From Lichenihabitans psoromatis (GTDB taxonomy: Bacteria > Pseudomonadota > Alphaproteobacteria > Rhizobiales > Beijerinckiaceae): a stretch of 64,000 bases of DNA. Made by a program: the position numbers and the translations under genes. The first letter of the stretch is position 1, and every line of letters starts with the position of its first letter. The stretch is taken from contig NZ_CP036515.1 in assembly GCF_004323635.1 (NCBI RefSeq), forward strand, positions 1,909,501-1,973,500. The letters run 5' to 3'. Below the pieces are notes generated by a model. The model made no database searches. It had not been told where the DNA came from and was given only the letters and a program-made list of their open reading frames with translations. Positions 1 to 64,000 of this stretch are shown here, piece by piece.

Positions 1-1816
<1,816 letters not shown>

Positions 1817-1869
1817 GGGCGGAACCTCTGCATGTGGTCGCTTTGTTGCTCGATCGGTCCGATCCCGCT

Positions 1870-2784
1870 TCAGGCGGCGGCTTGATCGAGCCTCGGTCGC
1901 AGTCCCAGAAGATGACAGATCGCGTAGACGAGATCGGCCTTGTTCATCGTGTAAAAATGGAAATCGCGGACCCCGTAATCGACGAGATCGAGGACTTGTT
2001 CGGCCGCCACGGCGGCTGCGATGAGCCGCCGCGTCGCCGGATCATCGTCGAGCCCCTCGAACCGATCGGCCAGCCATTGCGGCACCGAGGCGCCGGTTCG
2101 GGCCGCGAAATTCGCGGTTTGCTTGAAATTCTGAACCGGGACGATGCCGGGAATGATCGGGATTGTGATGCCCCGCGCCCGGACCCGCTCGATGTATCGA
2201 AGATATAACGCGTTATCGAAAAAGAATTGCGTTATGGCGCGCGTCGCACCCGCATCGACCTTCGCGGCCAAGACGTCGAGATCCACATCGATGTTCGGGC
2301 TTTCGGGATGGGCCTCAGGATAAGCCGACACGGAAACCTCGAAGTCGCCGGCGCGGCGGATCCCGGCAACGAGATCCGCCGAGGTCGCGTAGCCACCCGG
2401 ATGGGGCGTGTAGGCCGTGCCGACGCCGCCCTGCGGATCACCGCGCAGCGCCACGATATGGCGCACGCCAGCGGACCAATAGCCGGCCACCACCTCGTCG
2501 ATCTCGGCCTTGGTGGCGCCGACGCAGGTGAGATGTGCGGCCGGCTTCATCGTGGTGTCGCTGACGATGCGCGCGACAGTGGCGTGGGTCCGCTCGCGCG
2601 TTGAGCCGCCGGCCCCATAGGTGACGGACACGAAATCTGGCTCGAGCGGCTCGAGCCGCGTCACCGCATCCCATAAGCCCACCTCCATCTCGGCGGTTTT
2701 GGGCGGGAAGAACTCGAACGACACTTTGATGGGCGTCGCCTTCACGAGGCTATGCGAGCGGCTCGGGCGATGATCGGGCAGCAT
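1870..2784 (-). CDS. metF: 5,10-methylenetetrahydrofolate reductase
   Basis: MetF is a flavoenzyme that reduces 5,10-methylene-THF to 5-methyl-THF, the methyl donor used by the adjacent MetH. The 304-residue product has the family hallmarks: [11 protein letters not shown] near the N-terminus, [28 protein letters not shown], and [16 protein letters not shown] towards the middle. Length is normal for bacterial MetF. The ATG at 2784 overlaps the stop of the upstream ArsR-methyltransferase gene by one base (TGATG), which predicts translational coupling. A TTG three bases further up is also in frame but less likely. Confidence 0.96.
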
Positions 2785-3797
2785 CAAGCAACCTCCTGAT
2801 GGGGAAAGGCGAGCGGGGCATCCGACAAGGTGCGACGATCACGGCCAATCCAGATCGACACCGTCAGCGTATCGGCTTCGCCGTCTTTCGGCGTCAGGTC
2901 GCGATGCTGTTCGCTGGCGAGGCCCGCATCGGCCATGAAACCGTCGATCTCCTGCCGCGAGAAGCCGAGCCGGCGGTGAGCGTGATGGTCCCGCAAGGAC
3001 TCATGGTCATGCGGTGCGAAATCCACCACGACGAGGCGGCCGCCCGGCCGTAAGGCTCGAGCCGCCTCGCGAAGGGCGCGGGACGGGTCGTCGAGGTAAT
3101 GCAGCACCTGATGCAGGATGACGAGATCATAGCCGTCGCGCTCGACCGGCGGCGCATAGATGTCGCCCTGGCGGAGGTGGATATTCCGCAGACGGCTTCG
3201 CTCGATCCGGGTCCGCGCGATGTTGAGCATCGCATGGTTTTGGTCGATCCCGATGGCGCGGTCGGCCAAAGGCGCCAGAAGCTCCAGCATCCGGCCGGTG
3301 CCGGTGCCGAGATCGAGCAGGGCGCGAAACGGCCCCGGCCCAACCGCCTCGAGAATAGCGGTCTCGACGCGCTCCTCGGCGATATGCAGCGAGCGGAGCC
3401 GATCCCATTGGCTTGCCTGAGTAGCGAAATAGCGCTCCGCATTCTGATTGCGGGCCGTTCGAACCTCGCCGAGCCGGGCCCGATCGGCAACCAGAACCGG
3501 GTCATCGGGGTCGAGCCGCCGCACCAGGTCGCGGCCGCAAGAGGCCGTCGGCGTCCGAGCCATGCAGGAAAAGAACGCCCATGCGCCCTCGCGATGGCGC
3601 TCGACGAGGCCGGCTTCGACCAGCAGCTTCAGATGCCGAGACACGCGCGGCTGTGATTGACCGAGGATCGAGACGATCTCGGTCACGGTCAATTCCGCTT
3701 CGACCAACAGCGCGAGAAGCCGAAGGCGCGTGGCTTCCCCGGCTGCTTCAAGCGCCGCGAGGGCCGAGCCAAACGAGAGAGGGACCGCATTCGTCAT
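2784..3797 (-). CDS. ArsR-family regulator fused to a SAM-dependent methyltransferase
   Basis: The 337-residue protein joins two domains. Residues about 10-90 form an ArsR winged helix (recognition-helix region ILGQSQPRVSRHLKLLVEAG). Residues about 140-310 form a class I SAM methyltransferase (motif I LLDLGTGTGRMLELL, later GYDLVILHQVLHYLDD and LRPGGRLVVVDFAPHDHE). Fusions of this type recur next to metF in alphaproteobacteria and are thought to sense SAM or SAH status and repress methionine-cycle genes; that role is inferred here. It is the first gene of the metF-metH operon and lies just downstream of a perfect 16-bp palindrome that is its probable operator. I chose ATG 3797; TTG 3800 is also in frame. 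Whether the methyltransferase domain is catalytic or only a ligand sensor cannot be told. Confidence 0.88.
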   Translation of the reverse strand: MTNAVPLSFGSALAALEAAGEATRLRLLALLVEAELTVTEIVSILGQSQPRVSRHLKLLVEAGLVERHREGAWAFFSCMARTPTASCGRDLVRRLDPDDPVLVADRARLGEVRTARNQNAERYFATQASQWDRLRSLHIAEERVETAILEAVGPGPFRALLDLGTGTGRMLELLAPLADRAIGIDQNHAMLNIARTRIERSRLRNIHLRQGDIYAPPVERDGYDLVILHQVLHYLDDPSRALREAARALRPGGRLVVVDFAPHDHESLRDHHAHRRLGFSRQEIDGFMADAGLASEQHRDLTPKDGEADTLTVSIWIGRDRRTLSDAPLAFPHQEVA

Positions 3798-3820
3798 CAA
3801 ACAACCAGATCACACGAGAT

Positions 3821-3836
3821 ATAAAGATATCTTTAT
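3821..3836. promoter_or_regulatory. 16-bp perfect palindrome, candidate ArsR-type operator of the met operon
   Basis: ATAAAGATATCTTTAT is a perfect inverted repeat 24 bp upstream of the ArsR-methyltransferase start. It is a strikingly AT-rich site in GC-rich DNA. Size, symmetry and AT-richness suit an ArsR-family dimer, so autoregulation of the met operon is the likely role. No SAM riboswitch-like structure was recognised in the same 80-bp spacer. Confidence 0.65.
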
Positions 3837-3877
3837 GCGTGTGTTTCTCTTTTAGCAAGCGGGATCGTGGTCGCGGG

Positions 3878-4549
3878 TCACCCGGCCGCGAGGTCTCGCC
3901 ACAACAGATAAAGCGCAGGCTCGTCGTCCTCGATCGTCATCGGGCCGAACGGCTCCAGGAAGTAGTTGTCGGTCAGGTCGTCGTTGACTTCGCTGATTTC
4001 TCCGACCAATGACGTCCCGGTCCCGGGAATTCCATAAAAACGATGTGCCTGCAGCGGCGGCAGCGTCAGGCTCTCGCCCGGTGTGAGCACGACGGTTTGT
4101 CGCGCCGCGATGGTCGAGCGAGCGCCATCGACCAGGATCTCGACCGGTGCCTCGATCGGCTTGCCGGCCGCATCCACGTTGACGAGATCGATGCCGAGCG
4201 AGCCGCCACCCCGCACCAGCATGTCCTCCGTTTTGGCGCGGTGATAATGATAGGGCGCTTCCTGTCCCTCCCGCATCACGATGGCCTTCTCGGCATACAC
4301 GCGCTGCCCCGCGCGCCCCGCGACACCATTGCGCGCAACCAGCAGGATGAGGCCCTGACGGAAAAAATCCCCGCTGCCGAAATCGGTGATGATCCAACCC
4401 ATCTGATGTTCGGCACAGAAGTGCCGACGGGCGGGATCGGCGTCCCATTGCGCTGGCGACCAGGTGGCCCAGGGCGGCGGCACATAGCCGTGCCGCGCGA
4501 ATGTCGCGTTGGCGTCGCGCATCTGCTGGTTGATAAAGGAGCGTTTCAT
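3878..4549 (-). CDS. D-lyxose isomerase-type cupin sugar isomerase
   Basis: The 223-residue product resembles the cupin D-lyxose ketol-isomerases, which interconvert D-lyxose and D-xylulose. It carries a metal-binding cupin pattern in the middle (QEAPYHYHRAKTEDMLVRGGG; the two His of HYH, then E, are likely ligands) and a second cupin strand (LPPLQAHRFYGIPGTG). ATG 4549 is preferred over an upstream start because it follows a purine-rich stretch and begins at the conserved MKRSFINQQM. It lies 16 nt downstream of xylB on the same strand. That supports the call: D-xylulose made here would be phosphorylated by XylB. The exact substrate (D-lyxose, D-mannose or another aldose) is not proven. Confidence 0.8.
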   Translation of the reverse strand: MKRSFINQQMRDANATFARHGYVPPPWATWSPAQWDADPARRHFCAEHQMGWIITDFGSGDFFRQGLILLVARNGVAGRAGQRVYAEKAIVMREGQEAPYHYHRAKTEDMLVRGGGSLGIDLVNVDAAGKPIEAPVEILVDGARSTIAARQTVVLTPGESLTLPPLQAHRFYGIPGTGTSLVGEISEVNDDLTDNYFLEPFGPMTIEDDEPALYLLWRDLAAG

Positions 4550-4565
4550 GGTGAGGTCCCTCGGC

Positions 4566-6020
4566 TTATCGCGCCGGCTCGCCGAGCCGGTAGAGACCGC
4601 GATAGCGTCCGTAGGCTTCCGCGTAGAGGGGCACGAGCCGCGCATTTGGCTCGATGGTGCTTTGCACGGGTGGCGGCGTCATGATCGAGGCCGGGTCCGC
4701 CCCGGTGGCAGCCGCCATTGCGAGCCGGGCGGCGCCGAACGCCGCGCCCACATCCGCCTCGGCCGTGAGATCGAGCGGGCGATCGAGCACGTTGGCGAGG
4801 ATCTGCAGCCAGGCGCGCGATTGCGCGCCGCCGCCGACCGCGAAAGCCCGCGCGAAGTCGGTGCCCGCATCGGCCAGCACGCGCTGGCAATCCTTGAACG
4901 CGAACGAGACGCCTTCGAGCACGGCCTGTGTCAGCGCGCGCCGATCCGTGCCATGCGCCAGTCCGGCCAGGAGCCCCCGCGCGGCCGCATCGTTATGCGG
5001 CGTCCGCTCGCCCGAGAGGTAAGGCAAGAAGGTCACGGGAGAGGGGCCATCCAACGCCTCGCCGACCTCGGCCGCGAGCGCCGGCGCGGGTTGCCCGACC
5101 AGCTTCGCCAGCCAATTGAGGCTATCGGTCGCCGACAGAATGACGCCCATCTGGTGCCAGGTCCCCGGTAGGGCATGGCAGAAGGCATGCACAGCACCCT
5201 CGGTGTTGGGCGAAAAGCGCGCATTCGAGACGAACAGAACGCCGGACGTGCCGAGCGACACGAAAGCAGAGCCGGGCACAACCGCGCCGATGCCGCAAGC
5301 CGAGGCGGCATTGTCGCCGGCGCCCCCCGCCAGCACCGGAGCCTTGGTCATCCCCCATCGCGCTTGGAGATCGGGGCGCAGCCGACCCGTCGCGTCGGTG
5401 CCTTCGGCCAGCGACGGCATCGCGCCAATCTCGAGACCCGTCGCGCTCAGCAGGTCGCTCGACCAGCGGCGTGCGCCAACGTCGAGCCAATAGGTGCCCG
5501 ACGCGTCCGACATGTCGGACACATACTCGCCGGTCAGGCGCAGCCGGACATAATCCTTCGGCAGCAGCACCTTTCGGATCTGCTCGAACAAATGCGGCTC
5601 GTGCCGGCGCAACCAAAGCAGCTTCGGGGCCGTGAAGCCCGGCATCGCGATGTTGCCGGTGATGCGCCGCGCATCGGGGCAGGCGGCTTCAAGCTCCAGG
5701 CATTCGGCGGCCGCACGTCCGTCGTTCCACAGGATCGCCGGGCGCAGCACCTGGTCGTCGGCGCCGAGCAAAGTCGCGCCATGCATCTGGCCTGATAGAC
5801 CGATTGCTTCGACGGCCGCCATCTCGTGCGGATGGGTGCTGGTGAGCTTGTCGAGCGTGGCGCAAACCGCAGTCCACCAATCCTCTGGCGCCTGCTCCGA
5901 CCAGCCCGGATGCGGCCGGGTCACGGCCAGGGCGTGAGTGGCGCTCGCGAGCACGGTCTGCTTCGCATCGACCAGCACGGATTTGACCGAAGTGGTTCCA
6001 ATGTCCACGCCAAGGAACAT
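4566..6020 (-). CDS. xylB: Xylulokinase (FGGY carbohydrate kinase)
   Basis: XylB phosphorylates D-xylulose with ATP to D-xylulose 5-phosphate, which enters the pentose phosphate pathway. The 484-residue length is typical. The N-terminus shows the first FGGY motif (FLGVDIGTTSVKSVLVD), followed by the substrate region (AIGLSGQMHGATLL, LWNDGRA). The C-terminal ATP domain has GTSGVLFVSN and VGGGAQSRAWLQILANVL. ATG 6020 is preceded by GGGAGG at good spacing. The gene is transcribed away from the SorC regulator and polyol importer and together with the lyxose isomerase-type gene. A polyol dehydrogenase is encoded at 12062-12835, so import, oxidation and phosphorylation genes flank one another. Confidence 0.93.
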   Translation of the reverse strand: MFLGVDIGTTSVKSVLVDAKQTVLASATHALAVTRPHPGWSEQAPEDWWTAVCATLDKLTSTHPHEMAAVEAIGLSGQMHGATLLGADDQVLRPAILWNDGRAAAECLELEAACPDARRITGNIAMPGFTAPKLLWLRRHEPHLFEQIRKVLLPKDYVRLRLTGEYVSDMSDASGTYWLDVGARRWSSDLLSATGLEIGAMPSLAEGTDATGRLRPDLQARWGMTKAPVLAGGAGDNAASACGIGAVVPGSAFVSLGTSGVLFVSNARFSPNTEGAVHAFCHALPGTWHQMGVILSATDSLNWLAKLVGQPAPALAAEVGEALDGPSPVTFLPYLSGERTPHNDAAARGLLAGLAHGTDRRALTQAVLEGVSFAFKDCQRVLADAGTDFARAFAVGGGAQSRAWLQILANVLDRPLDLTAEADVGAAFGAARLAMAAATGADPASIMTPPPVQSTIEPNARLVPLYAEAYGRYRGLYRLGEPAR

Positions 6021-6144
6021 GCATGCCTCCCGTTCGCGCCAGCGCGGCGCTTGATTTGCTTGGTCGAGCCTTATCTACGCTTTTCGCCGAAACGGAACAC
6101 CTGCTTCTCCCGATTTGTCTCGCTCACGCGCAAGGACCCCCATC

Positions 6145-6564
6145 ATGCGTCAGGCCCTTCACCATCTCGTTCAACAAACGCGGCGCAAGGGCCTCTACGA
6201 GATCACGCGAGAGGTTGTGGCCTGGACCGACCTCCAAGCCGTGTCGACCGGGCTGTTGACGATCTTCTGCCGGCATACCTCAGCGTCGCTGCTGATCCAG
6301 GAGAATGCCGACCCGACCGTGCAGCAGGATCTGGCGCAGTTCTTCGAGGAGATCGCGCCCGAAAGCGCGACGCGTTACATCCATAACGACGAGGGGGCGG
6401 ACGATATGCCGGCCCACCTCCGCACCGCGCTGACGCAGACTCAGCTCTCGATCCCGGTCGAGCGGGGGCGGCCGGTCCTCGGCACGTGGCAAGGCATCTA
6501 TCTCTTCGAACATCGCAGCCGGCCGCATCGGCGCGAGGTCGTGCTCCATCTCATCGGGGAATGA
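6145..6564 (+). CDS. YjbQ/UPF0047 family protein
   Basis: This 139-residue protein belongs to the compact YjbQ (UPF0047) family. Conserved stretches are LLTIFCRHTSASLLIQENAD and, further on, HNDEGADDMPAHLR, GTWQGIYLFEHR. Family members form small barrels with conserved His/Asp/Glu residues, and some have weak thiamine-phosphate synthase activity; the cellular role is unclear. The start at ATG 6145 follows an AAGGAC ribosome-binding site, rather than an upstream in-frame codon. It is transcribed divergently from xylB and ends 111 bp before the SorC regulator, and has no obvious functional link to the polyol genes. Confidence 0.85.
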   Translation: MRQALHHLVQQTRRKGLYEITREVVAWTDLQAVSTGLLTIFCRHTSASLLIQENADPTVQQDLAQFFEEIAPESATRYIHNDEGADDMPAHLRTALTQTQLSIPVERGRPVLGTWQGIYLFEHRSRPHRREVVLHLIGE

Positions 6565-6675
6565 CCTTGACCTCGGCGGCAGCGCAGCCACCGGATCCGT
6601 GCCGTTGACAGGATCAACAGGCCGCTTGAGCATGGCGGCGGAGCACAAGCATGCTATTGGCCCTGCCCACCCCGC

Positions 6676-7671
6676 TTGTGCCGCGAGACCACCTTGAACG
6701 ACAAACCCATCGATGCAAAAGCCAAACGGCTCGACCTCGCGGCGCGGGCCGGGTGGCTTTACTACATTCAACGACGGACCCAGGACGAGATCGCGATCGA
6801 GCTGAACGTTTCGCGCGCCAATGCCCAGCGCTTGGTGGCGCTCGCGATCAGCGAGGGGCTGATCAAATTCCGCCTCGACCATCCGCTGTTGCAGTCGATG
6901 GAATTAGCCGAGCGGATCCGGCACCGATTCGGCCTGCAATCCTGCGAGATCGCGCCGAGCGTGGAGGGCGATGGCGATAATCGGCTCGGCGTCGGCATGG
7001 TGGCGGCCAAGCTTCTCGAGGGCTATCTGAGCTCCCGCGACCCCAAGGTCATCGCGCTCGGCACTGGACGCGCTCTGCTCGAGACCGTGCGTCAAATGCC
7101 GTCGATGTCACGGCCCGAGCATCGGATCGTTTCCGTGGTCGGCAACCTCAGCCGCGACGGCCGGGCCAGCCCCTATGACGTGGCCATGCGCCTGTCCGAC
7201 CGGGTCGGCGCCGAATGCTATCCGCTTCCGCTGCCTGTCATCACCGACACCCAAGCCGAATGCGACATCCTGCGCTCGCAGCGCGGATACCGGAAAGTTG
7301 CCGATCTCTACGAGAATGCCGATGCCGTGATGCTTGGGGTCGGTTCGATTGGAGGGCGGGCTCCCATCCTGGTCGATGGATTCGTCAACCGCGACGAGAT
7401 CGACGCGCTGCTCGACGATGGAGCCGTCGGTGAATTGATGAGCCGCAGCTTCGATGGCGCGGGTGTCCCCATCGACAATGCCGTCACGGCGCGGCTGACC
7501 GCGTTGCGGCTCATCGCCAACCCGCAGCGGATCGTCGTGCTCGTGGCGTCCGGGGCTGACAAAGTCAGGCCCATGATGGCGGCGCTCGAGGGCCGATACG
7601 CGACCGGATTGGTGACCGACGAGCGGACCGCGACGGCGCTCCTGGCGCAGGCCGGTTCTGACCTTGCCTGA
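6676..7671 (+). CDS. SorC-family sugar-responsive transcriptional regulator
   Basis: The 331-residue protein has an N-terminal helix-turn-helix of SorC/DeoR type (RTQDEIAIELNVSRANAQRL, residues about 35-55) and a C-terminal SorC sugar-phosphate-binding domain from residue about 65 (VIALGTGRALLETV, ADAVMLGVGSIGG, VDGFVNRDEIDALL). It sits directly upstream of the polyol importer operon on the same strand and close to xylB, so it most likely controls both in response to a polyol or sugar phosphate. The start is uncertain: only TTG codons (6676, 6694) are available in frame near the N-terminus. An imperfect inverted repeat in the downstream spacer is a candidate operator. Confidence 0.88.
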   Translation: MCRETTLNDKPIDAKAKRLDLAARAGWLYYIQRRTQDEIAIELNVSRANAQRLVALAISEGLIKFRLDHPLLQSMELAERIRHRFGLQSCEIAPSVEGDGDNRLGVGMVAAKLLEGYLSSRDPKVIALGTGRALLETVRQMPSMSRPEHRIVSVVGNLSRDGRASPYDVAMRLSDRVGAECYPLPLPVITDTQAECDILRSQRGYRKVADLYENADAVMLGVGSIGGRAPILVDGFVNRDEIDALLDDGAVGELMSRSFDGAGVPIDNAVTARLTALRLIANPQRIVVLVASGADKVRPMMAALEGRYATGLVTDERTATALLAQAGSDLA

Positions 7672-7705
7672 CCGGACGCGCCTGCTAGGCTCGTCCAAAT
7701 ATTCC

Positions 7706-7752
7706 TTGACAAACGAGGGCTCACGGTTGAGTTTTTGCTCCGACGGTGAGCA
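7706..7752 (+). promoter_or_regulatory. Candidate promoter and SorC operator of the polyol importer operon
   Basis: The 112-bp spacer between the SorC regulator and the solute-binding protein contains a consensus -35 hexamer TTGACA at 7706-7711. It also holds an inverted repeat TGCTC-N7-GAGCA at 7736-7752, about 32 bp before the start codon. No good -10 hexamer is visible at 16-18 bp, as often in alphaproteobacteria. The inverted repeat is a plausible regulator site, but this is inference from position and symmetry. Confidence 0.4.
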
Positions 7753-7783
7753 TTTAAGCAACATCACCGAGGGAGGAAACAGG

Positions 7784-9100
7784 ATGCGTTACGCTCGTTT
7801 TTACGGGGTGGCGATGGCCGCCCTAATGGCCGGCGCCACAGCCGCCAGGGCTGACACAACGCTGACGATCGCGACCGTGAACAACGGCGACATGATCGAA
7901 ATGCAGAAGCTGTCGCCGCAATTCGAAAAAGACACCGGCATCAAACTCAACTGGGTCGTGCTCGAAGAGAACGTCCTGCGTCAGCGCGTCACCACCGATA
8001 TCGCCACCAAGGGCGGTTCATTCGACGTCATGACGATCGGGGCCTATGAGGCGCCGATCTGGGGCAAGCAGGGTTGGTTGGTGCCGCTCGATGATTTCGG
8101 CGCCGATTACGATTATGCCGATATCGTGCCGCAGGTGAAATCGGCTCTGACGGTCGATGGCAAGCTGTTCGCGGCGCCGTTCTATGCGGAAAGCTCGCTG
8201 ACCTTCTACCGCAAGGATCTGTTCGAAAAGGCTGGCATTACGATGCCGGAGAAGCCGACCTATCAGCAGATCGCCGAATATGCCGCTAAGCTGACCGACA
8301 AGAAGGATGGCATCTACGGCATCTGCCTACGTGGCAAGCCGGGCTGGGGCGAGAATATGGCGTTTCTCGGCGCCGCCGCTACCGCATTCGGTGGCTCGTG
8401 GTTCGACGAGCAATGGAAGCCGCAGTTCACCTCGAAGCCTTGGGAACAGACGATCGCCTGGTACCTCGACGTGATGAAGAAAGACGGGCCGCCCGGTGCG
8501 ACCGCCAACGGCTATAACGAGAATCGCGCGCTGTTCTCGACCGGTAAATGCGGCATGTGGATCGATGCCACCGTGACGGCCGGTTATCTCTACAACCCGA
8601 AGGAAAGCCAGGTCGCCGATAAGGTGGCGTTTGCGCCCGCGCCGATCACCGAGGCCAATACCAAGGCCAGCGGCTGGTTCTGGTCGTGGAACCTGGGTGT
8701 TCCGACCTCCACCAAGAATGCCGATGCGGCCAAGAAGTTCGTCAAATGGGCGACCTCGAAAGACTACATTAAGCTCGTGGCGGCCGATCAGGGCTGGGTT
8801 TCGGCTCCTCCCGGCACGCGTCTGTCGACCTACGCCAACGAGGACTACAAGAAGGCTGCGCCCTTCTCGGCTTTCGTGCTGAACGCCATTCAGACCACGA
8901 ACCCGGCGCACCCGGCTGTGATGCCCGTCCCGTATGTCGGCGTGCAGTTCGCCGCCATTCCTGAATTCCAGGGGATCGGCACGACGGCTGGCCAGGATGT
9001 CGCGGCGGCTCTCGCCGGGCAGGACACCGGCGCCCAGGCGCTGACCAAGGCGCAGGCTTCCGCCGAGCGCACGATGAAGCAGGCCGGCTACCCCAAGTAA
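7784..9100 (+). CDS. smoE: Polyol ABC transporter substrate-binding protein (SmoE-like)
   Basis: The 438-residue protein begins with a Sec signal peptide (residues 1-23, ending ATAARA before DTTLTIATV) and continues as a family 1 extracellular solute-binding protein. It is closest in character to the sorbitol/mannitol-binding SmoE proteins of Rhodobacter and rhizobia. Visible conserved blocks include FDVMTIGAYEAPIWGKQGWL, PFYAESSLTFYRKDLFEKAG, KASGWFWSWNLGVPTSTKNA and VPYVGVQFAAIPEFQGIGT. ATG 7784 follows a strong GGGAGG site. It is the first gene of the importer operon, followed by two permeases, an ATPase and a dehydrogenase. The substrate (sorbitol, mannitol, arabinitol or another polyol) is inferred. 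Confidence 0.9.
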   Translation: MRYARFYGVAMAALMAGATAARADTTLTIATVNNGDMIEMQKLSPQFEKDTGIKLNWVVLEENVLRQRVTTDIATKGGSFDVMTIGAYEAPIWGKQGWLVPLDDFGADYDYADIVPQVKSALTVDGKLFAAPFYAESSLTFYRKDLFEKAGITMPEKPTYQQIAEYAAKLTDKKDGIYGICLRGKPGWGENMAFLGAAATAFGGSWFDEQWKPQFTSKPWEQTIAWYLDVMKKDGPPGATANGYNENRALFSTGKCGMWIDATVTAGYLYNPKESQVADKVAFAPAPITEANTKASGWFWSWNLGVPTSTKNADAAKKFVKWATSKDYIKLVAADQGWVSAPPGTRLSTYANEDYKKAAPFSAFVLNAIQTTNPAHPAVMPVPYVGVQFAAIPEFQGIGTTAGQDVAAALAGQDTGAQALTKAQASAERTMKQAGYPK

Positions 9101-9140
9101 GCCGCCGATCGGCTTAGCAAGACGGTCGGGCAGTAGCCCG
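9098..9140 (+). terminator. Tandem stem-loops after the solute-binding protein gene
   Basis: Two hairpins follow the stop codon: TAAGCCG-CCGAT-CGGCTTA (9098-9116, including the stop) and CGGGC-AGTA-GCCCG (9127-9140). Neither is followed by a U-run, so they are more likely 3'-end stabilisers or attenuators. Such structures let the binding protein be made in excess over the downstream permeases, as in many ABC operons. Confidence 0.45.
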
Positions 9141-9175
9141 GCCGGTTCCATTTTCCTCCGCCGAGGTTGGTCGAC

Positions 9176-10093
9176 ATGACGACGTCTGTGACCGTATCGC
9201 CAAAGACCGCACGGTTCTCGATGCGACGCGCCGCGAGCCGCGCCGTCGATACGAGGCCCTTGCTGTGGCCGAGCATCGGCGTGTTGCTGATCTGGATGAT
9301 CGTCCCGCTCGTCCTGACGCTGTATTTCTCGTTTCGGAACTACAATCTCGTCGACCCGACGATGACCGGCTGGGCCGGACTCGACAATTACACGTACTTG
9401 CTGACGGACCCGTCGTTCCTGACCGTGATCGTCAATACGGTGGTGCTTGTCGTTGGCGTGCTCGCCGCCACCATCGTGTTCGGCACGCTGTTTGCGGTCT
9501 TGTTCGACCAGGAATTTTGGGGGCAAGGCGCCGCGCGCCTCTTCGTCATCGCACCCTTCTTCGTCATGCCGACCGTCGCGGCGTTGATCTGGAAAAATCT
9601 GCTGATGCATCCGGTGAACGGGCTCATCGCCTATATCACCTCGTCGCTGGGTCTTGGCGTGTTCGACTGGTTCAGCCAAGCGCCGCTGTTATCCGTCGGG
9701 ATCATCGTGGCGTGGCAATGGGTTCCGTTCGCCACGCTCATCCTCCTGACCGCCATGCAGTCGCTGGACCGCGAGCAAATCGAGGCCGCCCGGATGGATG
9801 GCGCGAAAGCAGTGGCGCGTTTCCAGCACATCATCGTGCCGCATCTTTTGCGGCCCATCACCGTCGTGGTGATGATCGAGATGATCTTCCTGCTCGGCAT
9901 TTTCGCCGAGATCTACGTCACGACGTCGGGCGGCCCCGGCGATGCCTCCACGAATCTGCCGTTCCTCATCTACAAAACCGCGATCCTGAACACGGATATC
10001 GGTGGCGGCTCGGCCGGCGGTATCGTGGCCGTCGTGCTGGCCAATATCGTGGCGTTCTTCCTGCTCCGCGCCTTCGCGCGCAACCTCGACTGA
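9176..10093 (+). CDS. smoF: Polyol ABC transporter permease 1 (SmoF-like)
   Basis: This 305-residue inner-membrane permease belongs to the MalF type of CUT1 importers. A long hydrophobic segment follows a short cytoplasmic N-terminus (WPSIGVLLIWMIVPLVLTLY), with about six membrane segments overall. The EAA loop that docks on the ATPase is visible as EQIEAARMDGAKAVARFQHI (about residues 200-220). ATG 9176 is preceded by a GAGG. It is the second gene of the importer operon, 75 bp after the solute-binding protein gene. Confidence 0.9.
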   Translation: MTTSVTVSPKTARFSMRRAASRAVDTRPLLWPSIGVLLIWMIVPLVLTLYFSFRNYNLVDPTMTGWAGLDNYTYLLTDPSFLTVIVNTVVLVVGVLAATIVFGTLFAVLFDQEFWGQGAARLFVIAPFFVMPTVAALIWKNLLMHPVNGLIAYITSSLGLGVFDWFSQAPLLSVGIIVAWQWVPFATLILLTAMQSLDREQIEAARMDGAKAVARFQHIIVPHLLRPITVVVMIEMIFLLGIFAEIYVTTSGGPGDASTNLPFLIYKTAILNTDIGGGSAGGIVAVVLANIVAFFLLRAFARNLD

Positions 10094-10103
10094 GGACGAC
10101 ACC

Positions 10104-10926
<823 letters not shown>

Positions 10927-10934
10927 ATCCTTCG

Positions 10935-12059
<1,125 letters not shown>

Positions 12060-12061
12060 GT

Positions 12062-12835
12062 ATGTATCTGGACCTCTTTCGCCTGCAGGGAAAAACCGCC
12101 GTCGTGACGGGCGGCGGCGGTGCGATCGGCCTTGCGACCTGCCATGCGCTTGCGGAAGCGGGCGCCAAGGTCATCGTTGCCGACATGCTGGGCGATGCGG
12201 CTCGCAAAAGCCAAGCGGAGTTGAAAGCGGCCGGGCATGCGGCCGACATGATCGAACTCGACGTCACGAAGCCCGATCAGGTCCGCAAGGCCGCCGACGA
12301 TCTGAACGCGACCTATGGCGCTGTCGACATCATGATCGCCAATGCGGGGATCGCGCGGTCGGGGACAAACGGCGAAGACGTGACGGACGAGCATTGGCTG
12401 AACGTCATCGACGTCAATTTGAACGGTGTCTTCTGGTGCTGCCGCGATTTCGGCAAGCATATGCTGAAGCGCGGGCACGGCAGCATCGTCACGGTCGGCT
12501 CCATGTCGGGTTTCATCGTCAATAAGCCCCAGCCGCAATCTTACTACAATGCCTCGAAGGCGGCGGTGCATCACCTCACCAAGTCGCTCGCGGCCGAATG
12601 GGGCCAGCGCGGCGTGCGGATCAATTCGGTGGCGCCGACCTATATCGAGACGCCGATGACGACCTTCGGCGGATCGGCTCCGGGCATGATGGATACTTGG
12701 CTCGAGATGACGCCGATGCACCGCATGGGCCAGCCGCGCGAGATCGCGTCGGTGATCTTGTTTCTGGCCTCTGAAGCCGCAAGCCTGATGACCGGGTCGG
12801 TCGTGGTCGCGGACGGCGGCTACACGGCCTGGTAG
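12062..12835 (+). CDS. SDR-family polyol dehydrogenase
   Basis: The 257-residue enzyme is a classical short-chain dehydrogenase. The NAD-binding glycine motif is TGGGGAIG (residues about 17-24), the NAG motif is IANAGIA, and the catalytic residues are visible as Ser in VGSMSG and the YxxxK of YYNASKAAV. ADMLG after the second strand suggests NAD+ rather than NADP+. Relatives include galactitol, sorbitol and D-arabinitol 2-dehydrogenases. As the last gene of the importer operon it would oxidise the imported sugar alcohol to a ketose. If that is D-xylulose (from D-arabinitol or xylitol), XylB at 4566-6020 completes the route. The substrate is not determinable from sequence. Confidence 0.85.
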   Translation: MYLDLFRLQGKTAVVTGGGGAIGLATCHALAEAGAKVIVADMLGDAARKSQAELKAAGHAADMIELDVTKPDQVRKAADDLNATYGAVDIMIANAGIARSGTNGEDVTDEHWLNVIDVNLNGVFWCCRDFGKHMLKRGHGSIVTVGSMSGFIVNKPQPQSYYNASKAAVHHLTKSLAAEWGQRGVRINSVAPTYIETPMTTFGGSAPGMMDTWLEMTPMHRMGQPREIASVILFLASEAASLMTGSVVVADGGYTAW

Positions 12836-12844
12836 GCCGGGACC

Positions 12845-14794
12845 TTACAGTCCGAGCATCGTGGGGGCGGGACGGACTACATCACGCCCCAGCAAGGAAT
12901 GGACGCGGAGCGGTGCCCGCGTCCCGCGGATCGTCACAGTATCGACCGCCATGAAGGCGAAGCGGTCGCCGGCGGCCTTGCGGATTGCGTCGCTGACCAG
13001 GATCGTGGTGCCGTAATCCTTGTTCAGGGCTTCGAGCCGCGCCGCGACATTCACGGTGTGACCCAGCACCGTGTAGCTGATCCGGTCGGCCGACCCGACA
13101 TGCCCGACCACCGCGTCGCCCGTATGCAGTCCGAACCGGGTCTGCAGGGCCGGCAAGCCCTCCTGGCAAAATCTCTCGTTCAGCTCCCCGACGCGCTTTG
13201 CCGCGGCGAGCGCGCCGACGCACCCCCGTTCGATATGATCGGCCTGCGGCTCCGGCGCGTTCCAGAACACCATGACGCTGTCGCCGATATACTTGTCGAT
13301 CGTCGCGCCCGAGGCGATCAACTCGCCCGCCACTGCCTCGAAATAGCGCGACATCTGCGCCATCAGGATCTCTGGATCGAGGCTCTCGGCGAGCCGGGTA
13401 AAGCCCGCAATGTCTGCAAACAGCACGGTGACGGGCTGACGCGCTCCTCCGAGCGCGGGGGATGCTTGATCGGCGACGATGCGGCGCACGATCTGGTTCG
13501 GCACGTAGCGGACGAAATTCTGAAGCGCGAGATCGAGCGTCACCACCGCCCCGGCGAGGTCTCTGATTTCCCTGATCCGCGATGCATTCGGCCGATGAAC
13601 GATTGGCCGAAACGCCATGATGCTGGACAGGTCGCGGGTGATCCGGCCGAGTGGCTGGGATAAGCCGCGTGCGGCCACGACCCCGACGAGAGCCGCGACC
13701 AGCACGGCGACCAGCCCGAGCTCCAGCGACCGCAGGCGCAATCGGTCAGCCGGACCGAGAATATCGGCAGCCGGGACCGTGAGGCCGAGCATCAAGCCGG
13801 TGCCGGGCATCGCGTTTTCGACCCGGCCGACATAGGAGGCGCCATCGACCCGGAACGAGAGATCGCGGCCGCTCCCCTCGCGTTGATAGGCGTCGGACAG
13901 TGACGCGAGGCTGGCAGAGCCAAGCGTGGTGAGGCGCGGCATGGCCTCGGGGCTGGTTGGTGGCGTCGGCAGCACGGACCCGAGCGGCGCGGCGCGCGCC
14001 ACCACGGTTCCGTCGCTTTGGAAGATCACGAGATCCTGCCGGGGCGACGATTGCATCTGGGTCAGAGCTCGATCGAGATTGGCCAAGGTGACGTCGAGGC
14101 CGAAAACGACGTCGGAGGCGCCGGCTGCGCGACGCGCCAGCGTGATGCCGATCTGCGGCATGTTGGTGAAGTGGTAGGGCGGGATCGATACGGTCCGGTT
14201 CTGGCCCAGGGCCGCCCGATACCAGGGACGCTCCCGCGCATCGAGGCTGGTCGGTGTCGGTTGACCTTGTCGCAACGTCGCTCCGGCATCGTCATAGAGC
14301 GTCCAGCGGAGCGTCATGCCATTTGGCGTTCGCTCAACCAGTTCGGCCGAATAGGCATGCGACTGTTCGGCCGCCAGCATGGTGTCGCTGGCGGGACCGT
14401 GCTGCACCAGGACCATGCTGCCGTCAGGGCGACCGATCTCGATGGCCATCACGGCGGGCGCCGTCGGCTCGATCGAGCGAAGAATCGACAGCAGCAAAGC
14501 AGCGGTTGCATCGGGCGTGTCGTCGGTGTGTGTCGTCAGCGCTGTGATGTCGAGCGCGATCGTCGCGGTCGCGAGGGGCGCCTCCGTTTCGCGCCGGACC
14601 TGCTGGGCCAGGGCGCTGAAGCGGGCGCTGGCTTCCTGTCGCGCCAAGGCAGAGACTTGGCGGTGGTTGAACCAGACGAGGCCACCCGCGGTTGCCACGA
14701 TGATCGAGCAGAAAACCGCCGCGAGCACGACCCGAAGGCCGATCGAGCGAGGGTGTCGGGTGCTTGGCGGAGCATGCTTCTGCAAATCGATCAT
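12845..14794 (-). CDS. Membrane-bound class III adenylate cyclase with periplasmic sensor domain
   Basis: The 649-residue protein has an N-terminal membrane helix (about 18-42) and a long periplasmic region (about 45-345) of Cache type (ARERPWYRAALGQ, IPPYHFTNMPQIGITLARR). A second helix follows (about 355-378), then a linker and a class III nucleotide cyclase domain (about 430-610). The first metal Asp is in VLFADIAGFTRLAE and the second in DKYIGDSVMVFW; the Lys in DKYIGD fits ATP as substrate, and NVAARLE supplies Asn and Arg. It would make cAMP in response to an extracellular small molecule. It is convergent with the polyol operon, with only 9 bp between stops, and no link between them can be shown. 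Confidence 0.9.
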   Translation of the reverse strand: MIDLQKHAPPSTRHPRSIGLRVVLAAVFCSIIVATAGGLVWFNHRQVSALARQEASARFSALAQQVRRETEAPLATATIALDITALTTHTDDTPDATAALLLSILRSIEPTAPAVMAIEIGRPDGSMVLVQHGPASDTMLAAEQSHAYSAELVERTPNGMTLRWTLYDDAGATLRQGQPTPTSLDARERPWYRAALGQNRTVSIPPYHFTNMPQIGITLARRAAGASDVVFGLDVTLANLDRALTQMQSSPRQDLVIFQSDGTVVARAAPLGSVLPTPPTSPEAMPRLTTLGSASLASLSDAYQREGSGRDLSFRVDGASYVGRVENAMPGTGLMLGLTVPAADILGPADRLRLRSLELGLVAVLVAALVGVVAARGLSQPLGRITRDLSSIMAFRPIVHRPNASRIREIRDLAGAVVTLDLALQNFVRYVPNQIVRRIVADQASPALGGARQPVTVLFADIAGFTRLAESLDPEILMAQMSRYFEAVAGELIASGATIDKYIGDSVMVFWNAPEPQADHIERGCVGALAAAKRVGELNERFCQEGLPALQTRFGLHTGDAVVGHVGSADRISYTVLGHTVNVAARLEALNKDYGTTILVSDAIRKAAGDRFAFMAVDTVTIRGTRAPLRVHSLLGRDVVRPAPTMLGL

Positions 14795-14859
14795 CGGCCC
14801 CTTCGGGGCCGATGTGTCTCAGGTCGAACGCCGCCGCGCAAGGCCGAACGGCTGAACGG

Positions 14860-15795
14860 TTAAAGCGCGAGCGCGCTCCGCGCCGAGGCGGGCCAAGCGG
14901 CGGGATCGAGGCCGTGGGTCCAGAACAGCGCGACCGCGAGCCGATCCATGCCAAAAGCGACGCAGCCGGTATGCGCGACGTTGCCGTCGGCATCCTCGAT
15001 GTTCCAGGTGGTCCCGAAATGATCGCGATGGGCATTGAAGCTCATGCAGGCGGTGGGCGACTCGACCGATTTCAGCGGCACCACCAGTTCGAACTTCAGC
15101 GCCTGGTGCAATTGGCTGAGCGCCATCACCTGACCGATCCGGCCGAAAAACGGATCGCTCGCGGTTTCGACGCGGCAGGGGAGCGCCAAGGCGTCGGCCA
15201 TCTCGTGTGCGCGGACCATCCAACGTTCCCGGAACGCATTCACGTCCTGCGGCGCGCCGATGCAGACATATTCGCGCATGCGGAAAGACTGTAGCCGGTC
15301 GAGATGCGGGGATGGCTCGTGGCGGAAGCAATCGCAGGCGACATCGAAGATCGCGCCACCCGCCGGCAACGGCCCCCGAGCCGCCACGATCGGGTAGACG
15401 GGGTAGCAGGCGGCTGGACTCAGCACGAGATCGGACGGCGAGAGCGCGCTCGTCCAATCGCCACCCTGCATGTGGCGGTCGGCAGCGGCCGAAATTTCGG
15501 CATCCGTGCCGTGCAGCGCGCAGACGCAGCCGAGCAGGTTGGGGAAGCTCTTCAGGTAACCATGCCGTTCGAGGTCGCGGCGGCTCATCACCGGCGGAAA
15601 GCGCAGCACCTCCGTGCCGGCTTCGCGCTGGCTTGAAATATAGGCCGCGAGCCGCTCGACTATCCCTTCATAGAGGCCGGTCCGGGCATATACGCCATCG
15701 ACGCCCATGGGCTGGAACAGCGCGTCCTTGATGGTGTCCTGCGTTCCCGTCGGGGCAACGAAGCCAAGGTGGCTAGGCCGCAAGGGAGCGTTCAT
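14860..15795 (-). CDS. Amino acid:[carrier protein] ligase (class II aminoacyl-tRNA synthetase-like)
   Basis: The 311-residue protein resembles the catalytic core of atypical seryl-tRNA synthetases but lacks the tRNA-binding arm. Such Bradyrhizobium enzymes activate glycine or alanine and load it onto a carrier protein's phosphopantetheine rather than onto tRNA. Class II motifs are visible: motif 2 region VACDCFRHEPS then RLQSFRMREYV, and motif 3 near GCVAFGMDRLAVALF. The zinc ligands of the family appear preserved as Cys130, Glu175 and Cys278, nearly the same positions as in the characterised homologue. ATG 15795 is favoured by a GGAG site; an ATG 15 nt upstream has none. It follows the acyl-CoA dehydrogenase homologue by 37 nt, and a carrier protein gene is divergent nearby. 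The final product is unknown. Confidence 0.87.
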   Translation of the reverse strand: MNAPLRPSHLGFVAPTGTQDTIKDALFQPMGVDGVYARTGLYEGIVERLAAYISSQREAGTEVLRFPPVMSRRDLERHGYLKSFPNLLGCVCALHGTDAEISAAADRHMQGGDWTSALSPSDLVLSPAACYPVYPIVAARGPLPAGGAIFDVACDCFRHEPSPHLDRLQSFRMREYVCIGAPQDVNAFRERWMVRAHEMADALALPCRVETASDPFFGRIGQVMALSQLHQALKFELVVPLKSVESPTACMSFNAHRDHFGTTWNIEDADGNVAHTGCVAFGMDRLAVALFWTHGLDPAAWPASARSALAL

Positions 15796-15832
15796 GGGGA
15801 TCTCCGACATGGATGGATGAAGGGCGTGGCGT

Positions 15833-17074
15833 TCAGCCGCCGAGTCCGGTGGGGACGGGCGTCATCAGGGTCGCGCTCGACAGGCTTGCGAGGATGCGAT
15901 CGTTGTTGATCATCAGCGGCGACGACAGAATATCGCGCAGCTGCCGGCTCACAGACGCTTCGCCGTCGTTCCGATAGCCGGACAGGCCGCAAGCGCGGAG
16001 GGCCGCCAGAACGGTCGCCACGGCGAGTTCGGACGCGTCGACCTTGAGGAGCGTGATCGCGGTCTGAAACACCATGGAGGTCATGATCGCATCGTCACGG
16101 ATGGCGTCCTCGTAGCGACGCGCCGACGAGGAGACTAGCGTTCGCAGCATGTTGAGCGTTGAGCTTGCCTTGGTGAAATGCGCGGCCCCAGGCGGCAGTT
16201 GACCGCTCGATTGCCGCATGGCCCGGCGGGTAAAGGCCTGTGCGCGCTCGACAGCCGCGGCTGCGATGCCGGCCCAGACGCCGGACCAGACGAGATGAGC
16301 GACCGGCGTCATGGTCTGGCCGTGGATGCGGTCGTAGGGCACCGGAAGGATCTGGTCCGCCACGCCCGACGCCATCATGTCGAAACCGACGCTGCACGTG
16401 CCACGCATCCCCATCGTGTCCCATCCGCTACCCTGGACGAGGTCGTAATCCGCCTTGAGGAAAACCGCGAGAACCTGATCGGAATGCGCCGCATCCTCAG
16501 AGCGGCGCGCCGTCGTCACGATGGCGTCGGCCTGCGCCCCATAGGAGATGACACTGGCATTGCGGTGAAGCGTGATGCGATCGCCGTCGCGGCAAATCGG
16601 AGCCACGCTGGATCGGACGTTGCCGCCGCCCTGACCCTCGGTGGTCGAGGAAGCGAACAGCAATTGGTCGGTGGCGAGCCGCGCCAGCACGGCGCGCTGC
16701 CAGGCATTGTCGCCGGCATGGCGCACCACGCAGGCGGCCTTCGTCTGGTGCATGGCATAGATCATCGCGGTCGAGGCGCAGGCGCGACCGAGGCGATAGC
16801 AGACGTCGACGACGGCGGGCAGGTCGACCTCTTCGCCGCCGAGATCGCTCGGGACGAGGATGCCGAACAGCCGTTGAGTGCGGATCGCCTCGATCGCTTC
16901 GGTTGGAAAACGTCCGTTGCGGTCGACGTCGACGGCATGAGCGGCGGCGATTTTGGCGACCGCATCGGCGCGCTGCGCCAGCGTGAGCGCCGGCACGGCG
17001 ATGTCGGTCGCGGCGACGGGTTTGGTCTCCGGGGCGCCGATCGGATCTGTCACAGCAAGGTCGAACATGGTCAT
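15833..17074 (-). CDS. Acyl-CoA dehydrogenase family protein of the carrier-protein cluster
   Basis: The 413-residue flavoprotein has the acyl-CoA dehydrogenase architecture: an N-terminal helical domain (residues about 30-140), a middle beta domain (TTEGQGGGNVRSS; GSGWDTMGMRGTCSVGFDM) and a C-terminal helical domain. The place where the family normally carries the catalytic Glu of a YEGT-like motif reads SPLMINNDRIL, so the usual base appears to be missing; some relatives place it elsewhere or are not dehydrogenases. It is the first gene of a two-gene operon with the amino acid:[carrier protein] ligase, so its substrate may be an aminoacyl thioester on the neighbouring carrier protein. That role is inference. 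A second ATG lies 6 nt downstream. Confidence 0.82.
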   Translation of the reverse strand: MTMFDLAVTDPIGAPETKPVAATDIAVPALTLAQRADAVAKIAAAHAVDVDRNGRFPTEAIEAIRTQRLFGILVPSDLGGEEVDLPAVVDVCYRLGRACASTAMIYAMHQTKAACVVRHAGDNAWQRAVLARLATDQLLFASSTTEGQGGGNVRSSVAPICRDGDRITLHRNASVISYGAQADAIVTTARRSEDAAHSDQVLAVFLKADYDLVQGSGWDTMGMRGTCSVGFDMMASGVADQILPVPYDRIHGQTMTPVAHLVWSGVWAGIAAAAVERAQAFTRRAMRQSSGQLPPGAAHFTKASSTLNMLRTLVSSSARRYEDAIRDDAIMTSMVFQTAITLLKVDASELAVATVLAALRACGLSGYRNDGEASVSRQLRDILSSPLMINNDRILASLSSATLMTPVPTGLGG

Positions 17075-17384
17075 GCCTGGTAAGAATACGGGCCGGCGCC
17101 GGCAGGAAGAACCGAAGCTACGGAGCAGCGCTCGCGACGGCCTACCTTAAGGCTTAGAAAATGAGGAAAATCAAATCTGCGCCCGCTTATACGCAACCGA
17201 TGCTGCTTGCGGTTAAGCAATGCTTATCAAAAGCTGAGCGTGAGCGTGAATCCGCCGCAAGCCGCTCGAGGCCGCTTCAAGCGGGTTTACAGAAACTTAG
17301 GCTGAACATGCTTTGTGGTTTGTTCGACGAGCGCGGCGGAGGTAGCCGACAGGCTCTGACCGAAGCGGCTTTGAGGACGTGACG
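17075..17384. promoter_or_regulatory. Divergent intergenic region of the carrier-protein cluster
   Basis: This 310-bp gene-free spacer separates the leftward dehydrogenase/ligase pair from the rightward carrier protein gene and must hold promoters for both. I see a perfect inverted repeat TAAGC-AAT-GCTTA at 17214-17226 in a locally AT-richer stretch, which is a possible operator, and no convincing RNA structure. Short open frames here have no coding character. Confidence 0.4.
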
Positions 17385-17645
17385 ATGGATCAAGCGGTTG
17401 AAACGACGGTCGGCCGTGTCGAAGCCGTGGTGGCCCGCATCCGTGCCGAAGGCGGCAAGACCACGCCGGTTGCAATCGACGATCGCCTCGTCGACGCCGG
17501 AATGACGTCGATGGATATGGTGTCGCTCATGCTGGCGATCGAAGCGGAATTCGACGTGACCATCCCGCCGAGCGACATTACTCCGGCCAACTTCCGCTCC
17601 ATCGCGACGATCGTGGCCATGATGGACCGTATCGGAGCCGCCTGA
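17385..17645 (+). CDS. Acyl/aminoacyl carrier protein
   Basis: The 86-residue protein is a small acidic carrier protein. The phosphopantetheine attachment site is Ser42 in DAGMTSMDMVSL, the equivalent of the classical DSL motif, followed by the helix III region FDVTIPPSDITPANFRSI. ATG 17385 has a GAGG site 8 nt upstream, and the GTG six bases earlier is too close to that site. It is not the housekeeping AcpP, whose gene normally sits between fabG and fabF. Its neighbours, an amino acid:[carrier protein] ligase and an acyl-CoA dehydrogenase homologue, indicate that it carries an amino acid thioester. A phosphopantetheinyl transferase would be required and is not in this window. Confidence 0.88.
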   Translation: MDQAVETTVGRVEAVVARIRAEGGKTTPVAIDDRLVDAGMTSMDMVSLMLAIEAEFDVTIPPSDITPANFRSIATIVAMMDRIGAA

Positions 17646-17668
17646 CGGATCGCTGCGTTAGCTCTGGC

Positions 17669-17917
17669 TCAGGGACGCTGGCACGCGATCGGGGTGGGCG
17701 TGCAGGCGATCCCCGGGGTCGAACAGGTCGCGGGGCCAGCGGCCGTGGCCGTGCAGGTGACGCAGCTATCGCTCCAGGCCTTGCACTGCGGGTTCTGCTG
17801 GCCGAAGGCCTGCACCGAGGTCCGAGGTGCGGCGGAGGTCGCCGAAAATCCATCGCCGAGCACGAGGCCGGGCGGCCCGAACACCATGAAACAAAGCAAC
17901 GACAGGCAGGGCATCAT
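17669..17917 (-). CDS. Small exported cysteine-rich protein of unknown function
   Basis: The 82-residue product has a hydrophobic N-terminus (residues about 1-22, MPCLSLLCFMVFGPPGLVLG) that looks like a signal peptide. The short mature part has six cysteines (45, 52, 55, 65, 72, 79) spaced by Pro/Thr/Ala, which suggests disulfides or metal binding in the periplasm. Similar short Cys-patterned proteins occur in other Rhizobiales, but I know no function. It is convergent with the carrier protein gene (23 bp between stops) and divergent from prmA. Codon use resembles its neighbours. An alternative ATG lies one codon downstream. Confidence 0.6.
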   Translation of the reverse strand: MMPCLSLLCFMVFGPPGLVLGDGFSATSAAPRTSVQAFGQQNPQCKAWSDSCVTCTATAAGPATCSTPGIACTPTPIACQRP

Positions 17918-18048
17918 GGGGATTCGGCCTCGATTGGTCTACCGCGACGTTGGAGCATGATCGGGGCCGAAAGTCAGGCGCTTTCGTCCGTGCTGCTCCT
18001 TGGCGATCGTGACGCGAGCCCCCGGCGGCGTGACAGGGTCGTCCCGGC

Positions 18049-18969
18049 ATGCTAGCCGACGGAATGCTCGAAGGTCTTCCCCCCAACAACGCCGCCCACC
18101 TGCTTCGTCTCGTCTGCGACGAGCATACGGCGCGCGCCGTGGCCGATGCGGTCGTCGAGACGTTTGATCCCGCCGAGACTGCGGCCGCCGCCTTTGAGGA
18201 CGAGGGCGACCCGTCGGTCAACAAGGCCTGGACCGTTGAAATCTATTTCGGCCAAGCCCCAGACCAGGACCGCATCCGCACCCTGATCGCTGCCGTGGTC
18301 GGGCCGGAGGCGGCTGCAGGGCTGACATTCGGACAGGTCGCCGAGCAGGATTGGGTCGCGGCCTCACTCGAAGGGCTTGGCGTCGTTCGGGCCGGGCGCT
18401 TCATCCTTCATGGGAGCCATGACCGTCACCGCGTCCGCGCCAACGACGTGCCCCTCGAAATCGAGGCTGCTTTGGCGTTTGGCACCGGCCATCACGGGAC
18501 GACACGCGGCTGCTTGCTGATGCTGGACGCGATCCTCAAGCGGCGTCGTCCGCAGCATATTCTGGATGTGGGGACCGGCACCGGTGTGCTGGCGATCGCG
18601 GCCGCCAAGGCTCTCCATCAACGCGTGGCGGCCGGCGATATCGATCCGGTCGCGGTTCATGCCGCCTGGGCCAATGCCAAGCTGAACGGCGCCGCGCCCT
18701 ATGCCCGCCCCGTGGTCGCGACGGGCTTACGCAGCCCAGCGCTTCGCGCCGGCGCGCCTTACGACCTCATCTTCGCCAATATCCTGGCTAAGCCGCTGCG
18801 GCTGCTGGCGCCCTCGATCCGGGATGTCGCGGCGCGGGGAGGCGACCTCGTTCTGTCTGGCCTGCTGGCCCGCGACGTGCCCGGGATCCTGTCGAGCTAT
18901 GCGTCGCAGGGCTACGCCTTGCGGCGGCGCATCGATCTCGAAGGGTGGGCGACGCTGCTGCTCGGCTAA
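18049..18969 (+). CDS. prmA: Ribosomal protein L11 methyltransferase
   Basis: PrmA methylates ribosomal protein L11 with SAM in the cytoplasm. The 306-residue length is usual for the family. Residues about 1-90 form the substrate-recognition domain. The catalytic domain follows, with the PrmA-specific LAFGTGHHGTTRGCLLML, SAM motif I ILDVGTGTGVLAIAAAK, GDIDPVAVHAAWANAK and the active-site DLIFANILAKPLRLLAP (the NPxx-like NILA motif). It converges on putA; the two stop codons are built into one hairpin. Confidence 0.95.
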   Translation: MLADGMLEGLPPNNAAHLLRLVCDEHTARAVADAVVETFDPAETAAAAFEDEGDPSVNKAWTVEIYFGQAPDQDRIRTLIAAVVGPEAAAGLTFGQVAEQDWVAASLEGLGVVRAGRFILHGSHDRHRVRANDVPLEIEAALAFGTGHHGTTRGCLLMLDAILKRRRPQHILDVGTGTGVLAIAAAKALHQRVAAGDIDPVAVHAAWANAKLNGAAPYARPVVATGLRSPALRAGAPYDLIFANILAKPLRLLAPSIRDVAARGGDLVLSGLLARDVPGILSSYASQGYALRRRIDLEGWATLLLG

Positions 18970-18983
18970 GCGTATGACGCTTA
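18967..18983. terminator. Hairpin formed by the two convergent stop codons of prmA and putA
   Basis: TAAGCGT-ATG-ACGCTTA is a perfect 7-bp inverted repeat. Its left arm begins with the prmA stop TAA, and its right arm ends with the complement of the putA stop TAA. It has no U-run, so if it is a bidirectional terminator it is a weak one, or it protects both 3' ends. Confidence 0.45.
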
Positions 18984-21900
18984 ACCGATGCTCATCAGGC
19001 TGGCATTGCCGCCCGCCGCCGCCGTGTTGGTGCTGATCGAGACTTCTTCGACCAGCCACTCCAGCGGGAATGTGTCGTTTTGATCGACGAGCATCGTCCG
19101 CGACACGGCATGGACCGGCACGATCGCACCGGATTTGTCGGCGATGCTGTGGTTGAGACGACGCAAGTCGTCGCTGTCGCCCTCGAAGAGTACGGCCGCC
19201 ACGTCGAGGCTCGCGATACTGTCCTTCGCCGCAGTGATCCGCCCGGCTAACGAGGGCGGCAGCGTTGCGAGAACATCCAGCACCGCAGCGGGTGCTGTGA
19301 CGACAGTCGCGTTGCCGGTCGCCAGGGCGGCCGAAACGGCCGCAAACAATCCGGCTTCCGTCTGGACATGCGCCAATAGGGTGCCGCGCGCCTTGAACCC
19401 ATAGATGTTCCGCTCGCCCACCGCCCCCGAGAGCTCGACGCGGGTCCCGAGCAGCGACCGCGCGATCGCCGTCGCGCAGCGATCCGCGTCGGCTTTGCGG
19501 CCGGTCTGAACGAGCCAGGCGTGAAGCGGCAGAGCCGGATTGCCGGCTCCCGTCTTTGGAGCGATCGGTGGCGCGGCCGGCACATCGGCCAGGAGGCGAC
19601 GCATGTAGAGAGGGCCGCCCGCCTTTGGGCCAGTGCCCGAAAGTCCATTGCCGCCGAAGGGCTGCACGCCCACCACGGCACCGATCAGGTTGCGATTGAT
19701 ATAGAGGTTGCCGGCGCCGATCCGGTCGGTCACGCGGGCGATCGTTTCGTCGATGCGGGTATGGAGCCCGAACGTCAGCCCGTAGCCGCTGGCGTTGATC
19801 CGGTCGATCAACTCGTCGAGATCCTCGCGACGGTAGCGCAACACATGCAAGACCGGCCCGAACACCTCGGGGCCGAGATCATCGATGCGACCGATCTCGA
19901 TCAGGGTCGGGGCCACGAAGGTGCCACGCGCGCAAGCCTCGCCGAGCGGCAGGGCGTCGATCATGAAGCCCTTCTGGCGCATCGCTTCGACATAAGACGT
20001 GATGCCGTCCCGCGCCTCGGCCGAGATTACAGGCCCGATATCTACCGCGAGGCGGTCCGGGTTGCCGACCTGCAGTTCAGCCATCGCGCCTTTCAGCATG
20101 GTCAGAACGCGGTCTGCAATGTCGTCCTGCAGGCAGAGCACCCGGAGGGCCGAGCACCGTTGTCCGGCTGAATCGAAAGCCGACAGGAGGACGTCGCCGA
20201 CGACCTGTTCGGCGAGGGCGGAGGAATCCACGATCAGGACATTCTGGCCGCCGGTCTCGGCCACGAGCGGGATCGAGCCCCCTGAAGTGCTCAACCGATC
20301 CGCCAATTGCTTTTGGATCAAGCGGGCCACGGCGGTCGAGCCGGTGAAGAGAACGCCAGCCGCCCGAGGGTCGGCCACGAGCGCCGCGCCGATGTCGCCA
20401 GCGCCGGGTAGCAGCTGGACCGTGCCGGCCGGAACACCGGCTTCGCGAAGGATCTCGATCGCGCGGGCGGCAATCAGCGGGGTTTCTTCGGCTGGTTTGG
20501 CCAGGACGGGGTTGCCGGCCGCGAGGGCTGCCGCAACCTGGCCGGTGAAAATCGCCAGCGGGAAGTTCCACGGGCTGATGCAGACGACCGGACCGAGCGG
20601 CCGATGGGTGTCGTTGGCGAAGCTCGTGGCGGCTTCTTGCCCATAGTAGCGCAGGAAATCGACAGCCTCGCGGATTTCCGCAATGGCGTTGGGCAGAGAT
20701 TTTCCGGCTTCGCGGACGATGTCGCCCATCAGGCTCGGCATCCGCGCTTCCATCAGGTCCGCGGCCTTGGCGAGGCAGGCGGCGCGATCGCTCGGCGGTG
20801 TCGCGGCCCAGATCGGCGCGAAGGCGGCCGCACCCTCAAAGGCTTGACCGACATCGGCCGGGGTCGCGTCGACCACATATCCGACGATGTCGCGACGGTC
20901 GGCGGGGTTCTGGACCGGACGACCCACCGAGCCCTGATCCTGTCGGTCCGCGCCGAGCATCGGCATGGCTCGCGACTGCGTTCCGGCCCCGGAGAGCAAA
21001 GCTGCTGAGAGCGACGCCAAGCGTTGCTCGTTCGAGAGGTCGAGGCCAGCGGAATTCGCCCGCGATCCGGCAAAAAGGTCGCGCGGCATCGCTATGCGCG
21101 GATGCGGCGCACCGACCTGCTCCATATCAGCCGCTTGTGCGACCGGATCGGCCACGAGGTCCTTCACCCGAACGTTGGCGTCCGCGATGCGGTTGACGAA
21201 GCTCGTATTGGCGCCGTTCTCGAGCAGACGCCGGACCAGATAGGCCAGCAACGTCTCATGGGTCCCGACCGGAGCGTAAATACGGCAGGGGCGGTTCAAC
21301 TTATCCTTGCCGACCACCTCGTCGTAGAGCGGCTCGCCCATGCCGTGCAGGCATTGGAATTCATATTGGCCGGCGTAGAAATTCTCGCCCGCCATCGCGT
21401 GAATGGTAGCCAAAGTCTGCGCGTTGTGGGTGGCGAACTGCGGGAAAACGGCATCGGGTGCGCGCAACAGCTTGCGGGCGCAGGCGAGATACGACACGTC
21501 CGTGTAGAGCTTCCGCGTATAGACCGGAAAGCCTTCGAGCCCGTCGACCTGGGCGCGTTTGATCTCGCTGTCCCAATAGGCGCCTTTCACGAGTCGGATC
21601 ATCAGCCGGTGTCGGCTTCGACGCGCGAGGTCGATGATGAAATCGAGCACGAACGGGGCGCGCTTCTGATAGGCCTGAACCACGAAACCGATGCCGTTCC
21701 ACCCATCGAGTTCAGGCGTGAAGCACAGGCTCTCCAGAAGGTCGAGCGACAGCTCCAGTCTGTCGGCTTCCTCGGCGTCGATGTTCAGGCCGATGTCGTA
21801 GTGGCGCGCCAGGATCGCCAAAGCCTTCAGCCGATCGAGCAACTCGCTCATGCTGCGCTCGCGCTGGGCACGAGAATAGCGCGGATGCAACGCCGATAGC

Positions 21901-22829
21901 TTGATCGAGATGCCGGGGCCTTCGTAGATGCCGCGTCGCGCCGCGGTCTTGCCGATCGCGTGAATGGCTTGTTCGTAGTCGCGATAGTAACGGTCGGCAT
22001 CGGCGGCCGTCGTGGCGGCTTCGCCCAACATATCATAGGAGTAGCGGAAGCCGCGCGCCTCGGCCTTGCGGCTGTTGGCGAGAGCCTCGGCGATGGTCTG
22101 CCCCGTGACGAACTGCTCACCCATCATCCGCATCGCCATATCGACGCCCTTGCGGATCAACGGCTCGCCGCCCTTGGCGATCAGCCGCGTCAACGCCGTC
22201 GACAAGCCGGTCTCGCTCGTCGTGGTGGTCAGGCGGCCGGTGACCACAAGCCCCCACGTCGCCGCATTGACGAAGAGCGAGGGGCTGCGCCCGACATGGG
22301 AATGCCAGTCGCCGATCGAAATCTTGTCCCGGATCAAGGCATCGCGTGTGCCGCGATCCGGGATACGGAGCAAAGCCTCGGCGAGGCACATCAGCGCCAC
22401 ACCCTCAAAGCTGGACAGCGAATATTCCTGCACCAGCCCTTCGACGCCGCCGCGTTGACCCTTGGCGCGCAGAACCTCGACCAGTTTCTTGGCGGTATTC
22501 TTCGCCTCTTCGACTTGGCTCTTGGGCAGCGTCGCATCCGCGATCAGCAGCGGCAGGCACTCGGGCTCGGGCACGCGATAGGCCGACGTGATCTTGGCCC
22601 GCAGCACGCTCTGCGGTTGCACCGATCGCGCAAAATCGAGGAACGGGCGAGGCGCAGAGCTTCCGGAGAGATCGGCCGGCGCGGACGCACCCTGGTCGTG
22701 ACGGTCGAGCGCCGTCAGGATCGACTGCTTGATCAAGCCGTGCGAGGTCCGACCCTGGGAGACGGCCGCATCTTTGATCCGCTCGCGCAAAGCCCCGTCG
22801 AGTTTCACGCCGATAGTAGTATTGGCCAT
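18981..22829 (-). CDS. putA: Trifunctional proline utilisation protein PutA (repressor, proline dehydrogenase, P5C dehydrogenase)
   Basis: PutA oxidises proline to glutamate in two steps and, in the trifunctional form, represses its own gene. The 1282-residue protein starts with a ribbon-helix-helix DNA-binding domain (TTIGVKLDGALRERIKDAAV, residues about 3-47). The FAD-dependent proline dehydrogenase barrel follows (KLSALHPRYSRAQRERS; RLVKGAYWDSEIKRAQVDG; GTHETLLAYLVRRLLENGA). The NAD-dependent P5C dehydrogenase comes next (SPWNFPLAIFTGQVAAALAA, FTGSTAVARLIQ, VAETGGQNVLIVDSS, catalytic Cys in SAGQRCSALRVL), and a C-terminal extension closes it. ATG 22829 begins right at the RHH domain; an upstream TTG would add 18 unrelated residues. 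Autoregulation is expected but no operator was identified in the short upstream spacer. Confidence 0.96.
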   Translation of the reverse strand: MANTTIGVKLDGALRERIKDAAVSQGRTSHGLIKQSILTALDRHDQGASAPADLSGSSAPRPFLDFARSVQPQSVLRAKITSAYRVPEPECLPLLIADATLPKSQVEEAKNTAKKLVEVLRAKGQRGGVEGLVQEYSLSSFEGVALMCLAEALLRIPDRGTRDALIRDKISIGDWHSHVGRSPSLFVNAATWGLVVTGRLTTTTSETGLSTALTRLIAKGGEPLIRKGVDMAMRMMGEQFVTGQTIAEALANSRKAEARGFRYSYDMLGEAATTAADADRYYRDYEQAIHAIGKTAARRGIYEGPGISIKLSALHPRYSRAQRERSMSELLDRLKALAILARHYDIGLNIDAEEADRLELSLDLLESLCFTPELDGWNGIGFVVQAYQKRAPFVLDFIIDLARRSRHRLMIRLVKGAYWDSEIKRAQVDGLEGFPVYTRKLYTDVSYLACARKLLRAPDAVFPQFATHNAQTLATIHAMAGENFYAGQYEFQCLHGMGEPLYDEVVGKDKLNRPCRIYAPVGTHETLLAYLVRRLLENGANTSFVNRIADANVRVKDLVADPVAQAADMEQVGAPHPRIAMPRDLFAGSRANSAGLDLSNEQRLASLSAALLSGAGTQSRAMPMLGADRQDQGSVGRPVQNPADRRDIVGYVVDATPADVGQAFEGAAAFAPIWAATPPSDRAACLAKAADLMEARMPSLMGDIVREAGKSLPNAIAEIREAVDFLRYYGQEAATSFANDTHRPLGPVVCISPWNFPLAIFTGQVAAALAAGNPVLAKPAEETPLIAARAIEILREAGVPAGTVQLLPGAGDIGAALVADPRAAGVLFTGSTAVARLIQKQLADRLSTSGGSIPLVAETGGQNVLIVDSSALAEQVVGDVLLSAFDSAGQRCSALRVLCLQDDIADRVLTMLKGAMAELQVGNPDRLAVDIGPVISAEARDGITSYVEAMRQKGFMIDALPLGEACARGTFVAPTLIEIGRIDDLGPEVFGPVLHVLRYRREDLDELIDRINASGYGLTFGLHTRIDETIARVTDRIGAGNLYINRNLIGAVVGVQPFGGNGLSGTGPKAGGPLYMRRLLADVPAAPPIAPKTGAGNPALPLHAWLVQTGRKADADRCATAIARSLLGTRVELSGAVGERNIYGFKARGTLLAHVQTEAGLFAAVSAALATGNATVVTAPAAVLDVLATLPPSLAGRITAAKDSIASLDVAAVLFEGDSDDLRRLNHSIADKSGAIVPVHAVSRTMLVDQNDTFPLEWLVEEVSISTNTAAAGGNASLMSIG

Positions 22830-22886
22830 GGTTTGGATGTCCGCGACTGCGCCGATATCCCGTTTTGTGTGAAGAAGGCGCAACCG

Positions 22887-24434
22887 TCAAGCGGCGGGGT
22901 GCAACCCGGATGTTTGACGGGTCCGAGGTCCGAGATCTGGCAGGTCGTCGGCGACGATTTCATCGACTGTGCAGACGCGATTGCGGCCCCTTTCCTTCGC
23001 GACGTAGAGAGCACGGTCCGCTTCCTCGACAAGCGATTTCAGGCTCGTCACTCCGGGGTGGCGCGTCGTGGCACAACCGATGCTGATCGTCAGCACGCCG
23101 GTGTCGGACGGCGCATGCGGAATATCGAGTGCGACGATCGACCGCCGCATCCGCTCGGCGAGGTGCCGCGCGCCGACACTGTCGGTTTCCGGCAGCACGA
23201 CCACGAATTCTTCACCGCCGTATCGCGCTACGATATCGGCGGGACGTCGGACGAGATGGCGAAACGCAAGTCCGACGGCCCGGAGGCATTCGTCGCCCGC
23301 AGGATGTCCATAGCGATCGTTGAATTGCTTGAACCAATCGACGTCTACCAGCAGCAACGAGAGGCTTGTGCCCTCACGGTTCGCCTTGGCCCATTCAAAC
23401 GCGATGACTTCGTCGAAGTAGCGACGGTTGTACAAGCCTGTCAGCCCGTCGCGCGTCGCCTGAAGCTGTAGCCCGTCGTTGGCCCGCGCCAAAACCTGGA
23501 ACAGACGGGTGATATCGTAAAGTTGCGAGCTCAGCACAGTCAGCGACGTGAAGAGGCTGCCGCATTTGGCGACATACCAGCCGAGAGCGAAACGGTCGGT
23601 CCCCTGCAGCGTCAGCCACAAGTCGAAACAGGCCGCCACCATGCCGACCGAGAGCCACAGGTCGGTGGTCGAGGCTCGCGCGTGGCGGAGGCAAAGCCCC
23701 AAGGATCCGATATTGATCAGCACGATCGAATAGGGCAGCAGGGTATAGGGCGCTGCAAAAAAGGTCCGCCCGTTCGGCACGACCGGCGGCAGAAGCGACA
23801 GACCATTGCAGGCCAGAAGCGTCATTGCGGTCACGACGGCACCGACCACCGCAATATAGGCCGAGATCGGCCAAGCTGGCCGGTTCCGCTTCGCCCGTAA
23901 CGCGTACCAGCCGATCGACACGACAAAGCCCAGATGCCAGAAGCACCACAGCCACACGGAACTGCCGCTCGATCCGATGATCGAGCCCGAGACGAAGCCG
24001 TCACGAAAACTGAGCAGCAGCGGCACGAAGATGACAGCGACGAATAGATAAGCGGTCGCAAGCCGGATCAGGTCGCCGTTCCGCTCGGCCACGCCTCGAT
24101 TATACAGCAGGGTCGCAAGGAGAAAATTCACCACCACCATGGCGGTGCCAAAAGCCGTCATATAGCCGGGGATGGGTTGAAGCGGCGTGTTGGCAAAGGG
24201 CGTCGCCACCGCGCTTGCAACAACCAAGCCCACCGAAACCACCAACGCGAAAGCGGTTTGCGATCGTCGTGGTAAACTGAGGAAGGATCGAGCGCTTGAG
24301 ATCTCGCTCCGCGCGGAGGCGCTGCGTGCGTAGAGATATCGCGTCGTGTCGTCAGCCTCCATCAGAATCCACCATCTGTGACACCGACGATCAGATTTGG
24401 ATCGAACGAGAACCGGTCGAATCGAGGCGGCCAT
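22887..24434 (-). CDS. Membrane diguanylate cyclase (MASE4-like sensor plus GGDEF)
   Basis: The 515-residue protein has about eight hydrophobic segments in residues 55-320, resembling MASE4-type membrane sensor regions, and a GGDEF domain (about 340-490). The active-site loop is GGEEF (RYGGEEFVVVLPE) and is complete. An RxxD inhibitory site (RPAD) lies exactly five residues before it, so product feedback is expected. It should make c-di-GMP at the inner membrane. ATG 24434 is chosen because a GAGG lies 5 nt upstream; ATG 24362 would shorten the N-terminus by 24 residues without losing a domain. It follows the CYTH-CHAD gene by 26 nt on the same strand. Confidence 0.9.
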   Translation of the reverse strand: MAASIRPVLVRSKSDRRCHRWWILMEADDTTRYLYARSASARSEISSARSFLSLPRRSQTAFALVVSVGLVVASAVATPFANTPLQPIPGYMTAFGTAMVVVNFLLATLLYNRGVAERNGDLIRLATAYLFVAVIFVPLLLSFRDGFVSGSIIGSSGSSVWLWCFWHLGFVVSIGWYALRAKRNRPAWPISAYIAVVGAVVTAMTLLACNGLSLLPPVVPNGRTFFAAPYTLLPYSIVLINIGSLGLCLRHARASTTDLWLSVGMVAACFDLWLTLQGTDRFALGWYVAKCGSLFTSLTVLSSQLYDITRLFQVLARANDGLQLQATRDGLTGLYNRRYFDEVIAFEWAKANREGTSLSLLLVDVDWFKQFNDRYGHPAGDECLRAVGLAFRHLVRRPADIVARYGGEEFVVVLPETDSVGARHLAERMRRSIVALDIPHAPSDTGVLTISIGCATTRHPGVTSLKSLVEEADRALYVAKERGRNRVCTVDEIVADDLPDLGPRTRQTSGLHPAA

Positions 24435-24460
24435 GATCGCCTCGCTTGTTTAAAGCCGGA

Positions 24461-26071
24461 TTAACGCGGTGTTAAGTCGGATCGAAACGGGTCGCTGTCT
24501 CGGATGATCTTGAACGCTGCCGTCGCTTTTTTGAGGACCATATCGGTATCGGGCGCCGCGCCGGACAAGACGCCCGCCGCGAACATGATCCGCGGACCGG
24601 CCGCATTGGCCGGGTCCCATCCAAGACATTCAGCATGGAGCAGATCGTGTTTGGCGTCATGGTCGTGCAGGAGACCGAGGCTGGCCTGCAACTCCTCCAA
24701 GCCACGTTGCAGGCCCTTGTAAGATTTCGATCCCTTGCCGACGCCGGTGACCTCCTCGAAGAACTCCAGCGCATACCGCAATTTCTTGGCGCGGATGCGG
24801 ATGAGGTGACGCTCATGCGGCGGAAGCTCACCGAGGCCGCGCCCCTTGCGGACCAGTGACCTCCAGCGGGACCGCAGACGCTGCCGGGCGAAGTCCGCCA
24901 GAGTCTCCTCCGGCGCGGAGGGATCGGCTGCGGCATGGTGCGTGATCCAAGCCCCGTCGGCGATCCAGGCGATCAGATCGGACAGCAAACGCCGCCAGCG
25001 CGGTGAGCGAAGACCCTCGGCGAGTGCCGCATGCGCGTTCCGTTGCTTCTGCCGCATGTGATCCGCGAGATCGCGGGCCCCGAGGATCGCGGGATCTTCT
25101 GCAGCCGGGTCGAAGATTTCGCTCTGGAAGACATCGCAGTCGCGCGCGACGCCGAGCAGATCGGACAGCCACTTCAGCTCGAGGCGCAACGGCTCGCGTT
25201 TGGCATCCTCGGTCCGGCTTTCGAAGAGCGTCATGGCAGCGCGAAGCCGCCGCAGCGCGACGCGGCCCCGATGCACCGCCTCGATATCGCCGCCGGGCGC
25301 GAAAGCCGCGAGATTGAGCAGCAGGTCATGCAGGCACGCCTCGAGCAAGGTCTGGACGGCCGCGACTTGCGTCATGTCGGCATCGAGCACGGGACGCGCC
25401 GCCTTGACGGGATGCCCCCAGGTCCTGTCGAGCAAGCGGAACCCCCGTTCCGACTTGCTAACGAGGCTGAGCGTCAACGCAACGTCGTGCACGAGATGCG
25501 ACGCAAGATCGAAAAGGTCGGTGGGGCGGCCCTGTTTGAGCTCGAGTTCGATTTCGCTGATCGGAATATGTCGCCCGTCGGCCTCGACCTCGCCGCGATC
25601 GATCGCGACTTCGATATCAGACTCGCCCCAGCGCAGCATTTTGGTGGTCCGCTCGACCGTCACGGTGAAGACCGGCGCGATCCTGTCCTTGAGATCCACC
25701 TCGTGCTTCAAAGCGCCGAGAGGCGTCTCCTGCAGCCGTTCGAGACTCGGGACGATATCGTCGGTCTCGAACTCCCACTCGCCACGATCGAGCGTCGATG
25801 CGCTGGTCTGCTTGACCGTCTCGACCTTGGCGCCGTTCTTATCCCGGATCCGAAGCGTCAGGCCATGACGGCGGAGCGTCTGATCGGGCGTATCGAAATA
25901 GGTCGAGACCAGTGTTGCCGATGTCGGGGCCGATCGACCCAGCGCAAAGGTCGGATGGGACGTCAACGCCGGCACGGCGTCGGGTGCGATCGAAAACTTC
26001 AGTTCGTACTCTCGTTCATCCGGCAAGAGTGGCCTCGTTCGATCAAGCCGGCGTCGAGACGACGCGGTCAT
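24461..26071 (-). CDS. CYTH-CHAD protein (inorganic triphosphatase domain plus polyphosphate-associated CHAD domain)
   Basis: The 536-residue protein has an N-terminal CYTH domain with the defining ExExK motif (EREYELKFSI, near residue 20) and alternating charged strands (LRIRDKNGAKVETVKQTS, ISEIELELKQGRP). From about residue 235 it has a helical CHAD domain (HRGRVALRRLRAAMTLFESR; RIRAKKLRYALEFFEEVTG) rich in conserved His and Arg. CYTH enzymes hydrolyse tripolyphosphate and CHAD domains bind polyphosphate granules, so a role in polyphosphate metabolism is likely. ATG 26071 is a cautious start; a TTG 72 nt upstream is in frame. It is followed by the diguanylate cyclase gene on the same strand. 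Confidence 0.9.
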   Translation of the reverse strand: MTASSRRRLDRTRPLLPDEREYELKFSIAPDAVPALTSHPTFALGRSAPTSATLVSTYFDTPDQTLRRHGLTLRIRDKNGAKVETVKQTSASTLDRGEWEFETDDIVPSLERLQETPLGALKHEVDLKDRIAPVFTVTVERTTKMLRWGESDIEVAIDRGEVEADGRHIPISEIELELKQGRPTDLFDLASHLVHDVALTLSLVSKSERGFRLLDRTWGHPVKAARPVLDADMTQVAAVQTLLEACLHDLLLNLAAFAPGGDIEAVHRGRVALRRLRAAMTLFESRTEDAKREPLRLELKWLSDLLGVARDCDVFQSEIFDPAAEDPAILGARDLADHMRQKQRNAHAALAEGLRSPRWRRLLSDLIAWIADGAWITHHAAADPSAPEETLADFARQRLRSRWRSLVRKGRGLGELPPHERHLIRIRAKKLRYALEFFEEVTGVGKGSKSYKGLQRGLEELQASLGLLHDHDAKHDLLHAECLGWDPANAAGPRIMFAAGVLSGAAPDTDMVLKKATAAFKIIRDSDPFRSDLTPR

Positions 26072-26196
26072 TCCGCAGGGGCATGCGGTCGGACGTGGCT
26101 TTCTGGTCGTCGGCCAGGATAGAAGCCCGGTCGTTTCGCGCAAGAGGCACGATCGAACGGGCGTCCGCGGTCAGACTTTGGCTCAGCCGCTGGTTC

Positions 26197-27864
26197 TCAG
26201 CCGAGGATGCCGGGCAGATCGAGGCCCTTCTCACGGGCGCAGTCGATGGCGCTCTCATAGCCCGCATCGGCGTGACGCATGACGCCGGTCGCCGGGTCGT
26301 TCCACAACACGCGCTCGATCCGCTTGGCGGCTTCGGCGGTCCCGTCCGCCACGATCACCATGCCGGCATGTTGCGAAAAGCCCATACCGACGCCGCCGCC
26401 ATGATGCAGCGACACCCAGGTCGCGCCGGAGGCGCAGTTCAGCAGGGCATTCAGCAGCGGCCAATCCGACACCGCATCCGACCCGTCGCGCATGGCTTCG
26501 GTTTCGCGGTTGGGGGAGGCGACCGAGCCGGAATCGAGGTGGTCGCGGCCGATCACGATCGGGGCTTTGAGTTCGCCGGACGCCACCATCTCGTTGAACG
26601 CGAGGCCGAGCTTGTGGCGATCGCCGAGACCGACCCAGCAGATGCGCGCCGGCAAGCCCTGAAACTTGATCCTGGCCCGTGCCATGTCGAGCCAGTTATG
26701 CAGATGGGTGTTGTCGGGAAGGATCTCCTTCACCTTGGCGTCGGTCTTATAGATATCCTCGGGGTCGCCCGACAGGGCGCACCAGCGGAACGGACCGATG
26801 CCGCGACAGAACAGCGGCCGGATATAAGCCGGAACGAAGCCCGGAAAATCGAACGCGTCGGCGACGCCATCCTCCAGCGCCATCTGCCGAATGTTGTTGC
26901 CATAGTCGACGGTCGGCACGCCCGCCTTATGGAAGTCCAGCATGGCCCGGACGTGGGTCGCCATCGAGTGTTTCGCCGCTTTGGTGACCTCGGCGGGGTT
27001 GCGCTCACGCGTGCTTTCCCACTGATCGAGCGTCCACCCTTTCGGCAGATAGCCGTTGACGGGGTCGTGGGCGGAGGTCTGGTCCGTCACGCAATCCGGG
27101 CGCACGCCGCGCCGGAAAAGTTCGGGGAACACATCGGCTGCATTGCCGAGTAGCGCGACCGAGATCGCCGTCTTGTCGGCCTTCGCTTTGTCGATGATCG
27201 CGAGCGCGTCGTCGAGATCCTTCGCCTGCACGTCGACATAACCGGTGCGAAGCCGGAACTCGATGCTGCTCTGGCGGCATTCCACCGCGAGGCAGGAGGC
27301 GCCCGCCATGGTCGCGGCGAGCGGCTGTGCGCCGCCCATGCCGCCGAGGCCGGCGGTCAGGATCCAGCGTCCCGCGAGATCGCCGCCGTAATGCTGCCGG
27401 CCCATCTCGACGAAAGTCTCGTAGGTGCCTTGAACGATTCCCTGCGTGCCGATGTAGATCCACGAGCCGGCCGTCATCTGGCCGTACATCATGAGGCCCT
27501 TGCGATCGAGGGCGTTGAAATGGTCCCACGTGGCCCAATGCGGCACCAGGTTCGAATTGGCGATCAGTACGCGCGGCGCATCCGCATGGGTGCGAAACAC
27601 CCCGACCGGCTTGCCGGATTGGACCAACAGGGTCTGGTCGGCCTCCAACGTGGTCAGAGCCGCCACGATCCCGTCGAAACTCTCCCAGTCGCGCGCCGCC
27701 CGGCCAATGCCGCCATAGACCACGAGCTCGCCGGGCCGCTCCGCGACATCCGGATCGAGGTTGTTCATCAGCATCCGCAGCGGCGCTTCGGTCAGCCAAC
27801 TTTTCGCCGTCAGGGTCGTGCCGTGGGGCGAGCGGATCGTGCGGGCATTGTCGATGCGGGTCAT
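26197..27864 (-). CDS. hutU: Urocanate hydratase
   Basis: HutU converts urocanate to imidazolonepropionate using tightly bound NAD+ as electrophile, the second step of histidine degradation. The 555-residue length is standard. Recognisable blocks are [20 protein letters not shown] near the N-terminus, [20 protein letters not shown], the NAD-binding [20 protein letters not shown], and the C-terminal [19 protein letters not shown]. It is the third gene of the hutI-hutH-hutU operon, 54 nt after hutH. Confidence 0.97.
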
Positions 27865-27918
27865 GGTGGACCTTTGTGGCGAACGGGAAGGGCGTCTCTC
27901 AGTCTAGGCGGGTTCGGT

Positions 27919-29451
27919 TCAGTCGGCGAGATCGGGCAGCGCGATCGAGGCGGCTGTCGCGACCGCACCGCTACGCACCAGCGCGATCGCCTTTTCCATG
28001 TCTGGATGGATATGCCGGTCGTCGTCGAGCCGAGGCACCTCGGCCCGCAGCAGCGCCCGCACCGCGTCCAGCCCGGCGCTCGAGGCGAGCGGCGCGTGGA
28101 AATCGCAGCCTTGCGCGGCAGCCAGAAGTTCGATGCCGATCACGGCGGTGGCATTCTCGACCATCGGGATCAGCCGTCGCGCGCCATGCGCCGCCATTGA
28201 AACGTGATCCTCCTGATTGGCCGAGGTCGGGATGCTGTCGACGCTGGCCGGATAGGCGCGTTGCTTGTTCTCCGACACGAGCGCGGCGGCCGTGACCTGC
28301 GGGATCATGAACCCCGAATTGAGGCCGGGTTTCGGGGTCAGGAAGGCCGGGAGCCCCGACAACGCGGGGTCCACCAGCATGGCGATCCGGCGCTCGGCGA
28401 GCGAGCCGATCTCGCAGACCGCGAGCGCGATCATGTCGGCCGCGAAAGCCACCGGCTCCGCGTGGAAATTCCCCCCGGACAAAGCCTCGTCAGTGTCCGG
28501 GAAGATCAGCGGATTGTCGGACACGCCATTGGCCTCGGTCAGCAGCAGGGCGGTGGCCTGACGCAGCACGTCGAGGCACGCGCCCATCACCTGGGGCTGG
28601 CAGCGTAGGCAATAGGGGTCCTGCACGCGCTCGTCGCCGACGAGATGCGACTGGCGGATGGCGCTGCCGGCCATCAGGGCGCGGAGGGCGTCAGCGGTTT
28701 CGATCTGTCCGCGATGTTTTCGCAAAGCGTGGATGCGCGGATCGAACGGCGCGTCGGAGCCCTTGGCGGCGTCGGTCGACAAGGCGCCCGTCACCAGAGC
28801 GGAGCGAAACAGGATTTCGGCCTCGAACAAGGCCGCAAGCGCGTTGGCGGTCGAAAACTGGGTGCCGTTGAGAAGCGCGAGCCCCTCCTTGGCGCCGAGC
28901 GTCACCGGCCGGAGTCCAGCTTGGTCCAGCGCCTCGGTCGCGGGCAAGCGGCCTTTCGGGGTGAAAGCCTCGCCGACCCCGATCATGACGGCCGTCAAAT
29001 GGGCCAGAGGCGCGAGATCGCCCGACGCACCGACCGAGCCTTGGGCTGGAACGACCGGAATGACGTCGCGCGCCAGCATGGCCGCGAGGAGATCGAGCGT
29101 CGCGGGCTGGACGCCCGATGCGCCCTGCGCCAAGCTCGCGAGCTTAAGGGCCATCATCAAACGCGCGATCAACACCGGCATGGGCTCGCCGACGCCCGCC
29201 GCATGCGACAGCACGATGTTGCGCTGGAGCGTCGCGAGATCGGCCGCGTCGATGCGGACGCTGGCGAGCTTTCCAAAACCCGTGTTGATGCCATAGACCG
29301 GCTCGCCCTTGGCGACGATCCGAGCCACCGATGCGGCGCTGGCCTCGACGGCGGCCCGGCAAGCCGGATCGAGCGTCGGCACCGCGCCCCGATAGATGGC
29401 GCGCCAATCCGCAAGGCTCGCGGCGCCGGGTTTGAAAGTGATGCTGGTCAT
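27919..29451 (-). CDS. hutH: Histidine ammonia-lyase
   Basis: HutH removes ammonia from L-histidine to give urocanate, the entry step of the pathway. The 510-residue protein contains the ASG tripeptide that cyclises to the MIO electrophile ([16 protein letters not shown], about residue 140). It also has the family's [36 protein letters not shown] and [13 protein letters not shown] blocks. Its ATG overlaps the hutI stop by 4 nt (ATGA), so translation is coupled; a longer in-frame reading upstream lies inside hutI and is rejected. Confidence 0.97.
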
Positions 29452-30680
29452 TGGCCACTCCGGATGCGGGCGTGTAGCGGGTTGAAACCCATCCGGTAGA
29501 CGAGCTCGGCCGGGCGCTCGATGTTCCAGATCGCGAGATCGGCCCATCGGTCCACCTCGAGTGTCCCCGTCTCACCAAGCAGGCCGAGGGCGCGAGCCGC
29601 CTCGCGCGTGACGCCGGCGATACATTCGTCCACGGTCATGCGGAACAGCGTCGCGCCCATGTTCATGGTCAGCAGCAAGGACGTGAGCGGCGATGTGCCG
29701 GGGTTGTTGTCGGTCGCGAGCGCCATGGGCACCCCGTGACGACGAAAGAGGTCAATCGGCGGCCGTTGGGTTTCGCGGATGAAGTAGAAAGCCCCCGGCA
29801 GGATGACCGCGACCGTGCCGGCTTTCGCCATCGCCATGGCTCCGGCCTCGTCGGTATGTTCGAGGTGGTCGGCCGATAAGGCGCCGAACCGCGCCGCCAG
29901 AGCCGCGCCGCCGAGGTTGGACAACTGATCGGCATGCAGCTTGACCGGAAGCCCGAGGGCTTTTGCCGCTTTGAACACGCGGGCGATCTCGTCGGGCGAG
30001 AAGGCGATGCCCTCGCAAAATCCATCGACCGCGTCGATCAGCCCCTCGGCCGCGAGAGCCGGAAGCATCTCGCCGATCAGCGTGTCGAGATACCGGGTCT
30101 TGTCGCCCTCGGCCTCGGGCGGCAGCGCGTGGGCGCCCAGGAATGTCGCGCGGACCGCGACATCGCGCTCGTCGGCGAGGCGGCGCGCCGCCAGCAGCGA
30201 TTTGCGTTCGTTGGCGAGGTCGAGCCCGTAGCCGGATTTGATCTCGATCGTGGTGACACCTTCGGCCATCAGGGCGTCGAGCCGGGGCAGGGCCTCGCGG
30301 ACGAGATCGTCCTCGCTGGCGGCCCGCAAGCCTCTCACCGATGAGACGATGCCGCCACCCGCGCGGGCCACGTCTTCGTATGTGGCGCCATTGAGCCGCA
30401 ACTCGAACTCATGCGCCCGATTGCCGGCGTGGATGAGATGCGTGTGGCAATCGATGAGGCCGGGCGTGATCCAGCGACCGTCGCAATCGATGACATCGGG
30501 CGCCTGTCGCAAGGCTGCGGGCAGATCGGATTCGGGGCCGGCATAAGCGATGCGCCCATCCTTGACCGCGATGGCTCCGGCCTCGACGATGCCCAGACCG
30601 GGCAGGCCGGGTGCCATCGTGGCTAGCCGGGCGTTGCGCCAGAGCCGGTCATATCGTGTCTCGGTGTCGCTGTCCGGCAT
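29448..30680 (-). CDS. hutI: Imidazolonepropionase
   Basis: HutI is an amidohydrolase-fold metalloenzyme that opens imidazolonepropionate to N-formimino-L-glutamate. The 410-residue product has the metal-binding [17 protein letters not shown], the family block [47 protein letters not shown] and [15 protein letters not shown] 30680 follows an AAGGA site; a longer reading would run into the divergent promoter region. It is the first gene of the leftward hut operon, transcribed from the spacer that holds the HutC-type operator. Confidence 0.96.
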
Positions 30681-30718
30681 CGTCTCGTCGTCCTTCGGTG
30701 CTTTTCGGCTAGCGTCAA

Positions 30719-30730
30719 ATGTATAGACAT
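30719..30730. promoter_or_regulatory. HutC-type operator between the two hut transcription units
   Basis: ATGTATAGACAT at 30719-30730 is a near-palindrome with ATGT/ACAT arms in the 102-bp spacer between hutI and hutF. Its TGTATA..ACA core matches the kind of site bound by HutC, the GntR-family repressor encoded just downstream at 32138-32884. One site could control both arms, with urocanate as the expected inducer. Confidence 0.65.
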
Positions 30731-30782
30731 AATAAAAGCGATGCAAGCCGCGTGGCCGGAGCCGTCAGGGTAGGGGATCGAC

Positions 30783-32141
30783 ATGGGTGTCTTCTTTGCG
30801 GCGCAAGCTCTCCTGGCCGACGGCTGGCGCAACGACGTCCGCGTCACGATCGAGGCGGGTGTCATCGAAGCGATCGAGCCAGATGCTACCCCGCAGCCGG
30901 GTGATGAACGTCACGCCATCCTGCTGTCGGGCATGCCCAACCTTCACAGCCACGCGTTTCAACGCGGCATGGCGGGACTCGCCGAAACGCGCGGACCCGC
31001 CGCTGACAGCTTTTGGAGCTGGCGGGAGACAATGTATCGCTTTGCCCTGACGATGACGCCCGAGGAGGTCGAGGCCGTCGCGGCGCAGCTGTATGTCGAG
31101 ATGCTGGAAGCCGGCTTCACCCGGGTCGGCGAGTTTCATTACCTTCACCACGATCGCGACGGGACGCCTTATGCCGACATCGCCGAGATGGCGGGCCGCA
31201 TCGCGGCGGCCTGCGCCACGACCGGCATCGGTCTGACGCTCCTGCCGGTCTTCTATGCCCGTTCGGGCTTTGGCGGCGGCGCGCCCGGCGATGGCCAGCG
31301 TCGCTTCACCAACGGCCTCGATGGATATGCGTGGCTGCTGGACCGGTGCCGCGTCTCGGTTGCCGGCCTGGATGGCGCCATCGTGGGTCTTGCGCCGCAT
31401 AGCCTCCGGGCCGCGACGCCGGAGGATCTCGCCGCCATTCTGCCGCTCGCCGAGGGCGGCCCCGTTCACATCCATATCGCCGAACAGATGAAGGAGGTCG
31501 AGGATTGCCTCGCCTGGTCCGGGCAGCGCCCCGTCGAGTGGTTGCTTGATCACGCGCCGGTCGACGATCGCTGGTGCCTCATCCACGCGACCCACATGAC
31601 CGAGGCCGAGACGCTTCGCATGGCGGCGACCCGCGCCGTCGCTGGCCTCTGCCCCATCACCGAGGCCAATCTCGGCGACGGCACCTTCGAGGCCCCGACC
31701 TTCACGGAAGCCGGCGGCCGCTTCGGCATCGGATCGGATTCAAACGTTTTGATCGGCCTCTCCGACGAATTGCGTCAGCTCGAATATTCCCAACGGCTCG
31801 CGCATCGCGCCCGCAACGTCATGGCGGTCGCGGGCGGCTCCACCGGGCGGGCGCTGTTTGAGGGCGCCTTGCGCGGCGGAAGCGCAGCGCTCGGTGTTGC
31901 GGGCGGGGGGCTGGTGGTGGGGGCGCGGGCCGATCTGGTCTCGCTCGACGCCGCGCATGTCACGCTGGCAGGGTGCACCGGCGACGCGATCCTCGATGCC
32001 TGGGTCTTCGCCGGACGCGACACCCTGGTTGATTGCGTCTGGGTCGCCGGCCGTAAGCTGGTCGAGGCCGGCCGCCATCATGGCCGCGACGCCATCGCAC
32101 GCGACTTCCGCGCCGTCGTGGCCGGCTTGCGGGCGGCGTGA
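30783..32141 (+). CDS. hutF: N-formimino-L-glutamate deiminase
   Basis: HutF deaminates formiminoglutamate to N-formylglutamate, marking the five-step (Pseudomonas-type) histidine pathway. The 452-residue amidohydrolase has the metal site NLHSHAFQRGMAG (about residue 55-67), VGEFHYLHHDRDGTPY, HIHIAEQMKEVEDC, HATHMTEAET and the catalytic-region IGSDSNVLIGLSDELRQLE. It opens the rightward arm and overlaps hutC by 4 nt. The next enzyme, N-formylglutamate deformylase (HutG), is not encoded anywhere in this window. Confidence 0.95.
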   Translation: MGVFFAAQALLADGWRNDVRVTIEAGVIEAIEPDATPQPGDERHAILLSGMPNLHSHAFQRGMAGLAETRGPAADSFWSWRETMYRFALTMTPEEVEAVAAQLYVEMLEAGFTRVGEFHYLHHDRDGTPYADIAEMAGRIAAACATTGIGLTLLPVFYARSGFGGGAPGDGQRRFTNGLDGYAWLLDRCRVSVAGLDGAIVGLAPHSLRAATPEDLAAILPLAEGGPVHIHIAEQMKEVEDCLAWSGQRPVEWLLDHAPVDDRWCLIHATHMTEAETLRMAATRAVAGLCPITEANLGDGTFEAPTFTEAGGRFGIGSDSNVLIGLSDELRQLEYSQRLAHRARNVMAVAGGSTGRALFEGALRGGSAALGVAGGGLVVGARADLVSLDAAHVTLAGCTGDAILDAWVFAGRDTLVDCVWVAGRKLVEAGRHHGRDAIARDFRAVVAGLRAA

Positions 32142-32884
32142 CCGGGACCGGGCCAACCAGGCACGAGGCCATGCCGCCGATGTCGTTGCATGCGCGGATC
32201 CTGACCGAGATCGAGGAGCGCATTCTTTCGGGGGAATGGCCGCCGGGGACCCGGATCCCGTTCGAGCACGAGCTCACGGCGCAGTATCAGTGTTCGCGCA
32301 TGACGGTCAGCAAGGTGCTGACGCAGCTTGCCAATGCCGGGTTGATCGAGCGTCGGCGCAAAGCCGGCAGCTTCGTCAAGCGCCCCCATTCGCAATCGGC
32401 CGTGCTGGATATTCACGATCTCGAAGCGGAGGTCTTGGCGCTCGGCCTGCCGTATCGCCACGAGATCACGCTCTGCCGCAAGCGGCGGAGCATGCGCGCC
32501 GAACAGGAGCGTCTCGGGCTCGCATCGCCCGGCGAGGTGCTGCATATCGTCTGTCGCCACTTTGCCGGACCGCGACCGTTCTGCCTGGAACGGCGGCTCA
32601 TCAATCTCGCGGCCGTGCCCGAGGCGGCCGAGGAGAGTTTCACGATTGTGCCGCCGGGCGCGTGGCTGATCGAGCGCGTGCCATGGTCTGCCGCCGAGCA
32701 TAAGATCCGGGCAACCGCCGCGGACGACGACGTGGCGGCAGCGCTCTCGATCGCGGACGGATCGGCGTGCCTGACGATCGAGCGGCGAACCTGGAACGCC
32801 GACAACCCGATCACGATCGTGACCCTGACCTACCCGGGCAACGAGCATGAACTCGTGGCGCGATTCACGCCCTCGCAGGGTTGA
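32138..32884 (+). CDS. hutC: Histidine utilisation repressor HutC (GntR family)
   Basis: The 248-residue protein has an N-terminal GntR winged helix (SLHARILTEIEERILSGEWPPG; MTVSKVLTQLANAGLIERR) and a C-terminal UTRA ligand domain, where HutC binds urocanate. The C-terminus carries the HutC-like block LTIERRTWNADNPITIVTLTYPG. The start is GTG 32138, overlapping the hutF stop as GTGA, so the repressor is translationally coupled to an operon it controls. ATG at 32171 would shorten the N-terminus to just before the helix-turn-helix. Confidence 0.95.
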   Translation: MTGTGPTRHEAMPPMSLHARILTEIEERILSGEWPPGTRIPFEHELTAQYQCSRMTVSKVLTQLANAGLIERRRKAGSFVKRPHSQSAVLDIHDLEAEVLALGLPYRHEITLCRKRRSMRAEQERLGLASPGEVLHIVCRHFAGPRPFCLERRLINLAAVPEAAEESFTIVPPGAWLIERVPWSAAEHKIRATAADDDVAAALSIADGSACLTIERRTWNADNPITIVTLTYPGNEHELVARFTPSQG

Positions 32885-32899
32885 TCGCCAGGAGCCGTG

Positions 32900-33568
32900 T
32901 CACGCCCGGGGCGCAAGCCCTCGTCCGGCGAACAGCCGGCCTCCGAGCAGGCGATTGAGCCCGATCACGAGCGCGATCGCGACCACATGCACCGCGATAT
33001 CGGTCGCACCCGCATCGAAATCATGGAAAAAATTGAGCAGGGTGGCGGCACCGGCCGCAACCGCGAGGCCGCCAATGGCCGCCGTCAAGTTCGGCCGCAA
33101 CGGGCAGGCGCGCCGCACCATCACGATCATGACGATCGAGAGCGGGATCGACAGGCCGACGATGAAGGCGAAGCAATGCGGTGCCTCCGCCATCGGGGCC
33201 GCCGGCACATCGGGGATGATCCAAGACCGGAGGCAACCCATGCCGGTGGCCGCGACCCAGAGCACGACGCCCGGGAGAGGCAGCAAAGCCCAGGTCGCCT
33301 TTCGATCGGGCATGCTCATTTCAAAAGCCGCGACGGCGGCCAGCACCATCGTCATGGTGGAGCCGAGAACCGCGAGCCACATGTCCGGCACCATTCGCAG
33401 CCGGTGCAGGACGGCGGGCAGATCGGCGACACTTGCGAACGCGACACCGATCGCGGCCACCACCGCGACCCATCCGGCGGCGCGGATCAGCGGCGAAGCC
33501 AAGCGATGGACTGGCGTGAGATCGGCACCGAGATCGTCGATGAGGGTCTCGAGATGGGCCGCCATCAC
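32900..33568 (-). CDS. NrsF-type (DUF1109) membrane anti-sigma factor
   Basis: The 222-residue protein has six hydrophobic segments (around 30-50, 62-84, 95-112, 132-152, 162-180, 192-210) and belongs to the DUF1109/NrsF family that holds ECF sigma factors of the SigF/EcfF type at the membrane. In characterised members two periplasmic cysteines sense oxidants or metals. Here Cys132 (EAPHCFAF) fits the first, but the second expected position near 182 reads NFFHDFD, without Cys; Cys112 and Cys155 are also present. Its start overlaps the sigma factor stop (GTGATG), so the two are translationally coupled. It converges on hutC with 15 bp between stops. Confidence 0.85.
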   Translation of the reverse strand: MMAAHLETLIDDLGADLTPVHRLASPLIRAAGWVAVVAAIGVAFASVADLPAVLHRLRMVPDMWLAVLGSTMTMVLAAVAAFEMSMPDRKATWALLPLPGVVLWVAATGMGCLRSWIIPDVPAAPMAEAPHCFAFIVGLSIPLSIVMIVMVRRACPLRPNLTAAIGGLAVAAGAATLLNFFHDFDAGATDIAVHVVAIALVIGLNRLLGGRLFAGRGLAPRA

Positions 33569-34149
33569 TCCTCCCCGCCGAAACGCGCCCGCAGGCTCTT
33601 CAAGGCGCGATGCATGTTGACCTTGAGGGCGCCCTTGGTTTTGCCCGTAAAATCTGCGGCTTCGTCGAGCGACAGCTGGCGCAGTGCCAGCACCTCGATC
33701 GCTTCGCGTTGCCCGGTTGGCAGTCGATCCAATGCCGCCATCATGGCATCGTCGGGCGCTTCGCCGCCGCGGGTCTGGCGCGCGTCGGCAGCCGGGTCGG
33801 CATGGTTCTCGTAATCGATCGGAGCGAAGACCTCCCGCCGATCCTGTCGCCCATTGCGCCGCAGCGAGTCGATCGCCCGACGCCGCGCGATGACGCCGAG
33901 CCAGGCCGAGAAGCTTCGGGTTGGATCATAGGTCTGCCGGGCGCGATGCACCGTGATGAGCACGTCCTGGATGACGTCATCGAGCCGATCCACTTGAACG
34001 CCTTGATGCCGCGCCACCCGCCGGATCAACGGCATGGAGCTCCGCAACAGACGCTCGTAGGCGGCTCTGTCGCCGGCTTGGGCCGCCACCATCATGGCCG
34101 ACCATTCCGCGTCGAGGCGTGCCGCATTGTCATTGGATCCGCCAGTCAT
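33565..34149 (-). CDS. ECF sigma factor (SigF/EcfF type)
   Basis: The 194-residue protein is a group 4 sigma factor. Region 2 spans about residues 30-100 (HQGVQVDRLDDVIQDVLITV; SFSAWLGVIARRRAIDSLRR) and region 4 about 130-185 (LPTGQREAIEVLALRQLSLD, then a helix-turn-helix ending in KGALKVNMHRALKSLR). It lies upstream of its membrane anti-sigma factor. In Caulobacter and Bradyrhizobium this pair responds to metals or to reactive oxygen and chlorine species and drives methionine sulfoxide reductase genes. That agrees with msrA immediately upstream here and with matching promoter motifs before both units. Confidence 0.92.
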   Translation of the reverse strand: MTGGSNDNAARLDAEWSAMMVAAQAGDRAAYERLLRSSMPLIRRVARHQGVQVDRLDDVIQDVLITVHRARQTYDPTRSFSAWLGVIARRRAIDSLRRNGRQDRREVFAPIDYENHADPAADARQTRGGEAPDDAMMAALDRLPTGQREAIEVLALRQLSLDEAADFTGKTKGALKVNMHRALKSLRARFGGEE

Positions 34150-34267
34150 GGAGCGCGCGCCTGATCCCTTCCGGCTTACCGGAGGGTTCTAGCGCATGGC
34201 CAGGCAAGCTCCAAACGGCGCGGGGCGGCATCGACAAAACTCCAGGGAAAGATCGGCACATCAGGTG

Positions 34268-34293
34268 TTCGTCGGTGCCCCGCCCAGCGTTAC
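34268..34293 (-). promoter_or_regulatory. Candidate ECF sigma-dependent promoter of the sigma/anti-sigma operon
   Basis: On the minus strand GTAACG (34293-34288), a 16-nt spacer and CGAA (34271-34268) lie about 118 nt upstream of the sigma factor start. The arrangement equals that before msrA and the GTAAC-N-CGAA form I recall for SigF/EcfF-type promoters. This implies positive autoregulation. Confidence 0.65.
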
Positions 34294-34345
34294 AGGTCGC
34301 CACGTATCCCGGGCCTGCGATCGGGCGCGATGCTCGACCAAAAGC

Positions 34346-34379
34346 ATAAGGGCGCGGCGGTCTCCCGCCGCGCCCTTAT
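34346..34379 (-). terminator. Strong rho-independent terminator of msrA
   Basis: A perfect 15-bp inverted repeat (ATAAGGGCGCGGCGG, loop TCTC, complementary arm) lies 17 bp past the msrA stop. Read on the minus strand, it is followed by TTATGCTTTT, giving a U-rich tail. This is the most convincing intrinsic terminator in the window. It separates msrA from the sigma operon promoter. Confidence 0.85.
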
Positions 34380-34395
34380 CAGACGGCCAGTTCGA

Positions 34396-35121
34396 TCAGT
34401 TGGTGGACGGGGCCGAGGCGACCAGAACCGGCTCAGGCCGATACAGGGCGGGGTACATGCGCTTCAACGCTTCCACCTTCGGCATGTCGTTGATCGCGAT
34501 ATAGGGATAGCGCGGGTTCCGGGCCAGGAAGTCCTGATGGTGCTGCTCGGCCGGATAAAAGGCGCGATCCGGCTCGATCGTGGTGACGACCGCCGCGTCA
34601 TAGACATGCGCTGAATCGAGCTGCGCCGTATAGGCTTTGGCGACACGCGCCTGCTCGGCGCTCGTCGGGAAGATGGCCGAACGATATTGCGTGCCCGAAT
34701 CGGGACCCTGGCGGTTCAGTTCCGTCGGATCGTGAATGGCCGAAAAGTAGATCTGCAGGATCTTGCCGTAGCTGATCTTATGCGGGTCGAACGTCACCTT
34801 GACGGATTCGGCGTGGCCCGTCGTTCCCGTGCTCACCTCATCGTAAGTGGCGGTTCCGGCGGCTCCGCCAGCATAGCCCGAGACGGCGTTGCTGACGCCG
34901 CGCACATGCTGGAAGACGCCTTGCACGCCCCAAAAGCAGCCGCCGGCCAGCACGGCCGTTTCGCTTGATCCTGTAGCCGGCTCGTCCATCACCGGTGCCG
35001 GCACGGCTCGCGCATCTTCGGCAAAGGAATGCGGCGCGAGTGCGATCACGCCGCCGGCCGCCAACAACCCGACAGCCAGGAAAACCGGGCGGGTGCCCCG
35101 AAGCATCGTCGATTTCAACAT
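34396..35121 (-). CDS. msrA: Exported peptide-methionine (S)-S-oxide reductase
   Basis: MsrA reduces methionine S-sulfoxide in proteins. The 241-residue product has an N-terminal hydrophobic segment (residues about 10-32, ending APHSFAEDA) that should export it to the periplasm or anchor it. The catalytic motif is AGGCFWG, followed by GYAGG, TGHAESVKVTFDP, and DPTELNRQGPDSGTQYRSAI. The catalytic Cys is the only cysteine in the protein, so no intramolecular disulfide can regenerate it. ATG 35121 has an AAGGAG site. It carries its own ECF-type promoter and terminator. Confidence 0.94.
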   Translation of the reverse strand: MLKSTMLRGTRPVFLAVGLLAAGGVIALAPHSFAEDARAVPAPVMDEPATGSSETAVLAGGCFWGVQGVFQHVRGVSNAVSGYAGGAAGTATYDEVSTGTTGHAESVKVTFDPHKISYGKILQIYFSAIHDPTELNRQGPDSGTQYRSAIFPTSAEQARVAKAYTAQLDSAHVYDAAVVTTIEPDRAFYPAEQHHQDFLARNPRYPYIAINDMPKVEALKRMYPALYRPEPVLVASAPSTN

Positions 35122-35182
35122 AGGAACTCCTTGTCGAGCCGAGCCCGCAGCGAAGGGCTGCGGCCGGGTCCATGAGGATCGT

Positions 35183-35208
35183 TTCGTTCGTCGGACCGCA
35201 AAAGTTAC
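35183..35208 (-). promoter_or_regulatory. Candidate ECF sigma-dependent promoter of msrA
   Basis: On the minus strand GTAACT (35208-35203), a 16-nt spacer and CGAA (35186-35183) lie 61 nt upstream of the msrA start. The spacing is identical to the motif upstream of the ECF sigma operon (34268-34293), which supports control of msrA by that sigma factor. Confidence 0.7.
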
Positions 35209-35301
35209 CGTCTCGGCTGCGTGGCCGATAGGGGCGCCTCCCCGACACGATGACGCGTTCTCTGGCGGGTGTGGGTGTCGCGTGACGGCGGCGAATGTCT
35301 C

Positions 35302-35323
35302 CTATCATGAGGCCGTCATGCGA
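35302..35323 (+). promoter_or_regulatory. Candidate Pho box upstream of the phospholipase C-type gene
   Basis: CTATCATGAGG followed by CCGTCATGCGA forms two direct repeats whose TCAT cores (35305, 35316) are exactly 11 bp apart, the phasing of PhoB half-sites. The site ends about 92 bp before the start codon at 35416. Two other loci in the window carry the same arrangement. Confidence 0.55.
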
Positions 35324-35415
35324 CACGGCTAGGCAAGAACCATCCGATCGGTTCATCATGGCCCGTAGCCATGTCCAGCCTGGACACCACGTCCGCGCCA
35401 CCAAAGGATCTTGCG

Positions 35416-37452
35416 ATGAAGCGTTCGATCACCGCCGCGTCGGTTGTGCTCATGGCCTGGGTCACCGCCGCGCTGGCGCAGGACGCGCCTTCAGGTCTCG
35501 TCCACCTCCAGCCGGAACCGAGCGCCGCTATCGCGCCCTACATGGTGGATCCGGCGCAGGAGCCGACGCCGTCGCGCGATGCCCTGATCGCGGCGCTTCG
35601 GAAGAAGATCAAATATGTTTTCGTGATCTTCAACGAAAATCACTCGTTCGATAATGAATTCGGGACGTTTCCAGGGGCTAACGGCTTGTTTTCGGACGGA
35701 GTAAAGCCGCGTGACGCCGCCCATACGGCCGGCTTTGTCCAGCATTACACGGACCAGACGGGCGCAGCTCAGACCCTGCAGCCGTTTCGCATCGGTCCCG
35801 AGCAGAATGCGACCTTCGTCGATAGCGTCGACCACAGCCACAAGGGCCTCGCCAAGAAACTGGCCTTGAAAGACGGGCTGCCGACGATGACGGGTTTTGC
35901 CCAGACCGAATTTGGCCGTTTCGTCGCGAGCGGCGGCGCGTCGAGCGCATCGCTGGCGACGCAATATGCCCGGCTCGTGATGAGCTACATCGATTGCGAC
36001 ACGATCCCGTTCCTCTGGAGCTACGCGAGTCGCTTCACCTTATTCGACAACATCTTCGCAACGGAGGATACGCCCTCGACCCCGAACGCGATCGCTATGA
36101 TCGCGGGGCAGGCAGGCGAAACCCAATGGGTGAAGCATGGCGCCGAAGGCAAGAGCTATGCGGCCGGCGAGAACCACGGCACGACCCAAGGACCCCCGCT
36201 CGTGAACGATCCGCAGCCCTTTTACGGGTCGCAATTCGACACGACTGCGTCCGGACGTCAGCCCGCCGGCGGCGGCGGTGAAAATTATAAAAACAGCAAC
36301 ATCGCCTCGAACCTGACCTTCGCGACCGTGCCGCTCACCCTTGCGGGTCGCGATGCCTCGACAATCGCCAAGGAGGATTTCAACCCGGATTTCGATCTGC
36401 CGGACATCAAGCAGGACATTCCCTTCATCACCTCGCGTGGCGGCAAACCGGTGGCGTGGCGCTGGTACGAGGAAGGCTACGACCATGAGCCGACCGATCA
36501 CGAGGGCGAGGCCTCGCATGCGAGCTACGTGAGCCACCATTCGGCGCCGCAATATTTTGGCTATCTCGTCAATAATCCGACCTACCACAGCAATATGCGC
36601 GGCCTTGGCGACTTCTTCAGCGACATGAAAGCGGGCGATCTCCCGCTCGATGGTGGCGTGATCTACGTCCGAGGCGGTTTCGCGGCCGTCAGCGGGCAGC
36701 ATCCGCCGATCCAGAACAAGGCCTATCCCAATCCGGCCGGGCTGACGCCGAGCGAAATCGCGACGATCGACAGCAACAAGGGGGGCGACGACGACCATCC
36801 CGGCTACAGCGATCGACAGCTCAGCGAAGCTATGGCGGCTCGGGTCGTCAATGCGGTCGCGAGCCGTCCTGAGATCTGGAGCGAGAGCTTGATCGTCCTC
36901 ACTTACGACGAGTCCGACGGTTTCTACGATCACGTGCCGCCGCGGATCCTCTCATATGGGCCGGATCAGTTGCCGCTGGCGCGCGGGATCCGCGTCCCGA
37001 TGATCGTCATGTCGCCCTATGGGCGCGCCCATGCGGTCTCGCGCGCGGAGGGTGACCACAATGCCGTGATCGAGACCATCAGCGCGATCTTCGATCTTCC
37101 GCCGCTCGCCTCGTTGCCCGACGAAGTTCAGGCGCTTTACGCCGGGGAGGACGCGACGTTCAACGGGCCGAACGGCTTCGTGCAGCATCACCTCGGGCCG
37201 CGCGACCTCAATACGCCCGAAACCGACGATCTCTTGTCGGCGTTCGAGCCGAAACGCCTGACCGGCGAGATGCCGCCCTTGCCGGCCTCTTATGCGATGA
37301 TCCCGGAGAAGGATGTCGAGACGCTGCCGCATTTTGGCGGCCAAGGCTGCTCCGCGATCGGCATCACGCCCGAGGACAAGCGGCAAGGTCTCTCGACCGC
37401 GATCCCGCCGGGGTTCAACAGCCTGCCGATCACCTTCCCGGCCTATAATTGA
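35416..37452 (+). CDS. Exported phospholipase C-type phosphoesterase
   Basis: The 678-residue protein starts with a signal peptide (residues 1-21, MKRSITAASVVLMAWVTAALAQ). It belongs to the phosphoesterase family that includes non-specific phospholipases C and related acid phosphatases. The N-terminal metal site region is YVFVIFNENHSFDNEFGTF. Further conserved pieces are FDNIFATEDTPSTPNAIAM, WYEEGYDHE, and the C-terminal LIVLTYDESDGFYDHVPPR and GDHNAVIETI. It would release phosphate-containing groups outside the cytoplasm. ATG 35416 follows AAAGGA. A Pho-box-like site lies upstream, which suits a phosphate-scavenging enzyme. The actual substrate is not determinable. Confidence 0.86.
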   Translation: MKRSITAASVVLMAWVTAALAQDAPSGLVHLQPEPSAAIAPYMVDPAQEPTPSRDALIAALRKKIKYVFVIFNENHSFDNEFGTFPGANGLFSDGVKPRDAAHTAGFVQHYTDQTGAAQTLQPFRIGPEQNATFVDSVDHSHKGLAKKLALKDGLPTMTGFAQTEFGRFVASGGASSASLATQYARLVMSYIDCDTIPFLWSYASRFTLFDNIFATEDTPSTPNAIAMIAGQAGETQWVKHGAEGKSYAAGENHGTTQGPPLVNDPQPFYGSQFDTTASGRQPAGGGGENYKNSNIASNLTFATVPLTLAGRDASTIAKEDFNPDFDLPDIKQDIPFITSRGGKPVAWRWYEEGYDHEPTDHEGEASHASYVSHHSAPQYFGYLVNNPTYHSNMRGLGDFFSDMKAGDLPLDGGVIYVRGGFAAVSGQHPPIQNKAYPNPAGLTPSEIATIDSNKGGDDDHPGYSDRQLSEAMAARVVNAVASRPEIWSESLIVLTYDESDGFYDHVPPRILSYGPDQLPLARGIRVPMIVMSPYGRAHAVSRAEGDHNAVIETISAIFDLPPLASLPDEVQALYAGEDATFNGPNGFVQHHLGPRDLNTPETDDLLSAFEPKRLTGEMPPLPASYAMIPEKDVETLPHFGGQGCSAIGITPEDKRQGLSTAIPPGFNSLPITFPAYN

Positions 37453-37465
37453 GAGAGGTCGCGTG

Positions 37466-38275
37466 ATGAGGCTTCCTGGGGTCGCGATCGTTGCGGCAGC
37501 CGTTGCCATCCTGGCCGTGGCATCGCCCGCGCGCGCCGGCGCCGTGCTCGATCGTGTGAAACAGCAAGGCATCCTGCATTGCGCCGCGACCGAGCGCCCA
37601 GGTTATGCGGCGATCGAGGGCGATGCGCCTACAGGCCGCGCCGCCGACCTCTGCCGTGCCGTCGCCGAGGCCGTATTGGGCCATGACGGCCGCTTCGCCC
37701 TCCGGTTGCTCGACCTCGACGATGATTTCGATCGCGTGCGGCGGGGCGATCTCGATGTCGTGTTTCTCGAGCCGCGTCTCGTGACGGAGCATGGCCTTGC
37801 GGCCGCTTTGACGCCCGTGGCCGAGGCTTACCGCGATAGTTTCGCCGTCATGGTTCCGCAAGCCATCGCGCCACAGAAGACCGCGCCACAGACCACCGCG
37901 GCGCAAGCACCACACCCGCTCGATCTCGCGAGCCTTGCGGGTCACACCATCTGTTTCATGATCGGCGATCCGGTCTGGCCGCTGCTCGAGACGGGGCTCA
38001 AGAGCCGCGGCATCGCCTTCCGCCCCTTCGGCTTCAGCGAAGAGGTCGAGATGAAAGATGCGTATAATGTCGGGCGCTGCTCCGCCATGGCGGGGGTTGC
38101 CTCGACGCTCGACGAGCTCAAGGCCGATGGCGGCGTCAACCACCTGCAGAGCCGGTTGATCGATGACCGACTCGGCGCAGACCCGGTTGTCGCGATGACG
38201 CCGACGAACGACGCCGCTTGGGCTTCGTTCGTTCGGCCGATCATCGCGGCGGCGGGACCGTCACGAGGACCCTGA
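37466..38275 (+). CDS. Periplasmic solute-binding protein of the amino-acid family (family 3-like)
   Basis: The 269-residue protein has a signal peptide (residues about 1-24, ending SPARAGA) and a family 3 solute-binding fold resembling the general amino-acid-binding AapJ type: VLDRVKQQGILHCAATERPGYA, RGDLDVVFLEPRLVTEHGLA, then LDLASLAGHTICFMIGDPVW. It is short for AapJ and contains a PQKTAPQTTAAQ-like low-complexity insert in the middle. It starts 13 nt after the phosphoesterase gene, so the two are probably cotranscribed, possibly under the same Pho-box-like site. No permease or ATPase genes accompany it. Confidence 0.75.
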   Translation: MRLPGVAIVAAAVAILAVASPARAGAVLDRVKQQGILHCAATERPGYAAIEGDAPTGRAADLCRAVAEAVLGHDGRFALRLLDLDDDFDRVRRGDLDVVFLEPRLVTEHGLAAALTPVAEAYRDSFAVMVPQAIAPQKTAPQTTAAQAPHPLDLASLAGHTICFMIGDPVWPLLETGLKSRGIAFRPFGFSEEVEMKDAYNVGRCSAMAGVASTLDELKADGGVNHLQSRLIDDRLGADPVVAMTPTNDAAWASFVRPIIAAAGPSRGP

Positions 38276-38302
38276 CGCGTTCAGGTAGCGGAGCGGCGGC
38301 TG

Positions 38303-38815
38303 CTATTCCGTGTCGCGTCGCGGCCCATTCGGCTGGCCGGTGGCCCCGATCAACTGACCCGGTGCAATATCGGTGACGCGCTTCCAGGTCTGCGAGCCGC
38401 AGAGATAATGCAGGAAGCAGCCTTTGACGCGGACTTCGTTCGGCTCCTCAGCCCAAAGGGTCACGTCGTAGCTCTTACCATTATCCGCGTCGTAGATCTT
38501 GCCGGCATAGCGGTCGTCTTCGTTCGGCTTGAGGCTCAAGATCAACTCGTGACCGAGCAATTGGCGAGTCCGTTTCTTGGTGTCCGGATTTTTCTCATCC
38601 AGCCTGATCTTACCGTCGTCGTCTTTAATCGACTTCATCCAGACCACGAACCCACAGATCGTGTCGCTGCCCGGCTTGCACAGTTCGATCCGGATCCGGC
38701 CTGCATCGTCTTCAGTCAGCCATGTCCCAATCACGCTTTTGGGTGCCGCATAGGCGGGCGCCAAAGCCATCAGGTATCCGGCCGCGAGGGCCACCAGGCA
38801 CTTTCGGATGTTCAT
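38303..38815 (-). CDS. DUF2147 periplasmic protein
   Basis: The 170-residue protein has a clear signal peptide (residues 1-23, ending APAYAA) and a DUF2147 domain: VIGTWLTEDDAGRIRIELC, GKIRLDEKNPDTKKRTRQLL, then the C-terminal NEVRVKGCFLHYLCGSQTW. Three cysteines in the mature part may pair in the periplasm. Family function is unknown; members are often lipocalin-like in size and appear in stress contexts. Its ATG overlaps the P450 stop by 4 nt (ATGA), so it is translationally coupled to the P450. Confidence 0.85.
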   Translation of the reverse strand: MNIRKCLVALAAGYLMALAPAYAAPKSVIGTWLTEDDAGRIRIELCKPGSDTICGFVVWMKSIKDDDGKIRLDEKNPDTKKRTRQLLGHELILSLKPNEDDRYAGKIYDADNGKSYDVTLWAEEPNEVRVKGCFLHYLCGSQTWKRVTDIAPGQLIGATGQPNGPRRDTE

Positions 38816-40137
38816 ACGTGACCTCTCTCGGATGCGAGAACATGCTCATCGCCGATGTGGGTCGGCTTATCCATCGGACAAGTCGCGCCTGCGACAGCGA
38901 TCGTGTGTTTTAAGGGCTGGACGGCCCGACCGAGCGTGACCGGCAAGGAGACGACGCCGCGAAGGCCGCTCGATTGGCGCCAGCGGAGCGTCTCGATCGG
39001 AGCAGCGAGGCTCACATCGGGAAAGCGTTGGAGCAGAGCGTTCAAAGCGATCCTCGTCTCGAGCCGAGCCAGCGAAGCGCCGAGGCAATAATGCAAGCCG
39101 AAGCCGAGCGCCAGATGCCGCTTATCGTTTCGCGTCACGTCGAGCTTGTCGGCATTCACGAAAGCCGTTTCGTCGCGGTTGGCTGAGGCCTGCAGCGCCA
39201 TGACCATATCGCCTTTGGCGATCGTCACGCCGGCGATCGTCACCTCCTCGAGGGCGAACCGCATTGTGCCATATTCGACCGGGTTGGTGTAGCGCAGCAG
39301 CTCTTCGACGGCATTGTCCATCAGGTCGGGCTTTGCTTTGAGGAGCGCGAGCTGGTCGGGATGTTCGAGCAGGGCCAAGAGGCCATTGCCGATCAGATTG
39401 ACCGACGTCTCATGCCCGGCGAACAGCAGCAGGAAGATCATGCCGATGAGTTCGTCGCGGCTGAGGTGATCGCCTTCTTCTTCGACCGCGATCAATCGCG
39501 TGATCAGCTTATCGTCGGGCTCCCGCCGCCGAAGTTCGATCAGATCCTCGAAGAATTTGAGAAGCTTCGGCATCGCCGGAAGCCAGCGAATGGCGCGGCG
39601 GATGGGCTGATCGTTGACCTCGATCAGCCGCACGACCTGATGGTGGAAGGCGAGCCGCTGAGCTTCCGGAATGCCGAGCATTTCCGAAATCACCTGCAAG
39701 GGCAGCGGCAGCGCATAGACATCCATCAGGTCGACGGTGCCCTGCCGCCCGGCCGCATCCAGCATGGGCCCGACGATGCCGTTGATCCAGGGCTCCATAT
39801 CGGCGACGGAACGCGGGGTAAAAACTTTGGAGACCAGCCGCCGCAACCGCGCATGGGCGGGGTCGTCGACCGAAATCATCGCATTGCCGACGAGCTTGAT
39901 CAGCCGCGGAGCGTAACGGCCGCCGAACCCGAACAGCGGCGGGTTGGACGAGTTTCGCGCATCGTTGGAGAAGCGCGCATCCTTAAGCACCTGCAACACG
40001 TCGTCGTAGCGGGTCACGACCCAGCCGGTTCCCCGCGTCGGGATCTTGGCCCTGATCACAGGTGAGTTGCGTCGCAGATCCGCATAATAGGCGTAAGTGT
40101 CCCCATGGCTGGAGGGGTCCCAGCGGACAGCTTTCAA
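38812..40137 (-). CDS. Cytochrome P450
   Basis: The 441-residue haem monooxygenase has all core motifs: the I-helix oxygen-binding AGHET (residues 240-244), ExxR (E279-R282 in EELLRY), and the haem-ligand loop LALGFGLHYCLGASLARLE with Cys351. It is a soluble bacterial class I type with no membrane anchor, so it needs ferredoxin and reductase partners that are not in this window. It lies 129 bp downstream of the squalene-hopene cyclase gene on the same strand and overlaps DUF2147. Oxidation of a hopanoid or other terpenoid is a guess from this position; the substrate cannot be inferred from sequence. Confidence 0.92.
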   Translation of the reverse strand: MKAVRWDPSSHGDTYAYYADLRRNSPVIRAKIPTRGTGWVVTRYDDVLQVLKDARFSNDARNSSNPPLFGFGGRYAPRLIKLVGNAMISVDDPAHARLRRLVSKVFTPRSVADMEPWINGIVGPMLDAAGRQGTVDLMDVYALPLPLQVISEMLGIPEAQRLAFHHQVVRLIEVNDQPIRRAIRWLPAMPKLLKFFEDLIELRRREPDDKLITRLIAVEEEGDHLSRDELIGMIFLLLFAGHETSVNLIGNGLLALLEHPDQLALLKAKPDLMDNAVEELLRYTNPVEYGTMRFALEEVTIAGVTIAKGDMVMALQASANRDETAFVNADKLDVTRNDKRHLALGFGLHYCLGASLARLETRIALNALLQRFPDVSLAAPIETLRWRQSSGLRGVVSLPVTLGRAVQPLKHTIAVAGATCPMDKPTHIGDEHVLASERGHV

Positions 40138-40266
40138 GTCATCGTCCTTTTTGGAGGGCCGCTACTCGTGATGCGGGCTAGCGGCGTTCGCGCAAGGACG
40201 TCGCGGTTTATTACGGCCGAAGCAAGACCGCCGTCGCTGCCAAACGAGAGCGGGACGATGCGTGCG

Positions 40267-42242
40267 TTACATGCCATGCAGCACGTGGGACGTGTTGCCA
40301 ACCTTCATATTGCGATAGCGAGCCATGGCCCAAAGCGGGAAAAATTTGGCGTAGCCCATGTAGCGGAGGTAGAAAACACGGGGAAACCCCGTCGCCGTGT
40401 AGCGTTCCTCGTCCCACAAACCATCGGCGCTTTGATTGGCGGCCAAATAGGCGATGCCGCGGCGCACGGCCGGGCTGTCGATCTCGCCCGCCGCCATCAG
40501 GCCCATGACGGCCCAGGAGGTTTGCGATGCGGTGCTGGGGGCGGGGCTGAAACCCTTGTAGTCGAGCGCGTAGCTGCGGTCGTCCTCGCCCCATCCGCCA
40601 TCCTGGTTCTGGATGGTTTCGAGCCAGGCGACCGCGCGACGGATCGCCGGGTGATCCGGCGAGAGATCGACGGCGTTGAAGCAGCAGAGCACCGACCACG
40701 TCCCATAGACGTAGTTGAGCCCCCACCGTCCAAACCAACTGCCCTCGGGATGTTGCTCATCGAGAAGATAAGCGATCGCGCGGTGCAGGGGGGCGCTGGT
40801 GGCCGGACGCTCGCCGAGTTGCGCCAACATCGACACGCAGCGAGCCGTCACGTCGGCGGTCGGCGGATCGAGCAGAGCGCCGTGATCCGCAAAGGGGATG
40901 TGATTGAGATAGTAGGAGGTGTTGTCGACGTCGAAGGCCGCCCACCCCCATTGGCGCTCTGCATTCCGAGCACCCATTCGCGCGCCCGCGCAATCGACTC
41001 GTCGAAGCGGCGGGTGCCGGTCTTGCTGCGAACCCGATCCATCGCCAACACGACGACCGCCGTATCGTCGAGGTCGACATAGTGAGGGTTGCGATATTGA
41101 AAGGCCCAGCCGCCCGGGCGCAGATCGGGCCGCTGATAGGCCCAGTCGCCCTTGACGTCGAGCACCTGCAGAGGCTTGAGCCAATCCAGTGCGCGCTCCA
41201 CCTCCCGCATTGTCTCGGGCTCGGCTTCCATCATGGCATGGGCGGACAGCACCGTATCCCAGACGGGCGAGAGGCACGGCTGGCAAAATGCCTCGTCGCC
41301 ATTATGCGCCACGAGCTTTTCGAGGGCGGAGCGGGCCGTGATCACGTCCGGATGGCTATCGGGCATGCCCAACACCTTGAACATCATCAGCGTGTTGGCG
41401 ATCGACGGATAGATGGCGCCCAGGCCGTCCTCGCCATTCAGCCGTTCCGTGACGAAGGCCACCGCCTTCTCGATGGCGGTCGCCCGGGTCTTCTTGGGAA
41501 AAAGGGGCTCGACCCAATGCAGAACCTTGTCGAGAGCCGCGAAAGCCGCGCCCCATACCCCAACCTGATTGACGGTCTTGGGCCAGCGGCGCACTTCATG
41601 CGGCGGTACGATGAAGAGTTCGTCGATCGATAGATTGCGCGGGTTCTTTGCGCGTGGCTTCAAGGCCATCAGAACCAGCAGCGGCACCAGCGTGTCACGC
41701 GCCCAATAGGACAGCCGGTAGATGTGGAACGGGAACCAGCCCGGCGCATGCATGATCTCGACCGGCATGACCGGGACGGCTCGCCAGGGCACGATGCCGA
41801 ACAAAGCGAGCGTCGTCTTCGTAAACACATTGACGTTCACGGCGCCGCCGGCCTTCAGGATCGCCTCCCTGGCCCGGACCATATGGGGCGCATCCACGGC
41901 GTCACCGGCCGCCTTGAGCGCGAGATAAGCCTTCACGCTGGCCGAAATGTTCATCTCGCCCGCAGCCAGCATCGGCCAGCCGCCATGCTGCTCCTGTCGG
42001 CGGCGCAAATAATTGCCGGTCTTCCGCTCCATCTCGGGGTCGAGTTCACCGAGAAAATGCTTGACCAGAATATATTCCGACGGGATCGCGGCGTCGGCTT
42101 CGAGGTCGAAAGCAAAATGACCATCGTGGCGTTGTTCGCTCACCAGCGCGTCATTGGCCCGCGATACGGCGGCATCGAGGGCCGCAAGGTCAGTCTGTGA
42201 GTGGTGAACGGCGGGATCGACTTTTTCGGCAGCGAACGACAT
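40267..42242 (-). pseudogene. shc: Squalene-hopene cyclase, interrupted by a single-base frameshift
   Basis: The cyclase turns squalene into hopene, the hopanoid precursor, at the inner membrane. Read across a frameshift, the gene encodes about 658 residues, normal for the family. The first part has QEQHGGWPML and the catalytic DLDD (positions 41064-41075, about residue 390). The reading frame then breaks at a run of five C (five G on the coding strand) at 40945-40949, where the expected NGGW-AFD motif needs one more G. The second frame resumes at AAFDVDNTSYYLNHIPFAD, then QNQDGGWGEDDRSYALDYKG, and ends at 40267. Without correction the product stops at 40848 and lacks its C-terminal third. 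Sequencing error in the homopolymer is a real alternative. The start is uncertain (ATG 42242 or 42296). Confidence 0.85.
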
Positions 42243-42500
42243 CAAACGATTTATCTCGGCTCTGACAGGGGCACGACGACCAAAGGCGATCGACATACGA
42301 CAGCAATGCAATGATCGAGGCCGGGTGCTTGTTTCAGCCAAAGGCTTCGTCGGCGCTACTCATAGGCCGGATGAGCCCGCCGGGCCAAGCCTTGACATGG
42401 TCGAACGGTTTGGTCCGTGCCGAGCCTCAATCGACGTGCGGCCTTCAACGCGACGCGCGATCACGCTCAGTGATGGCGCGGCTTGCGGGTCGAGATCGGC

Positions 42501-42671
42501 CTACCGGCGCCCTTTTTTCTTGTCTGGCCTGACGACCTTTCCGAATGGGAGTTGCGTCACGGCGTCGGCGCCCTGGTCGGGTTGCTCGGCCGCGCGCGCG
42601 GCCGGAACGGGCTTTGCGGCCTTGCTGGTCTTGCGGCCTTCGCCAGGGTCATCCTCGAACTTGATCGCCAT
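42501..42671 (-). CDS. Small basic hypothetical protein (56 aa)
   Basis: This frame is too short for ordinary gene calls. It runs from ATG 42671 to TAG 42501, with a GGAGA ribosome-binding site 6 nt upstream. The 56-residue product starts MAIKFEDDPGEGRK, has an Ala/Pro-rich middle and ends LPFGKVVRPDKKKGRR, so an acidic N-terminal patch is followed by a strongly basic tail, as in small nucleic-acid-associated proteins. It is divergent from the 81-residue gene that starts 52 bp away. No known family is recognised. Confidence 0.5.
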   Translation of the reverse strand: MAIKFEDDPGEGRKTSKAAKPVPAARAAEQPDQGADAVTQLPFGKVVRPDKKKGRR

Positions 42672-42722
42672 CGTGTCTCCGGTCGGTTAGAGCTTCGTGA
42701 GCCGATTGAACGAAAGCACGAA

Positions 42723-42968
42723 ATGCCCCCGATCACCTACCATGTCGTCGTGCCTTTCGATCGAAGTCCCGAAGGCGACCTCGTTCCGGGCGAGGCCAAG
42801 GAAGCGCCGAACGGCGATCGCGCCAAGCGAATGGCGCAGGCGCTTGCGGCGACGCATGCCGGCGCTCTCGCGTTCAGCCGCAACGGTGATCCCGATAGCG
42901 GCGTGTTCGACGATGCCGTAGTGACGGCTATCTTCGGCGCGGTCGATACGAGTGCTCTGCAGGGTTGA
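42723..42968 (+). CDS. Small conserved hypothetical protein (81 aa)
   Basis: The 81-residue protein begins MPPITYHVVVPFDRSPEGDL and ends with FDDAVVTAIFGAVDTSALQG, with a central Ala-rich helix (RAKRMAQALAATHAGALAFS). It looks like a compact cytoplasmic alpha/beta protein; similar short proteins occur in other Rhizobiales, without known function. ATG 42723 is preferred to longer in-frame readings, which would run through the divergent 56-residue gene. It converges on the methylmalonyl-CoA mutase large subunit gene with 10 bp between stops. Confidence 0.65.
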   Translation: MPPITYHVVVPFDRSPEGDLVPGEAKEAPNGDRAKRMAQALAATHAGALAFSRNGDPDSGVFDDAVVTAIFGAVDTSALQG

Positions 42969-42978
42969 GACCTCCTCC

Positions 42979-45153
42979 TCAAGAGCGCCGATAGGCTGAC
43001 CCGTCCTTCTGGGTGAAGCCTGCGCGCTCGTTTAAGCGCTCCATCAGGTCGATGGCGGCCTCGGCAATGACTGTGCCGGGCGGAAAGATCGCGGCGACGC
43101 CGGCGGCCCTCACGGCGGCGAAATCCTGCTGTGGCAAGACGCCTCCGACCACCAGCAGGATATCGGACCGTCCGAGCGCATCGAGAGCGGCGCGGATGTC
43201 GGGCACGAGCGTCAGATGGCCCGCCGCGAGCGAGGAAATGCCGAGAATGTCGACATTCTCATCCGCCGCCTGACGCGCCGCTTCCTCGGGCGTCGCGAAC
43301 AGGGCGCCGACGCTGACCGCAAAGCCGAGATCCGCAAAAGCCGAGGCAATGACTTTCTGGCCTCTGTCATGGCCGTCCTGGCCGACCTTCGCGACGAGAA
43401 TGCGGGGTTTGGAGCCCTTATCCTGGGTGAAGGCCCGCGTCATCTCAGCGGCGCGCCGTATGGCGTCATTGTCTTTGCCGGACGCCTTCAAATAGACGCC
43501 AGACACGACATCCGTTACGGCCGCATGGCGGCTCCAAGCGCGTTCCAGCGCAGTCGACATCTCGCCCACCGTTGCCTTGGCGCGCGCGGCCGCGATGGCG
43601 CGGTCGAGCAGATTTCCGATGCCGGTCCGAGCCGTTGCCTCGAGCGCGTCGAGTGCCGCCAAGACCGGCCCGTCATCACGCTCGGCCCGGAGCCGCGCGA
43701 GCTTGGCGATCTGAGCCGCGCGGACTTCGGCATTGTCGACCTTGCGAACCGCGAGCGGTGGCTCGTCGCGCGGGGCGAAGCGATTGACACCCACAATCAC
43801 TTGCTGGCCCGTGTCGATGCGGGCCTGGGTGCGTGCGGCAGCTTCTTCGATCCGGCGCTTCGGCAGGCCCGCCTCGATCGCCTTGGCCATGCCGCCCAAC
43901 GCTTCGATTTCTTCGATATGGCTCCAGGCGCGGCTCGCGAGATCGGCCGTCAACCGCTCGACGTAGTAGGACCCGCCCCAGGGATCGATGATGCGGGTGG
44001 TTCCGCTCTCCTTTTGCAGCACGAGTTGCGTGTTGCGCGCGATGCGGGCCGAAAAGTCGGTCGGAAGCGCCAGGGCCTCGTCGAGCGAATTGGTGTGCAG
44101 CGATTGCGTGCCGCCCTGGGTCGCCGCCATGGCCTCGATGGTGGTTCGCGTGACGTTGTTGAAAACGTCCTGCGCGGTCAGCGACCAGCCGGAGGTCTGG
44201 CAATGCGTCCGCAGCGCCAGCGATTTTTCGCTCGTCGGCTCGAAGCGGGCGACCAGACGCGTCCAGAGCAGGCGCGCGGCGCGCAGTTTCGCCACCTCCA
44301 TGAAGAAGTTCATGCCGATCGCGAAGAAGAAACTGAGGCGCGGCGCGAAGGCATCGATCGCGAGACCGGCCGCGAGGCCGGCGCGGATATAGTCGACCCC
44401 GTCGGCGAGCGTATAGGCGAGTTCGAGATCCGCCGTCGCGCCAGCTTCCTGCATATGATAGCCAGAAATCGAAATTGAGTTGAACTTCGGCATGCGGCTC
44501 GACGTATAGGCGAAGATGTCGGACACGATCCGCATCGAGGGCTCGGGCGGATAGATGTAGGTGTTCCGCACCATGAACTCTTTGAGAATGTCGTTTTGGA
44601 TCGTGCCCGAGAGTTTCTCGGGCGGCACGCCCTGCTCCTCGGCCGCCACGATATAGAGCGCCAAGATGGGAAGCACGGCCCCATTCATGGTCATCGACAC
44701 CGACATCGTGTCGAGCGGAATGCCGTCGAACAATTCGCGCATGTCGAGAATGCTGTCGATCGCGACCCCGGCCATGCCGACATCGCCAGCGACGCGGGGA
44801 TGGTCGCTGTCATAGCCGCGGTGCGTCGCAAGATCGAACGCCACAGACAGCCCCTTCTGACCGGCTGCGAGGTTGCGGCGATAGAAGGCGTTCGAGGCTC
44901 CCGCCGTGGAGAAGCCGGCATATTGCCGGATCGTCCAAGGCTGGGTGACGTACATGGTGGGATAGGGACCACGCAAAAACGGGGGCTGTCCCGGGACGCT
45001 GTCGACCGCCGCAATGCCCTCGCGATCACCCGAGCCGTAGACGGGTTGGATCGAGAGGCCCTCTGGCGTGGTCCAACTCTCGCGGTCGTCGGCGACAGGC
45101 GTCCCGGCGGCGGGCGCAAAGGCGATAGCACGAAAGTCAGGGATGCGGCTCAT
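42979..45153 (-). CDS. Methylmalonyl-CoA mutase, large (catalytic) subunit
   Basis: The enzyme interconverts (R)-methylmalonyl-CoA and succinyl-CoA using adenosylcobalamin. It closes propionate/odd-chain catabolism and takes part in the ethylmalonyl-CoA pathway. The 724-residue subunit has the substrate-barrel blocks [39 protein letters not shown] and [10 protein letters not shown]. The C-terminal B12 domain carries the cobalamin-ligand motif [12 protein letters not shown] and [12 protein letters not shown] 45153 overlaps the stop of the small subunit gene by 4 nt, so the upstream in-frame extension is rejected. Epimerase and the MeaB chaperone are not in this window. Confidence 0.96.
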
Positions 45154-46583
45154 CGGGCGCTTCCCTGTTGGTCGAAGAAGGCCGTCTCGCGCCGTGCCGT
45201 CAGCGGAACGAAGCGCGTGGCGTCTATCGTCAGCGGATCGATCCGGTCGCGCCTCGAGACCGGCAGGACCGCAACCGAGGTCTCGTCCGCGGCCGTGAAC
45301 GCCGTCGTGCCGACCACGCATCGGGTCCCGGCCGTGAGATCCGATTGCCGCCGCTGTCTGGCCGTCTCGATCCGCTCCTGCCACGCGCCCGACGCGAGTG
45401 CGGCGACCATGCCGCCTTCCTGTTCGATTGTCTGAAACAGGCGCCAAGCGTCACGACTGAGCTGATCGGTCAGCGCCTCGAAAGCGCCGGATCCCGCTGC
45501 CGGATCGTCGACCCGTCCAAGATCCGCTTCCTGCATCAGCACGAGCGGCATGGTGCGGGCCAGCCGGCGCGCAAAGCCATCCGGCAGGCCGAGCGCACTT
45601 GTGTGGGGCAAGACCGACACGCTATCGGCGCCGCCGAGCAGCGCCGCCGAGCAGGCCAAGCCATTCCGCAGCAGGTTGGTCCAGGGATCGCGACGCGTCA
45701 GCATGCGGGTCGCCGTTTCGGCATGCAGGGCGATCGGGCGAGGGGTTAGGCCGCAGGCGGTCTCTAGACTGGCCCAGAGCCGCCGCATCGCGCGGAGCTT
45801 CGTCAAGGACAGGAATTCGTCGGCATCGACCGAGAGCGTGAAACTCAGCGTCATGTGGGCGTCTTCAAGCGATGGGCCGTCGTTTTCGATCGCCCGGAGA
45901 TAGGCGACGCCGGTCGCCAGCACGGCGGCGAGCTCCTGCGCGTCGGTCGCGCCCGCGGCATGGTGAGGACGCCCGTCGGCCCGGAGCACCGGCGAGACAA
46001 ACCCCTTCTGCCTGATGGTCGCTACGGCTTGTGCGGTCGAGCGGGCCAGCGATCCCCACGCTTGCGGCATGCCGCCCGCATGGGCCATGACGCCGATCGG
46101 ATCGAGGCCGAAATCGATGCTCGATGCACACGATCCTGGGTCGATCAGGCCCGTCACAGCGTCCCAGGCCAGCGGTGGGGTGACGGTCGCGACCTCGAAG
46201 CGCACCGCGATCGCGTCGAGGCGAATGCCGGCCAGCAAGGATGTGGCATCGGTCGCGTCCGCGATCTCGAAACCGAATCCTTGCGCGGCCGGCGCCCCGG
46301 CCAGCACCAGAGCGAGCCCGCTCGCGCCGCCGTCAAGATCGTCGAGCGCAAGTCCGTTGGCGATCGTGAGATCGGGATGATCGACACGCTGAACGACGTG
46401 GCACGGCTGCCGTGTGTCGCGCCAAACAGGCATGCCGCGTCCGGCCCGATATAGCGGACCGATCGGCAGGTCGTCGTCGCTGCGGGACACGAGAGTATCG
46501 AAGCCCGCGCCGTTCAGGGTTCGATCGACCGCCGCCCGCCATTCAGTGTAGGCGCCCGAGAGCGGAATATCCGGATCGGTCAT
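45150..46583 (-). CDS. Methylmalonyl-CoA mutase, small subunit
   Basis: The 477-residue protein is the non-catalytic partner of the large subunit. It keeps the mutase barrel in degenerate form ([60 protein letters not shown]) but ends before any B12-binding domain, and it is shorter than many small subunits, which have a C-terminal flavodoxin-like remnant. It is the promoter-proximal gene of the pair and is translationally coupled to the large subunit by the ATGA overlap. The 143-bp region upstream, between it and the HxlR gene, shows no distinctive regulatory motif. Confidence 0.92.
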
Positions 46584-46726
46584 CGTTTTTTGCGCCTTTC
46601 AACTGTGATCGCGGGGCCAGCGGCACATTCTTGTCTCAGGCGGTGCGTCGAACATCGGCCAAGTCTCCAAGAACGGGCCGGCACATTAGCAGTGCCGCGG
46701 CACGCGGCGCCAGCAAGTGCCTTCGA

Positions 46727-47125
46727 TCAGGCGGCGGCATCGAACTGGGCGCGCGCCAGCCGGATATCGCCGTGATTGCGCTCCGCCCAATCGATCAGGC
46801 TCGCCACGGGTCCCAAGATCGAGAGGCCCAGCGGCGACAAGCGATATTCGACGCTTGGCGGTTTGGTCGGGAAGACGTGGCGGGTCACCATGCCGTCCCG
46901 CTCGAGCGCCCGGAGCGTCTGGGTCAGCATGCGTTTCGAGATGTCCGGGACGGCGCGGCGCACGGCGCTGAAACGCAAGGGTTCCGCCGCGAGCGACATG
47001 AGGATCAGGGTCGTCCATTTGCCGCCCATATGATCGAGGACATCGCGCACCGGGCAGCACCCAGAGTCAAAGCTGGCGGTCCGCCATACATCTAAATAGG
47101 CCGCTATATCTGTGCGCTCGATCAT
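46727..47125 (-). CDS. HxlR-family transcriptional regulator
   Basis: The 132-residue regulator has the HxlR winged helix: [20 protein letters not shown] near residue 25 (the Cys pair is the usual place for redox or electrophile sensing), then [20 protein letters not shown] and [15 protein letters not shown] 47125 follows an AGGGA site; a second ATG at 47203 would add 26 residues. It is divergent from the quinone reductase gene, an arrangement repeated in many proteobacteria (ytfH/ytfG-type pair). It therefore probably represses that gene until a quinone or electrophile is present. Confidence 0.88.
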
Positions 47126-47186
47126 GGGCGGTTCCCTTGAGGTCACCAGGGGTTGGAAAGCTGCCTCCTTTCTTACCAACGACTCG

Positions 47187-47201
47187 GTCTCTATTCTAGA
47201 C
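47187..47201. promoter_or_regulatory. Candidate HxlR operator in the divergent spacer
   Basis: GTCT-N7-AGAC at 47187-47201 is a short inverted repeat between the HxlR gene and the quinone reductase gene, 31 bp before the latter's start. Position and symmetry suit a regulator site, but the arms are only 4 bp long. Confidence 0.3.
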
Positions 47202-47232
47202 ATGGATCCACAATCGCCATTAGGAGCCCTTC

Positions 47233-48108
47233 ATGTCCAACGCATCTCTTCGTCTTCTCGTGACCGGAGCGAGCGGCCAGCTCGGTCGCCTCGTCATCGA
47301 CGATCTTCTCGCCACGGGGCCATCGATCAACGTCGAGGCCATCGTGCGCGATGCCGGGGCGGTCGCGGCTTTGACGGCGCGTGGCGTCGCGGCCAAGATC
47401 GCCGATTACAGCAAGCCCGAGACGCTCGACGCTGCTTTTGCGGGGGTCGATCGTCTCCTGCTGATCTCGTCGAATGCGCTCGGCGAGCGGGTCGAACAGC
47501 ACCGCAACGTGATTGCGGCGGCCAAACGGGCCGGCGTCACCTTGCTGGCCTATACGAGCGTGCTTCATGCCGACACGTCCGCCTTGGCGCTCGCCGAGGA
47601 GCATCGCCAGACCGAGGCCCTGCTACGCCAATCCGGCGTTCCCTTCGTCATTCTGCGGAACGGCTGGTACACGGAAAACTACACCGCCTCGATCCCGGCG
47701 GCTCTGGCGCATGGCGTGATGCTCGGCAGTGCCGGACATGGCCGGATCGCCTCGGCGTCGCGCGCCGATTATGCCGCTGCGGCGGCCGCCGTTCTCACCG
47801 CGACTGTGCCGCAAGACGGGCGCATCTACGAACTCGCTGGCGACGACGCCTATACGCTCGCCCAATTTGCGGAGGAGGTCGCCCACGTCTCGGGGCAAGC
47901 GGTCGTTTACCGCGATGTTCCCGAGGCCGAATATAAAGGCATTCTCGTCGGAGCCGGTCTGCCGGACCCCATCGCAAGCCTGCTATCCGACTCGGATGCC
48001 GCCGCCGCAAACGATGCCTTGTTCGATGATGGGCGCCAACTCAGCGCCTTGATCGGGCGGCCGACAACGCCATGGTCCGAAACCATCGCGGCCGCCCTGA
48101 AAGCCTGA
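47233..48108 (+). CDS. NAD(P)H:quinone oxidoreductase-type NmrA-like SDR
   Basis: The 291-residue protein is an atypical short-chain dehydrogenase of the NmrA/QorB type. The nucleotide-binding motif is LLVTGASGQLGRLVIDDLLA at the N-terminus, followed by VDRLLLISSNALGERVEQH and the typical VPFVILRNGWYTENYTASIP. Such enzymes reduce quinones with NADPH and protect against electrophile stress. It is preceded by TTAGGAG at good spacing and divergently paired with the HxlR regulator. Confidence 0.88.
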   Translation: MSNASLRLLVTGASGQLGRLVIDDLLATGPSINVEAIVRDAGAVAALTARGVAAKIADYSKPETLDAAFAGVDRLLLISSNALGERVEQHRNVIAAAKRAGVTLLAYTSVLHADTSALALAEEHRQTEALLRQSGVPFVILRNGWYTENYTASIPAALAHGVMLGSAGHGRIASASRADYAAAAAAVLTATVPQDGRIYELAGDDAYTLAQFAEEVAHVSGQAVVYRDVPEAEYKGILVGAGLPDPIASLLSDSDAAAANDALFDDGRQLSALIGRPTTPWSETIAAALKA

Positions 48109-48121
48109 ACACGGCACCGAC

Positions 48122-48143
48122 GTCATGGAGCGGTCACGGGTCG
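48122..48143 (+). promoter_or_regulatory. Candidate Pho box upstream of the FAD oxidase-phnX-pbfA operon
   Basis: GTCAT at 48122 and GTCAC at 48133 are direct repeats with an exact 11-bp period, 37 bp before the start codon at 48181 and just after the stop of the quinone reductase gene. The pattern equals the sites before the phospholipase gene and phnS and points to PhoB control of phosphonate degradation. Confidence 0.55.
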
Positions 48144-48180
48144 AGGCTAGAGCAAGCTTTTCGATGTGAGGCTTTGACCC

Positions 48181-49314
48181 ATGGTGCCGCTGCCGGGCAG
48201 GTTCGATGTCGCCGTGGTCGGTGCGGGCATTTGTGGCTTGGCCCATGCGCTCGCGGCGGCCCGGCTCGGCAAGCGCGTCGTCGTGATCGACCGCGATACG
48301 CAGGCCAACGGCGCCTCGATCCGCAATTTCGGCTTCATCACGGTGACGGGTCAGCAGCAGGGCGCGTGCTGGCAGCGGGCGATGCGGTCGCGCGACGTGT
48401 GGGTCGAGATGGCCGAGGCGGCGCAGATCCCGATCCTGCAGCGCGGCTTGCTGACGGTCGCGCGCCGCCCGGAGGCCCGGACGGTCATCGAACAATTTCT
48501 CGAGACCGACATGGGCGCGGATTGTAGCCTCGTCGAGCCCGCCGACCTTGCGGATCATGGCGCCGGTCTGCGCGAGGCCGGTATCGCCGGCGCGCTTCAC
48601 AGCCCACACGAGGTCCGGGTCGAGTCGCGCGAGGCCATCCCGCGCCTTGCTGCTTATCTCGGCGAACGCCATGGCGTCGTTTTTCTGCGCGAGACCGTCG
48701 TGCATAGCGCCGCCCCACCGCGGCTCGAGACCAGCCGAGGGTTGATCGAAGCCGAGACCGTGGTGGTCTGCCCCGGCGACGATTTCCGCACGCTGATGTC
48801 GGACCGGATCGCGGCTTATGGCTTGACGCGGTGCAAGCTGCACATGATGCGGTTGATGCCAGAAAAGTTCGACCCTTCGCTGCCCGCCGTCATGTCCGAC
48901 CTCGGTCTGATCCGCTATCTCGGTTATGCCGAGCAGCCGGGAGCGGCTGCGCTGCGTAAACGGCTCGATGTGGAGCAACGCGAGCATGTCCGGCATGGCG
49001 TGCATCTGATCGTGGTTCGCAGCGAGGATGGCTCGGTGGTGGTCGGCGATTCGCATCATTACGCTGCGACGCCCGACCCGTTCGCGCCCACCGGGATCGA
49101 CGATCTCATCCTCGACGAATACGCGCAGGTTTTCGCCGGCGCGATCCCGCCCGTGGTCGAACGCTGGACCGGTACCTATGCGTCGGCGCCGGACCGCCTG
49201 ATGCTGGTCGATCGGCCATCCGACGCGTTGCGGATCGTGCTGATCACCAGCGGCACGGGCGCCAGCACGTCTTTTGCCATCGCCGAAGAGGTCATGGCCG
49301 AGCTCTACGGATGA
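48181..49314 (+). CDS. Phosphonate-associated FAD-dependent oxidase (TIGR03364-like, PbfC/PbfD type)
   Basis: The 377-residue flavoprotein is of the D-amino-acid-oxidase fold, with the FAD-binding motif FDVAVVGAGICGLAHALAAA at the N-terminus and VIDRDTQANGASIRNFGFIT after it. Its C-terminal part includes LMLVDRPSDALRIVLITSGT. This subfamily recurs in phosphonate catabolic clusters and is thought to oxidise 2-aminoethylphosphonate or its N-methylated or hydroxylated relatives to phosphonoacetaldehyde. The gene ends 19 nt before phnX, which encodes the enzyme that consumes phosphonoacetaldehyde. The precise substrate is unknown, and no PhnW transaminase is present to provide the usual route. 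Confidence 0.85.
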   Translation: MVPLPGRFDVAVVGAGICGLAHALAAARLGKRVVVIDRDTQANGASIRNFGFITVTGQQQGACWQRAMRSRDVWVEMAEAAQIPILQRGLLTVARRPEARTVIEQFLETDMGADCSLVEPADLADHGAGLREAGIAGALHSPHEVRVESREAIPRLAAYLGERHGVVFLRETVVHSAAPPRLETSRGLIEAETVVVCPGDDFRTLMSDRIAAYGLTRCKLHMMRLMPEKFDPSLPAVMSDLGLIRYLGYAEQPGAAALRKRLDVEQREHVRHGVHLIVVRSEDGSVVVGDSHHYAATPDPFAPTGIDDLILDEYAQVFAGAIPPVVERWTGTYASAPDRLMLVDRPSDALRIVLITSGTGASTSFAIAEEVMAELYG

Positions 49315-49333
49315 TCGATCGGAAGCCCCCGCC

Positions 49334-50137
49334 ATGAACCATGTCAAAGCCATCGTATTCGATTGGGCCGGTACCGTCGTGGACCATGGCTCGCTTGCCC
49401 CCATGGGGGCCTTTGTCGAAACGTTCGGCGAGTTCGGCGTCACGATTTCGATCGACGAGGCTCGCGGGCCGATGGGCATGGCCAAGCGGCCCCATATTGC
49501 GGCCCTGATGGCGCTGCCGCGCGTCGCCGAGGCTTGGGCCGCAGCGCATGGCCACGCACCCGCCGACCCGGATATCGATGCCGTCTATGCCGTCTTCGTA
49601 CCGAAGAACAAGGCGGTGGCGGCGCGGTTCTCGGCGGTTATCCCGGGTGTCGCCGATGTGACGCGCAAGCTGCGGCAAGCCGGGCTCAAGATCGGCTCGA
49701 CCACCGGCTACACGCGGGACATCATGGCCGAGATCCTGCCGGTCGCGGCCGAAGGCGGTTTCGTGCCCGACAGTCTCGTCTGCACCGGCGACACGCCGGA
49801 CGGTCGCCCGACGCCGTTCATGCTCTACAAGAGCTTGCTCGACCTCGGTGTCTGGCCAGCCTGGAGCGCCATCAAGGTGGATGATACCGAGGTCGGCATC
49901 GCCGAGGGCCTGAATGGCGGCACATGGACGGTCGGCGTCTCGGTCAGCGGCAACGTGTTCGGCCTGTCGCAGGCCGACACTGCGGCGCTCAAGCCTGCGG
50001 ATTTCGCGCGCATGCGGGCCTCCGCCATGGATCGTCTGACGGCGGCCGGCGCGCATTACGTGATCGACAGCGTCGCCGACCTGATGCCGGTCGTTGCCGC
50101 CATCGAGGGGCGGCTCGCGCGCGGCGAACGGCCCTGA
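49334..50137 (+). CDS. phnX: Phosphonoacetaldehyde hydrolase (phosphonatase)
   Basis: PhnX cleaves the C-P bond of phosphonoacetaldehyde to acetaldehyde and phosphate. The 267-residue HAD-superfamily protein shows the nucleophile Asp10 in IVFDWAGTVVDHG, the Schiff-base Lys51 in PMGMAKRPHIAAL, and the acidic loop KVDDTEVGIAEGLNGGTWTV near the C-terminus. ATG 49334 begins at the conserved MNHVKAIVFDW; the upstream in-frame part overlaps the oxidase gene. It overlaps the next gene by one base (TGATG). Confidence 0.95.
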   Translation: MNHVKAIVFDWAGTVVDHGSLAPMGAFVETFGEFGVTISIDEARGPMGMAKRPHIAALMALPRVAEAWAAAHGHAPADPDIDAVYAVFVPKNKAVAARFSAVIPGVADVTRKLRQAGLKIGSTTGYTRDIMAEILPVAAEGGFVPDSLVCTGDTPDGRPTPFMLYKSLLDLGVWPAWSAIKVDDTEVGIAEGLNGGTWTVGVSVSGNVFGLSQADTAALKPADFARMRASAMDRLTAAGAHYVIDSVADLMPVVAAIEGRLARGERP

Positions 50138-51483
50138 TGGTTGCGGCAAACGCGAACGAGCCCGCGCCGAGCGAGGGCGATGTCAACCGCTCGCCGCTGA
50201 GGGCGGCCTGGCGTGCGGGGCTCAACTCGGAAACCCGACAGCTTCTCGACGACGACGAGCGCGTCTTTCTACATCAGTCGCTGTCGACCCCCTGCCTCGA
50301 TGTGATCGAACGGGCCGAAGGCGCAACGCTGATCGATGTCGAAGGACGCCGCATTCTCGATTTTCACGGCAATAGCGTGCACCAACTCGGCCATGGCCAC
50401 CCGCGCGTCGTGGCGGCCATCAAGGCCGAACTCGATACGCTGCCATTCTGCCCGCGCCGCTACACCAACCGCTCCGCCATCGCATTGGCCGATCGGCTCG
50501 GACGCTTGGCACCCGATCCGCTCGCCAAGGTCCTGCTGGCGCCCAGCGGCGCCGCCGCTGTCGGCATGGCGTTGAAACTCGCGCGTTACGCCACCGGGCG
50601 GCACAAAACGCTGTCGTTCTGGGATGCGTTCCACGGTGCCAATCTCGACACGATCGGGGTCGGGGGCGAAGCGCTATTCCGCCAGAATCTCGGCCCGATG
50701 ATGCCGGGCGGCGAACATCTGCCGCCGCTGCATCTCGCATCGCGGTTCTTCGGCGACGACCGGCCCTTCGAGCGCTTCGCCGACTATATCGATTATGTGC
50801 TTGAGCTTCAGGGAGACGTCGCGGCCGTGCTGGCTGAGCCGATGCGATGGACCACCGTCGAGCCGCCCCCGCCGGGATTTTGGGCGCGCGTGCGCGACAG
50901 CTGCTCGCGCCATGGGGCGTTGCTGATCTTCGACGAGATCCCGAGTTGTCTTGCCCGAACCGGCACCATGTTCGTCTGCGAGCAGGCCGGCGCCACGCCC
51001 GATATTCTCGTGATCGGCAAGGGGCTGGGTGGGGGCATCATGCCCATGGCGGCCATCATCGCCGATGCGACGCTGGATTGCGCCCCACAGGCGGCTCTCG
51101 GTCATTATACGCATGAAAAGAGCCCCGTCGGATGCGCCGCCGCGCTGGCGACGCTCGACGTCATCGCCGATGAGGGGTTGGTGGCCCGCGCCAATGAACT
51201 CGGGCGCATCGGCCTCGATCGGCTCAAGGGCTTGATGAGCCGCCACCCGATGGTCCGCGACGTGCGGGGGCTCGGCTGTTATTTCGGCCTGGAGATCGGC
51301 GGCCCCGATGCGGCTGCGACCGCCGATCGCCTGCTTTATGCGTGCCTGCGGCGTGGACTAAGCTTCAAGCTCGGCGGCGGAACGGTCGTGACGCTCTGTC
51401 CGCCCCTGACCATCACCGAGGCCGAGTTCGAGCAGGCTTTCGCGATCCTGGATGATGGGCTCGCCGAGAGCGCGACCGCGTGA
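50137..51483 (+). CDS. pbfA: PLP-dependent (R)-1-hydroxy-2-aminoethylphosphonate lyase-type enzyme
   Basis: The 448-residue protein is a class III aminotransferase-fold enzyme. PLP would bind Lys295 (ILVIGKGLGGGIMPM); other class III features are FHGNSVHQLGHGHPRVVAAI, WDAFHGANLDT and the DE pair in LIFDEIPSC. In phosphonate clusters this subgroup (PbfA) eliminates ammonia from (R)-1-hydroxy-2-aminoethylphosphonate to give phosphonoacetaldehyde, rather than transaminating. Its coupling to phnX by a one-base overlap supports that assignment. A conventional aminotransferase role cannot be excluded. Confidence 0.82.
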   Translation: MVAANANEPAPSEGDVNRSPLRAAWRAGLNSETRQLLDDDERVFLHQSLSTPCLDVIERAEGATLIDVEGRRILDFHGNSVHQLGHGHPRVVAAIKAELDTLPFCPRRYTNRSAIALADRLGRLAPDPLAKVLLAPSGAAAVGMALKLARYATGRHKTLSFWDAFHGANLDTIGVGGEALFRQNLGPMMPGGEHLPPLHLASRFFGDDRPFERFADYIDYVLELQGDVAAVLAEPMRWTTVEPPPPGFWARVRDSCSRHGALLIFDEIPSCLARTGTMFVCEQAGATPDILVIGKGLGGGIMPMAAIIADATLDCAPQAALGHYTHEKSPVGCAAALATLDVIADEGLVARANELGRIGLDRLKGLMSRHPMVRDVRGLGCYFGLEIGGPDAAATADRLLYACLRRGLSFKLGGGTVVTLCPPLTITEAEFEQAFAILDDGLAESATA

Positions 51484-51499
51484 TCGCGGGCCGCAGGTG

Positions 51500-52237
51500 T
51501 TAGCGGCGCATCATTTTGGCAAAGACCGAGAATACCGCCTGCGAGACCTCGTCCTGCACGGCATATTCGGGATGCCATTGCACCGCGAAAATTGGGGCAT
51601 CGCGGGCCGATACCGCCTCGATCGTCCCGTCCGGCGCTTGCGCCTCGATCTGTAAAACATCGGCAAGCCGTTCGATACCTTGATAGTGGACGGAATTCAC
51701 CTCTGCGGTCGAGCGATGTAGCGTCTCCTGCAACACGCCGCCTTGTCGGAGGGCGACGGAGTGCATCCACTCGAACATCGCATCCCCCTCGATCTGGTCG
51801 GGTGCGTGGTGAGCGACCGATCCGGCCGCGTCGCCGATGCCATGCCGCAAGCTTCCGCCAAGAGCGACATTCACCTCCTGCAAGCCGCGGCAGATGCCCA
51901 GCACCGGCGTCTTGAGCGCGGCGGCGGTGCGGACGAGCGCGAGAGCGGCGTCGTCGCGGGCCGGATCGAACGGCCCGGTCGCGACATCCGAGCCATAATG
52001 CCGTGCCTCGACATTGCTGGGGCTGCCGGTCAGCACCACACCATCGAGGCGGCCGAGCAGAGAGGCGAGATCGCCGTGCCGGCAATTGGTCGGGAGCAGC
52101 ACAATGTCGCCCTCGAGAGCGCGATCGACCGCGTCGATGTAGCGGTTGATGACCGTCTGCGCATTCTGGTTCGACACCGTATTGGTGCAGCAGAGAATGC
52201 CGATCAAGGGCCGGGACGGGACGGGGCGGGGCGACAT
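51500..52237 (-). CDS. puuD: Gamma-glutamyl-GABA hydrolase-type class I glutamine amidotransferase
   Basis: PuuD releases GABA and glutamate from gamma-glutamyl-GABA, the last step of the glutamylated putrescine pathway. The 245-residue protein has the amidotransferase nucleophile Cys116 in LGICRGLQEVNVALGG and the His/Glu partners in FAVQWHPEYAV. The N-terminus reads PLIGILCCTNT. It is the third gene of a leftward puuA-puuB-puuD set, 31 nt after puuB, and converges on pbfA (16 bp between stops). Its true amide substrate may differ in this setting. Confidence 0.85.
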   Translation of the reverse strand: MSPRPVPSRPLIGILCCTNTVSNQNAQTVINRYIDAVDRALEGDIVLLPTNCRHGDLASLLGRLDGVVLTGSPSNVEARHYGSDVATGPFDPARDDAALALVRTAAALKTPVLGICRGLQEVNVALGGSLRHGIGDAAGSVAHHAPDQIEGDAMFEWMHSVALRQGGVLQETLHRSTAEVNSVHYQGIERLADVLQIEAQAPDGTIEAVSARDAPIFAVQWHPEYAVQDEVSQAVFSVFAKMMRR

Positions 52238-52268
52238 GGCGAACCTCGATCTTTTCCGAATGCGGGCG

Positions 52269-53576
52269 TTAAACGCCTAGCCGATCCCGCAGGCCGTACC
52301 ACCAGGCACCCAGGGCGGTGAGGGGCACCCGAAAGGTCGATCCGCCCGGAAATGGGTAATAGGGCAGGCTGCTCCACACATCCAACCGTTCGGCCTGGCC
52401 CGCGACCGCCTCGCCCAGGATCTTGCCGAGCAGGTGGGTCGTGGTGACGCCGTGACCGCTGTCGCCGTGCGAAAAATAAACCGTCGGCGTGAGCTGTCCC
52501 ACATGCGGCACACGCGTCAGCGTGAGGGCGAAATTCCCGCTCCAGGCATAGTCGAAGCGAACGCTTGCGAGACGCGGAAACGTCTTGGCGAGTTGCGGCC
52601 GCAGCCGCGCTTCGACGCTGGCGGGGTCGCGGCCGCCATAAACGACGCCACCGCCGTAGAGGATCCGATTGTCGGCCGTCCGGCGATAGTAATCGAGGAT
52701 GTAATTCATATCCTCGACGCAGTAATTCGCCGGCAGAAGCTCATCGGCCAAAGCTGCGTCCAGCGGCTCGGTCGCGATGATTTGGCTCGAGACCGGCATC
52801 ATTTTGTCGCCGATCTCAGGCAGCAGCTTGCCGAGATAGGCATTGCCGCAGACCAGCAGCACCTTGCAGGCGACCGATCCTTCGGCCGTGCGGGCCAGAG
52901 GGGCGGCGCCGGTCTCGACCGTGACGACGCTGGAGTGTTCGAAAATGCGTCCGCCCAGGCTCTCGAAAGCCGCCGCTTCGCCGAGCACGAGATTGAGCGG
53001 GTGGATGTGACCGCCATGCCGGTCGACCATGCCGCCGACATAGCGGTCGCAGGCCACGATGGCCGGAACGTCGGAGCGGTCCACCATCTCGAGGCCGTCA
53101 TGCCCATGCGGCTCCCACACCCGCTTCTGATGTTCGAGCTCCTTCATCTGCTTATCCGTAAAGGCGGCGAAAAACGCGCCGTCCACGAGGTCGCAGGCGA
53201 TGTCATATTTGGCGATGCGGCTGCGGATAATGCTGGCGCCTTCGAGCGACATCGCGCCGAGCGCCGTTGCGGCGGGTTCGCCGTAGCGTTTCTCGATCAC
53301 GTCGAGATCACGGCTATAGCCGTTGACGATCTGGCCGCCGTTGCGTCCCGACGCGCCGAAGCCGATCTGCACGGCTTCGAGCACTACGACCGAAAAGCCC
53401 CGCTCGGCGAGTTCTAGCGCGGCCGAAAGCCCCGTGAAACCGGCCCCGATCACGCAGACATCGGCGCGAATGTCGTCCGTCAGGCGAGGCCGAACCGTCT
53501 TGTCGTTGGCGGTGGCGGCATAATAGGACGGCGCGTGGGTTTGACGCGCTGCGGTCGACGGGCTCCGCGACGCCAT
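52269..53576 (-). CDS. puuB: Gamma-glutamylputrescine oxidase-type FAD oxidoreductase
   Basis: The 435-residue flavoprotein has its FAD motif at about residues 38-58 (ADVCVIGAGFTGLSAALELA), the family's QIGFGASGRNGGQIVNGYSRD, and the C-terminal YFSHGDSGHGVTTTHLLGKI. PuuB-type enzymes oxidise the free amine of a gamma-glutamylated amine to the aldehyde with oxygen. It lies 46 nt after puuA on the same strand. The aldehyde dehydrogenase PuuC that should follow it in the pathway is absent from the window. Confidence 0.87.
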   Translation of the reverse strand: MASRSPSTAARQTHAPSYYAATANDKTVRPRLTDDIRADVCVIGAGFTGLSAALELAERGFSVVVLEAVQIGFGASGRNGGQIVNGYSRDLDVIEKRYGEPAATALGAMSLEGASIIRSRIAKYDIACDLVDGAFFAAFTDKQMKELEHQKRVWEPHGHDGLEMVDRSDVPAIVACDRYVGGMVDRHGGHIHPLNLVLGEAAAFESLGGRIFEHSSVVTVETGAAPLARTAEGSVACKVLLVCGNAYLGKLLPEIGDKMMPVSSQIIATEPLDAALADELLPANYCVEDMNYILDYYRRTADNRILYGGGVVYGGRDPASVEARLRPQLAKTFPRLASVRFDYAWSGNFALTLTRVPHVGQLTPTVYFSHGDSGHGVTTTHLLGKILGEAVAGQAERLDVWSSLPYYPFPGGSTFRVPLTALGAWWYGLRDRLGV

Positions 53577-53622
53577 GACAGTATGCTCCGATGCGTGAGA
53601 GGCGGTTAAGCCGGCCTGCGGG

Positions 53623-55005
53623 TCAGACGATCTCGAGATAGGCGCTGAATTCGTAATCCGTCACCTGCTCGGCGAAGCCTGCGATCTCCTGACGCTTGCA
53701 GGCCACCAGCATGTCGCGCAGAATCGGATCGAAGATTTGGGCCGCGATGTCGCCGCTTTCGAACGCGTCCACCGCCTGGCCCCAATCGGATGGGATTTTC
53801 GGTAGGCTATCGGTCCCGTAGGTGCGGCCGGGGATATCCGGTGTCGGCTCCCATTCGTTGCGAATGCCGACCAGCGCCGCCCCGAGGATCGCCGCGATCG
53901 ACAGATAGGGGTTAGAATCGGCGCCGGCGACGCGGTGCTCGATGCGCCGGGCCACGGGATTGCCACCGGGAATGCGGATCGCCGCCGTGCGGTTCTCATA
54001 GCCCCAGGCGATCGTGGTCGGCGCATGCGTGTCGGGCCGGAGGCGGCGGTAGGAATTGAAATGCGGTGCGAACAGCAGGGTCGTCTCGGCCATGCCGCGC
54101 AACATCCCCGCAACCGCATGTCGCAGGATCGGCGAGCCTTCCGCCGTTCCATTGTCGAAGATATTCTTGCCGTCGCTGTCGATGACGCTGCAGTGGCAAT
54201 GCATGCCATTGCCCGAACGGGTGCCGTAAGGCTTGGCCATGAAGGTCGCGGCTAAGCCGTGGCGGCGCGCGACACCCTTCACGATGCGCTTGAAGAAGAT
54301 GGCGTCGTCGGCGGCCTTCAAGGGATCGTCGCTATGCAGCAGGTTGATCTCGAATTGACCGATACCGTTCTCGGCGATGGCCGCATCGGCCGGCACATTC
54401 TGGCGGGCGCATTCCTTGTAGACGTCGGACAGGAACTCGCCGAAATCGTCGAGCTCGTCGATCGAGAGGATCGCGTCGGAATCGAGGCGCTTGCCCGTGT
54501 AAGGCGAGATCGGCGGAACCGCGCTGTCAGGCTCGGGGTCGATCAGATAAAATTCCATCTCGGTCGCGACGACCGGGCGGAGGCCGAGGGCGCTATATTG
54601 GCGCACGATGGATGCCAGCGCTTGACGCGGGTCGGCGAGGAATGGCGTTCCGTCTTCGAGGAACATCCAGAGCGGCACCAGCGCGCTCGGCCGTGACGTC
54701 CAATTGACCGGAAGCGCGCCGCGCCCCGTCACGCCGCAGATCCCGTCCATGTCGCCGCTGGCAAACACCTGCTCGTTGCCGACGATATCCTCACCCCAGA
54801 CGTCGACGCCGACGATCGACAGCGGCATGCGGATGCCGCCACCCAGAACCTTGGCGGCCTGCCCAACGGGAACGCGCTTGCCGCGCATGATGCCGTTGAG
54901 GTCGCAGACCACGGCTTGGATGCTCTCGATCTGCCCGTTCTCTTCAAGCCAAAGCTTGAACGCATCAGGATCGTGGGTCTGGACAGACATGTCGGAAAAC
55001 TTCAT
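53623..55005 (-). CDS. puuA: Glutamine synthetase family gamma-glutamylamine ligase (PuuA-like)
   Basis: The 460-residue protein is a glutamine synthetase homologue of the gamma-glutamylputrescine synthetase group. ATP and metal sites are visible in ATEMEFYLIDPEPDS, ENGIGQFEINLLHSDDP, GNGMHCHCSVIDSDGKN and the RIPGGNPVARRIEHRVAGAD block. It would ligate glutamate to an amine at the expense of ATP. ATG 55005 directly abuts a 12-bp palindrome (55006-55017), so repressor binding would block translation start and transcription together. No strong ribosome-binding site is seen. Putrescine is the default substrate; other amines are possible. Confidence 0.88.
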   Translation of the reverse strand: MKFSDMSVQTHDPDAFKLWLEENGQIESIQAVVCDLNGIMRGKRVPVGQAAKVLGGGIRMPLSIVGVDVWGEDIVGNEQVFASGDMDGICGVTGRGALPVNWTSRPSALVPLWMFLEDGTPFLADPRQALASIVRQYSALGLRPVVATEMEFYLIDPEPDSAVPPISPYTGKRLDSDAILSIDELDDFGEFLSDVYKECARQNVPADAAIAENGIGQFEINLLHSDDPLKAADDAIFFKRIVKGVARRHGLAATFMAKPYGTRSGNGMHCHCSVIDSDGKNIFDNGTAEGSPILRHAVAGMLRGMAETTLLFAPHFNSYRRLRPDTHAPTTIAWGYENRTAAIRIPGGNPVARRIEHRVAGADSNPYLSIAAILGAALVGIRNEWEPTPDIPGRTYGTDSLPKIPSDWGQAVDAFESGDIAAQIFDPILRDMLVACKRQEIAGFAEQVTDYEFSAYLEIV

Positions 55006-55017
55006 TTGTGATCACAA
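55006..55017. promoter_or_regulatory. 12-bp palindrome, candidate GntR operator at puuA
   Basis: TTGTGATCACAA is a perfect inverted repeat touching the puuA start codon, in the spacer between puuA and the divergent GntR-family gene. TGT...ACA symmetry is typical of FCD-type GntR operators. This suggests that the neighbouring regulator controls the puu genes and itself. Confidence 0.6.
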
Positions 55018-55159
55018 TCCCGAGGCTGTGCCACTTTTTACGGTCACGATCAAGGTTGCGGGCGTGGTCGCGACCGCTTGGTCACCAGGGAAGGCGCGGG
55101 GTTTGGAGCGCAAGCGATTGAACGAGCTCGTACTTCCCGCACTGGCAAAGCCGGACGGG

Positions 55160-55840
55160 ATGACAACCCACGATCATGTCCACGCTCGCCTGCGGCAGGC
55201 CATCATGGTCGGCGCGGTGCGCCCTGGCGCGGCTCTCACGATCCGCGGTCTCGCCGCTGCGCTCGACAGCAGCCCGACGCCGGTTCGCGAGGCGCTGCGT
55301 CGGTTAACCTCCATCGGAGCGCTGAATTTTCTCGAAAACCGCCGCATCGTCGTGCCGCTCGTCACGCCAGAACGGTTCGAAGCGTTGATCTCTCTCCGTA
55401 TCGCGCTCGAACAGCATGCCGCGCAACGGGCGATCGTTTCGATGACGGACCAGCAGATCGACCATCTCCTCGTCATGGATCATGATATCGACGATGCGAT
55501 AGCGCGTGCCGATCAATCGGCGGCCTTGCTGGCCAATCAGCAGTTCCATCGCGCGATCTACCGGGCCAATCCGGATCAGATCGCGATGCCGATGATCGAG
55601 AGCGTCTGGCTGCAACTCGGTCCGGTGCTCGGGATCGCGATGGAGCATGTGGCCGAGCTCTATGTGGTCGATCGGCATCAGGAGATTATCGGGGCGCTTC
55701 GGTGGCGCGACCCCGATGCGCTCGCGGCCGCCATCAGCGCCGACGTTCGGGAGGGAATCGGGGGCTTCGATCATCATGCCATCGCCCGATTGTTGACCCT
55801 GGCAAAAACCGAGACGCGACCACACCAGCACCTGCCGTAG
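55160..55840 (+). CDS. GntR-family (FCD subfamily) transcriptional regulator
   Basis: The 226-residue regulator has an N-terminal GntR winged helix (THDHVHARLRQAIMVGAVRP; SSPTPVREALRRLTSIGALN) and an all-helical FCD effector domain with metal-ligand-like His and Asp/Glu residues (DHDIDDAIARADQ, NQQFHRAIYRANPD, VDRHQEIIGALRWRD). ATG 55160 begins four residues before the winged helix; TTG 55103 is a possible longer start. It is divergent from puuA, with a perfect palindrome in the spacer, so it is more likely the puu regulator than a phosphonate regulator. The downstream phnS gene has its own PhoB-like site. Confidence 0.88.
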   Translation: MTTHDHVHARLRQAIMVGAVRPGAALTIRGLAAALDSSPTPVREALRRLTSIGALNFLENRRIVVPLVTPERFEALISLRIALEQHAAQRAIVSMTDQQIDHLLVMDHDIDDAIARADQSAALLANQQFHRAIYRANPDQIAMPMIESVWLQLGPVLGIAMEHVAELYVVDRHQEIIGALRWRDPDALAAAISADVREGIGGFDHHAIARLLTLAKTETRPHQHLP

Positions 55841-55844
55841 CGGC

Positions 55845-55888
55845 GTCACGACAGCTTCATCCGAAAGTCACATCGCTTTCATAGGCGG
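55845..55888 (+). promoter_or_regulatory. Four-repeat candidate Pho box upstream of phnS
   Basis: Four consecutive 11-bp units begin GTCAC, TTCAT, GTCAC and TTCAT (cores at 55846, 55857, 55868 and 55879). They start 5 bp after the gntR stop and end 38 bp before the phnS start. Exact 11-bp phasing of TCAY cores is the hallmark of tandem PhoB half-sites. This is the strongest such array in the window. Confidence 0.65.
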
Positions 55889-55926
55889 CGCCTACCGGTT
55901 CTTCATTCTGACCGGGGATCCATTCC

Positions 55927-56940
55927 ATGAAGGCCATTCTTTCGGCAATTCTGCTTGCCGCGACCGCACTCGCCACGCCGGCTTGGGCGGCATCCGACGT
56001 CGTCACGATCTACGCGGCCGACGGCCTTCATGATGGCAAGGGGAGCTGGTTCGAGACGCAATTCGACGCCTTCACCAAGGCGACGGGCGTCAAGGTGCAA
56101 TATATCGAGGCAGGGTCCGGCGGTGTCGTCGAGCGTGTCGCCAAGGAGAAGTCGAACCCGCAGGCGGATGTGCTCGTCACCCTGCCGCCCTTCATCCAGC
56201 GTGCCGAGGCCGAGGGTCTGCTGCAGACCTTCAAGCCGGATGCCGCCTCCGAGATCGACGGCGGTAGCGCCACCTATCAGCCGCTCGTCAACAACTACAT
56301 GAACTTCATCTACAACGCCGCCGTGCTGAAGCAGGCGCCCAAGACCTATGCCGATCTGCTCGAGCCGTCGTTCAAGGGCAAGATTCAATATTCGACGCCA
56401 GGTCAAGCCGGTGACGGCACCGCCGTGATGCTGCAGGTGATCCATGCCTTCGGCAGCAAGGATGCGGGCTTCGAATTTCTCAAGAAGCTGCAGGACAATA
56501 ACGTCGGCCCCTCGGCCTCGACCGGCAAGTTGACGGCTCTCGTCAACAAGGGCGAGCTGCATGTCGCCAACGGCGATCTGCAGATGAACATGTCGCAGAT
56601 GGCGCAGAACCCCAACATCCGCGTGTTCTGGCCCGCCGGACCGAACGGCGAGCGCTCGACGTTGGCGCTTCCTTACTATGTGGGCCTCGTGACGGGCGCG
56701 CCCGATGCCGAGAACGGGAAGAAACTGATCGACTTCCTGCTCAGCAAAGAGGCCCAATCGACCGTGTCGTCCATCGCGATCGGCGTTCCGGTCCGCAAGG
56801 ACGTGACCCCGACGGACGCCAACTTCGCCAAGCTGCACGAGGCCATGCAGGGCGTGACGGTGTGGACGCCCGATTGGGCGGCGGTGCTCAAGGATCTGCC
56901 GGGTGACGTGGCTCGCTGGCGCCAAGCGACCGGCAGCTGA
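55927..56940 (+). CDS. phnS: 2-aminoethylphosphonate ABC transporter substrate-binding protein
   Basis: The 337-residue protein starts with a signal peptide (residues 1-21, ending TPAWAA) and is a family 1-type binding protein related to iron- and aminoethylphosphonate-binding proteins. Visible pieces are [59 protein letters not shown] and [20 protein letters not shown]. The context of phosphonate genes and the order binding protein-ATPase-permease-permease match PhnSTUV of Salmonella. ATG 55927 is the first codon after the Pho-box-like array. An iron(III) or putrescine specificity is less likely but possible. Confidence 0.82.
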
Positions 56941-56942
56941 GC

Positions 56943-58076
56943 ATGTCGGTTTCGGCTCTGGCCGCGTCTGATGCGCCAGCCGCAGCTGTCGCCGTCCGGG
57001 GATCGAGCGTTTCCTTCGACAAGGTGACGGTCGCCTATCGCGGCGCGGTGGTGCTGAAGCCGATGACGCTGGACATTGCGGCCGGCGAGATCCTGGCGCT
57101 GATCGGCCCGTCCGGTTCCGGCAAGACGACCGCGCTCCGTGCGGTTGCGGGCTTCGTGCGGCCGGTCAGCGGCCGCATTCGCATTGGCACGACGGACGTC
57201 ACCGACCTGCCTCCCTACGAGCGTGGGCTCGGCATGGTGGTGCAGAATTACGCGCTGTTTCCGCATATGCGGGTCGAGGGGAATGTCGCGTTCGGGCTTC
57301 ATGCTCAAGCCGCACCGAAGGCGCTGGTGGCCGAGCGGGTCGCCGATGCGCTGCGGATCGTCGGCATGGCCCCCTATGCCAAGCGCTATCCGCGTGAACT
57401 CTCGGGTGGCCAGCAGCAGCGCGTCGCAATCGCGCGCGCTCTCGCGGTCCGCCCCCGTGTTCTGCTGCTCGATGAGCCGCTCTCGGCCCTCGACGCGCAG
57501 ATCCGTCGCTCGATGGTGGAGGAGATCGCGCGCCTGCACCGTGATCTTCCCGATCTGACGATCCTCTATGTGACCCACGACCAGAGCGAAGCGCTGACGC
57601 TCGCCGATAAGATCGCGATCATGAAGGACGGCGCGATTTCGGCCCATGGAGCGACCGCCGATCTCTATCGCCGCCCGCCCAACCGCTTCGCAGCGGAGTT
57701 TCTCGGTCGCGCGAACCTGCTCCCCGTGACGGTGCTCCACCCCGGCACGTCGAATGGCTTTGCGACCGTCCGGTCCGGAGCGGTGTCGTTGGTGGCTGCC
57801 GGACAGGGCGAAACCGCCGGGACCGAGCGCCTGCTTTGCGTTCGACCGCAACATGTCACGCTGACGCGCGAAGACGCTCAATCCAACTGTATCCAGGGGG
57901 TGCTGCGCGAGGTCCATTGGCAGGGCGAACTCACCCATCTCGTGCTCGAGATCGACGGAACTCCAATCCGCGTCGTCGCGACTCGGCTGCCGGCGCTGCC
58001 GCGTCCGGGGACCGCAATAGACCTCTTCTTCGCGCCGAGCGACGCGACCCTCATCGCCGACAATCTCAATGGCTGA
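56943..58076 (+). CDS. phnT: 2-aminoethylphosphonate ABC transporter ATPase
   Basis: The 377-residue ATPase shows Walker A GPSGSGKTT (about residue 57), signature LSGGQQQRVAIARA, Walker B VLLLDEPLSALD and switch YVTHDQSEAL. The C-terminal TOBE region (ERLLCVRPQHVTL) is typical of the PotA/PhnT type. The first 20 residues are an Ala-rich extension. It begins two bases after the phnS stop and overlaps phnU by 8 nt, so the four transporter genes are one translational unit. Confidence 0.9.
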   Translation: MSVSALAASDAPAAAVAVRGSSVSFDKVTVAYRGAVVLKPMTLDIAAGEILALIGPSGSGKTTALRAVAGFVRPVSGRIRIGTTDVTDLPPYERGLGMVVQNYALFPHMRVEGNVAFGLHAQAAPKALVAERVADALRIVGMAPYAKRYPRELSGGQQQRVAIARALAVRPRVLLLDEPLSALDAQIRRSMVEEIARLHRDLPDLTILYVTHDQSEALTLADKIAIMKDGAISAHGATADLYRRPPNRFAAEFLGRANLLPVTVLHPGTSNGFATVRSGAVSLVAAGQGETAGTERLLCVRPQHVTLTREDAQSNCIQGVLREVHWQGELTHLVLEIDGTPIRVVATRLPALPRPGTAIDLFFAPSDATLIADNLNG

Positions 58077-58926
58077 CGCGGTTGTCTCGACGCCGCGATC
58101 GAAACCGCTGACATTCGGGGGCGCCTGGATCGTCCCCCCGGCGCTGCTGCTCGCGGTCTTGTTCTTCTATCCGCTCGCCTTGATCGTCCGAACGGCGTTT
58201 CTCGACGAGAGCGGGGCTTTCACGGCACAAGCGGCGCTGCAGGTCGTCACCTCTCGCTCGTTCGTCGGCGCTCTGCTCAACACCATGACGATCGCGGTCG
58301 CCTCCACGGTCGGCTGCGTCGTGCTTGGCCTCGTGCTGGCGCTGATGCTCGCTTTCGTGCCGTTTCCGGGAAGTCGCTTCATCGCCCGGTTGATCGACAC
58401 GTTCATCGCGCTGCCGACCTTTCTGATCACGCTGGCGTTCACGTTCATCTATGGCTCGGCCGGCATTCTGAACGAAGCGCTGGTGCAGGGCTTTCACCTG
58501 ACGGCGCCCCCCGTCGATTTTCTCTATTCGGCATGGGGGGTCGTGCTGGCCGAGGTGACGGTTTACACGCCCTTCGTGTTGCGTCCGCTGCTCGCCTCGT
58601 TCTCGCTGCTCGACCGCAGTCAGATCGAGGCCGCGAGCATTCTCGGCGCACGCCCATGGCGGATCGTTACGCAAGTGATCCTCCCGGCCGCGGTCCCGGC
58701 GTTGATCGCCGGCGGCAGCCTCTGCTTGCTGCTGACCGTCAACGAGTTCGGCATCGTGCTCTTCATCGGCGCCAAGGGCGTCATCACCCTGCCGTTGTTG
58801 ATCTACGACAAGGCCATCCAAGAATCGGATTATCAGACCGCCTGCATCATCGCGGTCGTCAACGTGGCCTTGTCGCTCGGCTTATTTGGGCTTTACCGTA
58901 CGGCCGCGCGCCGGTTTGGGGCCTGA
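58069..58926 (+). CDS. phnU: 2-aminoethylphosphonate ABC transporter permease 1
   Basis: The 285-residue inner-membrane permease has about six hydrophobic helices (first at about 20-40, IVPPALLLAVLFFYPLALIV) and the EAA loop DRSQIEAASILGARPWRIVT that contacts the ATPase. Other blocks are ALPTFLITLAFTFIYGSAGI and VNEFGIVLFIGAKGVITLPL. It starts inside the last codons of phnT and ends 2 nt before the second permease, so it is cotranslated with both. Confidence 0.88.
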   Translation: MADAVVSTPRSKPLTFGGAWIVPPALLLAVLFFYPLALIVRTAFLDESGAFTAQAALQVVTSRSFVGALLNTMTIAVASTVGCVVLGLVLALMLAFVPFPGSRFIARLIDTFIALPTFLITLAFTFIYGSAGILNEALVQGFHLTAPPVDFLYSAWGVVLAEVTVYTPFVLRPLLASFSLLDRSQIEAASILGARPWRIVTQVILPAAVPALIAGGSLCLLLTVNEFGIVLFIGAKGVITLPLLIYDKAIQESDYQTACIIAVVNVALSLGLFGLYRTAARRFGA

Positions 58927-58928
58927 CC

Positions 58929-59729
58929 ATGCTGGTCTGGTCGCGCTCGGGCCGCATCGTCATCTGGATCCTGGCCGCGTTGCTGCTCGGCGTGCTGTTT
59001 CTGGCACCGCTCGCCGTCATCGTAGTGGCGAGCTTTTCGCAGCAATGGAGCGGCGTGCTGCCGACCGGGTTCACGGTCGAGCATTATAGCGATGTGGTGT
59101 CCGGCGCCTCGCGCGATGCCATCTGGGCGAGCCTCGCGACCGGGCTCGTGGCGAGCCTCGTGGCGCTGGTGGCTGGGACATGGGCGGCTTTGGCCTTGCG
59201 ACTGCAGGGAGAACGCTGGGGCCGACTGCTGGGTCTGCTGTTCTTCGTTCCGAGCGCGGTGCCGTCGGTCTCGGTCGGCCTTGGCTTGTTGGTCGGATTC
59301 AGCCAAAAGCCGTTCCTGCTCAACGGCACAGTCGCGATCGTGCTGATCGCTCACTTCGTGCTGGTGTCGGCCTTTACGTTCGGCACCGTCTCGGCTGGCC
59401 TGATGCGGCTCGCTCCGGATTATGAACAGGTCGCCTCGAGCCTCGGCGCGCGACCGTTCTACCAACTGGTCCACGTGACGCTTCCGCTGATCGCACCCTA
59501 TCTCGTGGCCGCTTTCGGGCTCAGCTTTGCCCTCTCGATGGGCGAACTCGGCGCCACCGTCATGCTGTATCCGCCGGGATGGGTGACGCTGCCGGTCGCG
59601 ATCTTTGGTCAGACGGACCGCGGCGATATCTTCTCGGGTGCCGCGCTGACGATGGTTCTGGTCGTCACCACGCTGGCGTTATTGCTTGGCCTGGAGCGAC
59701 TTCCGCTCAAGGCCGCCGCGAGCCGATAG
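58929..59729 (+). CDS. phnV: 2-aminoethylphosphonate ABC transporter permease 2
   Basis: The 266-residue permease has an N-terminal helix (IVIWILAALLLGVLFLAPLA), the EAA-type loop PDYEQVASSLGARPFYQLVH and the C-terminal FGLSFALSMGELGATVMLYP. ATG 58929 directly follows the phnU stop; a longer in-frame reading overlapping phnU in another frame is rejected. It completes the importer, whose substrate would be delivered to the phosphonate enzymes encoded at 48181-51483. Confidence 0.88.
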   Translation: MLVWSRSGRIVIWILAALLLGVLFLAPLAVIVVASFSQQWSGVLPTGFTVEHYSDVVSGASRDAIWASLATGLVASLVALVAGTWAALALRLQGERWGRLLGLLFFVPSAVPSVSVGLGLLVGFSQKPFLLNGTVAIVLIAHFVLVSAFTFGTVSAGLMRLAPDYEQVASSLGARPFYQLVHVTLPLIAPYLVAAFGLSFALSMGELGATVMLYPPGWVTLPVAIFGQTDRGDIFSGAALTMVLVVTTLALLLGLERLPLKAAASR

Positions 59730-59773
59730 CAAACTCGCCAAGCCGCAAGGGCGCGGTGTCGGCCGCCACGGCC

Positions 59774-61969
59774 TTAGCCACGTCCGTTGCGTTGGGCGCC
59801 CCCCGCGCGCGACAGACGCTTTGCCAAAACATCCGGATCGACCGCTTTGCCGAACCAGTGGCCCTGGCCCACCTGGCACCCCATCGCTCGAAGCATATCG
59901 GCTTGCCGTTTTGTCTCGAGGCCTTCGGCGATGACCGTGACGTCGAAGTCCAACCCCATCGAAACGATCGCCCGGACGATCGCGGCATCGTGCTTATCGG
60001 TCAACATGTTGCGGACGAAGCTTTGGTCCACCTTGAGAGAGGTCAGGGGAACGCGCCGCAGCGAACTCAGCGACGCGAAGCCGGTCCCGAAATCGTCGAA
60101 CGCGATCCCGATTCCAATGTTCCGAAGCTCTCGAAGCGGTTCGAGCATAGCATCGTCGTTTTGCAACGCGATCGTTTCCGTCACTTCGAGTTCGAGATAA
60201 TCCGGCGTCAGGTCATGACGGGCGAGAGCCTCCGTCACGACCTTCGCGAGATTGCCTGACCGGATCTGCGCTCCGAACAGATTGACGCTCATCTTCATCG
60301 GAGGAATTCCGTCCTGTCGCCAAGCGGCCGCTTGACGACACGTCTCCTCGAGCGTCCACCAACCCGCATGCAGAGCCAGCGAACCCTCCTCGAGCCCATG
60401 CATGAACGCTTTGGGCAGGAGAAGGCCGCGCTCCGGATGTTGCCATCGCATCAAGGCTTCCACGCCGACGATCGCGCCTGTCGTGAACGAGACCTGCGGC
60501 TGATAGAACAGGCGCAATTCATCTTGTCTGATCGCGCGGCGCAAATCGTCCCGAAGCATATGCCGGGCCGCGACGCGATCGCGCATCGGGAATTCGAAGA
60601 GGCGGAAGTGACGACCGCCGTCGTTTTTGGCGCGATAAAGTGCGAGATCCGCGCTGGCGATCACCTCATCCCGGTCTGAACCGTGGTTTGGCCAGATCGC
60701 ACCACCCACACTCGCGCCAATGATGACGTTGTTGCCCGACACGTCGAATGGCTTGGCGAAGACATCGAGAAGTTTCGACGCTTGTCGGCCGAATTCGACC
60801 GGATCCGCCAAATCCGGAAGCACGACCAGGAACTCGTCGCCGCCCCAGCGCGACAGGAGGGCAGCTTGATCGAGTGCCGCCGTCAGCCGCAGCGCGATGG
60901 TCTGGAGGAGCGTGTCGCCGGCCGCGTGACCGATGTGATCATTGACCTCCTTGAACCGGTCCAGATCGAGCATCAGCACCGAAAACCGCGTCTCGGAGGC
61001 CATTAAGCCGTCCAGGTATTCGTTCAGGTGCCTGCGATTGACAAGCCCCGTGAGGGGATCGTGATGGGCGAGCCGCAAGAGCCGCATATCTCGCTGCCGC
61101 CGCTCGGTGATGTCCCGCATGACCGAGCCCATGCCGAGACCCGAAGGGCTCTTCCACTGGAAAAACGAGAATTCGATCGCGATCTCGTGGCCATCGCGAT
61201 GGACCGCCGGCAGCTCGATCGTCTTGCCCGCCAGTCTGGAGGGCGCGCCGTCTCGTAGCTTGGCCATTGCATGGGCGTGATCGAGCCTGAACCGCTCCGG
61301 GATGATGAGGTCGACGTTGCGACCGACAATCTCGGCGCGGGGGTAGCCGAACAGAAGTTCGGCTACCCTGTTGAGGAACACGACCAGGCCGTGCCGGTCG
61401 GTCGACAACAGGGCGAGGTCGGTGGTGTCGGCGAATGCCGTCATCGTGCCGCTCACGAAGGCGTCGCGGCGATTGTCGATCAGCCTCATGGTTGTTTGCG
61501 AGGCTTGACGGAGCAGATGGCATTCGCGTTCTGACAAGGGCAGTCGCGGCTTTGTATCGATGATGCAGATCGAGCCGATTCGAGATCCGGCCGCCGTAAT
61601 CAGCGGTGCCCCCGCGTAAAATCGAATGTTTGGGTCGCCAATCACATAGGGGTTTTCGGCGAACCGAGCGTCGAGCCGTGCGTCGGGAACCACGAGGATA
61701 TCGTCGGACAGAATAGTATGGCCGCACAAGGAGAGACGCCGCGAGAAGCTCGACCCGTCGATCCCCACAGCGGCCTTCAGCCACTGGCGCTCGCTTTCGA
61801 TCAAGGACACGAAGGCGATCGGGACATCGAAGATCCCCGCGACGAACCGGACGATAGCGTCGAACTCGGCTTCCGGCTCACTATCGAGGATGCGGAAACT
61901 GTCCAATTCGCGCAGACGGGACTCCTCCTGTGAGTCTCCGTAACCGCGGCGGTCGTCAGGCGCCGGCAC
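59774..61969 (-). CDS. GAF-PAS-GGDEF-EAL c-di-GMP turnover protein
   Basis: The 731-residue cytoplasmic protein has a GAF domain (about 20-170; SLCGHTILSDDILVVPDA), a PAS domain (about 180-290; VVFLNRVAELLFGYPRAEIV), a GGDEF domain (about 305-460) and an EAL domain (about 475-720). The cyclase loop is intact (RWGGDEFLVVLPD) but has no RxxD inhibitory site before it. The EAL domain keeps the catalytic pattern: VEALMRW, LELEVTETIAL, FDDFGTGFASL, VIAEGLETKRQ. It could both make and degrade c-di-GMP. The start is GTG 61969. A good -10-like TATAAT on the minus strand lies about 195 bp upstream. Confidence 0.92.
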   Translation of the reverse strand: MPAPDDRRGYGDSQEESRLRELDSFRILDSEPEAEFDAIVRFVAGIFDVPIAFVSLIESERQWLKAAVGIDGSSFSRRLSLCGHTILSDDILVVPDARLDARFAENPYVIGDPNIRFYAGAPLITAAGSRIGSICIIDTKPRLPLSERECHLLRQASQTTMRLIDNRRDAFVSGTMTAFADTTDLALLSTDRHGLVVFLNRVAELLFGYPRAEIVGRNVDLIIPERFRLDHAHAMAKLRDGAPSRLAGKTIELPAVHRDGHEIAIEFSFFQWKSPSGLGMGSVMRDITERRQRDMRLLRLAHHDPLTGLVNRRHLNEYLDGLMASETRFSVLMLDLDRFKEVNDHIGHAAGDTLLQTIALRLTAALDQAALLSRWGGDEFLVVLPDLADPVEFGRQASKLLDVFAKPFDVSGNNVIIGASVGGAIWPNHGSDRDEVIASADLALYRAKNDGGRHFRLFEFPMRDRVAARHMLRDDLRRAIRQDELRLFYQPQVSFTTGAIVGVEALMRWQHPERGLLLPKAFMHGLEEGSLALHAGWWTLEETCRQAAAWRQDGIPPMKMSVNLFGAQIRSGNLAKVVTEALARHDLTPDYLELEVTETIALQNDDAMLEPLRELRNIGIGIAFDDFGTGFASLSSLRRVPLTSLKVDQSFVRNMLTDKHDAAIVRAIVSMGLDFDVTVIAEGLETKRQADMLRAMGCQVGQGHWFGKAVDPDVLAKRLSRAGGAQRNGRG

Positions 61970-62476
61970 AGCCGCTCTCTTTTGCTTGGCGACTAGCGCT
62001 GAGGGTCGGGTCGGACCACACCATCTTGAGGGCTCGACATTGTCTGTCTGCCGTCACCATCGTACCCGGAAAAGACCCGGTCATCGTCAAATTGAAGCTC
62101 CGTCGTGAGGGCCTTTTGATAAGGACAATCACCCGCAAGTCTGCTCGCGCAGACATTAATGAATTATACCGTATAGCGGATATATATTGCTGCGTCGATC
62201 AAGCCAGCGTGGCCTGTGATCAATCGCCACCGTCGACCGTTACCAGTATACGGGAATGCGGCACGTCGCGTTGGCGTCCGTGGTGATAACGCGCATGAGG
62301 TTGACCGATTGAATGGCTGAGATGGAGGATGAGCGACACCATCCATCCGATCTTGGTTTGCTGCTATAAAGTCGCGGCACCTGCACGACGGTCACGGATC
62401 CTGCTACGCTACCACCGAATGACGGCTCGCAACCGTTACGGCCATCTCGGTGCTCGTTCGCCGGAAAGGACCAGCC
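61970..62476. other. Long intergenic region between the GGDEF-EAL gene and the phytochelatin synthase-like gene
   Basis: This 507-bp stretch has no convincing gene. It holds an AT-rich patch around 62155-62190 with a TATAAT on the minus strand (62168-62163), a plausible -10 for the GGDEF-EAL gene, and a loose inverted repeat around CCG-TATAG-CGG (62169-62179). Short frames here lack conserved character. It is the longest gene-free stretch in the window. Confidence 0.45.
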
Positions 62477-63205
62477 GTGTCACCATTCTTAAGCCGTTTG
62501 CTTCTCTGCTGGGTGCTGTCGACGACCGGCGTGTCGGCGGAAACGCTGGCGCTTCCGACCCGGCTCATCGATCTTTCGTCTGATCAGGGGGAGGCTCTGC
62601 TTCTCGAGACGAAGCCTCTCGATGCCTACCTGCCGATCAGCGTCGCCTTCGAGACGCAAAAAACGCAGGCCTATTGCGGTGTCGCCAGTATCGTCATGAC
62701 GCTCAACGCGCTGAAAACGCCCGCGCCCAGCAGCCCGCCCTACCAACCCTATGCCGTCTTCACGCAAGATAACGTGCTCGACCAAAGGACCGAAGCGGTG
62801 CTGCCGCGCGACGTGCTGGCCCGCCAGGGTATGACACTCGATCAACTCGGCGGCCTCTTGGCCCTGCATCCCTTGCTCGTCGAGGTGCATCATGCGGTGT
62901 CCGGCGGCCTCGACACGTTTCGCAAAACAGCCGGCGATTATCTTTCGACCAGAGGGCATGTGGTCATCGTCAACTATTTGCGAAAATCGCTGGATCAGGA
63001 GCGGGGCGGCCACATTTCGCCACTGGCGGCTTATGACGCGAAGGCGGATCGCTTTCTCATCTTGGATGTTGCGCGCTACAAATATCCGCCCGTATGGGTC
63101 ACGGCATCAGACCTGTTCGACGCCATGAATACGATCGATGCCGATAATGACGGCAAGACCCGAGGCTATGTGCTCGTGGCGAACGGAGCCGGGGCGCAGC
63201 GCTGA
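62477..63205 (+). CDS. Exported phytochelatin synthase-like peptidase
   Basis: The 242-residue protein has an N-terminal signal peptide (residues about 1-21, SPFLSRLLLCWVLSTTGVSA) and a phytochelatin synthase domain of papain-like fold. The catalytic triad fits Cys67 (QAYCGVASIVM), His179 (GGHISPLAAYD) and Asp197 (LILDVARYKY), with almost the same spacing as in the cyanobacterial enzyme. Prokaryotic one-domain forms mainly hydrolyse glutathione to gamma-Glu-Cys and make little phytochelatin. Export to the periplasm would put it in contact with extracellular metals or peptides. GTG 62477 is chosen because it has an AAAGGA site and begins right before the signal peptide. Confidence 0.87.
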   Translation: MSPFLSRLLLCWVLSTTGVSAETLALPTRLIDLSSDQGEALLLETKPLDAYLPISVAFETQKTQAYCGVASIVMTLNALKTPAPSSPPYQPYAVFTQDNVLDQRTEAVLPRDVLARQGMTLDQLGGLLALHPLLVEVHHAVSGGLDTFRKTAGDYLSTRGHVVIVNYLRKSLDQERGGHISPLAAYDAKADRFLILDVARYKYPPVWVTASDLFDAMNTIDADNDGKTRGYVLVANGAGAQR

Positions 63206-63232
63206 GGGCATTTCGACGAGTATCGCCTCCGC

Positions 63233-64000
63233 TCAGGTCGACATGAGTTGCGTCAGCAACCGCTCCTCGAGATCAAGCGCCTCGACATGCCGGGTCGAGC
63301 GCGGCCGCGGCGCAGCGTTGAAAACATCGAGCGTGACGGCGCCATCTTGCAGCACGATGATGCGATCGGCCAGCCGAACAGCCTCGGCCACGTCATGGGT
63401 CACCAGCACGGCCGTAAAACCCTGTGTGGTCCAGACATCGGCGAGCAACGTCTGCATTTCGAGCCGCGTCAAGGCATCGAGCGCTCCGAGCGGCTCGTCC
63501 AGCAGCAGCAGGCCAGGGCGGCTGACCAGCGCCCGGGCTAGCGCGACCCGCTGCTTTTGCCCGCCGGAGAGAACGGTTGGCCAATCCTGGGCGCGCGCCT
63601 CGAGCCCGACCGCCCGGAGTGCGTCGATCGCGAGGCTTCGGCCGGCCTGCCGCGGGACCTCGGCCTTGAGGCCGATCGCGACATTATCGAGCACGCGAGC
63701 CCAAGGCAGCAGGCGCGGCTCCTGAAACATGATGCGGGCGCTGCCGGGCTGGGCGGGGCCGCCGTCGAAGGTCAGCCGTCCTGTGGTAGGCTGATCGAGC
63801 CCGCAGATCAGTCGCAGCAAGGTGCTCTTGCCCGAGCCGCTGCGTCCGACGATGGCCAGGAACTGTCCTGCCGGAACGTGCAAGGATAGCCCCGACAGGA
63901 CATGGGTACCCTCGAAGCTCTTGCCGATCCGGTCCACCGCGATCGACACACCCTTGGTGGACGAGGCGATAACTGCCTCCTGCCGTGGAGCAAGGCTCAT
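63233..64000 (-). CDS. ssuB: ABC transporter ATPase of the nitrate/sulfonate/taurine type (SsuB-like)
   Basis: The 255-residue ATPase has Walker A GRSGSGKST (about residue 52), a short Q-loop MFQEPRLLPWARVLDNVAIG, signature LSGGQKQRVALARALVSRP, Walker B LLLLDEPLGALD and switch VTHDVAEAV. The Q-loop PRLLPW sequence and the small size are characteristic of SsuB/TauB/NrtD-type importers for alkanesulfonates and related anions. Its ATG occupies the last three bases of the window, so cognate permease and binding-protein genes, if present, lie beyond the right edge. It converges on the phytochelatin synthase-like gene. Confidence 0.85.
   Translation of the reverse strand: MSLAPRQEAVIASSTKGVSIAVDRIGKSFEGTHVLSGLSLHVPAGQFLAIVGRSGSGKSTLLRLICGLDQPTTGRLTFDGGPAQPGSARIMFQEPRLLPWARVLDNVAIGLKAEVPRQAGRSLAIDALRAVGLEARAQDWPTVLSGGQKQRVALARALVSRPGLLLLDEPLGALDALTRLEMQTLLADVWTTQGFTAVLVTHDVAEAVRLADRIIVLQDGAVTLDVFNAAPRPRSTRHVEALDLEERLLTQLMST

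Follow-up and report, generated by a model that had tools for sequence, protein, structure and literature searches.

A conserved trio of ligase, flavoprotein and carrier protein in Lichenihabitans psoromatis and its candidate partners in a proposed carrier-bound amino acid oxidation

In this study, we undertook a computational analysis of three neighboring genes in a 64-kb stretch of the Lichenihabitans psoromatis contig NZ_CP036515.1 (the window, to which all coordinates refer), which encode an amino acid:[carrier protein] ligase, an acyl-CoA-dehydrogenase-fold flavoprotein and a stand-alone carrier protein, CP1. Comparison across genomes revealed that the ligase, the flavoprotein and its dedicated CP1 form one conserved unit, chance being excluded, and this unit is therefore naturally read as one that oxidizes an amino acid bound to the carrier. 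The trio itself was already known; what was found here is that its flavoprotein lacks the dehydrogenase Glu and has a DszC-like His, that its clusters are of two types, and that one type has as its partners another carrier protein, CP2, as well as a tandem-GNAT acyltransferase. The reading we prefer, with a probability of about 0.45, is that carrier-bound Gly or Ala undergoes oxidation, probably at the nitrogen, and is joined on an amine of the cell envelope with an acyl unit that CP2 supplies.

The trio was together in all of the best 80 loci among 571 matches of a genome scan, all of them from close relatives, with CP1 divergent in 79 and co-directional in one (L038). Among 30 distinct loci above the curated ligase cut-off (trio counts exclude the distant ligase matches below it, and L085 was removed as a duplicate of L125), 27 have the complete trio and in 28 the flavoprotein adjoins the ligase. 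The distances between ligases and between flavoproteins also co-vary, with a Mantel r of 0.87 over 28 loci and a value as high in none of 1000 permutations. The sequence-only reading had treated the three genes as one cluster, and their linkage across genomes bears this out.

Two types of trio cluster were distinguished, type A with a divergent CP1 and type B with a co-directional CP1 and a DUF1839 gene, the latter present in 28/30 type B loci and 0/20 type A loci; a GH2-like glycosidase is a further type B neighbor. No match to DUF1839 was found beside the ligase at an E value of 1e-5 within the 64-kb window, which is of type A. Two loci with no CP1 called (L111 in G006 and L272 in G507) were assigned to type A because they lack DUF1839 and because of the type of their kin. 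The gene maps were drawn with a codon-score gene caller made for this analysis, which misses some genes. MetY/MetA-like neighbors (clusters 6 and 25), possibly methionine genes, were recurrent. Downstream of the ligase, the window has an adenylate/guanylate-cyclase gene (12845–14794). We rejected it as a family-wide partner: in the closest relative (G004, loci L004 and L110) the corresponding place is taken by a gene with a weakly similar cyclase domain (29% over 175 residues), but comparison with nine other type A stretches found no such gene.

All three open reading frames of the trio are intact. The ligase (14860–15810, minus strand, 316 residues) is class II aminoacyl-tRNA-synthetase-like and scored 462 bits against the NCBIfam model NF005479, ‘amino acid--[acyl-carrier-protein] ligase’, whose curated cut-off is 357. 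Members of this family load Gly or Ala onto carrier proteins. The nearest solved chain is that of Bradyrhizobium Bll0957 (3mey/4h2s; E 2e-145), with which residues 24–315 align as a catalytic core without a tRNA-binding domain, and matches to seryl-tRNA synthetase profiles were confined to the C-terminal part of those profiles. Identity to most Bradyrhizobium ligases among the matches listed was 71–73%. The zinc ligands Cys135, Glu180 and Cys283 are conserved in all 14 ligases aligned, distant ones among them; they are the residues previously given as Cys130, Glu175 and Cys278, numbered from an ATG five codons later, so that the identification of the ligase and of its retained zinc site holds.

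The suggestion that the locus may be an undescribed system did not hold. The ligase family and a ligase–carrier protein complex have been solved (3mey, 4h2s), and a neighborhood of ligase, carrier protein and redox enzyme genes was described in 2010 in a note in proof (PMC2922099). The role was still termed unknown in a 2022 review (PMC9437257), and PMC10888616 lists bll0957 and bll0958 (acd) together as up in a Bradyrhizobium phaR mutant, in transcripts as well as in proteins. The literature covered here dealt with the ligase trio and its locus tags, with DUF1839 and with N-oxygenation on carriers.

CP1 (17379–17645, plus strand, 88 residues) matched the Pfam PP-binding family at 36.2 bits, keeps its place adjoining the flavoprotein, and has as its best solved relative the aminoacyl carrier protein co-crystallized with Bll0957 (4h2s_C; E 5.5e-16). 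Its attachment residue is Ser44 in the motif GMTSMDM when counted from the GTG start, or Ser42 if the ATG two codons on (17385) is taken as the start. Correspondingly, the divergent spacer (17075–17378) measures 304 bp to the GTG and 310 bp to the ATG, in agreement with the earlier account of a divergent stand-alone carrier protein; no sigma-70-like promoter match was found within the 304 bp. Two matches to the phosphopantetheinyl transferase family are present in the genome of the window.

The flavoprotein (15833–17074, minus strand, 413 residues) lies 22 bp from the ligase gene and was correctly recognized as an acyl-CoA dehydrogenase homolog, since it scored above the Pfam cut-offs for Acyl-CoA_dh_N (48.9 bits) and Acyl-CoA_dh_1 (23.5 bits), while no NCBIfam model attained its cut-off. 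Prolyl-type dehydrogenation, the Pro-to-pyrrole chemistry that had been suggested for it, is not supported and was rejected, the score against the L-prolyl-PCP dehydrogenase family (NF045652, RedW/PltE type) being 27.3 bits where the cut-off is 650. At residue 389, the position of the catalytic Glu376 of MCAD, the window protein has Ile, as do 25 of 28 relatives, the other three having Val, and Glu was found there in 0 of 41 flavoprotein relatives. In an alignment with 8i4p, by comparison, it is the Glu of the 8i4p YEG motif that falls on position 389. Residue 259, which we tentatively equate with the position of IVD Glu254 through an IVD motif, is Ala, Ser, Cys or Thr in 28 relatives. Invariant in the columns of 28 and 41 relatives are His109, His260, Trp263, Trp267, Asn391 and Arg393. 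His109, present in 28/28 relatives, falls in an alignment with 4doy on a DszC His, which we take to be the DszC-type active-site His. A structure model (pLDDT 89) retrieved DszC and TdsC first and second in Foldseek, with a nitrososynthase seventh, and by VIA Z scores the group D monooxygenases tied with true dehydrogenases, so that the structural ranking of the model is by itself not decisive between the two functions. Amine oxygenation seems likelier for this flavoprotein than prolyl-type dehydrogenation, because it is without the usual dehydrogenase Glu, keeps the His that matches one of DszC, and is similar to DszC and the nitrososynthases. It is unlikely that, as the sequence-only reading had proposed, the flavoprotein is a true dehydrogenase that uses a non-classical base to convert aminoacyl-CP1 to an iminoacyl or dehydroaminoacyl thioester: besides the residues at both Glu positions and the low prolyl-PCP dehydrogenase score, glycine has no beta carbon with which an alpha,beta double bond could form. 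The flavoprotein is thus a candidate carrier-protein-dependent N-oxygenase instead of a dehydrogenase. One distant ligase homolog lies in a row with genes for an AurF-type N-oxygenase, a nitronate monooxygenase and an 84-residue protein that is ACP-like by eye, with no Pfam match.

Searches for constant extra partners, beyond DUF1839 in type B, identified in type A genomes the second carrier protein CP2, encoded beside an AMP-ligase and a FabG-like reductase, and the tandem-GNAT acyltransferase. Every first-look candidate was scored in a test set of 30 genomes, where CP2 was present in 9/9 type A, 0/11 type B and 0/10 ligase-less genomes, and the GNAT in 9/9, 1/11 and 0/10, respectively. Among 60 relatives, CP2 and the GNAT were each found in 9/9 type A genomes, and CP2 was found in 19/19 named trio genomes searched. 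Matches weaker than E 1e-20 were not scored as carriers in the Fisher tests, which applied to CP2 in the relatives G037 and G043 and in G074, G110, G204, G205 and G278 of the class set, and to the GNAT in G066, G092, G129, G220, G254 and G317 of that set; absences in the class searches are weaker than those in the test set, as just a share of the first-look candidates, up to 6, 13 or 40 per genome, was scored. In the genome of the window the CP2 cassette is located ~1.08 Mb from the trio, and the GNAT match adjoins a glycosyltransferase gene, on the far side of which is a gene of Wzz type. The claim that there is no condensation gene therefore stands within the window, but not for relatives, which have transferase candidates beside the trio (DUF1839 in type B; the tandem GNAT and CP2 cassette in type A), nor for the genome of the window, which carries the CP2 cassette elsewhere.

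In the pathway we prefer, the ligase would form an aminoacyl-AMP, that of Gly or Ala judging from its family, and transfer the amino acid to the phosphopantetheine arm of CP1, where the flavoprotein would oxidize the aminoacyl thioester to an N-hydroxyaminoacyl group or higher N-oxide, with no C=C bond formed. In type A, the second set of CP2, AMP-ligase and FabG-like reductase may build on CP2 a unit that is reduced and probably hydroxyacyl in nature. The tandem-GNAT acyltransferase would then probably acylate an amine on a sugar or lipid of the cell envelope. The link to the envelope is suggested because the GNAT adjoins the glycosyltransferase and Wzz-type genes, and by the DUF1839 and GH2-like glycosidase neighbors of type B. 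The basis of the pathway as a whole is the genes observed, their linkage, the co-occurrence of CP2 and GNAT, and the missing Glu, from which we infer the substrate, the N-oxygenation, the hydroxyacyl nature of the second unit and the acceptor. A more specific version, an undescribed envelope-modification pathway with two carrier proteins in which Gly on CP1 is N-oxygenated and joined by the GNAT, together with a hydroxyacyl group from CP2, on an amino sugar to give a surface glycan with an N-oxidized glycyl group, is rather doubtful.

We give little credence to a Dlt-like role, in which the unit does no more than aminoacylate an envelope acceptor, the flavoprotein being there for a different substrate or for some side reaction. 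Three distant ligase loci do adjoin MBOAT genes (L241, L242 and L245, with a carrier protein that is clear in L242, just below the Pfam cut-off in L241 and not called in L245), another (L244) is among NeuB-family genes, and two loci above the curated cut-off, L228 and L229, lack the flavoprotein but keep the ligase and CP1, the latter weak in L229; the adjacency and co-evolution of flavoprotein and ligase described above speak against this role. Supply of aminoacyl-CP1 to a peptide or natural-product assembly line receives similarly little credence: a PNAS paper of 2010 reportedly names a link to non-ribosomal peptide synthesis in its title, and the CP2 cassette resembles a thiomarinol/mupirocin starter cassette, but among the genes family-scanned, a part of those in the type A and type B neighborhoods, none was recognized as an NRPS or PKS. 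That the flavoprotein acts on the acyl chain of CP2, trio and cassette being one acyl pathway, accords with CP2 following the type A trio but is very improbable, as type B flavoproteins are equally tight with ligase and CP1 and CP2 was not found in any of the 11 type B test genomes.

CP2, its AMP-ligase and reductase, and the GNAT are candidates for the downstream steps in Bradyrhizobium and relatives, and this second carrier-protein gene set of the type A lineage is a concrete lead to the product. In addition, the split into two types with differing partner genes makes the question of the product testable.

Comparison with known systems places the trio closest to Bradyrhizobium Bll0957/bll0958 and their carrier protein (aa:CP ligase 1), which share its ligase family, zinc ligands, gene order and, in the carrier protein, the motif TSMDMV. 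The GNAT is directly downstream of the ligase in mapped Bradyrhizobium loci (4/5; 5/5 g56 loci), whereas it is elsewhere in the genome of the window. The type B cluster of Agrobacterium (Atu2573-type) comprises the carrier protein, flavoprotein, ligase, DUF1839 (Atu2574 by position) and GH2-like glycosidase; the ligase, flavoprotein and CP1 families are common to both, although CP1 is co-directional there. The thiomarinol/mupirocin starter cassette, whose genes we take to be TmlQ/S/TacpD and MupQ/S/MacpD, produces a hydroxyacyl-ACP by activation and reduction of a dicarboxylate. The CP2 cassette is similar in its adjacent AMP-ligase, SDR and ACP, in the best solved match of its reductase (MupS) and in the best profile match of CP2 (MacpD), and the thiomarinol plasmid was one of 15 plasmid records matched by its AMP-ligase at E 1e-10. 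Identities to the pTML1 proteins are 38% for the SDR and 23% for the ligase, with a weak ACP match, and it differs in that the ACP gene leads the operon, that no PKS was identified close by and that it lies far from the trio. The passages on azaserine-type hydrazone chemistry in PMC12154687 name no gene type in common with the trio, and this chemistry was set aside. The group D flavin monooxygenases DszC, TdsC and nitrososynthase share the fold, the DszC His position and the absence of the MCAD-type Glu with the flavoprotein, but at ~18–23% identity; a carrier-bound substrate is expected here, and no reductase partner was identified. Finally, the trio is like the DltA/DltC/DltB D-alanylation system in that a carrier protein receives the activated amino acid, presumably on its way to an acceptor in the envelope, and unlike it in having an aminoacyl-tRNA-synthetase-like ligase and a flavoprotein, and no MBOAT.

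In the window, three intact open reading frames make up the trio: an amino acid:[carrier protein] ligase (14860-15810, minus strand) lies 22 bp downstream of an acyl-CoA-dehydrogenase-fold flavoprotein (15833-17074, minus strand), from which the carrier protein CP1 (17379-17645, plus strand) diverges across a 304-bp spacer. The ligase scored 462 bits against the curated NCBIfam cut-off of 357, has in place the zinc ligands listed in the sequence-only reading, and aligns over residues 24-315 with Bll0957, the Bradyrhizobium ligase. The best solved relative of CP1 is the carrier protein in complex with Bll0957, and the mupirocin/thiomarinol comparator MacpD is also a weak match (24 bits). The phosphopantetheinyl transferase family has two matches in the window's genome. 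Judged by homology, it is near certain that the ligase would load an amino acid on CP1.

All of the best 80 of 571 genome-scan matches, mostly from Bradyrhizobium and Rhodopseudomonas, had the three genes together. Whole-genome searches identified an over-cut-off ligase in 22 of the 60 relatives, in 10 of 385 class genomes and in 28 of 398 phylum genomes; these sets overlap, and the gene's distribution is patchy. Among the 30 distinct loci from the relatives and class sets, the flavoprotein adjoined the ligase in 28, CP1 in 29 and both in 27, so that the linkage on which the sequence-only reading had staked its proposal is borne out in other genomes by both counts. In addition, distances between ligases track those between flavoproteins (r 0.87 over 28 loci). 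A table in a Bradyrhizobium diazoefficiens study lists bll0957 and bll0958 (acd) as both elevated in a phaR mutant at transcript and protein level, with a fold change of 3.0 each in one column and log2 values of 2.5 and 1.7 in another (PMC10888616). The trio is genuine and widely conserved, and belongs to a known, functionally unsolved family.

The loci fall into two types, as defined by the orientation of CP1 and the presence of DUF1839. Type A, to which the window locus belongs, has a divergent CP1, and DUF1839 was found in none of its 20 loci (divergent loci plus those of G006 and G507, both lacking a called CP1) in searches of 10-20 kb stretches and the window. Type B has a co-directional CP1, with DUF1839 in 28 of 30 loci; the two lacking it, L228 (G189) and L229 (G372), have an over-cut-off ligase and CP1 (weak in L229) and also lack the flavoprotein. 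The distance correlation is 0.86 inside type A and 0.64 inside type B. CP1 was divergent in 79 of the best 80 of 571 scan matches and co-directional in one, L038, an exception to the orientation rule that has the second carrier protein described below (CP2) and was kept outside the type counts. On plasmid pBRH01 the type B order is acyltransferase, ACP, flavoprotein, ligase, DUF1839, beta-mannosidase and alpha/beta hydrolase. A type B cluster is also borne by a Rhizobium leguminosarum plasmid typed as conjugative (L308). Of the 88 plasmid records that matched the ligase, 22 were from Streptomyces, those listed being 29-37% identical. In the window, 65 bp downstream of the ligase stop is the start of a gene for an adenylate/guanylate cyclase that weakly matches dCache (12845-14794, minus strand). 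A cyclase domain of weak similarity occupies the corresponding position in the closest relative (L004/L110), and none was found in nine other type A stretches compared.

The sequence-only reading had suggested a search for constant extra neighbours, and around type A loci several genes recur. They are CP2 (about 82 residues, motif GLDSLCFA), a short AMP-binding ligase (about 460-480 residues), a FabG-like SDR (about 244 residues), a 290-aa tandem-GNAT protein that no Pfam model matched, a long-chain acyl-CoA synthetase, a TPP enzyme and a class IV aminotransferase. CP2 of the window's genome matched Pfam PP-binding at 23.5 bits (cut-off 20.8); the copy in L109 had no Pfam match. CP2 and the 290-aa protein share the trio's 20-kb stretch in seven of 11 type A loci. 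Near the trio of L224 only the 290-aa protein was found, and near those of the window, L110 and L111 neither; in these four genomes the missing genes are present elsewhere.

In the 60 relatives, CP2 was identified in 9/9 type A genomes, 2/13 of type B (G012, G020) and 3/38 without a ligase (a strong hit in G027, weak ones in G037 and G043), and the 290-aa protein in 9/9, 2/13 (G020, G054) and 1/38 (G027), respectively. G005, of the window's genus, showed no ligase, CP2 or 290-aa protein. In the class set, for which part of the candidates per genome were scored, each protein occurred in 4/4 type A genomes, two of which (G000, the window's own, and G006) are also among the relatives, and in 0/6 of the other ligase genomes; the 375 genomes without an over-cut-off ligase yielded CP2 in eight (three of the hits weaker than E 1e-20) and the 290-aa protein likewise in eight (two weaker than E 1e-20). 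Fisher tests on strong hits, which ignore relatedness, gave p of about 1e-8 to 4e-8. CP2 was also found in 19/19 named genomes, picked for having the trio. A test set of 30 phylum-search genomes, 20 with and 10 without the ligase, was typed after the CP2 search on features independent of CP2: CP2 was found in 9/9 type A, 0/11 type B and 0/10 ligase-free genomes, and the 290-aa protein in 9/9, 1/11 (weak, G548) and 0/10. Shared ancestry as the explanation is countered in part by contrasts within genera: in g9, three type A genomes (G586, G601, G700) have CP2 and two type B genomes (G579, G013) lack it, and in g56, CP2 is present in five type A genomes and absent from three that also lack the ligase (G631, G647, G715). 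The dependence is mainly one-way, since G027, G245 and G303 have CP2 and the 290-aa protein, and G374 CP2 alone, without the ligase.

In the window's genome the cassette of CP2 (L177:9832-10077), AMP-ligase (L177:10064-11503) and SDR (L177:11500-12255) lies at about 842.3-844.8 kb of G000:C1, some 1.08 Mb away from the trio, with the TPP enzyme and acyl-CoA synthetase as its flanking genes. Genes resembling O-acetylhomoserine sulfhydrylase and MetA are found repeatedly next to cassettes (L177:14125-15642, L223:885-3293) and could serve methionine synthesis or the pathway itself. The sole match to the 290-aa protein, at 761.0 kb (L176:9808-10842), has on one side a glycosyltransferase gene, with a Wzz-type gene beyond it, and on the other a convergent 517-aa gene that by eye resembles one for a polysaccharide flippase. 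Other genomes (L179, L184, L186) likewise carry GNAT homologues away from the cassette, and L179 and L186 include genes similar to those of this locus.

The system, which the sequence-only reading held to be its best candidate for an undescribed one, proved to be partly described. A 2010 note in proof lists ACP, 'Rossmann fold monooxygenase/dehydrogenase', conserved uncharacterised ORF Atu2574 and glycosidase genes around the ligase family, and proposes that the aminoacyl group is transferred onto the amino group of a cell-surface sugar and modified by the redox enzyme, probably by monooxygenation (PMC2922099); the oxygenation idea thus has a prior source. From gene order we equate Atu2574 with DUF1839, a papain-like family with a C(T/S)H triad for which another paper suggests glycan processing at the cell wall (PMC10318531). 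A 2022 review still calls the biological role unknown (PMC9437257). In literature searches directed at the trio, DUF1839 and carrier N-oxygenation, neither the division of the loci into two types nor the association of type A, the window included, with the CP2 cassette and tandem GNAT was seen. Oxidation on CP1 is likely, the chances that the flavoprotein performs N-oxygenation are about even, and a joint envelope product of trio and cassette is speculative.

Distant ligase homologues occur in other layouts. One row (L136:119-3533, G317; larger stretch L243), whose layout recurs in L138 (G220), comprises an AurF-type N-oxygenase, an 84-aa protein that is ACP-like by eye and had no Pfam match, a ligase homologue and a nitronate monooxygenase, and resembles an operon for carrier-protein N-oxygenation. 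Two NeuB-family genes mark a cluster (L244:4237-17404), probably for nonulosonic-acid sugar biosynthesis, that includes a ligase homologue and carrier protein. Others adjoin MBOAT acyltransferases (L241:8065-11118, L242:9214-13509, L245:6999-11014); L242 also has a carrier protein and L241 a borderline one. This layout is Dlt-like but has an aaRS-type ligase.

The cassette itself resembles the mupirocin/thiomarinol trio, in which a dicarboxylate is activated and reduced to a hydroxyacyl starter. The best solved match of its SDR was MupS (3.2e-43, 151 bits), with a FabG-type reductase as runner-up (145 bits), and that of the CP2 profile was MacpD (34 bits; next 26). At E 1e-10 the AMP-ligase matched 15 of 72,556 plasmid records, and ACP, AMP-ligase and SDR were together in all five examined; in two Azospirillum records the cassette is beside pseI and flagellin genes, and in a Haematobacter record near sugar-biosynthesis genes. 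Among the 15 is the thiomarinol plasmid pTML1, on which AMP-ligase, SDR and ACP are adjacent as in the cassette, with likenesses of 38% for the SDR, 23% for the ligase and 30 bits for the ACP.
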